Assembly: GCA_003168265.1 (NCBI GenBank)
Contig: PMSV01000012.1
Location: 62,001 to 126,000 of the forward strand
Source of the DNA: Chitinophagaceae bacterium
GTDB lineage: Bacteria; Bacteroidota; Bacteroidia; Chitinophagales; Chitinophagaceae
Direction of reading: 5' to 3'
Length of the DNA stretch: 64,000 nucleotides
Shown here: in pieces, positions 1 through 64,000 of the stretch
How the letters are laid out: each line of letters opens with the position of its first letter
How positions within the stretch are numbered: the stretch's first letter is position 1
The notes under the pieces: generated by a model
Told to the model about the DNA's origin: nothing
The model's input: the letters and a program-made list of their open reading frames with translations, nothing else
Databases searched by the model: none
Program-made: the position numbers and the translations under genes

Positions 1-1
1 A

Positions 2-1828
2 CTGCCTATTGCAGGAACCCATACCACATTCTACTCCTTCGGCGGTTATAACCACAAGCATTCCAATGTATATGCATGGACCAGGAATTTCGCATCCAAT
101 CCTCAGAAATTTCCGACTGATGCCAATGGCAATCTCATTTACGTACCGGGGATCATGAAAGTATTCGATCCGACCAAGGGAACCCTGGATACGGCCAATG
201 TCTTCTATGATCCTCAGGAAGATGTCTACATTACCGATGTTACTTTCGCTGCAGGGATTCGTGGAACGATGAGCAACGGATGGGACTGGGACCTCAGCAA
301 TTCTCTGGGATACAACGATTTCCATTTTTACGGCAACGAGACCTTCAACGCCACACTGCCCGAAGACGAGCAGGCCACCAAGAATCGTTTCAATGACGGG
401 GGATTCAATTTCCTCCAGAATACAGCCAATCTCGATCTTAACAAGCTATTCCCCAATGTAGCGCAGGGTCTGACCCTTTCGTTCGGAGCCGAATTCCGCT
501 ACGAAAGATACCAGATCTATGCGGGAGAGCCTGATTCCTATGGCTACAATGTTCCCGCGAAATACTATCCCATCGTAGGAGATTCGGTGGATGTTGCTTC
601 CGGATCTGAAGGATTTCCCGGATTCCGGCCTACAGATGCAGTCATCGCACATCGAACCAATATCGGATTCTACGTTGATGCCGCCCTCGACGTGACCAAA
701 GAATGGCTGCTTGATGCTGCTATTCGCTTAGAAGACTATTCCGACTTTGGTTTTGTTAATACCTACAAACTGGCCACCCGCTATAAGGTTACCAGCGATT
801 TCAATCTGCGCGGTTCAGTGAGTACGGGTTTCCGCGCTCCTTCCCTTCAGCAGATCAATTTCAGCAATATCAACACCAATATTGTCAACAACGAACTCCA
901 ATATGTCTGGCTCGCACCCAATACGAGTGCCGTAGCCAGGGCAGCCGGCATCCCTCCTTTAAAACAGGAAGAATCCATTAACGGAAGCCTGGGCTTTGCC
1001 TGGAAATTGGCCAGGAATTTCACTATCACGGTCGACGGTTACCTGGTTTACCTGAAAAACCGGGTGATCTTCTCAGGTCAATTCTCAGCAGCCCTTCCAC
1101 AACTGGCTCCCTATATGCCGACCAATATATCTCCCCCTGTCAACTCTGTTCAATTTTTCGCCAATGCGGTCAATACTACCAATACCGGCTTAGATGTCGT
1201 ATTGGATTACAGTAAAAAGATCGGAAGGAATAACCTGAAAATCCTTTTCGCAGGCAACCTCCAAAATATATCGATCAACAAGATCAATGTGCCTGGGCCA
1301 CTGAACGATAACTATTTCGATCAGCAAACCTTCTTTAGCACCCGTGAACAGGCCTTCCTCAAGGCCTCAGCTCCAAGGGCCAAGGCCTCACTCAATATAG
1401 AATATGATGTGAAAAAACTCGGCTTTGGTACCCATATCACCTATTTTGGCGAACTAAGCACTCAGGGATACGGATATGCAAGTGTCCCGGGAGCTGACCC
1501 CAATGGACCTGGCGGAGTCAATGTTTCGGCAGCCGGACTCGGTTATGATCCTTATGTGGAAAAAGACGACGGCAGCGGCGTGGTCCCCGAAGATTTCGTA
1601 TTCCATGGAAAAGTCACCACCGACCTTTATATCCAGTACAAAATGACAAAAAACATTTCCTGGGTTATTGGAGTAGATAACCTGTTCAACGTGCATCCGG
1701 ATATCTCGGCGACAGTAGGAGCTAAAAATGCCTCCTGGGGTGATAGCGAGTCCGGAGGTCCTTTCGATGCCGTTCAGATGGGCTATAACGGAACCAGACT
1801 ATTCGCCAAGTTTGCCTACCATTTCTAG
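2..1828 (+). CDS. TonB-dependent outer membrane receptor, C-terminal part (5' end outside window)
   Basis: The reading frame is open from base 2, well upstream of the first in-frame ATG at 155, so the gene continues to the left of the window and 155 is not its true start. About 608 residues are visible. They read as alternating amphipathic beta strands with long polar loops, as in the barrel of TonB-dependent receptors. An internal segment SVSTGFRAPSLQQ matches the FRAP-type motif of such barrels. The protein ends in Phe (AKFAYHF), the usual last residue recognised by the BAM machinery. It would import a large nutrient such as a siderophore or glycan using TonB energy. The substrate cannot be inferred because the plug is missing. 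A hairpin terminator follows directly, so it is the last gene of its transcript. Confidence 0.9.
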   Translation: MPIAGTHTTFYSFGGYNHKHSNVYAWTRNFASNPQKFPTDANGNLIYVPGIMKVFDPTKGTLDTANVFYDPQEDVYITDVTFAAGIRGTMSNGWDWDLSNSLGYNDFHFYGNETFNATLPEDEQATKNRFNDGGFNFLQNTANLDLNKLFPNVAQGLTLSFGAEFRYERYQIYAGEPDSYGYNVPAKYYPIVGDSVDVASGSEGFPGFRPTDAVIAHRTNIGFYVDAALDVTKEWLLDAAIRLEDYSDFGFVNTYKLATRYKVTSDFNLRGSVSTGFRAPSLQQINFSNINTNIVNNELQYVWLAPNTSAVARAAGIPPLKQEESINGSLGFAWKLARNFTITVDGYLVYLKNRVIFSGQFSAALPQLAPYMPTNISPPVNSVQFFANAVNTTNTGLDVVLDYSKKIGRNNLKILFAGNLQNISINKINVPGPLNDNYFDQQTFFSTREQAFLKASAPRAKASLNIEYDVKKLGFGTHITYFGELSTQGYGYASVPGADPNGPGGVNVSAAGLGYDPYVEKDDGSGVVPEDFVFHGKVTTDLYIQYKMTKNISWVIGVDNLFNVHPDISATVGAKNASWGDSESGGPFDAVQMGYNGTRLFAKFAYHF

Positions 1829-1856
1829 AAATCGGATTTTTTTTATATTCATATGG

Positions 1857-1879
1857 CCACGCCTTCGGCGTGGTTTTTT
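1857..1879 (+). terminator. Rho-independent terminator after the TonB receptor
   Basis: A perfect 7-bp stem, CCACGCC / GGCGTGG, with a TTC loop is followed by six T. It lies 28 bases after the receptor stop codon. Confidence 0.88.
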
Positions 1880-1969
1880 ATTTACCGGTTATAAAACGGC
1901 GTTCGTCTATTGAAAGGCTAAAACAGGGTGCTATTCCATGTTTTTATATATTTTAATAGAAAGAAACTA

Positions 1970-1977
1970 TAGTTTTG
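1970..1977 (+). promoter_or_regulatory. Putative Bacteroidota -7 element for the sensor kinase gene
   Basis: TAGTTTTG matches the Bacteroidota -7 consensus TAnnTTTG and ends 10 bases before the kinase ATG. No clear -33 TTTG is seen, only a T-rich stretch near 1950. Confidence 0.4.
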
Positions 1978-1987
1978 ATTTGGTAGT

Positions 1988-3094
1988 ATGCGAGTATTGA
2001 AATTCAATAAAATTTTCCTGCAGGTCATAGTGCACGTCGCAGCATGGCTATGTTTTCTGATGCTGCCCTTCGTGCTCTTTTCAAGGCCCCGGGACGGAGC
2101 ATTCCTTCCCGAGCAGGTATTTTCCTCTTATTTTGTCATTACCAACCTGCTCTATATCAGTTTTTATTATATCAATTCCTATGTGCTCATCCCAAAATTA
2201 CTGGCGAAGCAAAAAGTCCTGGCATTCACTCTCATCATTATTGGTCTCCTGATTCTCTTCGGAATGTTCCCACGGATCTACAGGCATTTCAGCGAAGACC
2301 TCCACCTCATAGCCCCCAATCCATGGCTATCAAACAGGCCCCGGCACTGGGCGCCATCCCTTCTTTCCGGCGGTTCCATCGCGATCTTTCTGCTCGTCTT
2401 TGTCATAAGTACAGGAGTTAAAGTCGTCACCCAATGGTTCATGTCGGAACAAAAGGCAAAGGAAACAGAGAATGAAAAACTTAACACAGAATTATCCTTC
2501 TTAAAGTTGCAGATCAACCCGCACTTTCTGTTCAACACCCTGAACAATATATATTCTCTCGCCGAAAGCGGCTCCGATAAGACCGGGCGTGCCGTCATGA
2601 AGTTATCCAGCATAATGCGATATATCCTAACCGAATCCAAAAACGACCTGGTTCCTCTCGAAAAAGAAATTCAGTTCACTGAGGATTATATCGATATGCA
2701 GAAGCTTCGGCTGACCAATAAATCCCAGGTAGATTTTGCCCCGAGCGGAGATCCTGCCGGCAAACAAATCGCGCCCCTGATCTTTCTGCCCTTCGTCGAA
2801 AATGCCTTTAAATACGGAGTAAGCACACGCGAATCTTCCACGATTTGCATTCAGTTAAAAATCGAAAAAGACGCGATCCATTTTAGTGTAAAAAACCAAA
2901 AACTGCAAAACGGTCTTTTAAAGCCCGCAGAAACCACCGGAACCGGCATCAGCAATATCAAAAGGCGGCTGGAACTGCTCTATAAGCACCGCTACAAACT
3001 CCTGCTCAATGAGGATAAGGAATCCTTTTCCGTCCAATTAAATCTGCAACTCTGTAATTCACTCAACAATGAAAGGAAAAAGATGTTATCATAA
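1988..3094 (+). CDS. LytS/YehU-family sensor histidine kinase
   Basis: A 368-residue membrane histidine kinase that would phosphorylate the LytTR regulator encoded 32 bases downstream. The first ~150 residues hold four hydrophobic membrane segments. A short linker leads to the His_kinase (PF06580-type) domain, with the phospho-acceptor H179 in the INPHFLFNTLN motif. A GHKL-type ATPase follows, with FVENAFKYG as N-box and GTGISNIKRRLELLY as G-box region. This kinase type and its LytTR partner are a standard Bacteroidota pair. The signal it senses is not evident; there is no periplasmic sensor domain, only short loops. It may respond to membrane state. Confidence 0.92.
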   Translation: MRVLKFNKIFLQVIVHVAAWLCFLMLPFVLFSRPRDGAFLPEQVFSSYFVITNLLYISFYYINSYVLIPKLLAKQKVLAFTLIIIGLLILFGMFPRIYRHFSEDLHLIAPNPWLSNRPRHWAPSLLSGGSIAIFLLVFVISTGVKVVTQWFMSEQKAKETENEKLNTELSFLKLQINPHFLFNTLNNIYSLAESGSDKTGRAVMKLSSIMRYILTESKNDLVPLEKEIQFTEDYIDMQKLRLTNKSQVDFAPSGDPAGKQIAPLIFLPFVENAFKYGVSTRESSTICIQLKIEKDAIHFSVKNQKLQNGLLKPAETTGTGISNIKRRLELLYKHRYKLLLNEDKESFSVQLNLQLCNSLNNERKKMLS

Positions 3095-3126
3095 AAATCA
3101 ACTGTTCACGTAAATCCACAAAACTG

Positions 3127-3825
3127 ATGTTATCCTGTATTGTGATCGATGACGAGCCCCTGGCAGTAGAACTGCTTAGAAAGCATATTGCCAAAATTTA
3201 TTTCCTGGACCTCAAAGGAACATTTACCGATCCCTTCGAAGCCCGTAAAATGCTGGAGCAGGAAAGCGTTGATATCGTCTTTTTGGACATCCAGATGCCC
3301 GACATCAATGGAATCGAATTTTCTAAGATCATTAACAAAAAAAATACTGCTGTCATTTTCACCACGGCCTTCAGTGAATATGCAGTGGAAGGATTCAATG
3401 TCGATGCCATAGATTACCTTCTCAAACCTATTGAATATGACCGCTTTCTAAAATCGGTTTACAAGGCAAAAGAATATATCGATTATATCAACAACCAGGA
3501 ATTGCAGGACGGCTACATATTCGTCAAGAGCGATTACCAGATGACAAAGATCAACCTAAAAGACATCATCTATATTGAAGGTCTGGATGATTATATAAAG
3601 ATCTACCTCCCCCAAAAATCCATCCTCACCCTTATGACGTTGAAAACCATCTCCCAAAAATTACCTCCCAAAGAGTTTTTAAGGATACACCGTTCCTATA
3701 TAGTTCCAATAAGCAAAATTGAGAACATTAGCAAAAGCAAAGTGAAAATCGCCGAAAAAGAGATCCCCATCGGCATCAGCTATAGCGACAGTTTTTTTTC
3801 AGTAATGGACAAAAAAATGAACTGA
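3127..3825 (+). CDS. LytTR-family response regulator
   Basis: A 232-residue response regulator. The receiver domain (about 1-120) shows acidic residues D8 and D9, phospho-acceptor D54 in VFLDIQMPD, T80 and K100 in YLLKPIEYD. The C-terminal LytTR DNA-binding domain (about 135-228) includes the typical IIYIEGLDDYIKIYL and FLRIHRSYIVP segments. It sits just after the LytS-type kinase, so the two form a two-component system. LytTR proteins bind short direct repeats upstream of target promoters. Its targets cannot be told from here; neither the flanking TonB receptor nor the ALDH gene shows an obvious pair of repeats. Confidence 0.94.
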   Translation: MLSCIVIDDEPLAVELLRKHIAKIYFLDLKGTFTDPFEARKMLEQESVDIVFLDIQMPDINGIEFSKIINKKNTAVIFTTAFSEYAVEGFNVDAIDYLLKPIEYDRFLKSVYKAKEYIDYINNQELQDGYIFVKSDYQMTKINLKDIIYIEGLDDYIKIYLPQKSILTLMTLKTISQKLPPKEFLRIHRSYIVPISKIENISKSKVKIAEKEIPIGISYSDSFFSVMDKKMN

Positions 3826-4010
3826 AAAATCATTTTTCTTGCGCTGGCTATCCTTATCATTTCTCCGGTATATTTTCAGGATTCACCTAATTAACCGGGA
3901 AACAGATTTCCAGGGCGCAACCTTACTATTCCACTTTGCGTAATCTCTTTTAGGATGCTTTTTTCATAAGTAGGTTTTAAGTTTAAGGGCAATTATTTCT
4001 TAATTGCTAA

Positions 4011-4048
4011 ATTGCTTGCGATTTAAACAATCGTAAGCAATTTTTTTT
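4011..4048 (+). terminator. Strong hairpin plus T-tract directly abutting a start codon
   Basis: Stem ATTGCTTGCGATT (4011-4023) pairs with AATCGTAAGCAAT (4029-4041), 13 bp with one G-T pair and a 5-base loop, followed by T to 4048. The ALDH ATG is the next base, 4049. It may end the two-component transcript 190 bases upstream. It may also, or instead, act on the ALDH message. Confidence 0.75.
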
Positions 4049-5572
4049 ATGGAATTCCTATCTCAGTTAAAGATATCTCCACATAATCAGGGCGCATCGA
4101 CCGGAACAAAATGGTTGTCGTCGCAGGGGAGTAAAATTGATTCCTATTCACCCGTGGACGGCAAGCTAATAGCTTCCGTGGAATCAGCAGATAAACAGAG
4201 TTACGAACAAATAATCGTGCTGGCCCGGCAGGCCTTCACCCAATGGCGGCTCTGGCCCGCTCCAAAGAGAGGAGAAATCGTCCGCCAGGTTGGTCAGGCC
4301 CTTAGAGTCAAAAAACATGCCCTCGGACAGCTCGTCTCTTATGAAATGGGGAAAAGTCTACAGGAAGGTCTGGGAGAGGTTCAGGAAATGATCGACATAT
4401 GCGATTTTGCCGTCGGGCTCTCACGCCAATTACATGGCCTTACTATGCATAGTGAAAGGCCGGGTCACCGGATGTACGAACAATGGCATCCAGTCGGCAT
4501 CGTTTCCATTATTTCTGCTTTCAATTTCCCGGTTGCCGTTTGGAGTTGGAATAGCATGATCGGATGGGTCTGCGGCAATGTCTGCATCTGGAAACCTTCA
4601 GAAAAGACGCCGCTTTGCGCTGTCGCCTGTCAGCAGATCATCACCGAAGTTTTTTCCCAAAACCAGGTTCCTGAAGGTGTTTGCGGACTGGCTGTGGGCT
4701 ATCGTGAGATCGGAGAATGGATGGCTCAGGACCCACGGATCGCCCTGGTATCAGCCACCGGTTCCACACGCATGGGAAAAGCTGTTGGCGCTGCTGTCGG
4801 AGCCCGTCTCGGACGCTCCTTACTCGAACTTGGAGGCAATAACGCAATCATCATATCCGAACAGGCCGACCTGAACATTGCACTCATGGGGGCCATATTC
4901 GGTGCCGTCGGAACGGCAGGCCAGCGCTGCACGTCTACACGCCGCCTCATCATCCAGGAAAATGTCTACGATGACGTCAAAAACAAACTCATCGCAGCCT
5001 ATAAGCAATTGAGGATTGGTAATCCCCTTGACGAGAAGAACCATGTCGGCCCTCTTATCGACAAGGAAGCGGTTGGATCCTACCTCCAATCGACGGAGGC
5101 CTGCAAAAAAGAAGGCGGGAAATTCGTCGTTGAACCGGGAATACTCGAAGGAGACGGATATGAAAGCGGCTGTTATGTCAAACCCTGTATTGCAGAAGCC
5201 GAACCCCACTTCCGGATTGTGCAGCACGAAACCTTTGCGCCCGTCCTTTACCTGTTGAAATACAAGACCCTGGATGAAGCCATCTCCATACAAAACGGCG
5301 TACCTCAGGGACTCTCTTCCTCCATTATGACGCTCAATCTGCGCGAAGCAGAGCAATTCCTCTCTAATGCAGGCAGCGACTGCGGTATTGCCAACGTCAA
5401 TATCGGCACATCAGGTGCAGAAATCGGAGGAGCATTCGGCGGAGAAAAAGAAACCGGCGGAGGCCGCGAAAGCGGCAGTGATGCCTGGAAATCCTATATG
5501 CGCAGGCAAACCAATACCATCAATTATTCCTCTCAGCTACCGTTGGCTCAGGGAATCCGCTTCGACCTTTGA
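4049..5572 (+). CDS. Aldehyde dehydrogenase, ALDH7 (aminoadipate-semialdehyde dehydrogenase-like) family
   Basis: A 507-residue NAD(P)-dependent aldehyde dehydrogenase. The family oxidises semialdehydes such as alpha-aminoadipate semialdehyde in lysine breakdown, and protects against aldehydes. Visible residues are N159 in SAFNFP, the general base E260 in LLELGGNN and the nucleophile C294 in GTAGQRCTS. The N-terminus (HNQGASTGTKW) and C-terminus match ALDH7 rather than other ALDH groups. No other Met follows in the first 90 residues, so the ATG at 4049 is the best start even though it directly follows a hairpin and T-tract and has no Shine-Dalgarno sequence. No other lysine catabolism gene is adjacent, so its pathway is inferred from the family only. 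Confidence 0.92.
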   Translation: MEFLSQLKISPHNQGASTGTKWLSSQGSKIDSYSPVDGKLIASVESADKQSYEQIIVLARQAFTQWRLWPAPKRGEIVRQVGQALRVKKHALGQLVSYEMGKSLQEGLGEVQEMIDICDFAVGLSRQLHGLTMHSERPGHRMYEQWHPVGIVSIISAFNFPVAVWSWNSMIGWVCGNVCIWKPSEKTPLCAVACQQIITEVFSQNQVPEGVCGLAVGYREIGEWMAQDPRIALVSATGSTRMGKAVGAAVGARLGRSLLELGGNNAIIISEQADLNIALMGAIFGAVGTAGQRCTSTRRLIIQENVYDDVKNKLIAAYKQLRIGNPLDEKNHVGPLIDKEAVGSYLQSTEACKKEGGKFVVEPGILEGDGYESGCYVKPCIAEAEPHFRIVQHETFAPVLYLLKYKTLDEAISIQNGVPQGLSSSIMTLNLREAEQFLSNAGSDCGIANVNIGTSGAEIGGAFGGEKETGGGRESGSDAWKSYMRRQTNTINYSSQLPLAQGIRFDL

Positions 5573-5615
5573 TCGGGGGCTTTAAAAGTTTGCCTCGAAC
5601 GACAGAATCACTCTA

Positions 5616-5640
5616 AAATAATAGTGATTTATACGCGTTA
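5616..5640 (+). terminator. Weak hairpin after the aldehyde dehydrogenase
   Basis: AATCACT pairs with AGTGATT (7 bp, 10-base loop), followed by TTTAT. It is AT-rich with no long T-tract, so this is a tentative terminator. Confidence 0.3.
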
Positions 5641-5679
5641 TTAGTGTTTTAGAAGCTCATCCATGCTTTGAAAAGCCCG

Positions 5680-7074
5680 ATGCTTATGATAAAAAGAATA
5701 CCCTTATTACTCCTTTTGACCTTTTTCCTGCTAGAAACCCATGCACAAATCCGGCTGGGGGCATTCATAGGCATTCAATCCACCAATGTAATAGAGACCA
5801 ATAATATCCCCGACTGGCAAACAACTACCAAGCCCTATTATTCCGCTCAGACAGGCTTTATGCTCGGACTTATTGGAGATATGCAGCTTGGTAATTCTAA
5901 TTTTTCCTTTCAGCCCGGAATGTACTATACCGCCAAGGGCCGAAAATTCAGTAAGAATTACGACACTTCCAATATGCAAGGAGATTCCATCTACACCGTA
6001 TACCAGAATACGTCTCTCAAGCTGGATTATATTGAAATTCCGTTAAATTTTGCCTATCATTTCTATTTTAAGAAAGATCACCGCAACGCCTTTTTTCTAA
6101 GTGCGGGACCCTATTTTGCTTTCATGTACAGTTCCAGCATGAGCAATCAGAGTCTTACTGTGCAGAATGGTTCCTTGTACACTTACGACAACGAAACCGA
6201 TGACTTGCCTATTGGCAAAGCCGTGAACAGCTATAAGACCTTTGATATTGGCGTAAACGGAAGAGCAGGTTTCGAATTCGGGAATGTTGTACTCTGTGCC
6301 TATGGCAGTCGCGGCCTCACAAATTTCTACAATGCGCCCTATCAGGGAACCTTCCACCATCAGGTCTTCGGCGCTTCCCTTGGAATATGGTTGTTCAATT
6401 CCAAACCTTCTTCACCCATTGTCAAATCAAAACCTAAACCAAGGGACAGTGACCACGATGGAGTGCCGGATGATATTGACCTCTGCCCCCATACACCCGG
6501 TCTGGCCAAATACCATGGCTGCCCCATTCCGGATACAGATGGAGATGGCATAGACGACGAACATGATTCCTGCAAGACCGTTCCCGGACTGGCCCGTTAC
6601 CATGGCTGCCCGATCCCGGATACAGATGGAGATGGCATTAACGATGAAGAAGACAAATGCCCCACCATTCCGGGGGTAAAAGAAAACAACGGATGTCCAA
6701 TCATCAATAAAGAAGTAAGGGAAAAACTCAAATACGTTTCCCACAATATCCTCTTTGCCACCGCCAGCGATCAGCTTACTCCAGGTTCCTTTATCGCCCT
6801 GGACGAGCTCGCCGACACGCTCAAAAACCATGTCGAATTGAAGCTCGAGATCAATGGCTATACCGACACCGTGGGAACGCCCGAACGCAACATTTTACTT
6901 TCACAAAAACGTTCCGAATCGGTGAAAGCCTACCTTGTTACAAAAGGCATACCGGCTGAAAGAATCATAGCAATCGGACATGGACAGGAAAATCCAATCG
7001 CTGACAATACGACGGAAAGCGGAAAAGCCGCCAATAGGAGGGTCGAATTAAAACTCATCTCATCGCAAAAATGA
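5680..7074 (+). CDS. Outer membrane beta-barrel / TSP3-repeat / OmpA-domain protein
   Basis: An outer membrane protein in three parts. A signal peptide (IKRIPLLLLLTFF, cleaved near THAQ) leads to an N-terminal PorT-like barrel of about 220 residues. Next come three calcium-binding thrombospondin type 3-like repeats with DTDGDGIDDEHD-type acidic loops and paired Cys. The last ~115 residues are an OmpA domain with NGYTDTVGTPERN and LSQKRSESV, which should grip peptidoglycan. Candidate starts are ATG 5680 or 5686; a TTG at 5668 is in frame but would bury the signal peptide. The two central repeats are almost identical in DNA (6511-6552 and 6598-6639). Its role is probably envelope anchoring. A hairpin follows the stop. 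Confidence 0.88.
   Translation: MLMIKRIPLLLLLTFFLLETHAQIRLGAFIGIQSTNVIETNNIPDWQTTTKPYYSAQTGFMLGLIGDMQLGNSNFSFQPGMYYTAKGRKFSKNYDTSNMQGDSIYTVYQNTSLKLDYIEIPLNFAYHFYFKKDHRNAFFLSAGPYFAFMYSSSMSNQSLTVQNGSLYTYDNETDDLPIGKAVNSYKTFDIGVNGRAGFEFGNVVLCAYGSRGLTNFYNAPYQGTFHHQVFGASLGIWLFNSKPSSPIVKSKPKPRDSDHDGVPDDIDLCPHTPGLAKYHGCPIPDTDGDGIDDEHDSCKTVPGLARYHGCPIPDTDGDGINDEEDKCPTIPGVKENNGCPIINKEVREKLKYVSHNILFATASDQLTPGSFIALDELADTLKNHVELKLEINGYTDTVGTPERNILLSQKRSESVKAYLVTKGIPAERIIAIGHGQENPIADNTTESGKAANRRVELKLISSQK
6511..6639 (+). repeat. Near-identical direct repeats encoding TSP3 units
   Basis: Copies at 6511-6552 and 6598-6639 share all but a few bases, 87 bases (29 codons) apart. They encode the YHGCPIPDTDGDGI unit inside the OmpA-domain protein, consistent with recent unit duplication or gene conversion. 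Confidence 0.8.
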
Positions 7075-7080
7075 CAACAC

Positions 7081-7110
7081 GTTAAAACGGCTGCCACAGG
7101 CCGTTTTAAC
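7081..7110 (+). terminator. Hairpin after the OmpA-domain gene
   Basis: GTTAAAACGGC pairs perfectly with GCCGTTTTAAC (11 bp, 8-base loop), starting 7 bases after the stop. It is followed by ATTATTAT rather than a clean T-run, but the stem itself carries four T near its 3' end. The symmetric stem could work in both directions. Confidence 0.7.
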
Positions 7111-7231
7111 ATTATTATAAGCGGATTTTCTGAGCCAAATTCTTCCTCAATTGTTAAATAACCCGTAGTTTTACCGATTCCCCCGGAGCGGTTCCGGGAG
7201 CCAAAAAATTTTTATAAAAAAATATCAGAAG

Positions 7232-8956
7232 ATGATTTTTCGCAGACGATTGTTTTGCCTCGTGCTTGCCTTTACCCTTTTATTTTTGACGCATAAGGAC
7301 TTTGCGCAAGGTGGCGGCACTTCAGTTAAAACCGAATTACCCAAGGGCTGGCACCTTATGGACAAGGACCAGGACGGGTTTGAAGGAATCAGCCTCAACA
7401 AGGCCTATGAATTCATTAAACTCAAAAACCTTAAGAGCAGACAGGTCATTGTCGGTGTCATAGACTCTGGCATCGACACCCTACATGAAGATCTTAAAAA
7501 TATTCTCTGGACCAATTCCAAAGAAATACCCGGCAACGGACTCGACGATGACCATAACGGATATGTGGATGACGTGCACGGCTGGAACTTCATTGGTGGA
7601 AAGAATGGTGCCGATGTAAATGACGATTCCGGAGAAGAAGCCCGCGTATATTATAAATTCAAGGAACGCTTTGAATCGAAGGACTTCGATTCCACCAAAC
7701 TCACGACAGATGATGCAGACAATTATCATATGTGGGTAAAAGCCAAAAAATTGGTGATGGGTGACGACTCCCCTCAGAACACTGCCGACCTGCTCATCCT
7801 CAAACGCTTCCTTTCTACTTCCATCAAGAGCGACAGTATCCTGCAAAAAGCCATGAACAAGCAGGAATATACCGGCAACGATCTCGAAGCCTTTGAAGCC
7901 ACAGATGTGGATGTCAAAAAAGCAAAAGCCATATTGCTCTACATGTTCAAGGCAGATAAGATCATGGATATGACCAATAAGGAATTCATAAGCGATTTTT
8001 CAGAAAGCATCGACCGCGAAGAAAAAAAGGCCGAAGTAAAGGAGAAAGCGCCTGAGGAATACCGCCGCGAGATCGTAAAAGACAATGAAAACGATATCAA
8101 TGACCGCTATTACGGCAACAATGATATCATGGCCGGCGACCCCATGCACGGCACACATGTATCCGGCATCATCGGCGCTGAAAGAGGCAACGGAGTCGGC
8201 ATCGATGGAATCGCAGACAATGTCCGCATAATGATGGTACGCGCTGTGCCTAACGGAGACGAACACGACAAAGACATTGCACTCTCTATCCGCTATGCAG
8301 TTAACAATGGCGCCCGGGTCATCAACATGAGCTTTGGCAAACATCTCTCTCCTAATAAAAAATGGGTAGACGAATCGGTTCGCTATGCCCAAAGCAAGGG
8401 CGTTCTCCTCGTCGAAGCCGCGGGCAATGACAATGAAAATCTCGATAGTGCGGACAATTTTCCAAGCCCCGATTTCAAGGACAGCAAGGGCATCGCAGGC
8501 AATTGGATTACTGTAGGAGCCAGCAGTGATCCCCTGGCTGAAGAAGGATTCAAAAGCTATACTGCCTCCTTCTCCAATTATGGAAAAACCAAAGTCGATA
8601 TATTCGCCCCGGGCACCCGGATCTATTCCACCCTGCCCGGCGGCAACAAATACGGTAACCTTCAGGGAACCAGCATGGCCGCCCCTGTTGTAACCGGTGT
8701 CGCGGCCCTGATAATGGAATACTTTCCAAAACTCACTGTCCAGGAAGTGAAATATTGTATTCTCAAATCAGCCACGCAGCCCCCCGGAAAGGTTAAAAAG
8801 CCCGGGACGGAGGATGAAATGGTCAATCTCTCCGACATAAGCGTATCAGGAGGTATTGTCAATGCCTATGGAGCTGTCAAACTAGCTTATGATCTCAGTT
8901 TCAATTCCAAGGCCATGGAAGAATATGAAGCAGACAAGAAAGCAAAACTCAATTAA
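7232..8956 (+). CDS. Secreted S8 (subtilisin-like) serine protease
   Basis: A 574-residue secreted subtilase. The signal peptide runs to about residue 26 (LFLTHKDFAQ). The catalytic triad is D78 (VIDSGID), H306 (HGTHVSG) and S481 (GTSMAAP), with oxyanion-hole N399 in EAAGND. The gap between Asp and His is 228 residues, far longer than the ~30 of subtilisin. The insert is charged and helix-prone with many Lys, Asp and Glu, and probably forms a lid or self-inhibitory element. There is no T9SS sorting domain, so it probably stays in the periplasm or is anchored another way. It has its own terminator and a small 5' hairpin near 7182-7198. Substrate unknown. Confidence 0.93.
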   Translation: MIFRRRLFCLVLAFTLLFLTHKDFAQGGGTSVKTELPKGWHLMDKDQDGFEGISLNKAYEFIKLKNLKSRQVIVGVIDSGIDTLHEDLKNILWTNSKEIPGNGLDDDHNGYVDDVHGWNFIGGKNGADVNDDSGEEARVYYKFKERFESKDFDSTKLTTDDADNYHMWVKAKKLVMGDDSPQNTADLLILKRFLSTSIKSDSILQKAMNKQEYTGNDLEAFEATDVDVKKAKAILLYMFKADKIMDMTNKEFISDFSESIDREEKKAEVKEKAPEEYRREIVKDNENDINDRYYGNNDIMAGDPMHGTHVSGIIGAERGNGVGIDGIADNVRIMMVRAVPNGDEHDKDIALSIRYAVNNGARVINMSFGKHLSPNKKWVDESVRYAQSKGVLLVEAAGNDNENLDSADNFPSPDFKDSKGIAGNWITVGASSDPLAEEGFKSYTASFSNYGKTKVDIFAPGTRIYSTLPGGNKYGNLQGTSMAAPVVTGVAALIMEYFPKLTVQEVKYCILKSATQPPGKVKKPGTEDEMVNLSDISVSGGIVNAYGAVKLAYDLSFNSKAMEEYEADKKAKLN

Positions 8957-8978
8957 ACAATTAACAAATAAATAGATT

Positions 8979-9006
8979 AAAACCCTGCAAACACCGGGTT
9001 TTTTTT
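8979..9006 (+). terminator. Rho-independent terminator after the S8 protease
   Basis: AAAACCC pairs with GGGTTTT across a 10-base loop, continuing into a run of T up to 9006. It lies 22 bases after the stop and 20 before the next ATG. Confidence 0.85.
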
Positions 9007-9025
9007 ATTTTTACAATAAAACGAT

Positions 9026-9742
9026 ATGCCAGAAAACAAACCAGAAAGCAAACCTAAAAACAACCCTAAAAGCGACCCTAAAAGCAAAACTAATAACAAC
9101 CCTAAAAGCAATTCTAAAAGCAATCCTAAAAGCAATCTTAAAAGCAATCCTGAAAACAAACCAAAAAGCAACCCTAAAAGCAAAACTAAAAGCAAAACTA
9201 AAAGCAAATCCGAAAGCAAACCTATAATATCCCGATCCCGGATCATCGCTGCCGAATATTATCAAAAATATGTTCAGGCCACGAACGAGGCCACAGCCAT
9301 CCAGGCCATTAAAAAAAGCAGCGCCCAGTTAGAAAAGACAATTTCAAAAATCTCACGCAAAAAATCCAGCTATGCCTATGCAGCAGGCAAATGGACCCTT
9401 CACGAATTGCTCCGCCACGTGATTGATACCGAAAGAGTCTTCGCTTACAGGGCGTTGAGTTTCTCGCGGAAAGATCAAACACCCCTCCCCTCCTTCGATC
9501 AGGATCATTGGGCCGAAAATGCCAATGCTGGACAACTAGGTTGGGACGAACTCAAAAAAGAATTCAAGGCTGTTCGCAAATCCACCGAATTCCTATTTGC
9601 TTCATTCAACGAAGAGCAATTGCTCCAGGTTGGCTCTGCCAGTGGCAACCCCATCAATGTTCTCGGACTCGGATTCGTCATTGCCGGCCACAGAGTTCAC
9701 CACCAAAAGATCATCAAGGAAAAATACCTCGCGAAGAAATAA
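9026..9742 (+). CDS. DinB-fold protein with an N-terminal Lys/Ser/Asn/Pro repeat tail
   Basis: A 238-residue protein. Residues ~75-238 form a DinB/YfiT-like four-helix domain, with metal-ligand candidates in LHELLRHVIDTERVF and GHRVHHQKII. DinB-like proteins are often metal-dependent thiol transferases or hydrolases, but this one has no known substrate. Residues 1-70 are a highly basic low-complexity tail made of KSNP, KSKT and KPKSN units, with almost no hydrophobic residue. No internal Met lies between the tail and the domain, so the tail is probably translated. It could bind nucleic acid or polyanions, or be a neutral slippage expansion. The gene ends 13 bases from the convergent MFS gene with no terminator seen. 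Confidence 0.82.
   Translation: MPENKPESKPKNNPKSDPKSKTNNNPKSNSKSNPKSNLKSNPENKPKSNPKSKTKSKTKSKSESKPIISRSRIIAAEYYQKYVQATNEATAIQAIKKSSAQLEKTISKISRKKSSYAYAAGKWTLHELLRHVIDTERVFAYRALSFSRKDQTPLPSFDQDHWAENANAGQLGWDELKKEFKAVRKSTEFLFASFNEEQLLQVGSASGNPINVLGLGFVIAGHRVHHQKIIKEKYLAKK
9030..9220 (+). repeat. Degenerate 12-base coding repeat (KSNP units)
   Basis: About 15 imperfect copies of a CCTAAAAGCAAC-like unit, in phase with the reading frame, encode the basic tail of the DinB-fold protein. The region is extremely A-rich and C-over-G biased on the + strand. Confidence 0.85.
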
Positions 9743-9755
9743 ATATAACAGACCC

Positions 9756-11027
9756 TCAAACCTCTTCTGGCATCAAGGTCATGGAAGGGTCCACGGCCAG
9801 CCAAAGCAGGGCACCGATCAGCAGCACAATTCCCAGCACCCAAAGCGATGCATTGAAATTCTTCGCCGAATCAGCAATCTGCCCGAAGAGTATAACTATC
9901 AAAAAAGCAGCCATTTGCCCGCAAAAATTCATAACACCGGAAAGGGTCCCGGCCCTGCTCCCGGCAATGTCCACACAGACCGAAAAAGAAGGAATGCCAT
10001 GCATCGCCTGAAGGAAGACCCCGCAGGCGAGAAGGCAGATGATCACCAGGTGATTATCCGTAAGTGTCTGGGTCAAAATGGAAACTCCAAGTAATCCAAG
10101 CACAAACATCCCAAAATAACTCCGGCCCCAGCGAAGGCCCTTTTTCCTGCTCAACGCATCGCTCAAAAAACCACCCAGCAAACTGCCTGCAATCGCCAAT
10201 GAGAACACCAGCGTAAAAGTCAATTGCATATCCTTTTCAGAAAAATGTTTTGCTTCCTGCAAGTAAACCGGCATCCAGGCGATGAAAAAATAATTTGACC
10301 ATTGAGAAGCGGAAAAACAGAGAAAAAGAGAAACCAGGCTCCGGCTTTTAAATAGTTTTCTCCAGGGCATGTGCTGCCCCTTGCTCAACCATCTTCTGTT
10401 CGATTCTATCAAAACGCGCTCATCTATTGAAATTCCCTGCATCTCCGAAGGGTTATTGCGAAACCACCAAACGCAAATCACCACCCATGCCAGGCCAAAT
10501 AGTGCGTTCACAAAAAATGGAAGCCTCCAGCCATAAGACTCAGCCAGCCGCACAACGATCAGCGGTGCTATTGCAGAACCCATATATTGACCTGCAATCC
10601 CAATTGAAAGTCCCTTAGATGTATCCTTCTTCGGAAACCAGCGTGAAACCGCCGCAGCCATATTTGGAACAGATCCAGCCTCCCCTGCCCCAAACAAAAA
10701 ACGAAGGACGATCAGGGAAACCAATCCCACACTCAAACCCGTGAGCGCCGTAAACAAAGACCACCAGAGCACAATGCGGATCAACATCGCCCGCTGCCCG
10801 ATCCTGTCGCCCCAAATTCCCGCAGGAATCTCGAAAAGAGCATAGGACAAGGAAAACGCCCCCAGAGCCCAGCCGAATTGTCCATTGGTCAGATGAAAAT
10901 CTGACTTGATCCTCACCCCAACCAGTGAAATACAAATCCTGTCCATATAAGTAATGATCATCAGCAGGCAGAGAAAAATCGCGACCCGGTATCGATAAGG
11001 GAAATAAAATGAAGGAGCGAAACGCAT
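9756..11027 (-). CDS. MFS transporter, anion:cation symporter (ExuT/glucarate-like) family
   Basis: A 423-residue inner-membrane transporter with about 12 hydrophobic helices. The N-terminal MITYMDRICISLVG stretch, the GxWGDRIGQR loop between helices 2 and 3 (motif A) and FLFGAGEAGSVPNMAAAVSRWF in helices 4-5 are hallmarks of the ACS family, which imports hexuronates, glucarate and other organic anions by proton or sodium symport. The exact substrate is not predictable. The start (ATG at 11027) places the first helix at residues 14-33. It converges on the DinB-fold gene and is divergent from the amidase, with 94 bases between start codons that must hold both promoters. Confidence 0.88.
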   Translation of the reverse strand: MRFAPSFYFPYRYRVAIFLCLLMIITYMDRICISLVGVRIKSDFHLTNGQFGWALGAFSLSYALFEIPAGIWGDRIGQRAMLIRIVLWWSLFTALTGLSVGLVSLIVLRFLFGAGEAGSVPNMAAAVSRWFPKKDTSKGLSIGIAGQYMGSAIAPLIVVRLAESYGWRLPFFVNALFGLAWVVICVWWFRNNPSEMQGISIDERVLIESNRRWLSKGQHMPWRKLFKSRSLVSLFLCFSASQWSNYFFIAWMPVYLQEAKHFSEKDMQLTFTLVFSLAIAGSLLGGFLSDALSRKKGLRWGRSYFGMFVLGLLGVSILTQTLTDNHLVIICLLACGVFLQAMHGIPSFSVCVDIAGSRAGTLSGVMNFCGQMAAFLIVILFGQIADSAKNFNASLWVLGIVLLIGALLWLAVDPSMTLMPEEV

Positions 11028-11121
11028 GCAGTCATTCTGTTAAGTCATCGCGAACTAAACAAATCCGATCCAACCTGTCCAAATTCACCAACAGTGCCTA
11101 AATTTAGGTAAATCTAAAACC

Positions 11122-12714
11122 ATGGACAGGAGAAAGTTCTTACGAAACAGCAGTCTGGCAGGAGCCATCCTCAGCACCAGTATTCCGAGCGGACTGCAAA
11201 ACTTCAAAGACGAATTCGACCTCAATGAAGTTACCATCGATGAACTTCAGCAAAAAATGAAAGAAGGAAAACTGAATGCCGCAGGCATCACCCAAAAATA
11301 CCTGCAGCGAATCAAAACCGTCGATCAGCAAGGTCCTTCTCTCCATGCCGTTATAGAGATCAATCCTGACGCACTCTCCATCGCAGCCAGCCTCGACCGG
11401 GAGCGAAAACAAGGAAAGATCCGCGGACCACTTCATGGCATACCATTCCTCATCAAAGACAATATCAGCACGGCTGACAAAATGATGACCACCGCTGGCT
11501 CACTTGCCCTCCTCGGCAATATCATGCTGGAGGAAGCCTTCATAATCAAAAAACTCAGAGAAGCAGGAGCCGTCATAATGGGAAAGACCAATCTCAGCGA
11601 ATGGGCCAATTTCCGTTCCTCCCGCTCGACAAGCGGTTGGAGCAGCCGCGGAGGACAGACCCGATGCCCATACGTACTAGACCGCAATCCCTCCGGCTCC
11701 AGTTCCGGATCCGGGGCCGCCACTGCAGCCAATCTCTGCGCCATCAGCATCGGAACAGAAACCGATGGATCCATCGTCTCACCATCCTCAGTCAATGGCC
11801 TGGTCGGCATCAAGCCTACAGTTGGCCTCTGGAGCAGGACGGGCATTATTCCGATTTCCGCGACACAGGATACGGCCGGCCCCATTGCCAGGACCGTCCG
11901 CGATGCTGCCATTTTACTCGGCCCGCTTGCAGGACCCGATTCAACTGACCCGGTCACCCTTCATCCCACTACCCAACTCCCGGTCGATTATGCTCAGTTC
12001 CTCGACCCACATGGCATCCAGGGCAAAACCATCGGCATCGAAAGCGCACATCTCAAAGGACATGAAGGAGTCGTAGCCCTTTATAATGCCGCGATAGAAA
12101 TCCTTAAAAAAAGCGGCGCAACAGTTGTGGAAATAGACCTCCTGAAAAAACTGAATGAAATCGGAAGCATCAACCAAAGCGAATTCCTCGTACTCCAATA
12201 TGAATTCAAAGACGGGCTTAACAAATACCTCGCTGGCTCCCAGTCAAAGGTCAGGACCCTTGCCGAAATCATAGCCTTCAATAAGAGTCATGAAGCCGCT
12301 GTGATGCCCTATTTCAAACAGGAAACCCTCATAGATAGCGATGCGAAAGGGGGCCTCCAAAGCGAAGAATACAAGGATACCCTTGCAAAAACCCTTCTTT
12401 CCCGCACGATCATAGAGAATCTCATGCTTGAGCACCATCTCGATGCCATCTCGGGAGTTACCAACGGACCCGCATGTTGCATCGACCTTGTAGCCGGAGA
12501 CTACGATACCGGCTTCAGCTTTTCCACCCCTGCAGCCATCGCAGGATTCCCACATATCACTGTCCCCATGGGACAGATAAATGAACTTCCCATCGGTCTC
12601 TCCTTCATGGGCAGGCCCTATACCGAACCGCAGTTGCTGTCCATCGCATACGCTTATGAACAGGCTACTCATTTACGCAGGCCCCCTGCGTTCATGCAAA
12701 GAATTCCCACATAA
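11122..12714 (+). CDS. Tat-exported amidase-signature family amidase
   Basis: A 530-residue amidase-signature enzyme hydrolysing carboxamide or peptide-like amide bonds. The N-terminus MDRRKFLRNSSLAGAIL is a twin-arginine signal, so it folds in the cytoplasm and is exported. The Ser-cisSer-Lys triad is intact: K112 in FLIKDNI, S193 in the SGSSSGSG glycine-serine loop and S217 in GTETDGSIVSP. The domain spans the whole mature chain, with no GatB/GatC neighbours, so it is not the Asp-tRNA amidotransferase GatA. The closest known group is the 'amidase' of unknown substrate often sited near transporters. The divergent MFS transporter may be a functional partner, but this is only proximity. A hairpin begins inside the stop codon region. 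Confidence 0.92.
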   Translation: MDRRKFLRNSSLAGAILSTSIPSGLQNFKDEFDLNEVTIDELQQKMKEGKLNAAGITQKYLQRIKTVDQQGPSLHAVIEINPDALSIAASLDRERKQGKIRGPLHGIPFLIKDNISTADKMMTTAGSLALLGNIMLEEAFIIKKLREAGAVIMGKTNLSEWANFRSSRSTSGWSSRGGQTRCPYVLDRNPSGSSSGSGAATAANLCAISIGTETDGSIVSPSSVNGLVGIKPTVGLWSRTGIIPISATQDTAGPIARTVRDAAILLGPLAGPDSTDPVTLHPTTQLPVDYAQFLDPHGIQGKTIGIESAHLKGHEGVVALYNAAIEILKKSGATVVEIDLLKKLNEIGSINQSEFLVLQYEFKDGLNKYLAGSQSKVRTLAEIIAFNKSHEAAVMPYFKQETLIDSDAKGGLQSEEYKDTLAKTLLSRTIIENLMLEHHLDAISGVTNGPACCIDLVAGDYDTGFSFSTPAAIAGFPHITVPMGQINELPIGLSFMGRPYTEPQLLSIAYAYEQATHLRRPPAFMQRIPT

Positions 12715-12737
12715 TATTCGTAGCAATGGAATATTTT
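12713..12737 (+). terminator. Terminator overlapping the amidase stop codon
   Basis: AATATTC (12713-12719) pairs with GAATATT (12729-12735) and is followed by a run of T reaching about 12741. The first two bases belong to the amidase TAA. Confidence 0.75.
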
Positions 12738-12822
12738 TTTTCAAAAAACTCAATATAGGCAAAGAACACTATGAAATTGTGTATAAACTTAAAAAAACCG
12801 ATAACATCAATCAACCAGTAAA

Positions 12823-14667
12823 ATGACACATATAATTAGTTTGAAGTTGAAATCAACCGCACAATTCCTACTTCTGTTGCTTTTTTTCACGTGTACATCG
12901 AAAGCCCAAAAAAACCCGGATGACCAAGCAGAAAAAGTACACCTTGTTGAGATTAGTCTTTGCCCCCAGGTGCATATTATCGGAGATTCTGTATGGACCA
13001 TTGAAAAGAGGATGAGACACTATGGAGTTCCGGGAGTCAGTATTGCTGTGATCCAACACTATAAAATAATCTGGAGCAAGACTTGGGGCATTATGGACAA
13101 GGAAAGCAGGGAACCTGTCAATACAAATACTCTTTTTCAGGCTGGTTCTATCAGTAAGCCGGTTGCTGCCTATGCTGTTTTGCATGAAGTACAGGAAGGA
13201 AACCTCAACCTCGATGAAGATGTAAACAATTACATGCATAGCTGGAAAATTCCCGGAAATGCATTCACGAATGAAAAAAAGGTTACCCTCAGAGAATTAT
13301 TAAGTCACACGGGAGGAATAACAGTCCATGGGTTTGCTGGTTACCCTGTTGGCGCTCCCGTACCCACTCTACTACAAGTATTGAATGGAGAATCCCCTGC
13401 AAACAGCCCTCCCATTCGGGTAGACGAATTACCAGGAAAAGAATGGCGCTATTCCGGAGGCGGATATGAGATCATGCAACAGATGCTGACAGATAAGCTC
13501 GGTAAATCATTTCCTCAAATCATGCAGGAAAAGGTTCTTGGCCCGCTTGGCATGAACAACAGCACCTATCTTCAACCCCTCCCACAGGAGAAATTGAAAC
13601 TGGCGGCAACCGGATACCTCCCGGCAGGCAATGAAGTCACCGGCAAACGTCATACATATCCTGAAATGGCGGCTGCCGGATTGTGGACCACTGCAGAAGA
13701 TCTTGCAAGATTCGCTATCGAGATACAACTATCTCTCAAAAACCAAAGTAATAAAGTCCTTTCGCAAGAAGCGGTAGCCCAAATGCTTAAGCCTGTAATC
13801 AATGACAATATGGGCCTTGGTCTGTTTTTACAGAACTATGACAATGAGATCTATTTCCAGCATGGTGGATGGGATGAAGGGTTTTCCAGTTCGCTGGTTG
13901 CAGACAAAGAAAAAGGATATGGTGTAGTCGTATTAACCAATGCAAACCAACCTGATTTTATTGATGAACTGATCCGTGCTGTGGCATTGGTGTATAAATG
14001 GGATAATTATTTGCCAACCTATGATTCCCAGCCAACAACCAAGTCCATGTTGGCAAAAGCTATTGGAAGATATAAGAATGGCTCAGATGATATTCTGACC
14101 ATCTACCAGGATAGAAATAAACTATTCTATAAAAGCCTGTATTCAGAACCAATGGAACTATTTGCTATTTCAGACAGCACATTCATCAGAAGAGAACGGA
14201 GGAGCAGGATACAGATCAAAAGGAACCCCAATGACGGCAGTGAAAATCTCGTCTATCTGAAATCTTTGGCAGATACCGGAGCCTTCGAGAACCACCCACG
14301 TCTTGATGTGAATGTCAAAGTGCCCTATGAATGGTTTTTGGAAGGAAACTACGCAAGAGCATTAAAAGAATACCGGCAACTTCTGGAAAAGAATAAGCAG
14401 GATCGGGACGTCTCCGAAGAAGTGCTGATCAATAACGGTTATGGATTGATCAATGACAATAATATTCCCTCTTCGAAAGAAATGTTTAAAATCGTATTGA
14501 GCCTTTATCCCGCCAGTTCCAATGCATACTATGGTTATGGTCAGGCCTACCTGAAAAACAACGAGAAAGGACTGGCCATTACTAATTTCAAAAAGTCGCT
14601 TGAATTAGATCCTAAAAATGTGGATTCACGAAACATGTTGAATGAATTGGAAAAGAAAGTCAACTGA
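12823..14667 (+). CDS. Serine hydrolase (beta-lactamase / class C PBP fold) with C-terminal TPR repeats
   Basis: A 614-residue secreted protein. The signal peptide ends near TSKAQ at residue 29; the Cys at 24 could alternatively be lipidated. The class C beta-lactamase fold shows S109-x-x-K112 (SISK), Y210-S-G and H347-G-G, so the active site is complete. These proteins are usually D-amino-acid peptidases or esterases rather than true beta-lactamases. After a beta-rich middle domain (about 400-490), residues ~500-610 form tetratricopeptide repeats (NAYYGYGQAYLKNNEKG, SLELDPKNVDSRNML), probably for protein contact. The operon is monocistronic between two gaps. DNA here is slightly more AT-rich than in the amidase gene. 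Confidence 0.9.
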   Translation: MTHIISLKLKSTAQFLLLLLFFTCTSKAQKNPDDQAEKVHLVEISLCPQVHIIGDSVWTIEKRMRHYGVPGVSIAVIQHYKIIWSKTWGIMDKESREPVNTNTLFQAGSISKPVAAYAVLHEVQEGNLNLDEDVNNYMHSWKIPGNAFTNEKKVTLRELLSHTGGITVHGFAGYPVGAPVPTLLQVLNGESPANSPPIRVDELPGKEWRYSGGGYEIMQQMLTDKLGKSFPQIMQEKVLGPLGMNNSTYLQPLPQEKLKLAATGYLPAGNEVTGKRHTYPEMAAAGLWTTAEDLARFAIEIQLSLKNQSNKVLSQEAVAQMLKPVINDNMGLGLFLQNYDNEIYFQHGGWDEGFSSSLVADKEKGYGVVVLTNANQPDFIDELIRAVALVYKWDNYLPTYDSQPTTKSMLAKAIGRYKNGSDDILTIYQDRNKLFYKSLYSEPMELFAISDSTFIRRERRSRIQIKRNPNDGSENLVYLKSLADTGAFENHPRLDVNVKVPYEWFLEGNYARALKEYRQLLEKNKQDRDVSEEVLINNGYGLINDNNIPSSKEMFKIVLSLYPASSNAYYGYGQAYLKNNEKGLAITNFKKSLELDPKNVDSRNMLNELEKKVN

Positions 14668-14914
14668 AAATTAAATTGGCGCTCTGTTTTAGCCGAGATT
14701 ATTAGTAAAAGGAAACTTCTTGAACCTTTTTTAAATTTGAATAGTCATCCGTAATTTGATAAATATCAAACCCGGAGTTTAAAAGATTGAAAATGGCAAC
14801 ATAGCGTTGGGAATGGATTGTGATATGATTTTTCCCGTCTGCGATTTACATAAGGGAAATATTACTTATTAATTGCAATTTATTTAATCCATCAATAATC
14901 AATCCCCCAATCCC

Positions 14915-14922
14915 CATCTTTG
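14915..14922 (+). promoter_or_regulatory. -7 element giving an almost leaderless aquaporin message
   Basis: CATCTTTG (7/8 match to TAnnTTTG) followed by CACC lies directly before the aquaporin ATG at 14927. Transcription would start at or within a few bases of the ATG. The 259 bases between the previous stop and this ATG hold no other clear signal. Confidence 0.35.
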
Positions 14923-14926
14923 CACC

Positions 14927-15700
14927 ATGAGAGCCATAGAAATCAGGGCACAAGGCAAATCCAAAGGACTTAAAAGAATCCAGGCTTCTTTTCGTAAAAA
15001 CAAGATCCACTATTTCCAGGAGGCCCTTGGACTGGGCATCTTCATGATCTCCGCCTGCCTGTTTTATGCGCTTCTTTACAGCCCTGACTCACCATTCAAC
15101 CAAAAAATACCCGACATGCAAACAAAAAATCTTATCATGTCTTTTTGCATGGGCTCTACTGCCTTCTTCATCTTCTATTCCCCATTCACCGCTCCTTCAG
15201 GCTCACATATCAATCCTGCCGTAACCCTAAGCTTTCTGAGGCTTGGCAAAATGGACCCCTGGGACAGCCTTTTTTATATAATCTTTCAGATCCTAGGAGG
15301 CCTCATTGCCGTCATTCTAATGGCTCAAATTCTCGGTCCTATGTTAACAGCCGCGCCAGTCCATTACGCAGTCACTATACCTGGCAAATACGGAAAAGCC
15401 GCTGCTGCAGCAACCGAATTCCTGACTGCCTTGCTCATGATGAGCCTGGTTCTGTTCAGTTCCGCAAATGAAAAATGGAAAAAATATACCCGGATCCTAT
15501 CAGCCATGCTTGTCGGCAGCTATGTCCTGATCGCAGGACCCATTTCCGGCTTCGGAATGAATCCGGCCCGCACAATCGCCAGCGCCATCCCTGCAAATAT
15601 TTATACAGCGATCTGGATCTACCTCAGCATGCCATTGACGGGCATGCTCAGCGCTGCAGAAATCTACAAAGCAACTCTCAAAAGAGTTCCACGATCCTGA
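14927..15700 (+). CDS. Aquaporin / MIP-family channel
   Basis: A 257-residue inner-membrane channel of the major intrinsic protein family. It has six membrane helices and both pore half-helices: HINPAVT (N96-P97-A98) and MNPARTIAS (N212-P213-A214, with the selectivity-filter Arg at 215). These form the two NPA gates for water or small neutral solutes. The first ~28 residues are unusually basic and lie before helix 1, presumably in the cytoplasm. Whether it passes water only, or glycerol or ammonia too, cannot be read reliably here. Its last 23 bases overlap the 3' end of the convergent Gre-like gene. Confidence 0.9.
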   Translation: MRAIEIRAQGKSKGLKRIQASFRKNKIHYFQEALGLGIFMISACLFYALLYSPDSPFNQKIPDMQTKNLIMSFCMGSTAFFIFYSPFTAPSGSHINPAVTLSFLRLGKMDPWDSLFYIIFQILGGLIAVILMAQILGPMLTAAPVHYAVTIPGKYGKAAAAATEFLTALLMMSLVLFSSANEKWKKYTRILSAMLVGSYVLIAGPISGFGMNPARTIASAIPANIYTAIWIYLSMPLTGMLSAAEIYKATLKRVPRS

Positions 15701-16145
15701 AAACCTTATCGTGGAAATGGAACTCCTCTCCTGCCTTTTTCAATAGAAGCGTCCTCGCAAGCGGAGCATGAGGAGAAAGAAAGACAATCTGTTCCCCCTC
15801 AAAAATATGTTTACCCAACCCTGCTGCAATAAAAAAATTCAAATCCCCGCAACGCACAAAACCTCCCGGTTCCACATCTTTATAGATCCTTCCCGCATCC
15901 ACAGTCTGAAGATCGGCCAACTCCTTCATATTCTCCGCCAACTGCCTCGAATACATATCCTGTTCAAGTTGCCCCATGGCCCTGGCTGTCTCATACTTAT
16001 CGCCCACCGTACTCTTCTCTTCCAGGTTCGTGATCTCGCGCGCATTCTCTACTGAAAGGCGGGCCATCTCCTTTCTTTGCTCTATAAGGGAAGCGCAAAA
16101 ATGCTTAAGCCTAATCTTATATTCGACCTTATCATGATCTTCCAT
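15678..16145 (-). CDS. GreA/GreB-like transcription elongation factor family protein
   Basis: A 155-residue protein. The N-terminal half (to ~85) is rich in Lys, Glu and Arg and fits the Gre antiparallel coiled coil (SVENAREITNLEEKSTVGDKYETARAMGQLEQD). The C-terminal half has the compact beta domain that binds RNA polymerase. The chain resembles the Bacteroidota GreA/GreB-like set often misnamed as 3-oxoacyl-ACP synthase. The tip of the coiled coil lacks the clear paired acidic residues (D-x-x-E) of GreA at the usual place, so transcript cleavage activity is uncertain. It is the last gene of the minus-strand group starting at 17907 and converges onto the aquaporin with overlapping ends. Confidence 0.75.
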   Translation of the reverse strand: MEDHDKVEYKIRLKHFCASLIEQRKEMARLSVENAREITNLEEKSTVGDKYETARAMGQLEQDMYSRQLAENMKELADLQTVDAGRIYKDVEPGGFVRCGDLNFFIAAGLGKHIFEGEQIVFLSPHAPLARTLLLKKAGEEFHFHDKVFRIVELF

Positions 16146-16181
16146 ATCTAAAAAATTAAACTGCTTGAAAGAACGGCAAAC

Positions 16182-16628
16182 TCATTTATCCAGCATTCTG
16201 CGATGGTAATTCAACTGGCCAAGATAATAATTCAGATGCCCATAAAGATGAAGCAGAAAATAACCCGTTGACATTTCCTTTCCAAAAACATCTACCGGAT
16301 ATCGTTGGTTCAGCATCTCTTCAGGCATTTTTGACAATGTCAGGGACACGGCTTCCAAAGTTTCATCCAGGCATTTAAGCAGGGTGACTACCGGAATCCC
16401 CCTGTCGGTAAATTCCCTCTCCCTTTCCCTGGAATAGGGAATATTGCCCAAATGAAACCCAACAAAATGCTTCAGGTTACCGATCACATGAAGACAAAGA
16501 TTCCCTCCGCTGTTAGAAATTCCCGTTTCAGTTTTCCAGAGATTAGGCTCTTTGTTATAGGAACTGATCTCACTGCTCATTTTACGAAGGTCCTTTTCGA
16601 ATAAGGCGGAAAGCTCCTCTATTTTCAT
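16182..16628 (-). CDS. DinB-superfamily protein (DUF1572-like)
   Basis: A 148-residue four-helix-bundle protein of the DinB superfamily. The helix with GGNLCLHVIGNLKHFVGFHLG and the C-terminal LHLYGHLNYYLGQLNYHRRML carry His residues spaced as in DinB metal sites. The full-length match and lack of signal peptide suggest a cytoplasmic protein, possibly a thiol-dependent transferase, but no function is proven for this subgroup. It lies between the DUF1697 and Gre-like genes, 42 and 36 bases away, probably in one transcript. This is a different DinB subgroup from the tailed protein at 9026. Confidence 0.8.
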   Translation of the reverse strand: MKIEELSALFEKDLRKMSSEISSYNKEPNLWKTETGISNSGGNLCLHVIGNLKHFVGFHLGNIPYSREREREFTDRGIPVVTLLKCLDETLEAVSLTLSKMPEEMLNQRYPVDVFGKEMSTGYFLLHLYGHLNYYLGQLNYHRRMLDK

Positions 16629-16670
16629 TTCAGTTATTTGTTAAAAGAAAGGCGAGCAAGAACCGACGCC

Positions 16671-17225
16671 TCAGTCAAGCTCCCCGGCCATCCGCTTCAA
16701 CTCTGCCAGCGTCCTCCAATTCCGGGTGGTAGCCTGAATCTTCAGTTTATTTTCAAAATAATTATTCGTCAATTTGGTGCTTCCATATCCATTCGGGCAG
16801 AAAAGGTAAATATCCTTACCCAAAAAGAAAAATTCATCGGTACCAAAATCGCCGGAAATTTTCTCTTTCTGGGCCGATTCCGGTAATTTCTTCAGAAAAG
16901 TCACATGCAAAAAAGAAGGATCTAGTTTTCTCTCTTTCAAAAAAGGATTGTGTTCCAGGGTAAATTCCAATTCTTCCAGGCTCTTCACGAGGACGGGCAC
17001 CTCAAAACCTGTCGCCTCGTGAATCGCTCCGGAAATCCTATTTTCCAGGGAAGAGGCCGAAGAACGAGCCCCCTGAAAAACAACGTTTCCGCTTTGTATA
17101 TAAGTCCGCACCTTTTTCAGGCCCATCCCTTCATAGATTCCTCTCAGAGCCTCCATATTAATAAGCTTGCTCCCGCTAACATTAATCCCCCTCAATATTG
17201 AAATAAAAGTAGGCAATTCAGGCAT
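16671..17225 (-). CDS. DUF1697 family protein
   Basis: A 184-residue protein that starts MPELPTFISILRGINVSGSK, the standard N-terminus of DUF1697, with VRTYIQSGNVVFQ shortly after. The start at 17225 is chosen over an in-frame start 25 codons upstream because the family begins here. The first 8 bases overlap the end of the SDR gene (17218-17225), giving probable translational coupling. DUF1697 proteins are common in bacteria and are often next to other stress or small-molecule enzymes, but have no established reaction. The conserved core is present and complete. Confidence 0.85.
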   Translation of the reverse strand: MPELPTFISILRGINVSGSKLINMEALRGIYEGMGLKKVRTYIQSGNVVFQGARSSASSLENRISGAIHEATGFEVPVLVKSLEELEFTLEHNPFLKERKLDPSFLHVTFLKKLPESAQKEKISGDFGTDEFFFLGKDIYLFCPNGYGSTKLTNNYFENKLKIQATTRNWRTLAELKRMAGELD

Positions 17226-17907
17226 TATTATAAACCTTATAAATAGGCTCACGCAGGACAATACCCCGATCGCTGCAAATAAATTCCAACACCTCTGCAA
17301 TCTGTTCCGGCCTTACCCAAAGGGCCGGATCCGCATCAGGCATAGCAGACCTGTTACCAGGCGTATCTATCGTACTGGGAACTACCATTGAGGCCACTAC
17401 ATTGGTCAACTTCGAATCCTCATTGATAAAATCAGCCAGCTTAAACAAAAGAGACTTCGAAAGCGCATATGCCACCAGGCCCTTTCCCTGATCCGGATTA
17501 AGTGCCGGCCGGGCTCCGATAAAAACCAGTCTGCCATAACCACGGGATTTCATATGCTTGAGCAAGGGCCTTGTCAAAAAATAAGCTGTATCAAAATTAA
17601 TGCTCAATTGACGGTGTATATCCGTGCCGTCTGTATCCTCCACCGAACCAGCCGCAAATCCACCAGCGATCATCAGAGCTCCTTCAATCGATCCCTTCAA
17701 AGCAATCACGGACCCCACAAAACGGCTAACCGCCGCCTCGTCCAGTAAATCCAGCGCCGCAAAAGAAAATACCGGGAAAGCCTTCGCAAATCCCAGCTTA
17801 TCGTCATGCTGATCCAGTGCCACTACTCCATATCCCCTCTCCAAAAAAAGTTTCACCACCGCCGCACCCAGATTGCCGTTCGCGCCGCTTATAAGGATGG
17901 TTTTCAT
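17218..17907 (-). CDS. Short-chain dehydrogenase/reductase
   Basis: A 229-residue NAD(P)-dependent oxidoreductase with a Rossmann fold. The nucleotide loop is SGANGNLG (7-14), a variant of TGxxxGIG. The catalytic pair is Y147-x-x-x-K151 in YALSKSLL. The usual catalytic Ser about 13 residues before the Tyr is not evident (the strand reads VFIGARPAL), as in dihydropteridine reductase-like SDRs, so the substrate is probably atypical. It heads the minus-strand group SDR, DUF1697, DinB and Gre-like, and its stop overlaps the DUF1697 start. A cytoplasmic role is expected. Confidence 0.87.
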   Translation of the reverse strand: MKTILISGANGNLGAAVVKLFLERGYGVVALDQHDDKLGFAKAFPVFSFAALDLLDEAAVSRFVGSVIALKGSIEGALMIAGGFAAGSVEDTDGTDIHRQLSINFDTAYFLTRPLLKHMKSRGYGRLVFIGARPALNPDQGKGLVAYALSKSLLFKLADFINEDSKLTNVVASMVVPSTIDTPGNRSAMPDADPALWVRPEQIAEVLEFICSDRGIVLREPIYKVYNNA

Positions 17908-18082
17908 AAAAAAATATCATTTTAGCTCTAAGATAATCCCGAAAATACGATTGCTGTGACCAATCTCCTAAAAATCTCCTCCTGCCTGCCAGCCAATTAA
18001 ACTGTTAACGAACATTTAATAAGCCTCAATTGTCATATAGCTTGCAAAACAAGCCTCAGTTCATGATTAATTTGCAGTTGAA

Positions 18083-18763
18083 ATGAACCTTAAAAAAATA
18101 AAAATGACTGGATTTCTAACCGCAGTAACAACTGCAATGATAGCTTTCGTCTCCCTGACAGGCTCCTGCGATCAAAACAATACACAAACCATCAATATGA
18201 ACGAAACAAAGATCCCGGCCGGACTCCAGACAGATACCGCCACATTTGCCACGGGCTGCTTCTGGTGCACTGAAGCCATTTTCCAGCGACTCAAAGGTGT
18301 GTACAAGACAACATCCGGATATTCTGGGGGAACAGTCCCCAATCCCAGTTATGAAGACGTATGCACAGGCAATACCGGCCATGCCGAATGTCTCCAGATC
18401 GTATATGATCCAAAGGTCATCAGCTATGATGAGTTGCTTGAGGTCTTTTGGGAATGTCACGATCCTACCTCATTAAACCGCCAGGGTAATGATGCAGGGA
18501 CTCAATACCGGAGCGCTATCTTCTATCACAACGAAGAACAAAAGGCCAGAGCCGAACACTATAAAGCCGAGCTCGATAAGAGTAAGGCCTATGACAAACC
18601 CATCGTGACGGAAATTAAAGCCTACACCAAATTCTACCCTGCGGAAAATTATCATCAGAACTATTTCAACACACATGGGTCCCAGCCCTATTGCAGCTTT
18701 GTCATCCGCCCTAAAGTAGATAAATTCGAAAAGGTTTTTAAGAATAAATTAAAACCCCAGTAA
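18083..18763 (+). CDS. msrA: Peptide-methionine (S)-S-oxide reductase, probable lipoprotein
   Basis: A 226-residue MsrA that repairs S-methionine sulfoxide in proteins. The catalytic motif GCFWCTE contains nucleophile C59, and the substrate pocket follows (EAIFQRLKGV, SGYSGG, GHAECLQIVYDP, YRSAIFYHN). The N-terminus has a hydrophobic signal followed by SLTGSC, a fair lipobox with C29, so the enzyme is probably anchored in the envelope rather than cytosolic. No MsrB domain or neighbour is visible. It is monocistronic, with a good terminator 30 bases after the stop. A -7-like TTAATTTG lies just upstream. Confidence 0.95.
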   Translation: MNLKKIKMTGFLTAVTTAMIAFVSLTGSCDQNNTQTINMNETKIPAGLQTDTATFATGCFWCTEAIFQRLKGVYKTTSGYSGGTVPNPSYEDVCTGNTGHAECLQIVYDPKVISYDELLEVFWECHDPTSLNRQGNDAGTQYRSAIFYHNEEQKARAEHYKAELDKSKAYDKPIVTEIKAYTKFYPAENYHQNYFNTHGSQPYCSFVIRPKVDKFEKVFKNKLKPQ

Positions 18764-18796
18764 TAGGCCCAAATTAATAATCGTTTCGAATATTCG

Positions 18797-18835
18797 AAGG
18801 ACCTCCCCTGTTCAGGGCAGGTCCTTTAATTTTTC
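18797..18835 (+). terminator. Rho-independent terminator after msrA
   Basis: AAGGACCT (18797-18804) pairs with AGGTCCTT (18819-18826), with an inner CCCTG/CAGGG stem and a TT loop. The tail is TAATTTTT. Confidence 0.85.
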
Positions 18836-18913
18836 CGTCCCCTTTGCAGAATTAATTATCTTCATATCGGATAACCTGATTCGAATCTCATTATAGCAAG
18901 GACCTAAACCCGC

Positions 18914-20038
18914 ATGCAGCATAAAGTAAGTTACATCAGCAATCTTACGCCCCTTCGTGGCCTGGCCGCCTTGCTTGTCGCTGTCTTTCATTTCGAAATG
19001 GCAATCGCCCGTTTCATTCCCGCAAGTCGCACGATGTTCTTCGAGAAAAGCTATTTGATGGTAGACTTGTTTTTTATTATGAGTGGTTTTATCCTGCTTC
19101 ATGTCTACCGTGAGAATTTTAAGGATGGAGTGGGTCGGGCCGGATACCGGCCCTTTATGGTAGCCCGCTTCGCGCGGATATATCCCTTACATTTTTTTTC
19201 GCTCAGCCTGTTAATTTTATTTGTTCTATTTCTGCCCCCCGGAGACAACCAGGCTAAGCTTATTGAAGCTCCTGCAGCCATTCCCACAGGTTATTTGTTG
19301 ATTCATTCATTTTACATAAACTCCATTTTTACCTGGAATATTCCTTCCTGGAGCATTAGTCCGGAATGGTGGAGTTATATGATATTTCCCTGGCTCGCCT
19401 ATTTTATCTGTCAGAAAAAGACCCGGGCCATTATAATTTACCTGTTTTTTATCATTACAGCCTACTACAGCATTATGTACCTGCTTCCCCGAAAGAATCC
19501 CCTCTATCCCGGTGCAGTTGTGCCACACAATATCAATGCGACCTATGACTACGGGTTCCTTCGGGGTCTTTCCGGTTTTATGATCGGTATGATCATCAAT
19601 AGTCTTTACCAATCCCAAGGCTGGAAAAAAGCCTTCAGCAGCGACCTGATCGCCATGCTGCTCCTGCTATGCGCCACAGCCGCTCTGCACTATGCCCTCA
19701 ATGATCTCATCGCCATCCTTTTTTTTGCAATGATGGTTCTTTCCTTTGCGTCCAACCAAAGCCTGATACATCGTATTTGTCAAAACCGCGTGCTTCAATT
19801 TTTTGGAAATATATCCTATTCCATCTACCTCATGCAAATCTTCTTCCAGACACCATTCTCCCACGGCTACCGTCTGCCCGGCACCACCGGCCTCGGTCGC
19901 GGTAAGCTCAATATCGAATTCTGGCCGGGCCTGCTCTATTGCGGCATTTATTTATTGCTACTAATAGGGCTCGCCACGCTCACTTACAATACAATCGAAA
20001 AACCCTTTAGAAAATTAATTAACCAAAATTGGGGATGA
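18914..20038 (+). CDS. Acyltransferase 3 (OafA/WecH-like) membrane protein
   Basis: A 374-residue polytopic acyltransferase 3 protein. The start HKVSYISNLTPLRGLAALLVAVFH and the segment RPFMVARFARIYPLHFF carry the R-G-x-A-A and R-F-x-R-I-x-P motifs of the family, with the catalytic-type His in VFHFEM. About ten membrane helices are present. The family moves acetyl or other acyl groups across the membrane onto polysaccharides, lipids or peptides. With a flippase 1.8 kb downstream, a role in surface polysaccharide decoration is plausible, though no glycosyltransferase lies next to it. No periplasmic SGNH domain is fused. Confidence 0.88.
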   Translation: MQHKVSYISNLTPLRGLAALLVAVFHFEMAIARFIPASRTMFFEKSYLMVDLFFIMSGFILLHVYRENFKDGVGRAGYRPFMVARFARIYPLHFFSLSLLILFVLFLPPGDNQAKLIEAPAAIPTGYLLIHSFYINSIFTWNIPSWSISPEWWSYMIFPWLAYFICQKKTRAIIIYLFFIITAYYSIMYLLPRKNPLYPGAVVPHNINATYDYGFLRGLSGFMIGMIINSLYQSQGWKKAFSSDLIAMLLLLCATAALHYALNDLIAILFFAMMVLSFASNQSLIHRICQNRVLQFFGNISYSIYLMQIFFQTPFSHGYRLPGTTGLGRGKLNIEFWPGLLYCGIYLLLLIGLATLTYNTIEKPFRKLINQNWG

Positions 20039-20096
20039 ACGGGTTTGCCTCATCAACAACCTTTCCTATCTTTTCGACTTAAATAAAGTCACGCAC

Positions 20097-21728
20097 ATGA
20101 GACAGCTCCCGGTCATATTACTTTTTCTTACCACCCTATCTACTCAGTCAGCCCGATCCCAGACAGGAAAAGAACCCTTCACGCATGCAGACACCCTCCG
20201 CGGCTCAGTTACGCCTGAAAGAGCCTGGTGGGATGTGCTTCGTTATGATATAAGTGTAAAACCCGATTATATTGATAAATCCATCGAAGCCTCCAATCGC
20301 ATCAGTTTCCGAACTCTTGAAAGAGGCAATACAATGCAGATAGATCTGCAGGATCCCCTGGAAGTCACCAGGATCCTTTGGAATGGGGCTCCGCTGACCT
20401 ATAGCAGGGAAGGGAATGTCTACCATGTCAAATTCCCTGTCTTGTTAGAAGCACGCAGGACAGAAGCCATTGATATCAGCTATCACGGCAAACCCCGCAT
20501 TGCAGTCAGACCCCCCTGGGATGGAGGATGGATCTTCACTAAAGACAAATTGGGAAGACCCTGGATAAGCGTCGCCTGCCAGGGCCTTGGAGCCAGTGTC
20601 TGGTATCCATGTAAGGATTATCAGGGAGACGAACCGGATAATGGTGCTTCACTGGCAATCACTGTGCCGGACACCCTTGTCGCGGTCGGCAATGGAAGAT
20701 TAAAAGACAAAAAGAATAATGGAGACGGCACCGCCACTTATACCTGGGTCGTAGTGAACCCGATAAATAATTACGATATCATCCCGTATATTGGAAAATA
20801 TTCAGGCTGGCATGAAGTTTACCAGGGAGAAAAGGGGAAGCTTGACTGCGATTTCTGGGTTCTTGACTATGATCTGGAAAAGGCAAAACTGCAATTCAGA
20901 CAAGCCGATAGTATGCTACATTGCTTCGAATATTGGTTCGGACCTTATCCATTCTACGAAGACGGCTATAAACTCGTAGAAGCCCCCCATTTAGGAATGG
21001 AACACCAGAGCGCCGTAGCCTATGGCAACCACTTTCAGAATGGTTACCTCGGATCCGACCTTTCCAAGACAGGCTGGGGCCTTAAATGGGACTTTATTAT
21101 CGTACACGAAAGCGGCCATGAATGGTTCGGCAACAATATCACAACCAAGGATCTTGCGGACATGTGGGTACACGAAGGGATTACCAACTATTCAGAAACC
21201 ATTTATACAGGTTGCCATGACGGAGTTCAGGCCGGCAACGAATACTGCATCGGCACCCGTACAAGAATCCGCAATGACCGGCCCATTATCGCCCATTATG
21301 GCGTAAATGAAGAAGGTTCCGGCGACATGTACTACAAGGGAGGCAACATGATACATACCATCAGGCAGATAATAGCAGACGACTCGGTCTTCCGCGACAT
21401 ACTTCGCGGCCTGAACCATGACTTCTACCACCAAACCGTGACTTCCGCCCAGATAGAAGACTACATCAGTCAGCATGCGCATCAGGACTTCTCAAAAATT
21501 TTTGACCAGTATCTTCGGACCTCAAAGGTCCCCACCCTTGAATATAAATCCTCGGACGGCAACTGGCAGTACCGATGGGCAAATTGCGTATCGGGATTCA
21601 ATATGCCCGTCAAACTCACAAACGGTTCATGGCTTAGGCCCACTGAAGGCTGGCAAAGCACGAAAGCAAGCGGAACTGAGCTCACTATTGACCCCAACTT
21701 CTATATTTATGTGAAAAAGTCAGAATGA
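20097..21728 (+). CDS. Secreted M1-family zinc aminopeptidase
   Basis: A 543-residue exported metallopeptidase. The signal peptide ends near residue 22 (QSARSQ). The N-terminal beta saddle domain is followed by a catalytic domain with the exopeptidase motif LGMEH (300-303; GAMEN equivalent) and the zinc site H337-E-S-G-H341 with E360 in WVHEGITNYSE. Tyr and other substrate-binding positions follow (GGNMIHTIRQI). It lacks the large C-terminal ERAP-type domain, like other Bacteroidota M1 proteins of this length. It trims N-terminal residues from periplasmic or extracellular peptides. The 58-base gap after the acyltransferase suggests possible co-transcription. Confidence 0.93.
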   Translation: MRQLPVILLFLTTLSTQSARSQTGKEPFTHADTLRGSVTPERAWWDVLRYDISVKPDYIDKSIEASNRISFRTLERGNTMQIDLQDPLEVTRILWNGAPLTYSREGNVYHVKFPVLLEARRTEAIDISYHGKPRIAVRPPWDGGWIFTKDKLGRPWISVACQGLGASVWYPCKDYQGDEPDNGASLAITVPDTLVAVGNGRLKDKKNNGDGTATYTWVVVNPINNYDIIPYIGKYSGWHEVYQGEKGKLDCDFWVLDYDLEKAKLQFRQADSMLHCFEYWFGPYPFYEDGYKLVEAPHLGMEHQSAVAYGNHFQNGYLGSDLSKTGWGLKWDFIIVHESGHEWFGNNITTKDLADMWVHEGITNYSETIYTGCHDGVQAGNEYCIGTRTRIRNDRPIIAHYGVNEEGSGDMYYKGGNMIHTIRQIIADDSVFRDILRGLNHDFYHQTVTSAQIEDYISQHAHQDFSKIFDQYLRTSKVPTLEYKSSDGNWQYRWANCVSGFNMPVKLTNGSWLRPTEGWQSTKASGTELTIDPNFYIYVKKSE

Positions 21729-21814
21729 GTTCAATTCAGCTCACACTATAGGACGCCAATAATATGGTTGGCTCTTTTCCATCTCGATCCAAATCTCCAA
21801 TGCCTAAAATTGCG

Positions 21815-21822
21815 CATCTTTG
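21815..21822 (+). promoter_or_regulatory. Putative -7 element for the flippase gene
   Basis: CATCTTTG followed by CATCC, the same variant as before the aquaporin, lies 24 bases before the flippase ATG at 21847. Confidence 0.3.
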
Positions 21823-21846
21823 CATCCTTTATAATCTCCAGGTCAA

Positions 21847-23346
21847 ATGAGCACCATCAGAAGGCAGAGCATTCGTTCATCAGTCATCATATACACTGGT
21901 TTCGCGCTCGGCCTTCTGAACACCTACCTATTCACCCGGCAGGGAGGATTCACCCAATCCCAATACGGACTTGTCGGGATATTCGTATCGATTGCAACAC
22001 TCATGTTTTCTTTTGCCAATTTGGGCATGCAGGCCTATATCTATAAATTCTTCCCCTATTACGAAGACAACCTGCCCCGGAAACACAATGACTTGCTCAC
22101 CTGGGCCCTCATAGGCGGATTGATTGGTTTTATATTAGTGGCTATTGCAGGAATAGCCTTCAAAGACCTTATCATACGCAAATTCGGAGCTCACTCCAAA
22201 GAACTCATCACCTATTATGGATGGACATTCCCATTGGGATTTGGCCTCACGATTTATATGCTGCTTGAAACCTATGCCTGGCAGATCAAAAAATCCGTCC
22301 TCAGCAACTTTTTAAGGGAAGTATTATTCAGGGGACTCACCACCATTTTGATACTGGCAACCCTGACAGGAATTTTTAAAAGCTTCAATCCCTTTATCAA
22401 ATTTTTCTCCCTCAACTACCTGGTCATATCCATTTTCCTCCTAAGCTACCTGCTTTGGAAAAAAGAATTCCATATCAGGTTTGAAGTAAGCAGGGTAACA
22501 AGGAAATTTCGAAAAAAGATCCTGACATTAGCCAGTTTTGTCTGGGGAGGCGGATTCCTGCACAACCTTGCTGCAGTTTTTGGACAGTTCGTAATTGCCT
22601 CTGTAGCCCAAAATGGTCTCGCCGATGCCGGCGTGTTCATCCTGGCCCAATACATGACAAGCGTCATGCAGGCGCCGCAACGAAGCATTATAGCCGCCTC
22701 TACGGCGCCTCTTTCAAAGGCATGGAAAGACAAGGATTTCCAAAAAATTAACCTGATCTATTACCGCTCCTCCATCAACCAGCTCGTGTTCTCCATGGGC
22801 ATATTCGCCCTGATCTATCTAAACTTCAGGGACGGCATTCACAGCTTCCATGTGCAGGAAAATTTTTTAAACGCCCAACGAGTCTTCTTATTCCTTGGAC
22901 TCAGTTGCATTATCGATATGGGTACAGGGGTGAATACGCAAATCATTGCCACATCCACTTATTGGAGGTTCGATTTTATTACGGGCATCATATTGCTCGC
23001 ACTGTCCCTTCCGCTTAGTTATATCCTTACAAAGCAATTGGGTATTATCGGGCCGGCGTTATCGAACCTTTTCTCCTTTACCATCTACAACGCAATACGC
23101 TGGGGGTTCCTCTGGAAAAAATTCAACATGCAGCCCTTCGACCGCAAATCTGTTATCGCCATTCTAAACGCTCTGGCAGCCTTCTTCATTAGTTATTATC
23201 TTTTCCGGAACCATAGCGGTATACTCTGGATACTGCTCAGAAGCATCACTTTCATTGTGGTTTACCTCACGGCGACGGTCTATTTAAGCATCAGCCCCGA
23301 CACAATAAACATATGGAATACCATCAGGAAAAGGATTGGAATATAG
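21847..23346 (+). CDS. Polysaccharide flippase (MOP/Wzx-like)
   Basis: A 499-residue inner-membrane protein with about 12-14 hydrophobic helices and a basic N-terminus (STIRRQSIRSSVIIYTGFALG), typical of the oligosaccharide flippases of the MOP superfamily. The members move lipid-linked glycans from the cytoplasmic to the periplasmic face. Features such as FTQSQYGLVGIFVS and NLGMQAYIYKFFPYY match 'lipopolysaccharide biosynthesis protein' members of Bacteroidota. No glycan cluster surrounds it here, so it probably serves glycans encoded elsewhere. It is convergent with the small acidic gene at 23382, 35 bases away. Confidence 0.87.
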   Translation: MSTIRRQSIRSSVIIYTGFALGLLNTYLFTRQGGFTQSQYGLVGIFVSIATLMFSFANLGMQAYIYKFFPYYEDNLPRKHNDLLTWALIGGLIGFILVAIAGIAFKDLIIRKFGAHSKELITYYGWTFPLGFGLTIYMLLETYAWQIKKSVLSNFLREVLFRGLTTILILATLTGIFKSFNPFIKFFSLNYLVISIFLLSYLLWKKEFHIRFEVSRVTRKFRKKILTLASFVWGGGFLHNLAAVFGQFVIASVAQNGLADAGVFILAQYMTSVMQAPQRSIIAASTAPLSKAWKDKDFQKINLIYYRSSINQLVFSMGIFALIYLNFRDGIHSFHVQENFLNAQRVFLFLGLSCIIDMGTGVNTQIIATSTYWRFDFITGIILLALSLPLSYILTKQLGIIGPALSNLFSFTIYNAIRWGFLWKKFNMQPFDRKSVIAILNALAAFFISYYLFRNHSGILWILLRSITFIVVYLTATVYLSISPDTINIWNTIRKRIGI

Positions 23347-23381
23347 TCTATGTGGGAAAACCCGGTCTATAACCCCATTCC

Positions 23382-23657
23382 TCAATCGTCCTCTTCATAA
23401 TTATAGGTTCCCTCGCTGTCTTTTTGAACGTTTTGCCATTCCTTCACCTTATCATCATCCAACAATTCAAGGATCTCAAATATATCGTCAGATTTCTTCT
23501 TCCATTCCAATAAGGTGGAGTCAGAAAATTTCGATAAGTATAGGCAATAATCGGTCTCAAAATTGACTTTCACCAATTCAATGGGGCTCTCCTCCTTTTC
23601 CTGGATCAAATAATAACAATCCCTTTCCAATAACGCATACGAATACATACAGCACAA
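23382..23657 (-). CDS. Small acidic protein of unknown function
   Basis: A 91-residue protein I do not recognise. It is strongly acidic (C-terminal run of Glu and Asp) with aromatic residues and four Cys (MCCMYSYALLERDCYYL, TDYCLYL), and shows no signal or membrane segment. A mixed alpha/beta fold is likely. Codon pattern and length suggest a real gene rather than a shadow, since nothing overlaps it in another frame. The alternative Met at residue 4 is also possible. It converges on the flippase. A conserved orphan of Chitinophagaceae is the most likely status; an immunity or antitoxin role cannot be excluded but has no support. Confidence 0.6.
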   Translation of the reverse strand: MCCMYSYALLERDCYYLIQEKEESPIELVKVNFETDYCLYLSKFSDSTLLEWKKKSDDIFEILELLDDDKVKEWQNVQKDSEGTYNYEEDD

Positions 23658-23988
23658 TTTTAAAAGATGAATTGATCTGAACTAACGGGTAGTAAGCGAA
23701 AATTAATGGGGTCAAATTTGCTTTACCAGGAGCTCGCCAGGAAGGCATCTAACTGTAAAGCGGTGTAAAAATAAGGATTTTTAAGGTCGGTAACCGATTC
23801 AAAAAAGGACTTGGAGAAGATTTAAATTAAATTAATAATTACATTGAAAATCATCAACTTACACGTATGAAATTTAAGTGTTTAGGGACATAAAGAGCTT
23901 CAATCCCGACTTTTCCTCAAAAAAAAGGGCGCAGGCAAAATAAATCTGACCTGCGCCGGGGTTGATAGGGGTTCAAAAAATTAAGCCG
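23658..23988. other. 331-base intergenic stretch
   Basis: AT-rich spacer between the small acidic gene and the barrel gene on the minus strand. The only clear element is the minus-strand terminator at 23919-23957. No ORF longer than about 20 codons and no RNA gene was recognised. The promoter of the acidic gene must lie near its right edge of 23657 but is not identified. Confidence 0.6.
23919..23957 (-). terminator. Terminator of the beta-barrel operon
   Basis: On the minus strand GGCGCAGG pairs perfectly with CCTGCGCC across a 14-base loop, followed by a C and eight T. It lies 31 bases beyond the stop of the 23989-24738 gene. Confidence 0.92.
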
Positions 23989-24738
23989 TTATAAAGGCAT
24001 GCAATAAGAAATATTAATACCAAAAGCGCCATTCTTATCATGAGCATAATCAGTATTGTTTTTGGCCCTGATATTGGTCAAACCAAAATCATAGGAAAGG
24101 CTTAGACAGGCCTTGTTCCATAAACGAAATCCTCCGATCACCTGAATGCCGAAATCGAATTTGTTTGCTCCATTTCCGCCAAATGAATTATTCGTAGTCG
24201 AGGAATTCCCATCATTGTACTTGTCCTTTCCGCCAACCCCCTCTCCGAAATAGGGACCAAATCCGGCAAAGGCCTTCCCCAGGTCCGACACTTGCAATTC
24301 GTATATAGCATCAATGGGAAGTTCGATATAATTGAGTCCGATGGTTTCCGTAACAGGGCTTACATCGTATTTAGCCCCTTTTTCAATGAACTCAAGGCCA
24401 GCCATTGCAGCCAGATCACCAGGCCCCAGGTCGAGAATGGGCTTGGTGGCAAATGCACCAACATTAAAACCCACTTTGGTTGAATAAGCAGATGGGTAAT
24501 AACCCGGAGGTGCGCCAGGTATGGTCTCGTGCATCTTGGTCAGTTCGAGAGACCCCTGAAAAGAAAGCAATAAGGCCTGATCGTCACTTGATTTCGAGCT
24601 AAATGAATTTTGTAATTGTCCTGCTGCATCCTTTTGAGCCTTAAGCCCGGGAAAAAATCCAAGAAACAGAGCCAGAAAAAACAAATAAGGCAAATGATTT
24701 TTTCTGTCTGAAGAAATAGATAAAAATGGTTCTTTCAT
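23989..24738 (-). CDS. Outer membrane beta-barrel protein (PorT-like)
   Basis: A 249-residue exported barrel. The signal peptide is LPYLFFLALFLGFFPGLKAQ-like (cleavage near residue 35). The rest alternates polar and hydrophobic residues with Gly-rich turns, as in OMP_b-brl_2 proteins: VGFNVGAFATKPILDLG, LNYIELPIDAIYEL, SLSYDFGLTNI. The last strand ends in CMPL rather than the usual aromatic residue. The role is unknown. It is the third gene of an operon with two other barrel-like genes, 31 bases after its neighbour, and is followed by a strong terminator. Confidence 0.82.
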   Translation of the reverse strand: MKEPFLSISSDRKNHLPYLFFLALFLGFFPGLKAQKDAAGQLQNSFSSKSSDDQALLLSFQGSLELTKMHETIPGAPPGYYPSAYSTKVGFNVGAFATKPILDLGPGDLAAMAGLEFIEKGAKYDVSPVTETIGLNYIELPIDAIYELQVSDLGKAFAGFGPYFGEGVGGKDKYNDGNSSTTNNSFGGNGANKFDFGIQVIGGFRLWNKACLSLSYDFGLTNIRAKNNTDYAHDKNGAFGINISYCMPL

Positions 24739-24769
24739 ATTCTATTCTTTGTAAGTTAAAAAATAATTG

Positions 24770-25564
24770 CTAGAACCTGTAAGCAAAGGCCAAACCGAAT
24801 GCACGAACACCATAATAGGGGCCTGATACTTTAGCCTCCAGGGTATTGGTAGCTGGTGTCGCAACTGCCGTCACTTTGTAAAGGGGCAGTTTGATGTTTT
24901 GGATATTGTTTTCCACGTTCGCAAGGTCCTGGGCAGACATATCTCCCATCTTCGGATCTGTCCCGACAAAATTGGCATTGATATTCGTGCCATAGAACGG
25001 GCCTATGATCCACCAGTCAAGAGCGAAATGCGGTCCCAGTGTGAACTGATCCCCAATCAGGAAACCAACTCCAAAACCATTGAAATTGGAATGCATATCT
25101 GCGGTATGCAGTTGACCGTCACTGGGAGTAAAGGTATAAACGTTTGATTGGCTCATATTCATGTACCTGAGAAAAGGCGCGAAATACAGACCCTTGGGAG
25201 CATTCCCGTTAAAGTAAAAGCGGTATTCCAGGGTAGCTATATATTTTTTATATACAGTCTCGGCAATTGCCCTGCTCGCATCTGAATTACTGCCAAAATC
25301 TTTAAGAAGAGTGCTTTTGAAAGGCAGCGGCACATTTGGCGCAAGGTCGAAGGTAAATGCAATGGATTGTTTCTTATTTATAACACGCTCATATTGGAGC
25401 ATGTAATTCTGGATAAGAACTCCGGTCACATTAAACTTAATTAGGTTCTGACCCAATAAGGATTGGGCAGTCTGCATAGACGGTGGTGGTGTCTCTGATT
25501 GTGCTGCAACAGACAAACAAATCCATAACCCGGCAGAGGCCAATAACAATTTTTGTTTTATCAT
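24770..25564 (-). CDS. Outer membrane protein (DUF3575-like barrel)
   Basis: A 264-residue exported protein with a signal peptide ending SVAAQ (residue 22). It has a beta-rich mature part (LIKFNVTGVLIQNYMLQYERVINKKQS, ATLEYRFYFN) and ends ...GLAFAYRF, the C-terminal Phe of an outer membrane barrel. The strand pattern N-L-I-K-F-N-...-Y-E-R resembles DUF3575-type proteins, which are barrels of no known function. It starts 3 bases after the stop of the truncated barrel gene, so they are tightly coupled in one operon with 23989-24738. Confidence 0.8.
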   Translation of the reverse strand: MIKQKLLLASAGLWICLSVAAQSETPPPSMQTAQSLLGQNLIKFNVTGVLIQNYMLQYERVINKKQSIAFTFDLAPNVPLPFKSTLLKDFGSNSDASRAIAETVYKKYIATLEYRFYFNGNAPKGLYFAPFLRYMNMSQSNVYTFTPSDGQLHTADMHSNFNGFGVGFLIGDQFTLGPHFALDWWIIGPFYGTNINANFVGTDPKMGDMSAQDLANVENNIQNIKLPLYKVTAVATPATNTLEAKVSGPYYGVRAFGLAFAYRF

Positions 25565-25567
25565 AAA

Positions 25568-25846
25568 TTAAAGTTTTGCTTTTAAAAAATTTATACCAAT
25601 ATATTCGGGTCGGAAATCAATCCGCCTTTCTTTTTCAAGATAAACCGGCAGTTCTGTAAAAACTTCCAGATCAAATCCAACACCAGTCAGGGAGTTATTC
25701 ACTTGATAGGTGGGATATTTGACAGTAGCCCTTGAGAGATCAGGTCCCAACAGAACGCCATAGGAAAGATTATGAGTAAGATTCTGGGCCTGCACGCAAA
25801 AATTCAGAAATATGCAAAATATCCATGTCCCAACGAGCCTCATCAT
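25568..25846 (-). CDS. Truncated outer membrane barrel (N-terminal fragment)
   Basis: A 92-residue protein with a signal peptide (MMRLVGTWIFCIFLNFCVQAQ) followed by only about 70 mature residues that look like the first four strands of a PorT-like barrel (LSYGVLLGPDLSRA, VGFDLEVFTELPVYL, IDFRPEYIGINFL). It then stops 3 bases before the next ATG. A barrel this short cannot close by itself. It may be a decayed full-length gene whose 3' part was deleted, with the downstream signal-peptide gene now reading in the same operon, or a tiny exported protein. The promoter at 26024-26053 drives it. Confidence 0.55.
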   Translation of the reverse strand: MMRLVGTWIFCIFLNFCVQAQNLTHNLSYGVLLGPDLSRATVKYPTYQVNNSLTGVGFDLEVFTELPVYLEKERRIDFRPEYIGINFLKAKL

Positions 25847-26228
25847 AATATGAAACTTTAATTTAAATAGATATGAAACAGGAATTGGATGCTGAAGCGC
25901 GCAACCGGTCGTATTGGTTTTTCCCTATGAATTTTTCTCTATGAATTTGATAGGATTGGTAACAAACCCTTTCTCTAATAGAACAACCTGATTTAAGAGG
26001 ACTGACCGTTTCGTTTGGTAAAACAAAAATAGTCTTAAATAGGAATTCACAAAAAAAAATTCAACAAACAATTTACCTGACCCAGGCTCGATTTATATCT
26101 TGGTTGTTCCTGGAAAATGGATAAAAAAGTATCGGTATAGGATTATGAACCCAAACCCCTCCAAATTATAGTTATTTCTGAAGTTTTGAAAACAGGAATT
26201 ATCAATCCCATCCGACTAAAAACAGGCT
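25847..26228. other. 382-base intergenic stretch with promoter and a 14-base tandem repeat
   Basis: Spacer between the barrel operon and the degenerate remnant. It holds the minus-strand promoter at 26024-26053, giving a long 5' leader of about 170 bases, and a tandem 14-base repeat at 25921-25948 (13 of 14 bases identical, TTCYCTATGAATTT). No coding region was recognised. Confidence 0.6.
26024..26053 (-). promoter_or_regulatory. Putative promoter of the beta-barrel operon
   Basis: On the minus strand TTTG (26053-26050) and TATTTTTG (26031-26024) are separated by 18 bases, matching the Bacteroidota -33/-7 consensus TTTG and TAnnTTTG. Confidence 0.55.
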
Positions 26229-26621
26229 CTAAACCTTCACATTTGGTGGAAAAGGTTCGGAGGATGCCGGAACCAGGATGCAATTGAATTTCCAATTGGT
26301 AACCTCTGCACCCGCTGCCGACCCTCCGGTTGAAGAACCCAAGCCACCGCTGAATATTCCGCTTACAACATTTGTCGATCAGTTTAGATATGTGATAGTC
26401 AAGGTTCGGGAACCTCCATATGCCGGATTGGTTCCATAATAATTAAAAGTGCTCGTAGTTGGTTCAGTCCCTACCGTTACAGCCGCTCCTGTGTTCAAAT
26501 AGGGATTAAGATCGATCGGCTGATTCAAAGAGATATCAGTGGGAAATGCCACCACGAAAATATCGGTTTCCAAACCATTGACCTGGACATCACTCAATTT
26601 ACCAAATTGTGAGTTATAAGA
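26229..26621 (-). pseudogene. Degenerate small lipoprotein-like gene (DUF6252-like C-terminal part)
   Basis: One continuous minus-strand frame of 131 codons is open from 26621, with an in-frame TGA at 26381-26379 and a final TAG at 26231-26229. The part before the TGA reads SDVQVNGLETDIFVVAFP and LTITYLN. The part after it reads STNVVSGIFSGGLG and VTNWKFN. Together LTITYLN/STNVVSGIFSG resembles the sequence 'ITxxNtttkxxSGtFsF...vtnGkF' seen at the end of DUF6252-type lipoproteins; this is from memory, not a search. There is no signal peptide or start; the frame runs into the end of the ABC ATPase gene. It is likely a 5'-deleted, nonsense-mutated remnant. Confidence 0.6.
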
Positions 26622-28023
26622 CTATTCTCCCACAATCAAGTCTCAGGCATTGGTTGACGCATGAAGGAACCTGCTGAGGATAATGGCTCACATAAACAAG
26701 GGTCGTTCCGAATGATTCGCAAATTTGGTCAATAAGGTTCTTGAAATATTCCGTCTGTTCCTCGTCGAGCCCCTGGCAGGGCTCATCCAATATTAGCAAT
26801 GGAGGGTTTTTGATCAGGGCACGGGCAAGTAAGGCCACTCGCTGGATACTTATAGACAATTGAGAAAGCGTGTCTCCATGGTAGGCTTCCAGATTAAATA
26901 ATTTCATCCAAGTCCTAACAATTTCTTCTTGAGCATTATTCAAGTGCCTGAACAGACCGATCGTATCGAAAAGGCCAGACGCAACCACCTCGTAACAATT
27001 TGCGCTAAAGTCAAAATACAAATGGAGCTCGGGAGATACAAAACCGATCCTTTTCTTAATATCCCAAATGCTTTCCCCGCTTCCCCTCCTCCAGTCAAAC
27101 AAATAGATATCATTTGCATAGGCTTGGGGATTGTCTGCAGTAACTAGGCTCAATAAGGTAGACTTCCCTGCGCCATTGGGGCCTGACAGATTCCAGCGCT
27201 CCCCCTTTAGTACGATCCAATCAATATCATGTAGAATAATCTTATCGCCATAACGGACATTCACCTTGTTCATCTGGATTGCTCTCTTAAAATCAACCAT
27301 TTTTTCAGGTATTAACAATTTCAGCAGATCTCCTGAAAACAGGCTGGGCGGCCTAATAAGGGGGCTATTGAATAATCCAGTATTGATCCTGCCACCTTCC
27401 AGCAAAGCACTATGCGTACTACAATCAGGAATCGAATATCCTGAAATAAAAAGCAAGACCTGAACACCTGAATTACTGATATTCTCAAGGATATTGGAAA
27501 GGGTGGCCCTGCCCTCTTCATCCAGACCTATAAAAGGATTATCCAAAATGATAAACTCTGGATCATCTAAAAGAGCTCTGGCAATTTGCAGTCTTTTGCT
27601 TTCTCCATCTGATAGTTGGATCAGTGTCTTATCTAGGAGATCTTCGACATGCAGCAAACTGATCCATTTACTTGTGGTAATCCCTATTACCTCTCCAACA
27701 GTTTCCGCCTCCTGCGAATCATAGCTATTAAATCTCTGCTGGTAATAAAACTCATTTGTATTTGAGAGGTTTTTGAAGCGGCTTTGCTGTTCCACCAAAG
27801 CTACCCTACCCTGACTGCCCCTCAAAGCCCAGTGGAATTCCATGATCCCGCTATAACTATTTTTCCCTGCAAGCGCTTTAGCCAGGATGGTTTTACCGCT
27901 TCCGGAAGGGCCATAGATCGTCCAAAGCTCCCCTCTTTTCATTTGAAGGCTGATCCCGTTCAATAGGATCCTTCCATCCAGGGACAAGCTCAAATCTTTC
28001 AGTTCCAGAAATAAAGCTGACAT
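26614..28023 (-). CDS. Two-domain ABC ATPase (ModF/PhrA-like), no membrane domain
   Basis: A 469-residue protein of two fused ABC ATPase domains. Domain 1 has Walker A GPSGSGKT (38-45), signature LSDGES and Walker B FIILDN. Domain 2 has Walker A GPNGAGKST, a poor signature LSISIQ and Walker B LLILDEP. No membrane helices are visible. It resembles ModF/PhrA-type tandem ABC proteins, sometimes next to molybdate transport or photolyase-linked genes, of unproven function. In domain 1 the usual catalytic Glu is Asn162. Together with the weak signature of domain 2, one composite ATP site should be inactive and the other competent. It is divergent from parE, with 147 bases between the starts. Confidence 0.87.
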   Translation of the reverse strand: MSALFLELKDLSLSLDGRILLNGISLQMKRGELWTIYGPSGSGKTILAKALAGKNSYSGIMEFHWALRGSQGRVALVEQQSRFKNLSNTNEFYYQQRFNSYDSQEAETVGEVIGITTSKWISLLHVEDLLDKTLIQLSDGESKRLQIARALLDDPEFIILDNPFIGLDEEGRATLSNILENISNSGVQVLLFISGYSIPDCSTHSALLEGGRINTGLFNSPLIRPPSLFSGDLLKLLIPEKMVDFKRAIQMNKVNVRYGDKIILHDIDWIVLKGERWNLSGPNGAGKSTLLSLVTADNPQAYANDIYLFDWRRGSGESIWDIKKRIGFVSPELHLYFDFSANCYEVVASGLFDTIGLFRHLNNAQEEIVRTWMKLFNLEAYHGDTLSQLSISIQRVALLARALIKNPPLLILDEPCQGLDEEQTEYFKNLIDQICESFGTTLVYVSHYPQQVPSCVNQCLRLDCGRIVL

Positions 28024-28092
28024 GGCCCTAAATTAATAGCTTTTTATTCACAATGTGCATAAACCCGGAATTCGGCAATTCGGACCATTGGC

Positions 28093-28100
28093 TATATTTG
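28093..28100 (+). promoter_or_regulatory. Putative -7 element for the parE operon
   Basis: TATATTTG matches TAnnTTTG exactly, 70 bases before the parE ATG, in the divergent intergenic region. A clear -33 is not visible. Confidence 0.45.
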
Positions 28101-28170
28101 CCGCTTGATTCTGAGCTGGAAAATTCCGGCGAATATCTTATTAAGAATTGATCAATAAGGAGGATTCCCT

Positions 28171-30096
28171 ATGGCCGAAACAAAGAACAATTTATTTGTA
28201 TATGACGACGATAGCATAAAGACCCTTGAATGGAGGGAACATATCCGCCTGCGCCCGGGTATGTATATCGGAAAATTGGGTGATGGGACCAGCCCGGATG
28301 ACGGTATATATGTTATGCTGAAAGAGGTAATCGATAATTGCATCGACGAATATACTATGGGCTATGGCAAGCAGATAGAAATCACTATTGATAAAAAGAC
28401 CGTGGAAGTGCGGGATTTCGGTCGGGGCATTCCGCTTGGGAAAGTGATTGATGCCGTCAGTAAGATCAATACCGGTGCGAAGTACGACAGCAAGGCTTTT
28501 CAAAAATCGGTAGGATTGAATGGGGTGGGTACAAAGGCTGTAAATGCCCTGAGCGAATATTTCAAGGTAAGTGCTTACAGGGAAGGAAAAGAAAAAACTG
28601 CCGAATTCCAGCGGGGGATAATATTGAAAGATCATAAGGAAGCAAAGACAAATCAACCCAATGGTACCCTGGTAAATTTTGTTCCTGATGAGACTGTATT
28701 CAAGAATTTCCATTACAACACCGATTACCTGGATAATCAATTCTGGAATTATTGTTACCTGAACGCGGGCCTCATCCTGAATTTCAACGGAAAGAAGTAC
28801 ATCTCAAAAAACGGGCTGCTCGACCTGCTGAAACGCAGGGCAAACGAAGATGAATTGCAATACCCGATCATTCATCTTAAAGGCAATGATATCGAAGTGG
28901 CAATTACCCATAACAACGATTATGGCGAAGAGATCTTCAGTTTTGTAAACGGGCAGTTCACCACACAGGGAGGCACCCATCACCAGGCTTTCCGGGAAGC
29001 CTTTGTAAAAGTCGTCCGGGATTTTTACAAAAAAGATTATGATACGGCAGATATACGTCAGAGCATAGTTGCCGCAATATCCGTGAGGGTAGTCGAACCG
29101 GTTTTCGAATCCCAAACCAAAACCAAATTAGGTTCTCTGTATGTGGAAGAAGGCGGTGCCAGCATGAAGAACTTCATTCTTGATTTTTTGGCAAAGGACC
29201 TTGATGATTATATGCACAAAAATCCCACGGTTGCCGATGCCTTAAAGAAAAGGATCGAACAAAGCGAAAGGGAAAGGAAGGACCTGGCAGGTATCAAGAA
29301 ACTCGCCAATGAGAGGGCCAAAAAAGCAAATCTGCACAATAAAAAATTAAGGGATTGCCGTTTTCATTTCAATGAAGAAGTTTCCGGTAAGGAAAAGCAG
29401 GCCATGTTGGAGAAACAGGAAGAAACGACCATTTTCATCACTGAAGGGGACTCAGCTAGCGGATCCATCACTAAGGCGCGCAATGTTGAAACTCAGGCGG
29501 TATTCAGTCTTCGCGGGAAACCCCTGAACTGCTTTGGTCTCACAAAGAAAATCGTTTACGAAAATGAGGAGTTTAACCTGCTTCAGCATGCCCTGAATAT
29601 TGAGGAAGGGCTGGAAGGTCTCCGATACAATAATGTCGTAATTGCTACTGATGCCGACGTCGATGGAATGCATATCCGCCTTTTACTGATGACCTTCTTC
29701 CTTCAATTTTTTCCGGATCTCGTCAAAAACGGGCATGTCTTTATTTTGGAAACACCCCTTTTCAGGGTCCGCAATAAACAGGAAACGATCTACTGCTATG
29801 ACGAACCCGAAAAACAGGCTGCCATGAAGAAACTGGGTAATAAACCGGAGATCACCAGATTCAAAGGGCTTGGAGAGATTTCTCCTGATGAATTCTCGCG
29901 TTTTATCGGCTCAAATATGCGAAAAGAGCCGGTGATGGTGATGCCTGAAACCCATATTCAACAAATCCTGGAATATTATATGGGAAAGAATACCATGGAA
30001 AGGCAGGAATTCATAATCGGAAATCTAAAAGTCGAAATCGATTCTCCTATCAATTCGGAGCAGGATGCAAAACAGGCTGAATCCCTTGTTGCCTGA
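28171..30096 (+). CDS. parE: DNA topoisomerase IV subunit B
   Basis: A 641-residue type IIA topoisomerase ATPase subunit, which with ParC decatenates daughter chromosomes. The GHKL domain has E52 in [11 protein letters not shown] and [14 protein letters not shown], followed by a transducer and the TOPRIM domain with [28 protein letters not shown] and the C-terminal [13 protein letters not shown]. Length (~640) and partner ParC favour ParE over GyrB. It starts (ATG 28171) after a TATATTTG promoter and is followed by a DUF1835 gene, a hydrolase-like gene and parC, all on the same strand. Confidence 0.94.
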
Positions 30097-30129
30097 TCTT
30101 TCCGGAATTCACCGAAACCTTAAATCATT

Positions 30130-30975
30130 ATGATTCATATAGTTTTTCAGAAAAATGATGTGGATACTCTAAAAAGCGCCGTGGAATTGGATTCTTCATT
30201 GCAGGGTGAAGTCGTCCAGATCATCGACGATTATGCTGTAGGCCCATTGGCGGACATTTACACTGAAGAGGGAATATCGGCCAGAAAACAGTGGTGGAAA
30301 AGCATTACCGACCAAGGGGATTACCATGGTATTGTTAGCGAGGATTCCGGTTTGCCAATAGATGCTGAAACAGTGAAAAACCTGGATAAAAGACTGCAGA
30401 ACGAACCTGACCTGAAAGTTTGGATTTGGGCGGCTCAGAACAAACACGATGTAAGCGGTTATTATTGGCTGATCAGCCAGCTAAAGGATTTTCAGGGAAG
30501 GATTTTCATTCTCTATCTGAATAACCTGCCTTTTATAAACGAAAAAGGGAATATATTCTATCCGGTCAATATCTTCAATATACCCCCGAAAGAATTTCTC
30601 AAGGCAAAAAAGCTCGTCCGGGTCGTTACACCCAGTGAGTTCGAAGTCGATCCGGATGAATGGCTAAGGCTTTCTAAGGAAAACAGGGGGGTTAGGATAT
30701 TGGAAGGAGGCAAAAAACTGGTCCAGTACGATTATGATTACTATGATGGCCAGCTCAAAAAATTCATTGGACCCAATTGGCAGTCCGCGCACAGGATCAT
30801 CGGGTCCTTTCTGAACAAATCCTCCGAAATTACCGGTGATGCCTACCTGCTTTGGAGGCTAAAATCCCTATTATCTACCGGAGAATTGGATGTACAGGGA
30901 GAATTGAAAAAAATGAAGGATTTTGAAGTGAAGCAAAAAGCCGTGCAACCGGAAGCCGAAGTCAATATTTCCTAA
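30130..30975 (+). CDS. DUF1835 family protein
   Basis: A 281-residue cytoplasmic protein that matches DUF1835 over its N-terminal half (MIHIVFQKNDVDTLKSAVEL, VVQIIDDYAVGPLADI). The C-terminal half is alpha-rich and likely the linked DUF3658-type extension (LVRVVTPSEFEVDPDEW, WRLKSLLSTGELDVQGEL). The fold of DUF1835 is not linked to a proven activity in the sequence itself. The gene sits 33 bases after parE, and the next gene begins one base after its stop. Conservation of this placement in relatives would tell whether it helps topoisomerase IV or is a passenger. No DNA-binding motif is visible. Confidence 0.8.
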   Translation: MIHIVFQKNDVDTLKSAVELDSSLQGEVVQIIDDYAVGPLADIYTEEGISARKQWWKSITDQGDYHGIVSEDSGLPIDAETVKNLDKRLQNEPDLKVWIWAAQNKHDVSGYYWLISQLKDFQGRIFILYLNNLPFINEKGNIFYPVNIFNIPPKEFLKAKKLVRVVTPSEFEVDPDEWLRLSKENRGVRILEGGKKLVQYDYDYYDGQLKKFIGPNWQSAHRIIGSFLNKSSEITGDAYLLWRLKSLLSTGELDVQGELKKMKDFEVKQKAVQPEAEVNIS

Positions 30976-30976
30976 A

Positions 30977-32275
30977 ATGAAAAAAATCGCCTTTTCGCTG
31001 GTCCTGCTATTTTACCTGGTAAATGCGGTGGGGCAAACGACGGCTGAGGAGGTTCACGAATTGCTGAAAGCCTATTCCAGCGTTAAAGCATTTAACGGAT
31101 CAGCCCTGGTCGCCCAACATGGAAAAATACTGATTTCCGAAGGCTTTGGATTCAAAAACATTTCATTAAAGACACCGAACGATTCCGGCAGCATATTCAG
31201 GATCGGTACACTCACTAAACCGATCACCGCTTCCATGGTTCTGCAAATGCAGGAAGCCGGTCAAATTTCAGTTGACAATAAACTCTCCATATATATTCCG
31301 GATTTCCCAATTGCCGATAGCATTTCCCTAAAAGACCTGCTTGACAATAGGTCAGGACTAAGGCCTTATCCGGAATTTAATTATTCTGGGCAATCAGCTA
31401 TTGATAGCCTCATCGCATTCATTAAAAATTATCCTTTGAATTTCAAGCCGGGAACAGAATTTGAGAACAGCAACACAAACTACCTGCTACTGGGATATAT
31501 TATTCAACAGGTCGGCGGAAAACCCTTTTACCAGACGATAAGAGAGAAAATATTCAAGTCCCGGGAAATGACCCATTCAGGCTTTGACTACCAATCCCTC
31601 TCTTCAGGAGGAAAAACGACTGGCTATCTCAATCTAAATTCAAAAACTATCAAACCCGCCCCCATCTTGGATTCGGGAATTCTTTACTCTGAAGGCGGCC
31701 TTTATTCCAATACTTCCGATCTCTATAAATGGGTTCTGGGATTTTTTTCAGGCAGGGATCTGTCTTCTTTTTTAAATGATCATTATGACCTTGGTTGGAT
31801 CATTGACAGCGCTTATGCCAAAAAAACCTTCCTGCAGGAAAGCCTGATACCTGGTTTTAGCGGATTCATGGCCTGGATCCCCCATGACAGCACCTGCATC
31901 ATACTTCTTGAAAACAGGAATTCCGGCGATCTCCTGCAAATCGCTGAAAACATCAATGCCATTCTCAACAAACAACCCTATGATTTTCCTGTACCAAGGG
32001 CGGAAATCGAAGTCGATCAGGCTATTTTGAAAGGATATACCGGTCTTTATCGCATGGGCGAAAAGCTCAAATTGAAAATTGAGCTGGACGAAGATCAGTT
32101 GTATGTCGAAGCCCTGGGCCTCGGCCGTTCGGTTTTATTTGCAGAGCAGGAAAATTATTTTTATACTAAGGTTTCCAACATTGAAATCGAATTCATTAAA
32201 AATGCAGAAGGGAAAGTGAACCGGCTCATCCTTCACCAAAAGGGAGAGACAATTGAAGGCTATCGAATCGAATGA
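30977..32275 (+). CDS. Serine-hydrolase-fold protein with lost catalytic motifs
   Basis: A 432-residue exported protein with signal peptide ending NAVGQ (residue 20). It is clearly homologous to class C beta-lactamase-fold hydrolases, but all three active-site motifs are altered. SxxK reads T78-L-T-K81, the Tyr motif reads N164-S-N, and HGG is replaced by Q-E-S (287-289). SHTSG reads DNRSG. The fold-defining parts remain (GSIFRIGTLTKPITASMVLQ, NYLLLGYIIQQVGGKPF, GLYSNTSDLYKW). It is likely a non-enzymatic binding protein or has switched to a Thr nucleophile. It begins one base after the DUF1835 stop, tightly coupled, and precedes parC. Confidence 0.85.
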   Translation: MKKIAFSLVLLFYLVNAVGQTTAEEVHELLKAYSSVKAFNGSALVAQHGKILISEGFGFKNISLKTPNDSGSIFRIGTLTKPITASMVLQMQEAGQISVDNKLSIYIPDFPIADSISLKDLLDNRSGLRPYPEFNYSGQSAIDSLIAFIKNYPLNFKPGTEFENSNTNYLLLGYIIQQVGGKPFYQTIREKIFKSREMTHSGFDYQSLSSGGKTTGYLNLNSKTIKPAPILDSGILYSEGGLYSNTSDLYKWVLGFFSGRDLSSFLNDHYDLGWIIDSAYAKKTFLQESLIPGFSGFMAWIPHDSTCIILLENRNSGDLLQIAENINAILNKQPYDFPVPRAEIEVDQAILKGYTGLYRMGEKLKLKIELDEDQLYVEALGLGRSVLFAEQENYFYTKVSNIEIEFIKNAEGKVNRLILHQKGETIEGYRIE

Positions 32276-32295
32276 CCCATTTGTATATCAAATCA

Positions 32296-32313
32296 GCTTG
32301 CTATCTTGCAAGC
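32296..32313 (+). promoter_or_regulatory. Small hairpin in the parC leader
   Basis: GCTTGC pairs with GCAAGC across a TATCTT loop, 27 bases before the parC ATG. The same bases contain TATCTTGC, close to a -7 element, so it may be an internal promoter rather than an RNA structure. Confidence 0.3.
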
Positions 32314-32339
32314 AGATTTGTGTAAACTGTGATGTAAAC

Positions 32340-34850
32340 ATGAAGAACAATTTAGAGGAAATAGGCAAAAACGAGTCAGGCGTTTCAGGACAATATAAAA
32401 ACTGGTTCCTGGACTACGCATCCTATGTGATCCTGGAAAGAGCTGTACCTGCTGTCGAAGATGGGCTGAAACCCGTTCAAAGAAGGATATTGCATGCCAT
32501 GAAGGAAATGGACGATGGCCGTTTCAATAAAGTCGCAAATATCATCGGGCAATCCATGCAGTATCACCCGCATGGAGATGCAAGTATCGGTGATGCCCTG
32601 GTCAATCTGGGCCAGAAGGACCTGCTCATCGAAACCCAGGGTAATTGGGGCGATGTAAGGACAGGCGATGAGGCAGCAGCTTCCAGGTATATAGAAGCAA
32701 GGCTCTCCAAATTTGCGCTTGAAGTGGCATTTAACGCCAAGACCACCGAATGGCAGCTTAGCTATGACGGACGAAAGAACGAACCGGTCGTATTACCGAT
32801 GAAATTCCCTCTTTTACTTGCCCAGGGAGCTGAAGGGATTGCAGTGGGTCTGGCAACCAAAATACTTCCTCATAATTTCTGCGAACTTTGTGATGCTTCT
32901 ATAAAGCACCTGAGAGAGAAAAAATTCGAGTTGTTCCCGGATTTTCAAACGGGAGGAATGATCGACATTACCAATTACATCGAAAGCAAGAGAGGGGGGA
33001 AAGTAAGGGTCCGCGCTCATATCGAGGAATTTGACAAGAAGACCTTACTCATAAAAGACGTGCCTTATGGTGTCACTACTTCCCAATTGATCGATTCTAT
33101 CATCAAGGCCAACGATCAGGGAAAAATAAAAGTCAAAAAAGTAACCGATAATACCGCAGCCGAAGTCGAAATCCAGGTGGACCTGGCGCCCGGAATCTCG
33201 CCGGATATCACTATCGATGCGCTCTATGCCTTCACGGACTGTGAAATAAGCATCTCCCCCAATGCCTGCATCATTGTGGACCATAAGCCCCAGTTCACTG
33301 GGGTCCGTGAATTGCTGAAGATTTCGGTGGAAAAGACAAAAGATCTGCTGAAGAGAGAACTGGAGATCAAACACTCCGAATTACAGGACAAATGGCATTA
33401 TACCTCCCTGGAAAAAATATTCTTTGAGGAGAAAATTTACAAGGAACTGGAGAAAAAGCATGACAATTGGGAAAAAGTGCTTGAGGCCATAGCCAAAGCA
33501 TTTATACCTTTTAGCAAACAGCTAAAGCGGCAGATCAGCCGGGAAGACATCATCAGATTGACGGAAAAGCCTGTGCGCAGGATCTATAAACTAGATATTG
33601 AACAATTAAACGAGCAGATCAGCGCTTTGGAAAAGGAAATCCGCCAGGTAAAACATGATCTGAATAATCTGGTTGATTTTACAGTAGACTACTACGAAAA
33701 CCTTGTAAAAAAATATGGCAGGAATCGAAATAGAAAAACTGAAATCAGGTTGTTTGATACTATCCAGGCTAAACAGGTTGCCATTGCCAATACGAAATTG
33801 TATGTGAATCGTGCCGATGGCTTTATCGGTACAGCTCTTAAAAAAGACGAATTTGCAGTAGATTGTTCCAATCTGGATGATATTATAGCATTCACGAAGG
33901 AAGGGAAAATGAAGGTAGTTAAAGTGGCGGAAAAGACCTTTATCGGTAAGGACATAATTCATGTTGCCATATTCCGGAAAAATGACGAAAGGACCACCTA
34001 TAATTTGATCTATTCAGATGGCAAAACCGGAATCTCTTATGCCAAAAGATTTAATGTTACCGGGGTTACGAGAGAAAAGGAATATGAACTCGGCAAAGGT
34101 GAGAATAAAACTAAGGTGAATTATTTTACAGTCAACCCCAATGGGGAAGCAGAGCTTGTTAAAATCATCCTGAGTCCGAATTGCTCTGCCCGAAACAAGG
34201 AATTCGATTTTTACTTTGAGACGCTCGAGATAAAGGGAAGATCCAGCCTCGGTAACCAGGTCACTAAGTATCCGATCAAGATGGTAAAGCTCAAGGAAGC
34301 CGGGAAATCAACGCTCAGCGGGAAAAAGATCTGGTTTGACCGGACCTTCGGCAGATTGAATACTGAGGAAAAAGGAAATTTCTTAGGCAGTTTTGAAGGA
34401 GAGGAAAGGATACTGGTTGTTTATGCAGATGGCACCTATGAAATCACAGATACCGAATTGACCCAGCGATTTGAATCCGACAAACTGAGGTTGATGGAGA
34501 AATTCAATCCGGAAAAAATCATTACGGCCATTTACCTGGATAAGGAGAAACTCCAATACAACATAAAAAGGTTCAGAATCGAGACAAACACTCTGAATAA
34601 TAAATTCTCATTTATTAAAGAAGGAGAAGGCAATGAGCTTAGGGAAGTGACGACTGCAGAAGAACCCATTCTTATTGTTCAGAGTGGAAGAGGAACCCAG
34701 ATTCGAAGAGCCAAATTTAAGGTGAACAGGATGACTGAAGTTCAGGGATGGAAAGCGGTAGGTACCAAACTGACCGATTATACCAAAAGCCTGGAAATGG
34801 AATGGGAAAAGAAAAATGAAAGGGACAAGCAACCTGGCCTCTTCGACTAA
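32340..34850 (+). CDS. parC: DNA topoisomerase IV subunit A
   Basis: An 836-residue subunit of topoisomerase IV. The breakage-reunion domain contains ERAVPAVEDGLKPVQRRIL, QSMQYHPHGDAS and the active-site Tyr at 117 in ASRYIEA. A coiled-coil gate and a beta-pinwheel C-terminal domain follow. No GyrA box (QRRGG-type) is visible, supporting ParC over GyrA. The start ATG 32340 is chosen over an upstream in-frame TTG at 32253, because the family start (KNNLEEIGKNESGVSGQYKNWF) begins here and the upstream part overlaps the hydrolase-like gene. It completes the parE-DUF1835-hydrolase-parC operon. Confidence 0.95.
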   Translation: MKNNLEEIGKNESGVSGQYKNWFLDYASYVILERAVPAVEDGLKPVQRRILHAMKEMDDGRFNKVANIIGQSMQYHPHGDASIGDALVNLGQKDLLIETQGNWGDVRTGDEAAASRYIEARLSKFALEVAFNAKTTEWQLSYDGRKNEPVVLPMKFPLLLAQGAEGIAVGLATKILPHNFCELCDASIKHLREKKFELFPDFQTGGMIDITNYIESKRGGKVRVRAHIEEFDKKTLLIKDVPYGVTTSQLIDSIIKANDQGKIKVKKVTDNTAAEVEIQVDLAPGISPDITIDALYAFTDCEISISPNACIIVDHKPQFTGVRELLKISVEKTKDLLKRELEIKHSELQDKWHYTSLEKIFFEEKIYKELEKKHDNWEKVLEAIAKAFIPFSKQLKRQISREDIIRLTEKPVRRIYKLDIEQLNEQISALEKEIRQVKHDLNNLVDFTVDYYENLVKKYGRNRNRKTEIRLFDTIQAKQVAIANTKLYVNRADGFIGTALKKDEFAVDCSNLDDIIAFTKEGKMKVVKVAEKTFIGKDIIHVAIFRKNDERTTYNLIYSDGKTGISYAKRFNVTGVTREKEYELGKGENKTKVNYFTVNPNGEAELVKIILSPNCSARNKEFDFYFETLEIKGRSSLGNQVTKYPIKMVKLKEAGKSTLSGKKIWFDRTFGRLNTEEKGNFLGSFEGEERILVVYADGTYEITDTELTQRFESDKLRLMEKFNPEKIITAIYLDKEKLQYNIKRFRIETNTLNNKFSFIKEGEGNELREVTTAEEPILIVQSGRGTQIRRAKFKVNRMTEVQGWKAVGTKLTDYTKSLEMEWEKKNERDKQPGLFD

Positions 34851-34892
34851 ATCAATACAGGGTGCCCCGGGTTGGTTATTTCATAATGCTGC

Positions 34893-36584
34893 ATGTTATA
34901 CCTGCTTATTAAATATGGGTTCATGACGCTGGCCTGTTTTTTATCAGGCCATTTGTTCTATAGCCTACTGAGCCCGCTGAAAATGCAGACTGGACCTGCC
35001 TCAAAGCCATGGATCGTTTTTCTTATAACGGGTTTGATTTGTATTACCGCCATTGCACAATGGTGGGTCTTGTTTTTCCCTTTATACCCTTTTTTCCCGA
35101 GTTATTTTACGCTACTCTTATTCCTTCTCTTCCTGCTCTTCCGGAAAAAAATTCTGCCTTTAATTAAACAATGCAGCATTCCATTCGGGGGAAAAACCGC
35201 ACTTCCGCTTATTTGCTTTGGTATTACGGTAATTGCCATAATGATATTAAACGCGGGCCCCATCATGATGGATGATACGGAAAGCTATCATATTCAAATG
35301 ATCAAATGGGTAAGAGAATATGGCAGCGTGCCCGGACTAGCAAATCTTCATCTCCGATTTGGCCTGAATTCTTCCTGGTTTATTGCCATCGCTGCGCTTA
35401 TTCCAGGGCCCAATCCTGATTTTCAGGCGCTCAATGGCCTATTGTCGATCTGGATCAGTGCTTACCTGATTGAAAAAAATGGCAAAGCCGCCCTCGCTTC
35501 CTTATTTCTGTTATTGGTCGCTCTCAGCCTCTGGCCATTGATCCGGGGAAATGCCACTACTGCCAATTACGATTTTGTTACGACAAGTTGCATCCTGGTT
35601 CTGTTCATTGAATCAGTCTCGGAAAATGGGATTAGGCCAGGTATTGAATGGGTGCTCTGGCCATTTTTCCTTGTTAGTGTTCGTTTATTGAATCTGCCCT
35701 TGCTTTTAATTTGCCTCCTGGGCTTCCAACCTGTCCTGAAGCAATTCGGCCTGGGTCGTCTATCCATTGTGCTTTCAGGCGGTTTACTGGTTCTGGTACC
35801 CTTTCTGATTCGGAATACAATTCTCTCAGGCTATCCCTTTTTCCCCATTTACCAATTGGATTTATTTCATGTGGACTGGAAAGCTGACAAGAATCTGGTA
35901 AAAGACATGACACAATTCATCAAATATTATAGCCGTGTCAATAATCAGAATCAGCCGCTTGGCATTACCATGAAAGACGGATTTCCTGAATGGATCGGAA
36001 CATGGTATCATTTTCTGAGCAAAGCAGACAGGCTCCTGACAGTTTTTTCCGCCGCAAGCTATCTTGCGCTCTTTTCATTTTGGAAATATTTCAAACAACA
36101 TTTAAGTTTAAATAGCCGGGCCCTCCTACTTGCCTTCTTTATGACCGGCCTGATTTGCTTTGTTTTTGCTCCGGATCCCCGATTTTTTTATGGCCCTTTA
36201 TTGTGTGGGCCGGCCTTTCTGCTCCTGGGACCTGGAAGATCGGGCAAGTACCTTAGACAGATCTCACTTTTCGCAATTAGCATCTCAATCGGAATTTATT
36301 CTATAAATAAGATCTATTCCCTGCCCATATATCGGAATTGGGTTTTTGCGAGGCCGCTGCCCGAACCTAAAGCAAAAGACATCAGCCTGAGAGGACTTAC
36401 CCTGCACATACCAGAAAAGATATTGGACAACTGGAATCCCCGTTGCTACGGTACAGACCTGCCCTGCTTATATGAACCGGACCCTCGTCTGGTCCCGAGG
36501 GGGAAATCCCTGGCCGAGGGATTCCGCATCGATGAGAACCTGCCAATAGGCTCCTACCATGGAGAATTTAAAATAAGGCAATGA
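34893..36584 (+). CDS. Polytopic membrane protein, GT-C-like (DUF8201/LIC_10190-like), copy 1
   Basis: A 563-residue protein with about 13 hydrophobic helices. After helix 4 the first outer loop contains D127-D-T-E-S-Y-H133, similar to the acidic catalytic motif of GT-C glycosyltransferases that use lipid-linked sugars, then GSVPGLANLHLRFG. It matches the family I know as LIC_10190 or DUF8201 membrane proteins of unknown activity. The C-terminus has CYGTDLPC and RGKSLAEGF. It is a tandem paralog of the next gene and may form one transcript with parC. Extracytoplasmic glycan transfer is inferred, not shown. Confidence 0.78.
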   Translation: MLYLLIKYGFMTLACFLSGHLFYSLLSPLKMQTGPASKPWIVFLITGLICITAIAQWWVLFFPLYPFFPSYFTLLLFLLFLLFRKKILPLIKQCSIPFGGKTALPLICFGITVIAIMILNAGPIMMDDTESYHIQMIKWVREYGSVPGLANLHLRFGLNSSWFIAIAALIPGPNPDFQALNGLLSIWISAYLIEKNGKAALASLFLLLVALSLWPLIRGNATTANYDFVTTSCILVLFIESVSENGIRPGIEWVLWPFFLVSVRLLNLPLLLICLLGFQPVLKQFGLGRLSIVLSGGLLVLVPFLIRNTILSGYPFFPIYQLDLFHVDWKADKNLVKDMTQFIKYYSRVNNQNQPLGITMKDGFPEWIGTWYHFLSKADRLLTVFSAASYLALFSFWKYFKQHLSLNSRALLLAFFMTGLICFVFAPDPRFFYGPLLCGPAFLLLGPGRSGKYLRQISLFAISISIGIYSINKIYSLPIYRNWVFARPLPEPKAKDISLRGLTLHIPEKILDNWNPRCYGTDLPCLYEPDPRLVPRGKSLAEGFRIDENLPIGSYHGEFKIRQ

Positions 36585-36661
36585 TATACTTTTGAGAGTT
36601 TCTCATTGGAGAGTTCGATGAAGCAGTAAGGTATGCAGTGTAAAATTGTATATCATTGCCT
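36576..36661 (+). repeat. 14-base perfect inverted repeat between the two paralogs
   Basis: AGGCAATGATATAC (36576-36589) is the exact reverse complement of GTATATCATTGCCT (36648-36661). The loop is 58 bases. The left arm overlaps the TGA stop of copy 1. The right arm ends 13 bases before the ATG of copy 2. Confidence 0.8.
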
Positions 36662-36674
36662 AAAATAGTCAAGC

Positions 36675-38276
36675 ATGATAATTGATCTTTTGATATGGCT
36701 GCTTATATCACTTATTTGTTTGATCTATGGCACCATGCTGGTGGCTATTCCTCATAGGCAAGAAACAGGTCAAAATCTTCCCCTTATATTTCTCTGTGGT
36801 CTTTCAATCATTGGAATCATAGCTTGGCTGCTATCTCTCTTCTTTGCTTTGGGTACAGGGATACGAGTCCTGCTTTTCCTACCCTGCCTGGTCTACCTGC
36901 TTAAACAAAAAAACCGGGCATATCTCTTAAAAGCGATCGGATCATATTTTTCGCAGTTTTCCAGGTCTGGTATCGCATTATTGACAGGCTCCATTTTATT
37001 GGTTTTATTGATCACGACCCATACCATAATTCATCCCGATACCCTATCCTATCATTGCCAGTCCATCATGTGGATGGAAAAATATCCTCCGGTGCCAGGA
37101 TTAGCTAATCTCCAGGTTCAATTAGGCTTTCAGAGTATCTGGTTTTGCATGCAGGCATTGTTCAATTTCTGGACCTCTAATCCAGGCCATCCCTTTTATA
37201 TAAATGGATGCCTGATGGCCTGGTTATCCATCTTTCTCGTATCCAAAATGACCGGTCCTTTCAGAACAGGATGGATATTATTATTCTTATTCTGTTTTGT
37301 CTCCTGGACCCAGATCAGGTTAACAGCCGCCTCTGCCAGTCCGGATTTTGTTGCTGCCCTGTTCATTTGGTGCGCTTTCTATTTCTTCCAAAAACCGAAT
37401 CTGTCTTTCCTTTTTGGTTGCATGGCAATAGCCATAAAATACTCAACCGCACCGATTGCATTACTACTTCTATTTATCCTCTATCTACTGATCCGGAAAA
37501 GAGAATTTAAATCCGTTTTGTTAATGTTTTGCCTAGGATTGCTCATCATTCTCCCAGGAGTGATCAGAAATTATATTGCTTCCGGTTATCCGTTTTATCC
37601 TTCCTTATTTTTTTCCTTGCGGCAACCAGACTGGTCGGTTAACCAAAGCCAATTACTGCATATACAACACTATATCACCGTTTATGCCCGCTTCGGGATT
37701 GATAGTGCGAGTCCGGAAAGTTTACTATCCATTCCTATTATCAATTGGATCCCCATCTGGTGGAGCCGGCAATCCTGGCCAGACACTATTTTTTACATTC
37801 TTTTCATCGCCTTATTTATAGGCGCCATGATGAGTTTTAAACGTTTTCTTTCCGTAATAAAAGTAGGATATACCCTGTTTTTCATAGCCCTGATAGGGAG
37901 TTTAATCTGGTTTTTTAAAGCTCCCGATCTTCGATTCGGATCATCCTTTCTTATTCCTTTATCCTATTTTTTTTTGAAGCCCCTTGGCCAGGATCTTAAT
38001 CCAAAACTTAAGGCTCTGTCTCTATCCTTAAATCGGCTTGCCTGGCTACTCTCCCTTTTCGTGATCTGGTCTTATGCTGCTTACCGAGTTTGCCGTTTTA
38101 TGGAACCAAAAGAAATAATAATTCCTTCCGGGATTTCTATTCATCCCTGGTTGAAGTCGCATTGTGGCTGCAGCCCTCCGCCCTGCTTTGCCGATTCGAC
38201 AAAATCGGTTGAAATGCGTGGCAAGAACATTGAAGATGGATTTAAAAGAAAAGGCCGGGAAAACCCCGGCCTCTAA
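36675..38276 (+). CDS. Polytopic membrane protein, GT-C-like (DUF8201/LIC_10190-like), copy 2
   Basis: A 533-residue multi-helix membrane protein paralogous to the preceding gene. Shared features are H120-P-D122-T-L-S-Y-H127 as acidic loop motif, PVPGLANLQVQLGFQSIWF, IRNYIASGYPFYP and a C-terminal CGCSPPPC plus RGKNIEDGF. The shared end suggests a conserved extracytoplasmic C-terminal Cys pair. It arose by tandem duplication and has diverged in most of its length. The last 24 bases overlap the minus-strand terminator for the T9SS pair. Reaction unknown. Confidence 0.78.
   Translation: MIIDLLIWLLISLICLIYGTMLVAIPHRQETGQNLPLIFLCGLSIIGIIAWLLSLFFALGTGIRVLLFLPCLVYLLKQKNRAYLLKAIGSYFSQFSRSGIALLTGSILLVLLITTHTIIHPDTLSYHCQSIMWMEKYPPVPGLANLQVQLGFQSIWFCMQALFNFWTSNPGHPFYINGCLMAWLSIFLVSKMTGPFRTGWILLFLFCFVSWTQIRLTAASASPDFVAALFIWCAFYFFQKPNLSFLFGCMAIAIKYSTAPIALLLLFILYLLIRKREFKSVLLMFCLGLLIILPGVIRNYIASGYPFYPSLFFSLRQPDWSVNQSQLLHIQHYITVYARFGIDSASPESLLSIPIINWIPIWWSRQSWPDTIFYILFIALFIGAMMSFKRFLSVIKVGYTLFFIALIGSLIWFFKAPDLRFGSSFLIPLSYFFLKPLGQDLNPKLKALSLSLNRLAWLLSLFVIWSYAAYRVCRFMEPKEIIIPSGISIHPWLKSHCGCSPPPCFADSTKSVEMRGKNIEDGFKRKGRENPGL
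38243..38271 (-). terminator. Terminator of the PorU2/PorV operon inside the convergent gene's 3' end
   Basis: On the minus strand GGCCGGG pairs with CCCGGCC (7 bp, 5-base loop) and is followed by TTTTCTTTT. The bases also encode the C-terminal residues (KGRENPG) of the convergent membrane protein. Confidence 0.75.
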
Positions 38277-38298
38277 AAATATTCTTTAGAACCTGCCC

Positions 38299-41200
38299 CT
38301 ATTTCATCAGGTACATCTTTCCGTAACCTTTAACGAAATACTGGTCCGTATTGTCTCCGGCTGACTTATACTGACCCAAAGACTGGCCATTCAAGTTAGT
38401 TACTACATGGTATATATAAACTCCGTTTGCGAGCCTTTTTCCATACATATCGGTTCCATTCCATTTGTATTGGGTAATATTGGTACCAACATGCAGTGGC
38501 CCTAATTCGTCCTCCGTGATTTCCTTAACCACTTTACCCGTGATCGTAAGGATCTGGATTTTTATATTCTGTGGAATCTGGCTGCCGGTTATGGTGAATA
38601 CGAAGGCGGTGGAGGTAGTAAAAGGATTCGGATAATTCAGCATATTGGAAATCATTGGCTTGCTGATTACTGTAAAACCAATCTGGTATTGACTTGTACC
38701 AGCTGGATTTCCACTGGCATCGTTACCTGATACCATCAGTGTGTATTGATCCCCCGAGGGATTTATCTGGTTAGTGAAAGCAGGATAAAAATCCACGGTT
38801 GCGACATTATTGGATCCGCTCACCGCAGGTGTAAATCTCAGCGTATCAGAATTATAACTATAACTATGAACGCTTCCATCCGGATATTTAACCTGAACCT
38901 TCACCATAGAAGTATCATTCAGCAACAGGTATTGTGATGCATCCGTCAATTTAATCACTATATGAGGCTTGGCTGATACAATATCCTGATTCAATATATG
39001 AACCCCGTCAAAAGTAACATCCATTACAGGGTTGGTTTGGTTTGATTTGACGAAGAAATTGCCGTACAAGAAATTATTGAAAAGATATTGCTCGGGCTGC
39101 GCGTTCGGATTAAAATCCACATACAGCGTGTTCGCACCAGGGTAGGCCTTCGTATCAATATCATAGGCCAGGGTCAGGGTATCCCCGCTTACGAGCGGTC
39201 TTTTCTTCGGCAGGGAAATTACATGGGTAACATTGTTATGGTCCACAATGTTCAAATAAACAACCATGCTGTCAAAAGCGGTTACACTGATATTCTTAAA
39301 TGCCACGGCAAAATGAAGCTTCTGTCCGGTCTGTAAAGTGTCTGTCAGACTCAGGTATATATTTGGAGAAATCGCACCTTCTGGTACCGGAACATAATTC
39401 AACCTCCAGTATTTCAACTGATAGGGTGTGGCATGTACGGTATCCGTCGCGTTCATTTTAAGCTCCATGAAAGGATACTGTCTTGCATTCACTGATGAGA
39501 TATCCAGCTTAGTGGTATTCTGATTGAGGCTGAATAAAGGGGTTTGATTGCCCAGTGTATCCACCCCGATCACCTGGAGGTTGACGGAATCCGTCGAAGG
39601 CGTTTCCAGGCTGACTCCTGCCCAATTAAGCTGTAACCATTGTTTAGCCGGGCCGAATTCCGGGGAAGTAGTTGATCCGGAAAGTCCGGAGCTCTGGCAG
39701 CTGGTCACTATAGAAGTAAAGTCGTAAATACCTTGCGTTGCTATTGATTGCGGAATATATGAGGGATCGTTCTTCTTATAGATACAGGCGACGGAACGCG
39801 GTGTGGTAAAGGAGTCGATCATCAGGCATCCGGCCTGTAATAAGTAGATATACAATGAATTTCCTGACCCGTATACGGTCGTATCCGCTTCCCAGGTATT
39901 GACATAGACATTTCCTGCCGGATTAGGGGACACGTTCAGTCTGGCAACGACATATACTCCATTGGGTATTGCAGTCATGAAATTCATGGCTTTATGCCTA
40001 TCAGCGCTGTCTGAATAGAGGTAATCGAAATTGTATTCACGGTCGCTTCCGCAGGTCGCTAATTCGCTGTTATATAAACCAGTTGGTCCTGTAAAATTAT
40101 TCAGCCATGGCTTAAAGGTAACCGGATCGATTACGTTGAATATGATCTCATTGTAATTACAACCCGGGCCGCAGGTCGGATTCCCGTTGATGGCGACATA
40201 GAAGGAGCCTTGTTCGTTCGAACCGGTCGGATAGACCGTATTGTCCACAATCACATTATTGAATCTTGGCGAGAAAATCCATTTTCTGCTGCCTGAATCG
40301 ATATACATGCTATCGGAAGAAGATTGAGTCCACTGGTAAAAATGGGATTGATTATATCCTACCACACTCTTGGCAATATATATAAAAGAGAATTGATCCC
40401 AGTGATAGACGCTGCCGGCCGCAGGCACAATAGAAGTTCTCCAGTAATATACCGTACTATCTTTATATATAATGCCAGGATCGAACTCAAGCAATCCCCC
40501 CTTAGATGTAATAGTTTTGCTAACCATAGCCCGCGAATTAAATAGCGCAGTAGTATCCATTTGCATAACATATTGCATGGAAGGAGCCAGGGGGTTGGCC
40601 GTGGAAGCATACAATTTCTGGTTCGGTGTATTGACAATCGCGAAATTGTACGGATAGATAGGTTTCGCTTCATCATTGTAAATATAAACTCCCACACGTG
40701 TTGAGTTGTTTACCGTAGTTACTTCCGGAACCTTAAAATCTGCATTTACCAGGATTGTAATATAATTCTGCCCCTGATCTCTTGATGGCAGAATAGGTAC
40801 TGAAAAAGTCAGGGAATCGATATTGGCAACGGGAGAGACCCTTTGTTGGTAAACTATTGCAGAAGTCCCGTTGGGATAGGTTCTCGTAGCGATGACCAGG
40901 ATCGAATCATTGACAAACTTGCCAAGGTTCCAGACATAGGCTTTAACCTGGAAATTGGTATCAGCTACCGAGATAAATGAAGGAGAGATAAGAACCTGGG
41001 GCGGTTCTATCGCATAATCCGGAAGCGATTCGCCATACATCTTGATTGCGGGGTCACCATGCAGGGTCATTTCTTCTGCATGTGTCCTGGCCAGAAAATC
41101 TCCTGGCGCCGCATTGACAAGATTTTGTAATGCATCGATTTGTATAGCTCCCAATTGTTTGCCATAATCCTGATTGGAGATCATCTCATACAACCCGTTG

Positions 41201-43395
41201 ATATAGATATTCAGGTAATTCACAACGCCATAAGAAGTACTGGCTACAAAGGCGATGGAACCACGTTCCTTTGCCAGAACATAGGTCTCCGAAAGAGTCT
41301 CACCGCTACTCAGTACCCTTCCGTCATTGTAGGCAAATATATCGCCGGCATCGCATCCATTTACATAAAATATAGGGTACTTGCCCTGGTTGTTATAAGT
41401 CAGAGGATTATTCAAATTATATTCCAATGTGGAGGACGAGGAGTGGCCAAAATAAAGAAGAATGCTGAATCCGGTGGAAAACAATTGAGTGAGCTGAGCG
41501 TCCGCAATCGCATCCACGGTAGTTGGAGTTGACTTGCAAAAAGTGGAAACATACCCCCCATACAAAGTATCCTGAATAATTTGCTGATAATTATTCATGT
41601 ATTGACAAAGCACCTCACCAAGATAAATATCACTGGCTCCTGTTACATGAACAACATTTTTCATCCATCCCCTGCCTTCAATAGTATTCGGAGCAGTCTG
41701 TAACACAGAATCGTATTCCTTAACTTTTTGAAGATAGGTTTCTATTTCCGTTCCGGCGATCACTGATAGCCTTCCAATGGGAGTAATCGGAATCGGATTG
41801 GTCATATCAGGCGCACTGAGTTTGTTATCTGATGCTGGTGAACCAAAAGTTGGGACCATCGCCAGGTAAATGGAATTGGGATCGCTTTGGTTCAGGTTTA
41901 ACTGATCATAGGTAGTACCATGCCCAATCAGAAAACAATACTGAGGGGTTGATGCGAAGTTATTGCGGGCATATCTCAGGAAATTCTTAACAGATAGAGG
42001 GTCCATCTTGATGCCAAGGCCAAACTGATCGATCAATTCATTGACATCTACGATAATTGGATTGAATCCGCCGCCAACAGTGGAACTGCGATAATTCTTG
42101 TAATCCACAACCGGGTTATTGTTATTGCTACCCACGTAGAGCAGGGGATTGCTGATGATAATATAGTTTCCCTGATTTGCCGAATTGGAGAAGTTCGTAA
42201 ATGCTTTGGTTGTGAGTGCAGTAACCGTATTGACATTGCCTGGGTCTTCACTGACAAGAACCAACCTGCGCAGAGAATTGGAGCCGGGTAGTTCAAAGAA
42301 AAGCGTTCCGCTCCCCATAATCGCCGTGTAACGCGCCCCGTTAGTCAAATCATAAAGTACCGGCGTTCCTGCTCCAGGGTTAAAATTGGTGATATTCAGA
42401 TAGTAACCGGCAGGTCTTGCACCCAGTATAAAATAAAAATTGGTCTGGTTATTGAAATTGAATTGCCTTGGATAGGTAATCTCATAAAATGAGGCCACGG
42501 TACGGTCCACACTGTTGGAAGTGCAATTGTTTTGAAAATTCACTGTCGCGGTACCCGAATTGATCAGGCTCAATGGAAAATTGGCGCCTGATTGAATGGC
42601 ATCGAAATTATTCATCGCGCTGTCAAAAACGATGGTATTATTTACAATGGCCTGAAAAGAGGCCCTCGGGTCAGCATCATCTCCCACGGCGGCGAAGCGG
42701 AAATAGGCCGTGGATGGCCCTCCTGTATAAACATTCAGATTATTCTGAACATCTGGTAAACCTGCCGCTGGTACACCAGCAGCCGGCGGATAGATCAGGT
42801 TGGATGTCCATCCTTCACCAATATCGTAGGAAGGAGAATAAATATATTCCCCCACATAGTCTCCGAATCCCGGGTTGATGATGGCTTTAAAATAAGTGCC
42901 CGCCGTGTACATGAAATAGGGTTCTACAGGTAGCTGGTTACCTGAGGTATCATTATTGATATTGGCGTAATGAAAGGGTGTACCCGTAGTATTGACTGTA
43001 AGATAGTAGGTGACCGTATCCGATTCCAGGCTCCAATGTTTGGATAACTGGTAATTCGGCTGCAAATAGAGAATATTATCAGGTACACCGTCATTCATCT
43101 TTCCACAAAATTCGATATAATCATTTGGTCCAAACTGGCCGGTCGGAACTGAGGTGTAGATAGGAACTTCAACCCCATTTCTGAAAAGCTGAAAACTCTG
43201 GGCAGAAACAGAAGACAGTCCAACATTGGCAAGGACAGATTCCGGTATCCGGTACACTCCATCGGCTCCAATTTTGAATTTATAGTAGGTCTGGCTGAAA
43301 TTAATCCACTCGTTGTTATAAACCTGGGCCTGCAGTCGAATGGCAAATAGTATTAGCAGCAATGTAAGTACTCTCTTCATAGTGTTCCGTTTCAT
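38299..43395 (-). CDS. porU2: Type IX secretion system sortase, C25 family, large PorU2-like
   Basis: A 1698-residue exported C25 (gingipain-like) peptidase. The signal peptide (residues 1-24, ...IRLQAQ) leads to a beta-rich N-part. The C25 domain has the HG-type loop FLIGHGTTYD near 490, GRLSV near 541, catalytic H651 in YFGHSSSS and C681 in FYVNGCDAG. Ig-like domains follow (about 790-1600). The end is a T9SS type A sorting domain with YPNPFTTSTAF, ITGKVVKEI and LANGVYIYHV. PorU cleaves T9SS cargo signals and attaches cargo to the cell surface; this copy is longer than PorU and is itself T9SS-sorted, as for PorU2. PorV2 precedes it by one base. Confidence 0.85.
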   Translation of the reverse strand: MKRNTMKRVLTLLLILFAIRLQAQVYNNEWINFSQTYYKFKIGADGVYRIPESVLANVGLSSVSAQSFQLFRNGVEVPIYTSVPTGQFGPNDYIEFCGKMNDGVPDNILYLQPNYQLSKHWSLESDTVTYYLTVNTTGTPFHYANINNDTSGNQLPVEPYFMYTAGTYFKAIINPGFGDYVGEYIYSPSYDIGEGWTSNLIYPPAAGVPAAGLPDVQNNLNVYTGGPSTAYFRFAAVGDDADPRASFQAIVNNTIVFDSAMNNFDAIQSGANFPLSLINSGTATVNFQNNCTSNSVDRTVASFYEITYPRQFNFNNQTNFYFILGARPAGYYLNITNFNPGAGTPVLYDLTNGARYTAIMGSGTLFFELPGSNSLRRLVLVSEDPGNVNTVTALTTKAFTNFSNSANQGNYIIISNPLLYVGSNNNNPVVDYKNYRSSTVGGGFNPIIVDVNELIDQFGLGIKMDPLSVKNFLRYARNNFASTPQYCFLIGHGTTYDQLNLNQSDPNSIYLAMVPTFGSPASDNKLSAPDMTNPIPITPIGRLSVIAGTEIETYLQKVKEYDSVLQTAPNTIEGRGWMKNVVHVTGASDIYLGEVLCQYMNNYQQIIQDTLYGGYVSTFCKSTPTTVDAIADAQLTQLFSTGFSILLYFGHSSSSTLEYNLNNPLTYNNQGKYPIFYVNGCDAGDIFAYNDGRVLSSGETLSETYVLAKERGSIAFVASTSYGVVNYLNIYINGLYEMISNQDYGKQLGAIQIDALQNLVNAAPGDFLARTHAEEMTLHGDPAIKMYGESLPDYAIEPPQVLISPSFISVADTNFQVKAYVWNLGKFVNDSILVIATRTYPNGTSAIVYQQRVSPVANIDSLTFSVPILPSRDQGQNYITILVNADFKVPEVTTVNNSTRVGVYIYNDEAKPIYPYNFAIVNTPNQKLYASTANPLAPSMQYVMQMDTTALFNSRAMVSKTITSKGGLLEFDPGIIYKDSTVYYWRTSIVPAAGSVYHWDQFSFIYIAKSVVGYNQSHFYQWTQSSSDSMYIDSGSRKWIFSPRFNNVIVDNTVYPTGSNEQGSFYVAINGNPTCGPGCNYNEIIFNVIDPVTFKPWLNNFTGPTGLYNSELATCGSDREYNFDYLYSDSADRHKAMNFMTAIPNGVYVVARLNVSPNPAGNVYVNTWEADTTVYGSGNSLYIYLLQAGCLMIDSFTTPRSVACIYKKNDPSYIPQSIATQGIYDFTSIVTSCQSSGLSGSTTSPEFGPAKQWLQLNWAGVSLETPSTDSVNLQVIGVDTLGNQTPLFSLNQNTTKLDISSVNARQYPFMELKMNATDTVHATPYQLKYWRLNYVPVPEGAISPNIYLSLTDTLQTGQKLHFAVAFKNISVTAFDSMVVYLNIVDHNNVTHVISLPKKRPLVSGDTLTLAYDIDTKAYPGANTLYVDFNPNAQPEQYLFNNFLYGNFFVKSNQTNPVMDVTFDGVHILNQDIVSAKPHIVIKLTDASQYLLLNDTSMVKVQVKYPDGSVHSYSYNSDTLRFTPAVSGSNNVATVDFYPAFTNQINPSGDQYTLMVSGNDASGNPAGTSQYQIGFTVISKPMISNMLNYPNPFTTSTAFVFTITGSQIPQNIKIQILTITGKVVKEITEDELGPLHVGTNITQYKWNGTDMYGKRLANGVYIYHVVTNLNGQSLGQYKSAGDNTDQYFVKGYGKMYLMK

Positions 43396-43396
43396 T

Positions 43397-44521
43397 TTAT
43401 TGCAGAGTCCCGGTTTTCTTTTTTGGTTTCTTGCGCAAGTCTACCCTCAATGAAAATACATGGGTATATAGCGGGGCAGATTGATTAGCCAGATTGGTAA
43501 AAGCATAATCAATTTGCACATCCCCTACCTTAAAACCAGCCCCGATGCTTGGCTGATAGATCCAGATCTTACGTTGATTGGTGGTATCCCTGTCATCAAG
43601 AACCTGTTGGAAATTATCGATCCCGGCTCTGACAAAAAATACATTTGCATAAGAGAATTCCAGCCCAAGCTTCGGATCAATACTGACCGGATTAGTGCTT
43701 ACCACTTCATCGCGCTTCCCATCGAAAGTCACATCCAGGTCGGCTTCTGCCAATATGCTCATCTTCCTGTCTATCTTAAAATTATATGACCCTCCAAGTA
43801 CTAGCTGAGGGGCCGTCAATTCCACGGATTGACCGGGAGTTTGATTTTGAGTCACATAAAACACTTCCATTACCTGCTGTGAAATATTATAGCTCCATGC
43901 ATTAAATGTGGTTGTGACATCCTTTGCCACAATGCCGAATTTCCAGTTTCTGCCCTCTATCAAGCCGGCGGCGTCAAATCCAAATCCCCATGAACTGGCA
44001 AAATCTCCTGCGGTCTGGTGAATGATTTTGGCATTTATTCCCAGTGAGATATTTTGATTATCGGAAGTCCTCAATTGCTGGGCCATCGAAATGAGTAAAG
44101 CATAGTCGGCTGAAGAAAAAGTGGTGATATTGCTCAAATTGATGCTACCGTCGGGCTGAACCAAAAAGACGGTATTTGGAATCTCATCAACGGCAAAACG
44201 AATCAGGGTGAGTCCCAAAACCCTTCGGTTGTCCTTGAGAGGCAGGATCAGGCTGGCAAAATCATATTTGCCGACTCCGGCAAAATACTCGGCATGCATG
44301 AGATCCAGTTGTGGCATCTGATTGCAATGGACCAAAGCCGCCGGATTCCAATAGCCTGCCGTTCCGTCGCTTACAGTTGCAACCTGGGCATTCCCCATCG
44401 CCATCCCACGGGCTCCGGATCCAATATTTAAAAACTCATTGGAATATTGCGCGAACTGGGCTTCCATTGATTGAAAGCATAGAACTGTTGCCAGAGTAAA
44501 TAGGGAATAGAGTTTTTTCAT
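43397..44521 (-). CDS. porV2: PorV/PorQ-family outer membrane protein of the type IX system
   Basis: A 374-residue outer membrane barrel of the PorV/PorQ family. The signal peptide ends SMEAQ (residue 21). The family mark is NIGSGARGMAMGNAQVATVSDGTAGYWNPAAL, and repeated strand patterns follow (FASLILPLKD, LGINAKIIHQ). PorV shuttles cargo from the T9SS translocon to the PorU sortase. The TAA stop is followed after one base by the ATG of the PorU2-like gene, so a partner pair is clear; I give the label porV2 by analogy. It starts the operon. Its promoter was not identified in the 240-base region shared with tyrS. Confidence 0.85.
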   Translation of the reverse strand: MKKLYSLFTLATVLCFQSMEAQFAQYSNEFLNIGSGARGMAMGNAQVATVSDGTAGYWNPAALVHCNQMPQLDLMHAEYFAGVGKYDFASLILPLKDNRRVLGLTLIRFAVDEIPNTVFLVQPDGSINLSNITTFSSADYALLISMAQQLRTSDNQNISLGINAKIIHQTAGDFASSWGFGFDAAGLIEGRNWKFGIVAKDVTTTFNAWSYNISQQVMEVFYVTQNQTPGQSVELTAPQLVLGGSYNFKIDRKMSILAEADLDVTFDGKRDEVVSTNPVSIDPKLGLEFSYANVFFVRAGIDNFQQVLDDRDTTNQRKIWIYQPSIGAGFKVGDVQIDYAFTNLANQSAPLYTHVFSLRVDLRKKPKKKTGTLQ

Positions 44522-44731
44522 CCTTAAGCGTTTGTGCTGATCCGGAAGGGAATATCAATTAAATCATAAGCCTTACGACACTACCAGCTGTTCTGAAGAA
44601 GCCCAATTTTCTCAAAAGATCCGCCTGAATTTTCAATAGTACGTAAAAGCCCTGCGTTTCATCCCTGAATCGGCTCTAACCTAACGTCTCACAAAACAAA
44701 TTATTGCTCATTTTCAAGCATCCAATATGCC

Positions 44732-44739
44732 TAATTTTG
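44732..44739 (+). promoter_or_regulatory. Putative -7 element for tyrS
   Basis: TAATTTTG matches TAnnTTTG, 24 bases before the tyrS ATG. A TTTTC at 44711-44715 is in -33 position. No T-box or other leader motif was found in the divergent gap. Confidence 0.45.
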
Positions 44740-44763
44740 CCAAAAATGTAGAATAAATTCAAG

Positions 44764-46044
44764 ATGCTGAACCTGATAGAAGAATTACAATGGAGGGGCA
44801 TGATACAGGATATCATGCCTGGAACTGCAGAACAATTGTCTAAAGAATCCACGACTGGTTATATTGGTTTTGATCCAACCGCCGAAAGCTTGCATATTGG
44901 AAGTCTCGTTCCTATCCTGCTCCTTGTGCACCTGCAAAAAGCCGGTCATAAGCCAATTGCGCTAATTGGCGGAGCCACAGGAATGGTAGGAGATCCGAGC
45001 GGAAAAAGTGAAGAAAGAAATCTTCTGGATGAAGCCACCCTGACTCGAAATCTAACAGGCGTGAAAAAACAATTGGAGAAATTCCTGGATTTTAGCCCTT
45101 CCCTTCCCAATGCTGCTGAAATTGCAAATAATTATGATTGGTTCAGGGAAATGGGATTCCTGACCTTTATCCGGGATGCAGGAAAGCATATCACAATCAA
45201 TTACATGATGTCTAAGGACAGCGTAAAAAAGAGACTGGATGGGGAAAACGGCATGAGTTTTACTGAATTCACCTACCAGCTCGTTCAGGGCTACGATTTC
45301 TATTGGCTTTTTACGCATAAGAATTGCAAATTGCAAATGGGTGGCAGCGACCAATGGGGCAATATTACTACAGGCACAGAGTTGATCAGGCGCAAAACCA
45401 CTGGTGAAGCTTTTGCCTTTACATGCCCGCTCATTACCAAAGCAGATGGAGGCAAATTTGGGAAGACCGAAAAAGGAAATATCTGGCTCGATAAGGAAAG
45501 GACCTCCGCCTATCATTTCTATCAGTTTTGGTTAAATGCAAGTGACACGGACGCAGAAAAATGGATAAAAATATTCACTTTCCTGGATAAAAATGAAATA
45601 GAAGAACTGATCGAATCTGGAAGATCCAATCCATCGGTCCGGCTCATACAAAAAAAATTAGCAAAGGAGTTGACACTTTTTGTACATGGAGAAGATGAAT
45701 ACCAGCAAGCCCTGGTTACAACTGAGAAACTATTCGCTCAGGCTATTGCCACGGCCGAGTCCCTGACAGAGGAAGATTTGGAATCCATAGAAGGGGTTGT
45801 GCAATCAGATTACCCGGCGGAAAAATTGAAAACGGGGCAGGATATCGTGAGCTTTCTTTCAGAAACGGAAATATTTCCCAGCAAAGGGGAGGCACGCAGG
45901 ATGGTACAGAGCGGCGGCATAAGCATCAACCGGAAAAAAATCGATAATACGCAACTGATTATCGAATCCAGCCTGCTATTACATGGAAAATATTTGCTGA
46001 TCCAAAAGGGAAAGAAGAATTATTACCTTGTAAAAGCCGTTTAA
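44764..46044 (+). CDS. tyrS: Tyrosyl-tRNA synthetase
   Basis: A 426-residue class I aminoacyl-tRNA synthetase charging tRNA-Tyr. The HIGH motif is H44-I-G-S in ESLHIGS; the KMSKS-type loop is K231-F-G-K-T, as in the bacterial TyrS group of E. coli type. YQLVQGYDFYWL and GGSDQWGNI, which hold tyrosine- and ATP-binding residues, are present. An S4-like RNA-binding domain fills residues ~355-420. It is an essential housekeeping gene with its own promoter, convergent with the cyanophycinase gene (13 bases apart). Confidence 0.97.
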   Translation: MLNLIEELQWRGMIQDIMPGTAEQLSKESTTGYIGFDPTAESLHIGSLVPILLLVHLQKAGHKPIALIGGATGMVGDPSGKSEERNLLDEATLTRNLTGVKKQLEKFLDFSPSLPNAAEIANNYDWFREMGFLTFIRDAGKHITINYMMSKDSVKKRLDGENGMSFTEFTYQLVQGYDFYWLFTHKNCKLQMGGSDQWGNITTGTELIRRKTTGEAFAFTCPLITKADGGKFGKTEKGNIWLDKERTSAYHFYQFWLNASDTDAEKWIKIFTFLDKNEIEELIESGRSNPSVRLIQKKLAKELTLFVHGEDEYQQALVTTEKLFAQAIATAESLTEEDLESIEGVVQSDYPAEKLKTGQDIVSFLSETEIFPSKGEARRMVQSGGISINRKKIDNTQLIIESSLLLHGKYLLIQKGKKNYYLVKAV

Positions 46045-46057
46045 TTCTTGCTCCGGT

Positions 46058-46948
46058 CTATTCGACATCGATCTGTTTATTGAACAGGGCTCCCATTCTT
46101 GCCTCCATCAGGAATTTTCTCTCACTGATCAGGTAGCCATTCCCCTTTTCGCAGAAATGAACCTTTAGATTTTCAATGCTGATTGGATTCCCATCGGGGA
46201 TATCGGCAATATTAGAATGCAGGATCTGTTGTCCGTCAATAATGATCACCAGGCCGCTTCCAATGGCCTCCATCCTGTCCCCTTCAGTAATAAGCATTCC
46301 CGTATCCTCACTTAAACCTACCCCGATACAGGAAGGATTGGCCGCAACAGCCTGTGCCAGGCGATTAAAACGCCCTCTTTTCTCGAAATGAGAATCAATG
46401 ATGACCGTATCGATCAAACGCAGTCCGGTTGCCAACTTGACCTCTCCCTTTAAATGTGCCCGGGCTGCATTGCCTTCATAAATCATCGAGTTACCCATCG
46501 CCATGGCACCGGCCGATGTCCCCGCAATGAGAAAAGTCTCTTGTCGAAACCTAAGCTGAATAGTTTTCAGGAATTCCGTTCCCCCAAAAGTGGCACTTAA
46601 CCGCATTTGATTCCCGCCGGTGAACATCACGGCCCTGCATTTTTGTATACGCTCCAGGTATTCGATTTTCATCGCATCTTCCCGGTTACGAATATGCATC
46701 AACCCGATATGAGTGCAGCCGATCTTCCCAAAAGCATCCAGGTAATTATTGCCGACTTCAAATGGAATGGTTGAAGCCGTTGTGATGACTTCAATTTCAG
46801 CCAAAGTGCCCCCCGCCTCCTCCACAATGCGTCGAAGTATTCCCAGTTCAAAGAAGTTCAGGTTGGTCTTATGGAGATCGCCGTTTTCTTCAGAACCCTT
46901 ATCTTCCGCACCTCCTATTACGATCAATTTTCCTACTGGTATAGACAT
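46058..46948 (-). CDS. Cyanophycinase (peptidase family S51)
   Basis: A 296-residue cytoplasmic peptidase that hydrolyses cyanophycin (Asp-Arg polymer) to beta-Asp-Arg dipeptides. The nucleophile is S145 in IAGTSAGAMAMG, with FTGGNQMRL forming the upstream glycine loop, and the conserved DSHFEKRGRFNRL. The length is that of CphB. No cyanophycin synthetase gene is in the window, so it may act on polymer made elsewhere in the genome or on imported polymer; no signal peptide is seen. The gene stands alone, with about 250 bases upstream of its start. Confidence 0.92.
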   Translation of the reverse strand: MSIPVGKLIVIGGAEDKGSEENGDLHKTNLNFFELGILRRIVEEAGGTLAEIEVITTASTIPFEVGNNYLDAFGKIGCTHIGLMHIRNREDAMKIEYLERIQKCRAVMFTGGNQMRLSATFGGTEFLKTIQLRFRQETFLIAGTSAGAMAMGNSMIYEGNAARAHLKGEVKLATGLRLIDTVIIDSHFEKRGRFNRLAQAVAANPSCIGVGLSEDTGMLITEGDRMEAIGSGLVIIIDGQQILHSNIADIPDGNPISIENLKVHFCEKGNGYLISERKFLMEARMGALFNKQIDVE

Positions 46949-47110
46949 TCCTTTTCAGGGTTTGGTATCTGGCAAAAATAACGGAATTGACAAAGAACAA
47001 TTGTTTGTTAATCAACTAAATGTCAACATCTCACCCCCCGCGCTCAGCCTTATTTCGCTGCAGATGCAACGATAGAGCCCCATTCACAGTCAAATATTAA
47101 GATGGATATG

Positions 47111-47203
47111 ATGAAACCGAGTATAAGGAATTTGGCTCAAACAGAGAAATTAATAAGCGAGTATCCATCTGGCAAACAGAAAAAACAAAAAACTTTCAGA
47201 TGA
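47111..47203 (+). CDS. Possible 30-residue upstream ORF coupled to the lipoprotein gene
   Basis: MKPSIRNLAQTEKLISEYPS... (30 codons) ends with a TGA that overlaps the ATG of the next gene (ATGA at 47200-47203). No Shine-Dalgarno or conserved motif is seen, so it may be chance, or a coupling ORF. ATG at 47108 is an in-frame alternative. Confidence 0.25.
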   Translation: MKPSIRNLAQTEKLISEYPSGKQKKQKTFR

Positions 47204-48012
47204 AACCGAAATTCATAATTCTGGCACTCGGAATACTAATAGTAATGACCGCAGTCCAATGTACAAAGTACAATGCCGCAACAACCGGCTCCGCCCAGCT
47301 AAATACTTCCCAGGCAAGTGTAAAGGAAAATGAACCACTGATTGTAACCAGCAATGAAACAGGAGCAAGTCTTTATGTCCAATGGTCTGCAAGCCCTTCA
47401 ACAGGAGTCTGGATATCACCTTCCGGCAATAAAACGGTCATACTTTTCTCCCTTCCCGGCAATTACACTGTGAAGGCACGCTATTACGTGGATTCGACAG
47501 CGGCTGCTCCTTTTGATAGCAGTACGGCGCCTATTACGGTCACAGACAGTGCTTATAATGACTCTTCAAGCCTTCATGCCATTTGCAATGTCATTGAAGC
47601 CATGCCCATTTCACCCGGTGACCTGGTCACTGTAGAGCCCGTTTCATATACGGATACCGGATTGGTATTTGTTGCTCATACGGCACTCACCTATGGAAAT
47701 AATTATCCTATGCTTGAAATCGTATACAGCTCGGATTCCCTTGACAATCCTGGTACAGGGGCAATTTCAACTTATGAATATAATGTTGCTAATGTGCTGA
47801 TTTCTCCATGCGCAAACCTGACTCCATTGCCAATGCCTGCTACCGGATATTTTTGCATCAAAGGGCTTACCATTGGAACATATGATCTCAGATTTGTACT
47901 CAACGGCATGCTATATCAGGGTTCCATGACCTTAACAGATACAGGCTGCACTTTTAATTGGAATTATAATTCGGGTATCATCTTTTCCCCTTTAAGTATT
48001 TCAAAAAACTAG
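47200..48012 (+). CDS. Probable lipoprotein with Ig/PKD-like domains
   Basis: A 270-residue exported protein of unknown function. A hydrophobic signal (IILALGILIVMTAVQC) ends at Cys21, a likely lipidation site although the -1 Gln is not ideal. The mature part has a beta-sandwich-like stretch of about 90 residues (TSQASVKENEPLIVTSNETGAS, WSASPSTGVWISPSGNKTVIL, GNYTVKARYYV), similar to PKD-like domains that bind sugars or proteins. A second beta-rich segment follows and ends LSISKN. A surface lipoprotein is inferred. A strong terminator lies 31 bases after the stop. Confidence 0.72.
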   Translation: MKPKFIILALGILIVMTAVQCTKYNAATTGSAQLNTSQASVKENEPLIVTSNETGASLYVQWSASPSTGVWISPSGNKTVILFSLPGNYTVKARYYVDSTAAAPFDSSTAPITVTDSAYNDSSSLHAICNVIEAMPISPGDLVTVEPVSYTDTGLVFVAHTALTYGNNYPMLEIVYSSDSLDNPGTGAISTYEYNVANVLISPCANLTPLPMPATGYFCIKGLTIGTYDLRFVLNGMLYQGSMTLTDTGCTFNWNYNSGIIFSPLSISKN

Positions 48013-48042
48013 TACCATTTTCTTAGACCTTTCCTTACAGGT

Positions 48043-48079
48043 GGCATGCATCCGAATTTAGAGATTGCATGCCATTTTT
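48043..48079 (+). terminator. Terminator between the convergent lipoprotein and permease genes
   Basis: GGCATGCA (48043-48050) pairs perfectly with TGCATGCC (48066-48073) across a 15-base loop, followed by ATTTTTG. It is located after the + strand lipoprotein gene and just beyond the minus-strand permease stop. Confidence 0.85.
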
Positions 48080-48081
48080 GT

Positions 48082-49395
48082 TTATTTGGTCCAAAGTCCG
48101 CGAAAACCATAGAAGGATATAACCCCTGCGATAATCAGCAATACCCCTAACCACGCAACGTACCCTGTTGAATAGAATAGAAACAACCAGGTAAGGATGG
48201 AAATGATCACAGGTAAAGGATAAAACCACATGCGGTAATACAACCAACCTTTACCTCTTTTCTGTCTCAGTCTTACTACTGCCCAGGCCTGCGCTATGAA
48301 TTGGACCAGGATCCGCATCGCCAATATTGCACTGATTACTGCATGAAGCTTGAATAGCAGGCTAAAAACAAAGCCAAGGCCGCCTATGAAAAGTAAGGAG
48401 ACATATGGAAAGTTTTTCTTTGGATGGAGTTTAGCAAATTCAGGAAAGAAATTACCGTCAACGGCCGCAGCATAAGGCACTCTCGAATAACCCAAAAGAA
48501 CAGCAAATAGAGAGGCAAACGCAATCCACAATACAAGCAAGGTTGCCACAATTGCTGCTTTTTCACCATAAATTCTTTCAACAAAGCTGCTCACTATAAA
48601 ATTCGAATTGGCCGCATCCTTCCACGGCAGCACTCCGGTAATGCTCAGGTTCATGCAGATATACAATAAGGCAACGCCAAAAATGGAAATAAAGATGCTC
48701 CTTGGAATATTAGTCTGAGGATTTTTGATTTCGCCTCCCAGGTGGCACACATTATAATAACCCAAATAGCTGTAAACCGTTTTCACCGAAGCCTGACCCA
48801 ACACGGCCACAATAACCAGATTCGAAAACCCGGAAGCAGGCAGGGTATCGAAAGCAATTTGCCTATGAGTGAATCCGCTTGCGATGATCCATATTATGGT
48901 AATAATTACCCCTGACCAGAGAAGCACGGAAATCTTTCCGATAGTTTCTATCCGGCGGTAAAGTAAAACAATAATGAGCAGGACAATCAAACCTGATAAT
49001 ATCTTCCCTTCCCAAATATTCAAAGGGTGGAGGTAACAAAAATACTGGGAGAAACCAATGGCGCCTGATGCAATTACCAGGGGCGCCTGCAGACAGGTCT
49101 GCCAGACAAATAAAAAAGACATCAGTTTGCCAGTCTTTCCTCCATAGGCCTCCTTCAGAAAATGATAACTTCCTCCGGCAAGCGGGAATGCCGCTCCCAG
49201 CTCACTCCATATCATCCCATCAATAAATGCAGTCATTGCTCCAAATACCCAGGCCCAGATGAATTCACGCCCCCCTACCATTTGCATTACCATGGGCATT
49301 ACTACAAATGGGCCAATGCCCACCATGTCGATCATATTGATCGAAGAGGCTTGAAGCAGGCTTATTTTTCGGGAGAGGTTTTGCTGAATACTCAA
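48082..49395 (-). CDS. Amino acid permease (APC superfamily)
   Basis: A 437-residue inner-membrane transporter with about 12 helices. The N-terminal NMIDMVGIGPFVVMPM matches the unwound TM1 G-x-G-x-x-x motif of the APC fold, and AAFPLAGGSYHFLKEAYG matches the TM3 region. SQFIAQAWAVVRLRQK and similar end loops fit 'APC family permease'. Substrate is likely an amino acid or amine, but cannot be told. The start is 14 bases from the class V aminotransferase stop, so both could share one transcript. Confidence 0.87.
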   Translation of the reverse strand: MSIQQNLSRKISLLQASSINMIDMVGIGPFVVMPMVMQMVGGREFIWAWVFGAMTAFIDGMIWSELGAAFPLAGGSYHFLKEAYGGKTGKLMSFLFVWQTCLQAPLVIASGAIGFSQYFCYLHPLNIWEGKILSGLIVLLIIVLLYRRIETIGKISVLLWSGVIITIIWIIASGFTHRQIAFDTLPASGFSNLVIVAVLGQASVKTVYSYLGYYNVCHLGGEIKNPQTNIPRSIFISIFGVALLYICMNLSITGVLPWKDAANSNFIVSSFVERIYGEKAAIVATLLVLWIAFASLFAVLLGYSRVPYAAAVDGNFFPEFAKLHPKKNFPYVSLLFIGGLGFVFSLLFKLHAVISAILAMRILVQFIAQAWAVVRLRQKRGKGWLYYRMWFYPLPVIISILTWLFLFYSTGYVAWLGVLLIIAGVISFYGFRGLWTK

Positions 49396-49409
49396 TGGTC
49401 CGGATGAAT

Positions 49410-50705
49410 TTAAGTGACACTAAAACGTTCTATGCCCTCTACAAGCAAATCCAGGTTCTTGAGTGAGGTATATACATTCGGGGTTACCCTGACTCCTTTT
49501 ATATTCTCCCATTCTATTGATACCGTATGTATCCTGTATTTTTCGAAAAGGAAATTCTCAAGCTCTGAAGGCTTTTTCCCTTCAACTGAAACCATCCCAA
49601 TGGCGCAACCGAATCCCGGTTTCATGGAAGTTCCGAGTTTCACTTTTGGAATATTTTTCACCTTCTCCATCCAGTAATTTTTCAGGTACAGCAATCTTTG
49701 TTCCTTTCTCTGCGCTCCGATCATGTCGTAAAATTCCACAGCCTTGCCGGTAGCCTGCTCAATGAAAAAAGGGCGTGTCCCCAGGCTTTCGAATTTTTTG
49801 ACATCTTCACTTTTCGGATCACCATTTGCAAATAAGGGATAAAGATCTTTGATCTTTTCCTTCTTTATATAAAGCATTCCTGATCCAATACATGCCGTAA
49901 GCCATTTGTGGAGGCTGGTGCCAAAATAATCACAACCCAGTTCAGGTATCTTGAATTCAAAATGAGCAAATGAATGAGCTCCGTCTACCAACACTTCAAT
50001 GCCTCGGGCATGGGCAGCATCGGCAATTTTTCTGACCGGAAGGATTTGCCCATTCCAATTGATAATATGGGTGACATGAACGACCCTGGTGCGGGAACTA
50101 AATGCATTCACATATTTATTCAGTAGATAATCATTGTCCTCACTGGGCAGTTCCAGATTTATCCATACCAACTTTATCCCGTCCCTGATTTCCCTCTGCT
50201 TCCAGGCATTGATCATATTGGGATAATCCTGTTTGCTCAGCACAACTTCATCTCCGGCCTTTAGGTCCAGACCATAAATTACGGTTTCCAGCGCTTCGGA
50301 TGCATTCCGGTTCATGGCAATTTCTTCAGGCAAACAACCTGCAATCCTGGCCAGGTTCTTTCGCAGAGGCTCCCTGCCCTGGTCAAGGATCCGCCCCATA
50401 TAATAGCTTGGGGCTTCCATAGTAATGTCCATATACCGCTTCATGGCATCCTGGACAATTTTAGGCGCAGGAGAAATACCTCCATTGTTGAGATTGATGA
50501 TGGAAGGAGATGAGGTGAAAGATTCCTGTACATAATACCAAAAATCCTCATCTTTCGCCAGGTCTAAGGGTGATTTGGAGCCTGTCTGTGATAGTACACG
50601 ATCAAGATTCCTGCTCCAGGCAGGCTTGGAAAGGCCGGATAAGATTCCGGTAGCAGAAAGCAACCCCAGGGAATGGAGAAATGAACGGCGATTAGAGGTT
50701 CTCAT
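49410..50705 (-). CDS. Tat-exported class V aminotransferase (isopenicillin-N epimerase-like)
   Basis: A 431-residue PLP enzyme with a twin-arginine signal at the start (NRRSFLHSLGLLSATG). The start is set at 50705, because a longer frame (to 50825) has a poor extension that overlaps the upstream gene. The PLP Lys is K267 in FGTSLHKWLT, with the DGAH (241-244) cofactor motif. It belongs to the cysteine desulfurase / epimerase class V fold, but the usual active-site Cys loop of NifS is not obvious, so epimerase- or lyase-type chemistry is more likely. Function in the periplasm is unknown. The upstream sulfur genes may be coincidental neighbours. Confidence 0.86.
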   Translation of the reverse strand: MRTSNRRSFLHSLGLLSATGILSGLSKPAWSRNLDRVLSQTGSKSPLDLAKDEDFWYYVQESFTSSPSIINLNNGGISPAPKIVQDAMKRYMDITMEAPSYYMGRILDQGREPLRKNLARIAGCLPEEIAMNRNASEALETVIYGLDLKAGDEVVLSKQDYPNMINAWKQREIRDGIKLVWINLELPSEDNDYLLNKYVNAFSSRTRVVHVTHIINWNGQILPVRKIADAAHARGIEVLVDGAHSFAHFEFKIPELGCDYFGTSLHKWLTACIGSGMLYIKKEKIKDLYPLFANGDPKSEDVKKFESLGTRPFFIEQATGKAVEFYDMIGAQRKEQRLLYLKNYWMEKVKNIPKVKLGTSMKPGFGCAIGMVSVEGKKPSELENFLFEKYRIHTVSIEWENIKGVRVTPNVYTSLKNLDLLVEGIERFSVT

Positions 50706-50791
50706 GTTAGTTTTGGTTTGAAGGCTAAATATACCAAAAGATGAATGAACCTCCCTAAGGGTTTCAAGGGAATTACAGCTACAGCCTTGGG

Positions 50792-52315
50792 TTAGGCATG
50801 CATTAAAACTGACACCGCCTTCCATAATGTTGTCAGGCTGGTCAGGATTACAAGGCTACCCACCAATACAAACATCGTTTTAACCGGCAGCTTTCCAACC
50901 AGCCTCGCAGCAATAGGTGCAGCAAGGACGCCTCCTAGGATCAGTCCAAGTATGTCAAAAATGGGGATATGCCTTAACAAGAGTAAAAAAGTCAATGCAC
51001 TGGCCAAAACCACAAAAAACTCAGCCAGGCAAACCGAACCAATTACATACCGTGGGCTTCTTCTTTTGGATATCAGCGTACTCGTCACCAGCGAGCCCCA
51101 GCCACCGCCTGCAAAAGCATCCAAAAAACCGCCGGTCCATGCCAGACTGCCTGCCGACTTAATTTTAAGGGATTTCTGATTCTTCTTTCTTGATTTCAGA
51201 ATGATATAATATCCAAGGTAAATTGTATAAAATGAAAGCGGGATACGGACATATGTTGCATATTTCTGTCCAAAATAGGCAAGTGTCGCGCCGATAATCG
51301 CTCCTACTAAACCTGGGATGACCAGGGCCTTGAATAATTTTTTATTGATATTGCCGAAGCGGTGATGGCTGTATCCGGAAACTCCGCTTGAAAATACCCT
51401 TGCTGAATGTACCCTGCTGCTCACAATTGCTGGGTTGACACCGATGGCGAGTAAAAAAGTCGTGGAAATGGTTCCATAACCAAGGCCCAACGAGCCATCC
51501 ACCATTTGCGCCAGAAATCCCGTGATCAGCATAAGAGAGAATGTTTTCGGGTCGATGAACTTAGGTATCTCATGGATTATCCGTTCATAAGGAACAATGG
51601 TGAATAGGGCATGTCCTATGATCATGAAGACAAAGGCAAAAAGGCACCATTTTACAATGACTCCCCATTTTCTTTCAGATGGGTTATTTGGCTCTTCAAG
51701 CTTTATACGCTTTGCTGCCAATACTTTTGTTATATCATTTAATTTATTCACTTTTTCAGTAAAATCCCCTTTCATTTGCTCCCTGATCACAACCATATTG
51801 TCCAAAACCTCATCGATCTGGTCAGGAATATATTCGTTCAACGTCTCTTTTATTCTCTTGGCCACCGTGGGAGATTTGCCATTCGTCGAGATCGCAATTT
51901 TCAGGTTCCCTTTTCGAACGATTGAGCCCAGATAGAAATCGCATAAACCGGGATTATCAGCGACGTTCACCAACTTTCCTGCCTTGCGGGCTTCCAGGCT
52001 TATCTTTTCACTGAATACCGGTTCTCCGACCGCTACGATCACCAGGTCGCAACTCTCCAAATCGGATATGTCGTAGGCACGTTCAAATAAGAAGAGGTTG
52101 CCGTGCTTTGGCGCCATTTCCCTGACCGGATCGCTTATATGAATGGCAACCAGCCTGATCAGGGAATCAGGAGCATTTTGAAGAACCGCGTTAAGTTTTT
52201 CAAATCCTACTTCACCTCCTCCAATAATGAGCAACCGCAATTTTTCCATTTTAAGAAAGACCGGGAAAAGTTCATTTCCCGGCCTGCCTTCCGAATTGTT
52301 AAGGTCCTTGCTCAT
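50792..52315 (-). CDS. Fusion of Met8/CysG-type siroheme dehydrogenase with a TauE/SafE (TSUP) permease
   Basis: A 507-residue two-part protein. Residues ~15-205 are an NAD-binding domain with IIGGGEVG (30-37) and D120 in NVADNPGLCDF, as in precorrin-2 dehydrogenase (Met8/CysG N-terminal), plus the TNGKSPTVAKRIK loop; this part would make sirohydrochlorin/siroheme from precorrin-2. Residues ~215-507 are about 8-9 helices of the TauE/SafE family, with MVDGSLGLGYG and DAFAGGGWGSLVTS; such proteins export sulfite, sulfonates or other sulfur anions. The fusion sits in the cys operon with CobA, which supplies precorrin-2. The frame is continuous with no frameshift. Confidence 0.9.
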   Translation of the reverse strand: MSKDLNNSEGRPGNELFPVFLKMEKLRLLIIGGGEVGFEKLNAVLQNAPDSLIRLVAIHISDPVREMAPKHGNLFLFERAYDISDLESCDLVIVAVGEPVFSEKISLEARKAGKLVNVADNPGLCDFYLGSIVRKGNLKIAISTNGKSPTVAKRIKETLNEYIPDQIDEVLDNMVVIREQMKGDFTEKVNKLNDITKVLAAKRIKLEEPNNPSERKWGVIVKWCLFAFVFMIIGHALFTIVPYERIIHEIPKFIDPKTFSLMLITGFLAQMVDGSLGLGYGTISTTFLLAIGVNPAIVSSRVHSARVFSSGVSGYSHHRFGNINKKLFKALVIPGLVGAIIGATLAYFGQKYATYVRIPLSFYTIYLGYYIILKSRKKNQKSLKIKSAGSLAWTGGFLDAFAGGGWGSLVTSTLISKRRSPRYVIGSVCLAEFFVVLASALTFLLLLRHIPIFDILGLILGGVLAAPIAARLVGKLPVKTMFVLVGSLVILTSLTTLWKAVSVLMHA

Positions 52316-52366
52316 GGTGGTTAAAAATAAGGCTTATATAATTATCGCCTATTCTGCCCCGCTAAT

Positions 52367-53560
52367 TTAAAAACCCAATTGCAATTGCACATTAAATACA
52401 TCATTATGCACTGCAGGCGTCTCTGTTCTTAGGGAATAATTGACCTGTAATTTCGTCCAGACATTGAAAAAATAATTTAAGCCAAAAACATAATAAGTTG
52501 ATAGGTCTGAGGCCCCCTTGTTCAAATTGACATCTGCGTTGTATGCGTCATACCGGAATACTCCTTGTAAATGCCTTGGCCAGAAAAAATAGCTCGCCTG
52601 CCCATACCATCCCTCATGTTCGATCGGGTTGCTATTCCCATCCAGTCCTTTAATGAATTCACCACGCAGTGTCAGTTGATTCAAATACCATGCAGCTTCC
52701 AGGCCCCAGCGGACTCTCTCCTGGTTTTTTGTCGGTGAAGAAGTGAATCGATCAAATCCATTATAATAAGACCCCCCGAAATCAAAACCTTTTAACGGAT
52801 GAAAGACCAGACGTGCGGCTATATCTTTGGATTGATTATTATCCAGGGTATTGATACCGGCCCCGTCTAGCAAGGCAACTGAATAATCTATGAGATAAGC
52901 CGACCTGACATGGATAAGACTGCCGTTTGCCTGGATTCCGATATCGCGTCCATTCTGGTTCCCGATCGAATCGACTAAGCCATTTGATGCATCTCCTTTA
53001 CGGGCAACCAGGGCGCTAACCACTTGAGATCTGTCAATGGTTTCCAGGTTCCTGTCTTGGGTAAGGTTTTCCTGGGAAAAAGGAACTACAAACTGACCGG
53101 CTGTTATTTTCAGAAAATCAAAAGGTTTATAACTTATAAAAGCGTCCAAAGCTGTTGGAGAAATTAAGGCTCCGCCCGTTGGCGCCGTTCCGTTCGCGGC
53201 GCTCGCTCCAACAAAATCGATAAGCAGGCGGTAGCCCCATTGCGTAGAAAAATCCCCCTGAAAATCCAGCCTGGCCCTTCTCACGTCAAACTCATCGTTC
53301 TTACCGGCCTGCTGGTAATATTGAAACCGGGTCTGAATATATCCACTGAGCTTCAACAAGCGTCCCAGGCTAAGCGGAAAGGAATCCTGTCTGGATTCAG
53401 TAATTTTTTGCCTTGCCGAAAAAACCGACCTGATCGAATCGGCTTCATTTTGTGTGATGGTTCCTTTTTTCAATAGAAGATTAAGGATATCATCGGAATT
53501 TTGAGCCATTGCATTTAAAGAAGCGAAGGTTAAAATAATGGCAATAAAATAAAGTTTCAT
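52367..53560 (-). CDS. Phosphate-selective porin O/P-like outer membrane porin
   Basis: A 397-residue porin. The signal peptide (FASLNAMAQN, cleavage ~20) leads to a short helical N-terminal segment (ILNLLLKKGTITQNEADSIRS) and an OprP/OprO-type barrel (LSGYIQTRFQYYQQ, DVRRARLDFQGDFS, YFWPRHLQGVFRYD) ending VQLQLGF. It is the first gene after the 36-codon ORF, and is followed by the Met8-TauE fusion, so it probably admits sulfate or sulfonate here rather than phosphate; this is inferred from context. A palindrome and -7 element lie upstream. Confidence 0.87.
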   Translation of the reverse strand: MKLYFIAIILTFASLNAMAQNSDDILNLLLKKGTITQNEADSIRSVFSARQKITESRQDSFPLSLGRLLKLSGYIQTRFQYYQQAGKNDEFDVRRARLDFQGDFSTQWGYRLLIDFVGASAANGTAPTGGALISPTALDAFISYKPFDFLKITAGQFVVPFSQENLTQDRNLETIDRSQVVSALVARKGDASNGLVDSIGNQNGRDIGIQANGSLIHVRSAYLIDYSVALLDGAGINTLDNNQSKDIAARLVFHPLKGFDFGGSYYNGFDRFTSSPTKNQERVRWGLEAAWYLNQLTLRGEFIKGLDGNSNPIEHEGWYGQASYFFWPRHLQGVFRYDAYNADVNLNKGASDLSTYYVFGLNYFFNVWTKLQVNYSLRTETPAVHNDVFNVQLQLGF

Positions 53561-53629
53561 TAAATTTTGTTTTTGAATTAATGATAATCGAGGTTAAAAC
53601 AGAGAAAAAATTCCAAAAAAAGAATGTTA

Positions 53630-53740
53630 TTATTTAGTCCCGTAGTAGTCTCCGAAGAGACAGGCGGCGGCAAAATGAAGAAGCATAAGCTTGCTCTTAC
53701 GGCTTGAATGATAAAATTGGTTTTGCATTGTTTTGGTCAT
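53630..53740 (-). CDS. Short ORF (36 codons) leading the porin transcript
   Basis: A minus-strand ORF starts 4 bases after an exact -7 element (TATATTTG, 53752-53745), so it may be leaderless. It encodes MTKTMQNQFYHSS... and ends LHFAAACLFGDYYGTK, 69 bases before the porin ATG. No Shine-Dalgarno or signal is present. It could be a leader peptide or chance; the position is what suggests function. Its middle is basic, its end hydrophobic and aromatic with one Cys. Confidence 0.4.
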   Translation of the reverse strand: MTKTMQNQFYHSSRKSKLMLLHFAAACLFGDYYGTK

Positions 53741-53744
53741 GGTG

Positions 53745-53776
53745 CAAATATATTAATTTTCCTACTAATTTAGTAG
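53745..53776 (-). promoter_or_regulatory. Promoter with perfect 15-base palindrome before the porin
   Basis: The palindrome CTACTAAATTAGTAG (53776-53762, two 7-base arms, one-base centre) lies 9 bases upstream of TATATTTG (53752-53745), in the -33 region. A dimeric regulator such as an Rrf2-type protein could bind there. No such regulator gene is in the window. Confidence 0.55.
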
Positions 53777-53814
53777 ACTTTCTAATAAAATATTTTTCTG
53801 AAAAAATATTTGAC

Positions 53815-55479
53815 TCATACAAATATTTTACGCATAACAAAATCTCCAAAACCTTCTTTTGGATTGCGCTCTGACCTGAATCTTCGAAATAGGCCATCAA
53901 GTTCCAGGATTATTTCATTTTCACCCAGGCTCTCTCTAAACAACCGGTTCAGACGGGTCCCTTCGTAATCGCCGCCCAGATGAAGATTATACCTTCCCGG
54001 CGCTGTCCCGATCAATCCGATCTCAGCCAGGTAAGGGCGGGCACATCCATTTGGGCAACCCGTCATCCTTATAACGATCTGCTCTTCTTCCAGGCCATGG
54101 TGGGAAAGCAGGGTTTCCAACTTATCAATCAGTCCCGGCAAATACCGTTGAGCCTCCGCCAGGGCCAGGGGGCATGTGGGTAAAGAGACGCAGGCCATGG
54201 AATTCTTGCGTAGTAGGCCCAGGGTATCCATAAAAGCACGAATTCCGAACCGGTCCAGAATCCCCTCGACAATTGGCTTGTCCTTTCCATCAATATCAGC
54301 AATGATCACATTTTGATTGCCGGTAAATCGAAAATTTGCCGTTTTGCTTTTGGCGATCTCCAGAATGGCGGATTTCATGGCCAACCCCTTCTCATCGAGC
54401 ACCCTTCCATTCTCAATAAACAGAGTATAATGCCATTTTCCGGCCAGATCCCTCTCCCATCCATAAGCGTCTCCCCTTTCAGTAAATAAAAAAGGCTTCG
54501 CGGGCTCAAACAGCCACCCGTTTCTGCGTTCGACTTCTTCTTTGAACCATTTAATGCCATGGTTGTCCACTGTATATTTAAGCCTGGCCAGTTTTCGGTC
54601 GCTCCGGTTTCCGAAATCCCGCTGGATACTGGTAATAGCATATACGGTTTTTAGGATCTTTTCATCCGATAATGACGCATCCAGAAAACCGATGACAGTA
54701 GCCAACCTGGGATACGTAGAAGGGTTGCCATAAGTAGTCGAAAGCCCCCCTCCCACTGCTACATTAAAACCCTTAAGTCTTCCCTTTTCAATGATCGCGA
54801 TGAGCCCGACATCATTGGCAAATACATCCCCATCGTTGTTTGGGGGAATCGCAATTGCAATCTTGAATTTTCTCGGCAAGTAACGTTCCTGGTAAAGAGG
54901 ATCGTCCTCATCCCTTTTATCAGCTATCTTTTCTTCATCCAGCCAGATCTCGTAATAGGCTCTTGTTCGCGGCATCAGGTATTGACTGATCTTGTCAGCA
55001 TACTCTTGAATGGCGCTATGAAGCGAAGAATTAGCCGGATTCCCTGAACAGATCACGTTGCGATTGATATCCCCGCAAGTCGCTATTGAATCCAGCTTAA
55101 CCTCATCAAAAGCTTTGATGGTTGGTTTTATATGAGATTTGATGATTCCATGCAATTGAACTGTTTGCCTGGTCGTGATTTTTATCACCCCGGTTGAGTG
55201 GGTCTCTGCTATTTCATGGATCGCGATCCATTGGTCCGCAGAAAGCAATCCACCTGGAAGGCGCAAACGGATCATATAAGAATAAAGTCTTTCCAGCTTT
55301 TTTTCCGCCCTTTCATCCCTTCTGTCACGGTCATCCTGTTGGTACATACCATGAAATTTAATGATGGACTGATCGTCTTCTCTCAAGGATCCCGTCAGTT
55401 CATCTGAGAGGCTTTCCTTGATGGTTCCCCGCAAACCCCTGCTCTCTTTCTTGATTTTTTCGGTTGGGCTTTCCGCCAT
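53815..55479 (-). CDS. cysI: Assimilatory sulfite reductase hemoprotein subunit
   Basis: A 554-residue siroheme and [4Fe-4S] enzyme reducing sulfite to sulfide with six electrons from CysJ. The cluster and siroheme Cys are C430 and C436 (ACVSLPTCPLAL), then C475 and C479 (TGCPNGCAR), as in E. coli CysI. Ferredoxin-like repeats occur (TTRQTVQLHG, FRFTGNQNVIIAD). The N-terminal start at 55479 gives a full-length protein. The stop is 74 bases before the palindrome. It follows cysJ by 10 bases in the same operon. Confidence 0.96.
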   Translation of the reverse strand: MAESPTEKIKKESRGLRGTIKESLSDELTGSLREDDQSIIKFHGMYQQDDRDRRDERAEKKLERLYSYMIRLRLPGGLLSADQWIAIHEIAETHSTGVIKITTRQTVQLHGIIKSHIKPTIKAFDEVKLDSIATCGDINRNVICSGNPANSSLHSAIQEYADKISQYLMPRTRAYYEIWLDEEKIADKRDEDDPLYQERYLPRKFKIAIAIPPNNDGDVFANDVGLIAIIEKGRLKGFNVAVGGGLSTTYGNPSTYPRLATVIGFLDASLSDEKILKTVYAITSIQRDFGNRSDRKLARLKYTVDNHGIKWFKEEVERRNGWLFEPAKPFLFTERGDAYGWERDLAGKWHYTLFIENGRVLDEKGLAMKSAILEIAKSKTANFRFTGNQNVIIADIDGKDKPIVEGILDRFGIRAFMDTLGLLRKNSMACVSLPTCPLALAEAQRYLPGLIDKLETLLSHHGLEEEQIVIRMTGCPNGCARPYLAEIGLIGTAPGRYNLHLGGDYEGTRLNRLFRESLGENEIILELDGLFRRFRSERNPKEGFGDFVMRKIFV

Positions 55480-55489
55480 ATATTTAGAA

Positions 55490-57175
55490 TTAATAAACGT
55501 CCGTTAAATAACGACCTGAACTTTTCAGTTCTTCCAGGAATTCCTCAGCCTGCCCATCCTTCCGTTTCCCATGTTCACTAATTATCGATCTAAATGCATT
55601 CTCAACATCCTCGCTCATTGGATTTCTCGAGCCGCAAACATAGATCACTGCCCCCTTTTCAATCCAATTGTAAATTTCCCGGCCCTGTTCCCGAATGCGA
55701 TGCTGAACATAGATTTTATCCGCCTGGTCCCTGGAAAAAGCCAAATGGACATGTTTCAATACACCTGTTTGGACCCATTGCTGTATTTCAGACTGATATA
55801 GAAAATCACTTATAAAATGTTGTTCCCCGAAGAAAAGCCAATTATAGCCTGTGGCTCCTGAAGCATCCCGATGCGAAAGAAAGGATCGGAAGGGCGCAAT
55901 TCCCGTACCCGGACCGATCATAACGATCGGTTTTTCAGAATCTGGCAATCGGAATTGATGATTCTTATGGATATAGAATTCCTGCATATCCTGAACTTGT
56001 AACCCGGTTAAAATATCCGAGCAGAGTCCATAACGCGTTTCTCCATATGCCTCATAGTTGCTCTTAGAAACCGTCAGGTGTATTTCATCCGGATGCGCCT
56101 TTGGAGAGGATGAGATTGAATAGAGTCTGGGAGCAATCGGTTCCAGGGACTGAAATATCTCTTTCCAGATTTCGCTGTTTTTAACCGGATAGGCTTTTAC
56201 GAGGTCGGACAAGTGCCATCTTTCACCACTTATTTCATTGCCGGTAATACCCGCATATCTCCCCACTACCCGCTCTGGCAAACAGGTTATATTCAATTTT
56301 GTTTTCAACAAATCAAACATACTCATCCTGCCAAACCGGTGTTCGATCTGTTCCTCTGCGTCGGCCCCAACCCGATCCAAAATTTCCAATACCGTTTTAT
56401 CACTATTGACCGGTACCACCCCAATGGAGTCGCCAGGTTCATAGTCGACCCGCTCAATACCGATTTCTATATGATGGGTTTGTTTGGCAGAACCGCGGTC
56501 ATTCAGATTGATATTGGCGATTATCGTCCCTTTAAGGAATTTCTTTCCACCGGTTCTCCTGCTTCCTGGCTTCAATTTTACTTCAGGCCTGGAAGCATTT
56601 TCCATTCTTCCCAAAACTTCCGCAAACCACTGTTCGGCATTTGACTGGAAATCCACATCGCATCTTTGAATTTCCGTTATTCTTTCCGCACCAAGATTTT
56701 CCAACTGGCGGTCCATATCCTCTCCTGCCTTGCAAAACATGGGGTAAGCAGAATCCCCAAGAGCCAGTATGCTGTATTTCATTTTATCCAGCCGGAAACC
56801 ATTATGATGGATATGCTGGAAGAATTTCCTGCCAGCGGCAGGAGGTTCCCCATCCCCATGTGTGCTGACAATTGCAAAAAAAAACTCTTCCTTAACCAAA
56901 TCAGAAGGGCGGTATTGATCCAGGCTTTGCACACGGGCATGCACACCCTTTTGTTTTGCACGGATGGCCAGCTCAGAAGCTAATTTCTTGGAATTTCCCG
57001 TTTCGGTCGCATATGCAATTGTTATTTTGTGCGGTAAAGAATTGCCTTCATTTTTGATACTTTCCATTGGCTTTTCCAACAGGGCGGACAGATACCCGTT
57101 TAGCCAGATTAATTCTTCCCGGGTCAGAGCAGAAATCAGTTCCTGAAACGCCTTTAATTTATTTTCCGCTATCAT
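55490..57175 (-). CDS. cysJ: Sulfite reductase (NADPH) flavoprotein subunit
   Basis: A 561-residue diflavin reductase passing electrons from NADPH to CysI. Residues ~50-185 are a flavodoxin domain (IAYATETGNSKKLASEL, STHGDGEPP, LALGDSAYPMFC). FAD-binding (RLYSISSSPKAHPDEIHLTVS) and NADP-binding regions (MIGPGTGIAPFRSFL, YVCGSRNPMSEDV) follow, and the protein ends GRYLTDVY with the usual terminal Tyr. It sits between cobA and cysI with short gaps, in the sulfate reduction operon. Confidence 0.95.
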   Translation of the reverse strand: MIAENKLKAFQELISALTREELIWLNGYLSALLEKPMESIKNEGNSLPHKITIAYATETGNSKKLASELAIRAKQKGVHARVQSLDQYRPSDLVKEEFFFAIVSTHGDGEPPAAGRKFFQHIHHNGFRLDKMKYSILALGDSAYPMFCKAGEDMDRQLENLGAERITEIQRCDVDFQSNAEQWFAEVLGRMENASRPEVKLKPGSRRTGGKKFLKGTIIANINLNDRGSAKQTHHIEIGIERVDYEPGDSIGVVPVNSDKTVLEILDRVGADAEEQIEHRFGRMSMFDLLKTKLNITCLPERVVGRYAGITGNEISGERWHLSDLVKAYPVKNSEIWKEIFQSLEPIAPRLYSISSSPKAHPDEIHLTVSKSNYEAYGETRYGLCSDILTGLQVQDMQEFYIHKNHQFRLPDSEKPIVMIGPGTGIAPFRSFLSHRDASGATGYNWLFFGEQHFISDFLYQSEIQQWVQTGVLKHVHLAFSRDQADKIYVQHRIREQGREIYNWIEKGAVIYVCGSRNPMSEDVENAFRSIISEHGKRKDGQAEEFLEELKSSGRYLTDVY

Positions 57176-57189
57176 TTAACCTTGTTTGG

Positions 57190-58023
57190 TCATGCTCTCG
57201 CATAATTTTCCTTCTTATCCTCCAACTGTTCAAAATAGTTTTTCCTTTCACAATTATCAGGCATCCAACTAAAATGGCTATTAAGGACGGCGACCCTGCC
57301 AATGACGATTATGGCTGGAGAAATAATACTCTCATAAGCCCTTCTTTTTTCAAAATCCTCTATCGAGCAGTTGACCACATGCTGAAATGGCGTGGATGCC
57401 TGTTCTATGATTGCAAGGCCCTTGTCTTTTTCAATACCGGCGCTTATCAGGTTATCCACTATTTGCTCCAGGTTTTCCGAAGACATGTAAAATACCAGAG
57501 TGTCTTCGGTCCTTGCTAATTCCCCCCAAATCGATTCAGTCCAATCCCTGAGCCTGTGACAGGTAAGATATCGGACAGATTGAGCGTAACCCCTGGCTGT
57601 CAATGGGATTCCGGAGTATGCCGCCGCACCTGAAGCTGCTGTGATACCGGGCACAATTTCGTATTCGATCCCTAGAGAAACCAGTATCTGCAGTTCATCC
57701 AATATATTGGAAAACAGGGTGGCATCGCCCCCTTTCAAACGAACCACTAATTTGCCTTGTTTGGCATAAAAAACAATCAGGTCATTAATCCTGCTTTGTG
57801 AAACGGATGCCCCGCAGCCTCCTTGCTTCCCAACACGGCATATCAAAGTATTCTTACTTACGTAACGCTTCAGTAAAACCGGACTTACCAGACGATCGGT
57901 AATTACAACCTCTGCCCTTTGAAGCCATTGAGCCGCTTTGACGGTGATGAGATCCGGGTCTCCGGGCCCGGCACCGGCTATGATCACTTTACCCTGTTTC
58001 TTTATAAATGTTGTGGTATTCAT
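57190..58023 (-). CDS. cobA: Uroporphyrinogen-III C-methyltransferase
   Basis: A 277-residue SAM-dependent methyltransferase making precorrin-2 from uroporphyrinogen III. The N-terminal loop AGAGPGDPDLITVKA, the VRLKGGDATLFSN loop (GGDP-type) and EYEIVPGITAASGAAAYSGIPLT are the family marks. With the Met8-type half of the fusion at 50792 it gives siroheme for CysI. It lacks the HemD or CysG fusion. It lies 37 bases after cysN and 14 bases before cysJ. Confidence 0.95.
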   Translation of the reverse strand: MNTTTFIKKQGKVIIAGAGPGDPDLITVKAAQWLQRAEVVITDRLVSPVLLKRYVSKNTLICRVGKQGGCGASVSQSRINDLIVFYAKQGKLVVRLKGGDATLFSNILDELQILVSLGIEYEIVPGITAASGAAAYSGIPLTARGYAQSVRYLTCHRLRDWTESIWGELARTEDTLVFYMSSENLEQIVDNLISAGIEKDKGLAIIEQASTPFQHVVNCSIEDFEKRRAYESIISPAIIVIGRVAVLNSHFSWMPDNCERKNYFEQLEDKKENYARA

Positions 58024-58060
58024 TAGTCTATATGTTTGATAGGCTATTCATACAAAAAAA

Positions 58061-59302
58061 TTATTGGATCATACAGGCTCCGACCGTTGCATTGCTGGTT
58101 TCATCGATCAATATTGCTCCGCCATTTACGCGCAAATCCTTATAACTGTCAAATGGCAGTGGCGCTGCTGTCCTAATGGAAACCTTCACAATATCATTTA
58201 ACATGGCTTCATAAACCTCCTCATTTTTAGTCAGTGTATTGACATCAAGCCGATATTCAATTTCCCTGACCATAGCCTTTATTGTCAGACTATTTATTTG
58301 TAAAATGTATTTGTTGCCAGGATGCAGTGGCTTTTTGTCCATCCAGCAGAGCAGCACATCCAGTTCCTGGTTAACCTGGGGCAGATGATCTTCTTTCACA
58401 AGAAGGTCACCCCGGCCAATATCAATATCATCTATCAGAGTAATTACAGCGCTTTGAGGGGCATAGGCAAAATCCACCTGCTTTCCTCCAACTTCTATGG
58501 AAGAAATCCTGCTTTTCAGTCCGGAAGGCAGAACCATGATCTGATCCCCGGTCCGATAAATACCGCTGATGAGTTTGCCTGCATAGCCTCGGTAATCCGG
58601 CAATTCCTCTGTTTGCGGCCTAATGACAAACTGAATGGGGAATCTGGGAACAGTCAGGTTAATATCATTGTCCAAATGAATATTTTCAAGCAATTGTAAC
58701 AAGGTTTCCCCATGGTACCATGACAGGTTTTCCGATTTCTCCACGATATTGTCCCCTCTTAGTGCGCTGATCGGCAAGAAATGAATATCCTTCAGGCCAA
58801 GGCTTTTTCCCATCTCCGAATAGTCGATAACGATATTGTTATAAATGTCCTCTGCAAAATCTACCAGGTCCATTTTATTGATTGCTACGACCAGGTGGGG
58901 AATATTCAGTAAGGATGCAATGATGGAATGTCTTCTGGTTTGCTCCGCTACTCCGTTACGTGCATCTATCAAAATGATGATCAGGTCGGCTTTAGATGCA
59001 CCGGTCACCATATTCCTTGTATATTGAATGTGCCCAGGAGCATCTGCGATGATGAATTTTCTCTTAGCTGTGGAGAAATATTTATAAGCCACATCAATTG
59101 TTATACCCTGTTCGCGTTCCGCTCTCAGACCATCAGTCACCAATGCCAGGTCAATTTCTCCGTCCTCCTTTAACCGGCTTTGCTTCTCAAGGGCTTCCAT
59201 TTGGTCGATCAATATGCTCTTACTGTCATAAAGAAGGCGTCCGATCAATGTGCTTTTCCCGTCATCGACACTGCCTGCAGTAATGAATCTCAATATGTCC
59301 AT
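58061..59302 (-). CDS. cysN: Sulfate adenylyltransferase GTPase subunit
   Basis: A 413-residue EF-Tu-like GTPase that drives APS synthesis by CysD. G1 is GSVDDGKSTLIGR, G3 is DAPGHIQYTRN, G4 is NKMDLVDF. The following beta-barrel domains are complete. No APS kinase (CysC) is fused to the C-terminus, in keeping with an APS reductase route. It follows cysD by 27 bases. Confidence 0.96.
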   Translation of the reverse strand: MDILRFITAGSVDDGKSTLIGRLLYDSKSILIDQMEALEKQSRLKEDGEIDLALVTDGLRAEREQGITIDVAYKYFSTAKRKFIIADAPGHIQYTRNMVTGASKADLIIILIDARNGVAEQTRRHSIIASLLNIPHLVVAINKMDLVDFAEDIYNNIVIDYSEMGKSLGLKDIHFLPISALRGDNIVEKSENLSWYHGETLLQLLENIHLDNDINLTVPRFPIQFVIRPQTEELPDYRGYAGKLISGIYRTGDQIMVLPSGLKSRISSIEVGGKQVDFAYAPQSAVITLIDDIDIGRGDLLVKEDHLPQVNQELDVLLCWMDKKPLHPGNKYILQINSLTIKAMVREIEYRLDVNTLTKNEEVYEAMLNDIVKVSIRTAAPLPFDSYKDLRVNGGAILIDETSNATVGACMIQ

Positions 59303-59329
59303 ATCCTGTCTGAATTTCTATCTGGATTT

Positions 59330-60241
59330 CTAAAAATAACCATTCTTTTTACGGTCTTCCATTGCCGCCTCCGAAAACTTGTCATCGATCCTGGTCTCCC
59401 CTCTTTCACTGGTTCGCGTAACCGTAATTTCTTCAATGATGCTATCCACATCAATGGCAGTTGATTCTACGGCAGCAGTACAGGTCATGTCGCCAACCGT
59501 CCGGTATCGAACCTTCTTCTTAAGTATGGTATCCGAAGGATCCAGAAGGATAAAAGAAGAATAGGCCACAAGTTGTCCTTCAAATTCGATGACTTCACGA
59601 TCATGAGAGAAATAAATGGAAGGCAGGGAAATCTTTTCCCTGCGGATATAGTTCCATACGTCCAATTCGGTCCAATTGCTTATTGGAAAAGCCCTCACAT
59701 TTTCACCCTTATGAATTTTTCCGTTGTAAGTATTCCAAAGCTCGGGTCTTTGCAATTTAGGGTCCCATTGTCCGAATTCATCCCGCACTGAAAATATCCT
59801 CTCTTTTGCCCTGGCTTTCTCTTCATCCCTGCGTCCGCCTCCAATACAGACATCGAATTCGAATTCTGCAATGGCATCCAAAAGAGTATAGGTCTGCAAT
59901 TGATTGCGACTGGCAAATTTGCCCCTCGGTTCGGTCAATTTTTTTTCCCTTATTGTATCTTCCACCTTACGGATAATGAGTTTTTCACCGATCTGTCCTA
60001 CAAGCGAGTCCCGAAACTCCAGGGCCTCGGGAAAATTATGGCCCGTGTCAATATGCAATAAAGGAAAGGGAAATTTACCTGGCCTGAAGGCCTTTAAAGC
60101 TAAATGAACCAGGGTAATGCTGTCTTTCCCACCGCTAAACAACAGGGCAGGCCGTTCAAATTGTCCCGCAACTTCTCTCAAAATATGAATTGCTTCGGAT
60201 TCGAGTTGGTCAAGGTAATCTACAGTATATTCAGTCTTCAT
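59330..60241 (-). CDS. cysD: Sulfate adenylyltransferase small subunit
   Basis: A 303-residue PP-loop ATP pyrophosphatase forming APS from sulfate and ATP. The PP motif is FSGGKDSITLVHLA; DTGHNFPE, RRDEEKARAKER and ending SEAAMEDRKKNGYF are typical CysD features. The start at 60241 (KTEYTVDYLDQLESEAIHI) is chosen because a longer frame to 60331 overlaps the cysH coding region and is not conserved in the family. It follows cysH by 35 bases. Confidence 0.96.
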   Translation of the reverse strand: MKTEYTVDYLDQLESEAIHILREVAGQFERPALLFSGGKDSITLVHLALKAFRPGKFPFPLLHIDTGHNFPEALEFRDSLVGQIGEKLIIRKVEDTIREKKLTEPRGKFASRNQLQTYTLLDAIAEFEFDVCIGGGRRDEEKARAKERIFSVRDEFGQWDPKLQRPELWNTYNGKIHKGENVRAFPISNWTELDVWNYIRREKISLPSIYFSHDREVIEFEGQLVAYSSFILLDPSDTILKKKVRYRTVGDMTCTAAVESTAIDVDSIIEEITVTRTSERGETRIDDKFSEAAMEDRKKNGYF

Positions 60242-60276
60242 TTTCTTTAAGTTTAAAATCCATTTAGCACATGCCT

Positions 60277-60993
60277 TCAAATCTGCTGATGAAGTCCGCA
60301 TTCTTTTTTCCCTTCCTCTTCCCACCACCATCTCCCAGCCCTCATATCCTCACCGGGCCGAACCGCCCTTGTGCAGGGAGCGCATCCAATACTCAAAAAC
60401 CCCTGATCATGTAAAATATTGTAAGGTATATTGTAAAGCTGCATAAATTCATTTACCTGCCCGCTTGACCAATGCAATAGGGGGTGATATTTTAAGACCT
60501 GGTTACCCTCATCCCATTCCAGCGTTTGCAAATTACTTCTCCCGGTGGAATGTTCCGCTCTCAAGCCTGTGATCCAAACAGCCTGACCCTCAAGGGCTCT
60601 TTTCAAGGGTTCCACTTTGCGGATAAAGCAGCAATTTTTTCTGTTTTCAACAGATGCATAAAACGCATTTGGTCCGTTTTTTTCTATAAAAGGTTCAAGC
60701 AGGTCCCTATTGGGATAATAAGCCTTAATGGTCTGACCGTATTTTTCCTGGGTAGCGGCCCAGGCGGAATAAGTCTCCCCAAATAATCTACCGGTATCCA
60801 GCGTAAATACCGGCAATGGGAGCCTTTCAGAAAAAATGAAATGGGTAATTACCTGGTCTTCCTGGCTAAAACTGGAAGAAAAAACAACCTGGCCGGGAAA
60901 TCGTTTCAAAAGAAACACAATTGCATCCTGCGGTATCAGTCTACTCAAACTATAGGTTAAATCCGAAAATGCTGTTTCCTTGGGTTGATCCAT
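60277..60993 (-). CDS. cysH: APS reductase (CysH, iron-sulfur type)
   Basis: A 238-residue assimilatory reductase that converts APS to sulfite using thioredoxin. Unlike PAPS-specific CysH it carries the iron-sulfur motif: C121-C122 (NCCFIRKVEPL) and C204-x-x-C207 (GCAPCTRAV), so APS is its likely substrate. The catalytic Cys is C232 in ECGLHQQ near the end. This fits the absence of a CysC kinase. It is the first large gene of the operon, preceded by a short ORF with a Cys run and a good -7 element. Confidence 0.96.
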   Translation of the reverse strand: MDQPKETAFSDLTYSLSRLIPQDAIVFLLKRFPGQVVFSSSFSQEDQVITHFIFSERLPLPVFTLDTGRLFGETYSAWAATQEKYGQTIKAYYPNRDLLEPFIEKNGPNAFYASVENRKNCCFIRKVEPLKRALEGQAVWITGLRAEHSTGRSNLQTLEWDEGNQVLKYHPLLHWSSGQVNEFMQLYNIPYNILHDQGFLSIGCAPCTRAVRPGEDMRAGRWWWEEEGKKECGLHQQI

Positions 60994-61045
60994 CTTTAAA
61001 ATTATTAAGAAAAGATAGAGGAGTGAAGAAATTAGGCGATGCCTC

Positions 61046-61087
61046 CTAAATTAAGCAACAACAACAAAAGAAGTGAGCTTTGGCCAT
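61046..61087 (-). CDS. Putative polycysteine leader peptide of the sulfate assimilation operon
   Basis: A 13-codon minus-strand ORF, MAKAHFFCCCCLI, with four consecutive Cys codons (TGT TGT TGT TGC). It starts about 15-20 bases after the apparent transcription start and stops 52 bases before cysH. TTAGG/CCTAA and AGGAG/CTCCT pairings just after the Cys run overlap and exclude each other, as an attenuator would need. Cys-tRNA shortage would stall ribosomes at the run. Polycysteine leader ORFs that act this way are known in mycobacteria; here the function is inferred. Confidence 0.6.
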   Translation of the reverse strand: MAKAHFFCCCCLI

Positions 61088-61108
61088 GTAGTCTACAACT
61101 TTGATCGA

Positions 61109-61116
61109 CAAAAATA
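61109..61116 (-). promoter_or_regulatory. Putative -7 element of the cysHDN-cobA-cysJI operon
   Basis: TATTTTTG (61116-61109 on the minus strand) matches TAnnTTTG. TTG occurrences upstream do not give perfect -33 spacing; a T-run lies at about 61140. Confidence 0.5.
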
Positions 61117-61313
61117 GGACAAGCAGGACAATTAAAAAAATTATTCCTTGGCCCAGATTTTTCTGTAACTTTCAAGTCGCTGATTTTCAAACAAATATCA
61201 TCGTCGATCATCTTATAAAAAATCAGTAGCTTCGGCGGCCCTGATTCCAATTTTACGGTTGCCTTCCACAGATAAACTAACAGTTATTCATAAATCAAAA
61301 ACGAGTCAGCAAA

Positions 61314-62381
61314 ATGAAAAAGTACAGATCTGGAGTACTATTCGGCGAAGAACTGGAGGCATTATACAACGATGCAAAAACTAATGAATTTGCCATCCCT
61401 GGAGTCAACTGCATAGGCACAAACAGCATCAATGCGGTTTTGGAGACTGCCGCAAAAGTCAACTCGCCTGTAATCATTCAGTTTTCCAATGGCGGCGCCC
61501 AATTCATCGCAGGAAAGGGCATGCCAAATGATCATCTGCAGGCCAATATCGCCGGTGGTGTCTCCGGAGCCCTGCATATCCACCATGTTGCCAAATACTA
61601 CGAAATTCCCGTGATTTTGCACACGGACCATGCCGCCAAAAAATGGCTTCCCTGGATAAGCGGACTGATCGATGCCGGAGAACAATACTTCAAAGAAAAA
61701 GGACAACCTCTTTACAGTTCACATATGCTTGACCTTTCTGAAGAGCCTATTGAAGAAAACATTCACACTTCAGTTGAATTTTTTAAGCGCATGGCATCGC
61801 TTAAAATGGCGATAGAAATTGAATTAGGTGTAACCGGCGGCGAAGAGGACGGAGTCGACAACAGTGGCCTCGAAAATGAAAAATTATATACTCAGCCACA
61901 GCACGTTGCATATGCATTTCAGGAATTGAGCAAGGTTGGTAAATTGTTTAGCGTAGCAGCAGCTTTTGGAAATGTCCATGGCGTATACAGTCCGGGCAAT
62001 GTGGAACTGCGTCCCGAGATACTCAACAACAGCCAATTGCATATTCAGAAAGAATTGAAGACCGGCCCCAAACCCGTAAATTTTGTATTCCATGGTGGCA
62101 GCGGCTCGCCTCAGCACCAGATACGGGAAGCCATCGGCTATGGGGTGATCAAAATGAATATTGACACCGATATGCAATGGGCCTTCTGGGAAGGAGTTCT
62201 CGATTATTATATTAAAAATGAAGGGTATCTGCAGGGCCAATTAGGTAATCCGGAAGGGCCGCAAAAACCAAATAAAAAATACTATGATCCCCGGGTTTGG
62301 TTGCGTAAGGGCGAGGAAAGTTTCGTCAAAAGGTTGGAAATCGCCTTTGAAGACCTCAATTGTATTAATCGCAATGCTTAA
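61314..62381 (+). CDS. fbaA: Class II fructose-bisphosphate aldolase
   Basis: A 355-residue zinc-dependent aldolase of glycolysis and gluconeogenesis, E. coli FbaA type. Zinc and catalytic residues lie in ILHTDHAAKKWLPW (D105, H106), ELGVTGGEEDGVDN, AAFGNVHGVY and FHGGSGSPQHQI, and NIDTDMQWAFWEGV closes the active site. The start at 61314 fits the family. It is divergent from cysH with 320 bases between the ATGs, and a strong terminator follows. Confidence 0.97.
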   Translation: MKKYRSGVLFGEELEALYNDAKTNEFAIPGVNCIGTNSINAVLETAAKVNSPVIIQFSNGGAQFIAGKGMPNDHLQANIAGGVSGALHIHHVAKYYEIPVILHTDHAAKKWLPWISGLIDAGEQYFKEKGQPLYSSHMLDLSEEPIEENIHTSVEFFKRMASLKMAIEIELGVTGGEEDGVDNSGLENEKLYTQPQHVAYAFQELSKVGKLFSVAAAFGNVHGVYSPGNVELRPEILNNSQLHIQKELKTGPKPVNFVFHGGSGSPQHQIREAIGYGVIKMNIDTDMQWAFWEGVLDYYIKNEGYLQGQLGNPEGPQKPNKKYYDPRVWLRKGEESFVKRLEIAFEDLNCINRNA

Positions 62382-62395
62382 TCGGATGCTTATGT

Positions 62396-62425
62396 GCTCC
62401 TGAGCCAGGGCTCAGGAGCTTATTT
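62396..62425 (+). terminator. Rho-independent terminator after fbaA
   Basis: GCTCCTGAGC pairs perfectly with GCTCAGGAGC (10 bp, CAGG loop), followed by TTATTTTC. It lies 15 bases after the aldolase stop. Confidence 0.88.
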
Positions 62426-62468
62426 TCTGACAGACCTGTTGCTCGAGCCAAAATATTTAAACTCCACC

Positions 62469-64000
62469 CTATTCCTCCTCGACCTCATCTTCCTCACTGA
62501 AATTTGACTCATCCGCAGCATGAGCAAACTCCGAGAACCATCCTTCTTTGGCGATCAACTCCAACGGCCTTCCTTTTTCCATTACAGTTCCTTCAGACAG
62601 GACAACCACATAATCAGCATCCCTGACCATAGAATAGCGGTGAGCGATAATGATTACCGTATTTTCTTTCCTGATCTTATCGATAGTATGTTTGATCTCG
62701 ATTTCCGTGGCGAAATCAAGGTTGGCAGTTGCTTCGTCAAGAATAAGAATCCGAGGCTTGGCGACCAGGACCCTGGCTATCTGAATACGCTGGCGCTCAC
62801 CAACGCTGAGCCCGATACCGCTTTCACCAACTTCGGTTTTCAGCCCATCAGGCAATCTTTCCAGCGTTTTTTCCATGCCGGCTGCTAAAACTGCCTCTAT
62901 AACTTCCTCCCTTGAAGCTTTGGGTCTTTTGTAACGAATATTATCTTCAAGGGTGCCGCTAAAAACCATACCGTCTGCAGCAACTGTGCCGATTTGCCTT
63001 CGCACGGAAGAGGGGTCAAGGCCACCCAGATCCTGATCGTCAATAAATATTTCCCCGGAATTAGGTTCATATAACTTAAGAAGTAAATCGACTGTTGTCG
63101 TTTTTCCGGCCCCGGAAGTCCCGACGATTGCAGTAACTCTACCCGGCAGACATTCAAATGAAATTCCCTTGAGGACCTCCCGCTCAGGTCCATAGCTGAA
63201 ATGTACGTCCCTGAAAACAATATGTCCTGCCGAAATTTCCAGTATTCTTGAAGGCTTGTTCTCAGTCCCGAAATCCAGCAAACGGAAGGCTCGCGAAATG
63301 GATGCAATATTCTGCTGCAACGAAACCCACAAACTGGCCAGAGAGTCGATAGGACTATAAAGCCGGTCCAGGTAAGCAACAAACATCACAACATCTCCTG
63401 GGGTCAATTTGCTTTCCAGAGTCAAATATCCGCCATATCCAAGCACAAGAGCCGTCGACAAATGGGTCAGCATGGTTTCCCAAAACACATATTTATTTGA
63501 AAGCTTGCTCCTTTTTACATATTCTTCATATGCCAGGACTGACGCATTCTGCAAATAATTGACCTCCCGGTTTTCTGCGCCGGACAATTTAACCGTTTTC
63601 ACACCGATCAGGGCATCCTGGATCTTAGTGGACACATCTTCCCATTTCTCATAATAGCCGGAAAGGCCGGACTCCAGTTTATTTGCAGAACGCCATGCAA
63701 TGATTAAATAAAAAGGTATAATGATCAATGCAACAGCAGTCAAAGGCACATTTTGGATGAACATGATGACCAAAATCCCGACCAGGCCTATAATTTCCGG
63801 AAGAATTTGTTGGGCAAAGCCATTTACTACTCCTGACACTTCCTCAGACTGATCAATCTGCTTTGCGATCGCGGCGCTCGACCTTTTGTTAAAAAAGCCA
63901 AGAGGCAGGTTCATGACGTGTGAAAAAGTACCCAGAATAAATCTTTGTTCGATCAGACAGGAGAGAGCGATATTATTGTTTTCACTGATGCGCCAGATTA
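62469..64000 (-). CDS. ABC exporter, permease-ATPase fusion (5' end outside window)
   Basis: The frame is open from the right edge of the window, upstream of the Met at 63914 (SCLIEQRFILGTFSHVMNLPLGFF), so the start is beyond 64000. About 510 residues are visible: the later part of a type IV exporter transmembrane domain, then an ATPase with Walker A VGTSGAGKTT, signature LSVGERQRIQIARVL, Walker B RILILDEAT and H-loop IIAHRYS. The C-terminus is acidic (SEEDEVEEE). It exports peptides, lipids or drugs; a peptidase C39 domain may or may not precede it. Confidence 0.92.
   Translation of the reverse strand, partial: IWRISENNNIALSCLIEQRFILGTFSHVMNLPLGFFNKRSSAAIAKQIDQSEEVSGVVNGFAQQILPEIIGLVGILVIMFIQNVPLTAVALIIIPFYLIIAWRSANKLESGLSGYYEKWEDVSTKIQDALIGVKTVKLSGAENREVNYLQNASVLAYEEYVKRSKLSNKYVFWETMLTHLSTALVLGYGGYLTLESKLTPGDVVMFVAYLDRLYSPIDSLASLWVSLQQNIASISRAFRLLDFGTENKPSRILEISAGHIVFRDVHFSYGPEREVLKGISFECLPGRVTAIVGTSGAGKTTTVDLLLKLYEPNSGEIFIDDQDLGGLDPSSVRRQIGTVAADGMVFSGTLEDNIRYKRPKASREEVIEAVLAAGMEKTLERLPDGLKTEVGESGIGLSVGERQRIQIARVLVAKPRILILDEATANLDFATEIEIKHTIDKIRKENTVIIIAHRYSMVRDADYVVVLSEGTVMEKGRPLELIAKEGWFSEFAHAADESNFSEEDEVEEE

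Follow-up and report, generated by a model that had tools for sequence, protein, structure and literature searches.

Poly-Cys leaderless short open reading frames (sORFs) were reportedly found to be functional in mycobacteria by Canestrari et al. in 2020. Passages from three other papers describe how cysteine availability controls the genes downstream of such mycobacterial sORFs (PMC9031893, PMC13236596, PMC9094748). Leaders in front of actinobacterial cys and cbs genes have Cys runs near the stop codon and no conserved terminator, and the excerpted text suggests an involvement of Rho with poly-pyrimidine stretches; the same excerpt names the tna operon (PMC1262725). A third example, again from an excerpt, is uORFC-8-2 of Rhodobacterales, which lies 5' of cysS and combines tandem Cys codons with stems and a probable intrinsic terminator (PMC8632094).

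From Bacteroidota, an excerpt on Flavobacterium psychrophilum refers in general terms to the attenuation of amino-acid operons by leader peptides (PMC9723704), and one on B. thetaiotaomicron mentions sORFs reminiscent of leader peptides (PMC7366714). Among the matches listed in our literature search, we found no paper on a cysteine leader in this phylum; the supplements of PMC9723704 may include one. An earlier reading of the locus discussed here, made from the sequence only, had named Cys leaders from mycobacteria and knew of none described in Bacteroidota. The latter point agrees with the matches listed; beyond mycobacteria, there are also the actinobacterial and Rhodobacterales leaders in the excerpts of PMC1262725 and PMC8632094. 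As far as we searched, the Bacteroidota variant and its phylum are new.

The locus lies on the minus strand of a 64,000-nucleotide stretch of Chitinophagaceae DNA (the window; Table 1). The leader ORF reads ATG GCC AAA GCT CAC TTC TTT TGT TGT TGT TGC TTA ATT TAG, which agrees with the sequence-only reading of a 13-codon minus-strand ORF with four consecutive Cys codons between a -7 element and cysH. Its stop is followed by the cysH ATG (60993) after 52 nt, and the -7-like element ends 21 nt 5' of the leader ATG. The -7 consensus is taken as TAnnTTTG. By eye, we saw no TTTG-type -33 element at the usual spacing upstream of the window's -7 element. Rfam models gave no match at the gathering score in the whole window, and none matched at seven cysH loci. 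The operon behind the leader is one of sulfate assimilation, leading from sulfate to sulfide. Further genes of this operon encode an O/P-type porin and a TauE protein that also contains an NAD-binding domain.

Table 1. Features of the cysH leader region and of the downstream operon in the window.
Feature	Position	Strand	Remarks
Leader ORF MAKAHFFCCCCLI*, 13 codons + stop	61046-61087	minus	read from sequence
Cys codons TGT TGT TGT TGC	61055-61066	minus	two codons 5' of leader stop
Spacer, leader stop to cysH	60994-61045	minus	C 0.23, G 0.10; no significant terminator
-7-like promoter element TATTTTTG	61109-61116	minus	match to TAnnTTTG
Candidate repressor operator, inverted repeat GTCGATCA-AAG-TTGTAGAC	61091-61109	minus	over probable transcription start
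cysH, PAPS reductase family	60277-60993	minus	PF01507; first gene of operon
Second PF01507 protein, cysD-like	59330-60331	minus	true start probably 3' of listed ATG
cysN-like GTPase	58061-59302	minus	PF00009
Tetrapyrrole methylase, siroheme branch	57190-58023	minus	PF00590
Flavodoxin/FAD reductase, cysJ-like	55490-57175	minus	PF00258, PF00667
Sulfite reductase, cysI-like	53815-55479	minus	PF01077

As in mycobacteria, this is a short ORF with contiguous Cys codons 5' of cysteine and sulfur genes. Unlike the mycobacterial sORFs, it occurs in another phylum, is predicted to have a non-leaderless start (a 5' leader of about 15 nt is expected from the -7 element) and has a candidate operator over its promoter; a translational step is also not supported at cysH. 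Tandem Cys codons are shared with uORFC-8-2, which differs by its probable terminator and by controlling a cysteinyl-tRNA synthetase, according to the excerpt (PMC8632094).

Leaders of this type are common in front of cysH across the family. Among 195 genomes sampled from Chitinophagaceae, 124 gave a cysH match in a protein search, and we took the 300 nt upstream of the best match in each (n = 124), excluding copies of the window (L001, L002). A leader was defined as a short ATG-started uORF with CCC or at least four Cys in its last 12 codons. Such a uORF is present in 47 of the 124 upstream regions. The CCC part of the rule selects 43 regions, compared with a mean of 0.44 (maximum 3) in dinucleotide shuffles and 0 on the antisense strand; CCCC selects 26 (shuffle mean 0.015, maximum 1; antisense 0), and at least four Cys in the last 12 codons again selects 43 (shuffle mean 0.285, maximum 2). 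The next amino acid, Leu, forms runs of three in 10 and runs of four in 4 of the 124 regions. Two of the positives are doubtful: in L015 the last Cys is far from the stop, and L125 is a distant homologue with a terminator of its own. A relaxed search for weaker Cys leaders in the 77 leaderless cysH regions returned 4 candidates, with no excess over shuffles (mean 1.6, maximum 7).

The last Cys abuts the stop in 30 of the 47 leaders and lies no more than two codons from it in 45. Over the final four codons the Cys fraction is 0.62-0.85, compared with 0 at positions 17-20 counted back from the stop. Leader stops are located 36-83 nt 5' of cysH in 42 of the 47 cases, with a full range of 27-134 nt. 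A TAnnTTTG motif stands close to the uORF start in 40/47, as opposed to 8.7% of shuffles. Judged with a simple ORF caller, cysH is the first gene of its operon in 45/47 genomes with a leader versus 42/77 without (Fisher p = 4e-7). Of the 87 genomes in which cysH apparently comes first, 42 have no leader. All four genomes of the window's genus in the sample have one, namely MAKAHFFCCCCLI, ...HTCCCCNPGCCC, ...SCCNTCCCC and ...SNDCCC. When 23 pairs from the same genus were aligned, 115 of 131 Cys columns and 67 of 120 other columns were identical, a soft comparison, as BLOSUM62 favours Cys-Cys alignment. The proposal that relatives should keep the Cys codons while the flanks vary is thus borne out. 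Because the Cys run is kept at the same place in many relatives while the peptide otherwise changes, the ORF is very probably a cysteine gauge that is read by the ribosome.

In the same genome, runs of four TGY codons occur at 24 overlapping places, versus 9 for the reversed pattern. Five distinct places are followed by an ORF of at least 200 residues within 250-300 nt. These are cysH, metY, a CGS-like gene (L132), L133 and L136. At L133 the ORF overlaps the frame, and at L136 the frame is without start codon. The run before the CGS-like gene is a chance occurrence antisense to an apparent divergent gene, which we take to be DinB-like. Shorter Cys runs 5' of a stop give 175 matches as compared with 76 for the reversed pattern; the leaders of this genome were drawn from the four-codon runs, so weaker ones may be missed. 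That the window's leader is one of several such runs, one of them fortuitous, is what could be said for chance or a TTG/TGT microsatellite as its origin. This origin is refuted by the shuffles, the antisense strand and the other amino acids, as well as by the second site at metY. In addition, TGT and TGC are both present in 36 of 49 Cys runs, which indicates selection on codons instead of a microsatellite. We regard the probability of chance as negligible.

The codon run, its position at the stop and the nature of the controlled genes together suggest that the ribosome senses Cys-tRNA. We consider it highly probable that the ORF encodes a cis-acting, cysteine-sensing leader peptide, and that stalling on it would raise expression of the sulfate-assimilation operon. 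The operon would then be made when cysteine is short. How the state of the ribosome may be passed on to the operon is a separate question, for which the sequence-only reading had proposed mutually exclusive hairpins. The letters of its TTAGG/CCTAA and AGGAG/CTCCT pairings are present, yet folding of the window leader is not clearly above that of shuffles (z = +0.66 for 60980-61100 and +1.12 for a longer stretch). The segment from leader stop to cysH start has a z of -1.0 and a terminator score of -5.2 (p = 0.2). From stop to start, the 47 cysH leaders are no more structured than expected by chance (mean z = +0.25 +- 0.19), whereas 11 SAM-riboswitch controls reach a mean z of -3.9 in the same test. 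With the uORF included, whole cysH leaders exceed shuffles slightly in structure (mean z = -0.52 +- 0.18; 5/47 below -2). No terminator was found in the 47 cysH leaders as a set, with a median score of -2.0 against a shuffle mean of -2.9 and p <= 0.05 in 5/47; L125 has a strong one. Of the proposed cysteine-responsive attenuator, the leader peptide with its varying flanks is therefore retained, and the hairpins as its effector are not supported at cysH.

The same genome does contain a leader of the classical kind. A His leader, MNRIHHIHHHHTYPKG, precedes a hisG-like gene together with a terminator (L384, C17:103985; z = -2.7). This example indicates that ribosome-read leaders are in use in this organism and that our method would detect a terminator. 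By eye, the his leader also offers an alternative CCGGAG/CTCCGG pairing, as in a classical his attenuator. His- and trp-type attenuators share with the cysH leader the run of codons for the regulated amino acid, but their terminator and antiterminator were not found at the window's cysH. Absence of a conserved terminator next to a Cys run near the stop is instead a feature that the cysH leaders of Chitinophagaceae have in common with the actinobacterial cys and cbs leaders, as far as the latter are described in the excerpt (PMC1262725).

What distinguishes the RNA behind the leader stop is its base composition. In 44 leaders, the RNA becomes rich in C and poor in G precisely at the stop (first 50 nt: C 0.29 to 0.21, G 0.15 to 0.08). 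Spacers contain C 0.244 and G 0.118, compared with 0.179 and 0.154 in 492 control gene upstreams (p = 8e-13, shared ancestry ignored). The bias continues into the gene, as codons 2-21 of cysH have C 0.231 and G 0.145 with a leader versus 0.181 and 0.203 in the 42 leaderless genomes with cysH first (p = 2e-7, ancestry ignored); at codons 102-121 leader and leaderless genes show no base difference. For the upstream 60 nt, the difference persists when the comparison is restricted to the 25 closer leaderless genomes (p = 0.001). The resulting C>G bubble runs about 100 nt into cysH, which is short for a rut site. Rho is encoded in the genome. This C-rich, G-poor run from the uORF stop into cysH suggests Rho-dependent termination. 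The pyrimidine motifs of the actinobacterial leaders are called not conserved in the excerpt, while the bias in Chitinophagaceae, a different phylum, is statistical and was derived from 47 leaders with controls (PMC1262725).

These observations are consistent with the following mechanism. The ribosome would trail RNA polymerase from the promoter and translate the short ORF. With ample Cys-tRNA it would pass the Cys codons, terminate and depart, leaving the C-rich, unstructured RNA exposed to Rho. With scarce Cys-tRNA it would halt on the Cys codons, and since these abut the stop, the stalled ribosome would cover at least the 5' end of this RNA. In E. coli tnaC, the leader stop borders a Rho-loading region, and the ribosome stalls on the nascent peptide in the presence of excess tryptophan. 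The cysH leader resembles tnaC in that its stop would border a Rho-loading region from which a stalled ribosome would block Rho; unlike in tnaC, stalling would come from scarce Cys-tRNA. A repressor bound to the inverted repeat at the promoter may add a second layer of control. As an overall account, a cysteine-sensing leader with a Rho effector step and a repressor layer appears likely to us. Taken singly, the assignment of the effector step to Rho-dependent termination is tentative, with chances slightly short of even.

The ranking of possible effector steps follows from the lack of terminator and structure at cysH, the resemblance of the C>G bias to a Rho-loading site and the presence of Rho. 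On these grounds Rho stands first and a translational step second. In a translational device, a stalled ribosome would free the cysH start, or a passing one would fail to open it, without any termination of transcription. The short spacers (36-83 nt in 42/47 leaders) speak for this possibility, as does a predicted local hairpin, CUAUCUUU/AAAGAUGG, that holds the window's cysH AUG in the centroid structure; excerpts on the mycobacterial device also summarize it as translation attenuation (PMC9031893, PMC13236596). However, a ribosome on the Cys codons would not extend as far as the 5' arm of this hairpin, the stop-to-start segments of the 47 leaders show no surplus of structure, and the extension of the C>G bubble into cysH is left unexplained. 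We therefore judge a translational effector to be rather unlikely, if worth considering. An attenuator of the classical type, in which an intrinsic terminator competes with an antiterminator as put forward initially, is less probable still, given the terminator scores at cysH (median -2.0 versus -2.9 in shuffles; -5.2 with p = 0.2 in the window), even though some relatives outside the family (L190, L192, L213, L348; L188, L172) use such a device, 11 of 43 metY leaders have terminator-like hairpins at p <= 0.05, and the terminator of L125 is strong.

It is also conceivable that the peptide itself, instead of its codons, acts as sensor or actor by binding metal, sulfide or redox partners. Examples of Cys-rich uORF peptides with a role in copper control are known. 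In the leaders studied here, inspection by eye revealed no kept spacing of the CxxC type, the flanks vary and the run adjoins the stop; the mixed Met/Cys runs in Flavobacterium also argue against this role, which we deem very improbable.

The preferred reading, a cysteine-sensing leader with Rho and a repressor, includes the inverted repeat over the probable transcription start. Its family consensus, GTCTACTA-N3-TAGTAGAC, lies close to the -7 element, and the copy in the window scores 12. Scores of at least 12 out of 16 occur in 25 of 47 cysH leaders (22 with a spacer of 3) and in 16 of 44 metY leaders, but also in 13 of 77 leaderless cysH regions; shuffles reach this score in 3-4% and coding controls in 0 of 47. 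The repeat is probably an operator that is independent of the leader. Genome-wide it is not enriched (6 sites, compared with 34 for the reversed pattern), so the repeat motif alone is not specific. The genome encodes two Rrf2 proteins, one of them directly 5' of a cysK/CBS-like gene (L331, C21:337844). This protein is a candidate for binding the operator, and its likeness to CymR is one of context only; in the stretch inspected by eye near L331, no copy of the repeat was seen. Another copy of the repeat precedes a peroxiredoxin-like gene in the same genome (L333, C8:27300).

The second leader of this genome, MQPLVTYKVQKMPHSCCCCCCMP, is located 97 nt 5' of a PF01053 enzyme, which we named metY (O-acetylhomoserine sulfhydrylase) from its sequence. 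We examined 70 of the 86 family genomes with a metY match above 400 bits. Leaders with at least three Cys in the last 14 uORF codons precede 44 of these 70 genes, and the stricter cysH rule (CCC or at least four Cys in the last 12 codons) selects 42 (shuffle mean 0.14, maximum 1; antisense 3). Three of the positives are doubtful, namely L252, L305 and L254, the last having its stop 256 nt upstream of metY. Many metY leaders end in ...CCMP* and contain a stem-loop, UGUAUGCC-G(U/C)AA-GGCAUACA, that spans the stop. In an alignment of 43 of the 44 leaders, unselected for the stem, 75% of cells are paired, with 18 double changes versus 7 in shuffles; slid registers pair to no more than 49%. Several leaders with a stop beyond the loop have GCAA as the loop and retain the stem. 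With a mean z of -0.72 +- 0.17 and a terminator-like hairpin (p <= 0.05) in 11/43, the metY leaders stand between cysH leaders and SAM-riboswitch controls in structure.

SAM riboswitches themselves are frequent at metY. Among the 26 genes without Cys leader, 20 were searched with Rfam, and in 14 of these a same-strand SAM riboswitch lies upstream. Of 13 searched genes that do have a leader, 6 likewise have an upstream SAM riboswitch (L238, L239, L257, L291, L308 and L326). The Rfam matches with and without Cys leader show that the riboswitch and the leader alternate or stand in tandem. If our reading is true, metY in sister genomes is under a SAM riboswitch, a Cys leader or both.

Beyond the family, we sampled 80 named loci of Bacteroidota, some of which are genomes of the family set (e.g., L153, L160 and L183). 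Of 601 genes with 90 nt or more of free upstream sequence, 16 are preceded by a Cys leader, as opposed to 2 antisense. The 16 comprise cysH (9), sulfite reductase (2, one probably by chance), TonB receptors (2), and one each of metY, a cobA-like methylase and a porin; names beyond cysH and metY were assigned by eye. Rufibacter ruber (Hymenobacteraceae) is among the nine cysH loci. The peptide MCCCLSGRLLC before sulfite reductase in L168 falls, by eye, within a ferredoxin-like coding region and was discarded as a chance match. Counting Met as well and including L340-L364 gives 21 of 648 genes versus 3 antisense. Within L340-L364, a CCC short ORF within 1500 nt was found at 0 of 22 cysH loci from other families, among which L348 and L351 have Met/Cys or weaker leaders.

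Two tandem leaders rich in Met/Cys or Cys (e.g., ...NMMMCMCC... and ...CMMMMCCM...) stand 5' of cysH in L348 and in three of the 11 named Flavobacterium loci (F. humi, F. urocaniciphilum and F. limnosediminis; L190, L192 and L213, the second leader of L192 being read by eye). Each tandem leader has a terminator of -13.5 to -16.1 kcal/mol and an upstream arm of -9.8 to -13.4 kcal/mol that may compete with it as a possible antiterminator. Pedobacter (L188) and Mucilaginibacter (L172) have one leader 5' of sulfite reductase, with a terminator and a possible antiterminator. In these Flavobacterium, Pedobacter and Mucilaginibacter examples, the terminator of a his/trp-type attenuator is thus in place.

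Taken together, the data allow the more speculative proposal that a broad sulfur regulon of Bacteroidota is under ribosome-read Cys or Met/Cys leaders with swapped effectors. At cysH of Chitinophagaceae, this would be a Rho-type step without hairpins, under a repressor operator; at metY, a leader with a conserved GNRA stem-loop at the stop would take the place of a SAM riboswitch or stack with it; and Flavobacterium would use terminator attenuators in tandem. We hold this broad scheme with some reserve, as it is rather less probable than not. Bacteroidota ribosomes hardly use Shine-Dalgarno sites; if our reading is true, the phylum gains a group of ribosome-sensing switches that are tractable to study, and the occurrence of cysteine-reading leaders extends beyond the groups already described. 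Rho-dependent attenuation in Bacteroidota also becomes directly testable.

Several minor observations concern transport genes. Similar uORFs with RMCMCC near their end precede a TonB-receptor-like gene near cys genes in three species of Chryseobacterium (L179, L180 and L184). A porin-like gene of Mucilaginibacter (L181) has a CCCCCCC leader. Within the cysH operon of the window, a second copy of the inverted repeat is found 5' of the porin gene (53760-53778, minus strand). The same upstream region (53630-53778, minus strand) contains a TATATTTG element and a 36-codon ORF, MTKTMQNQFYHSSRKSKLMLLHFAAACLFGDYYGTK, with a single Cys and a GTCTC-TTCG-GAGAC hairpin.
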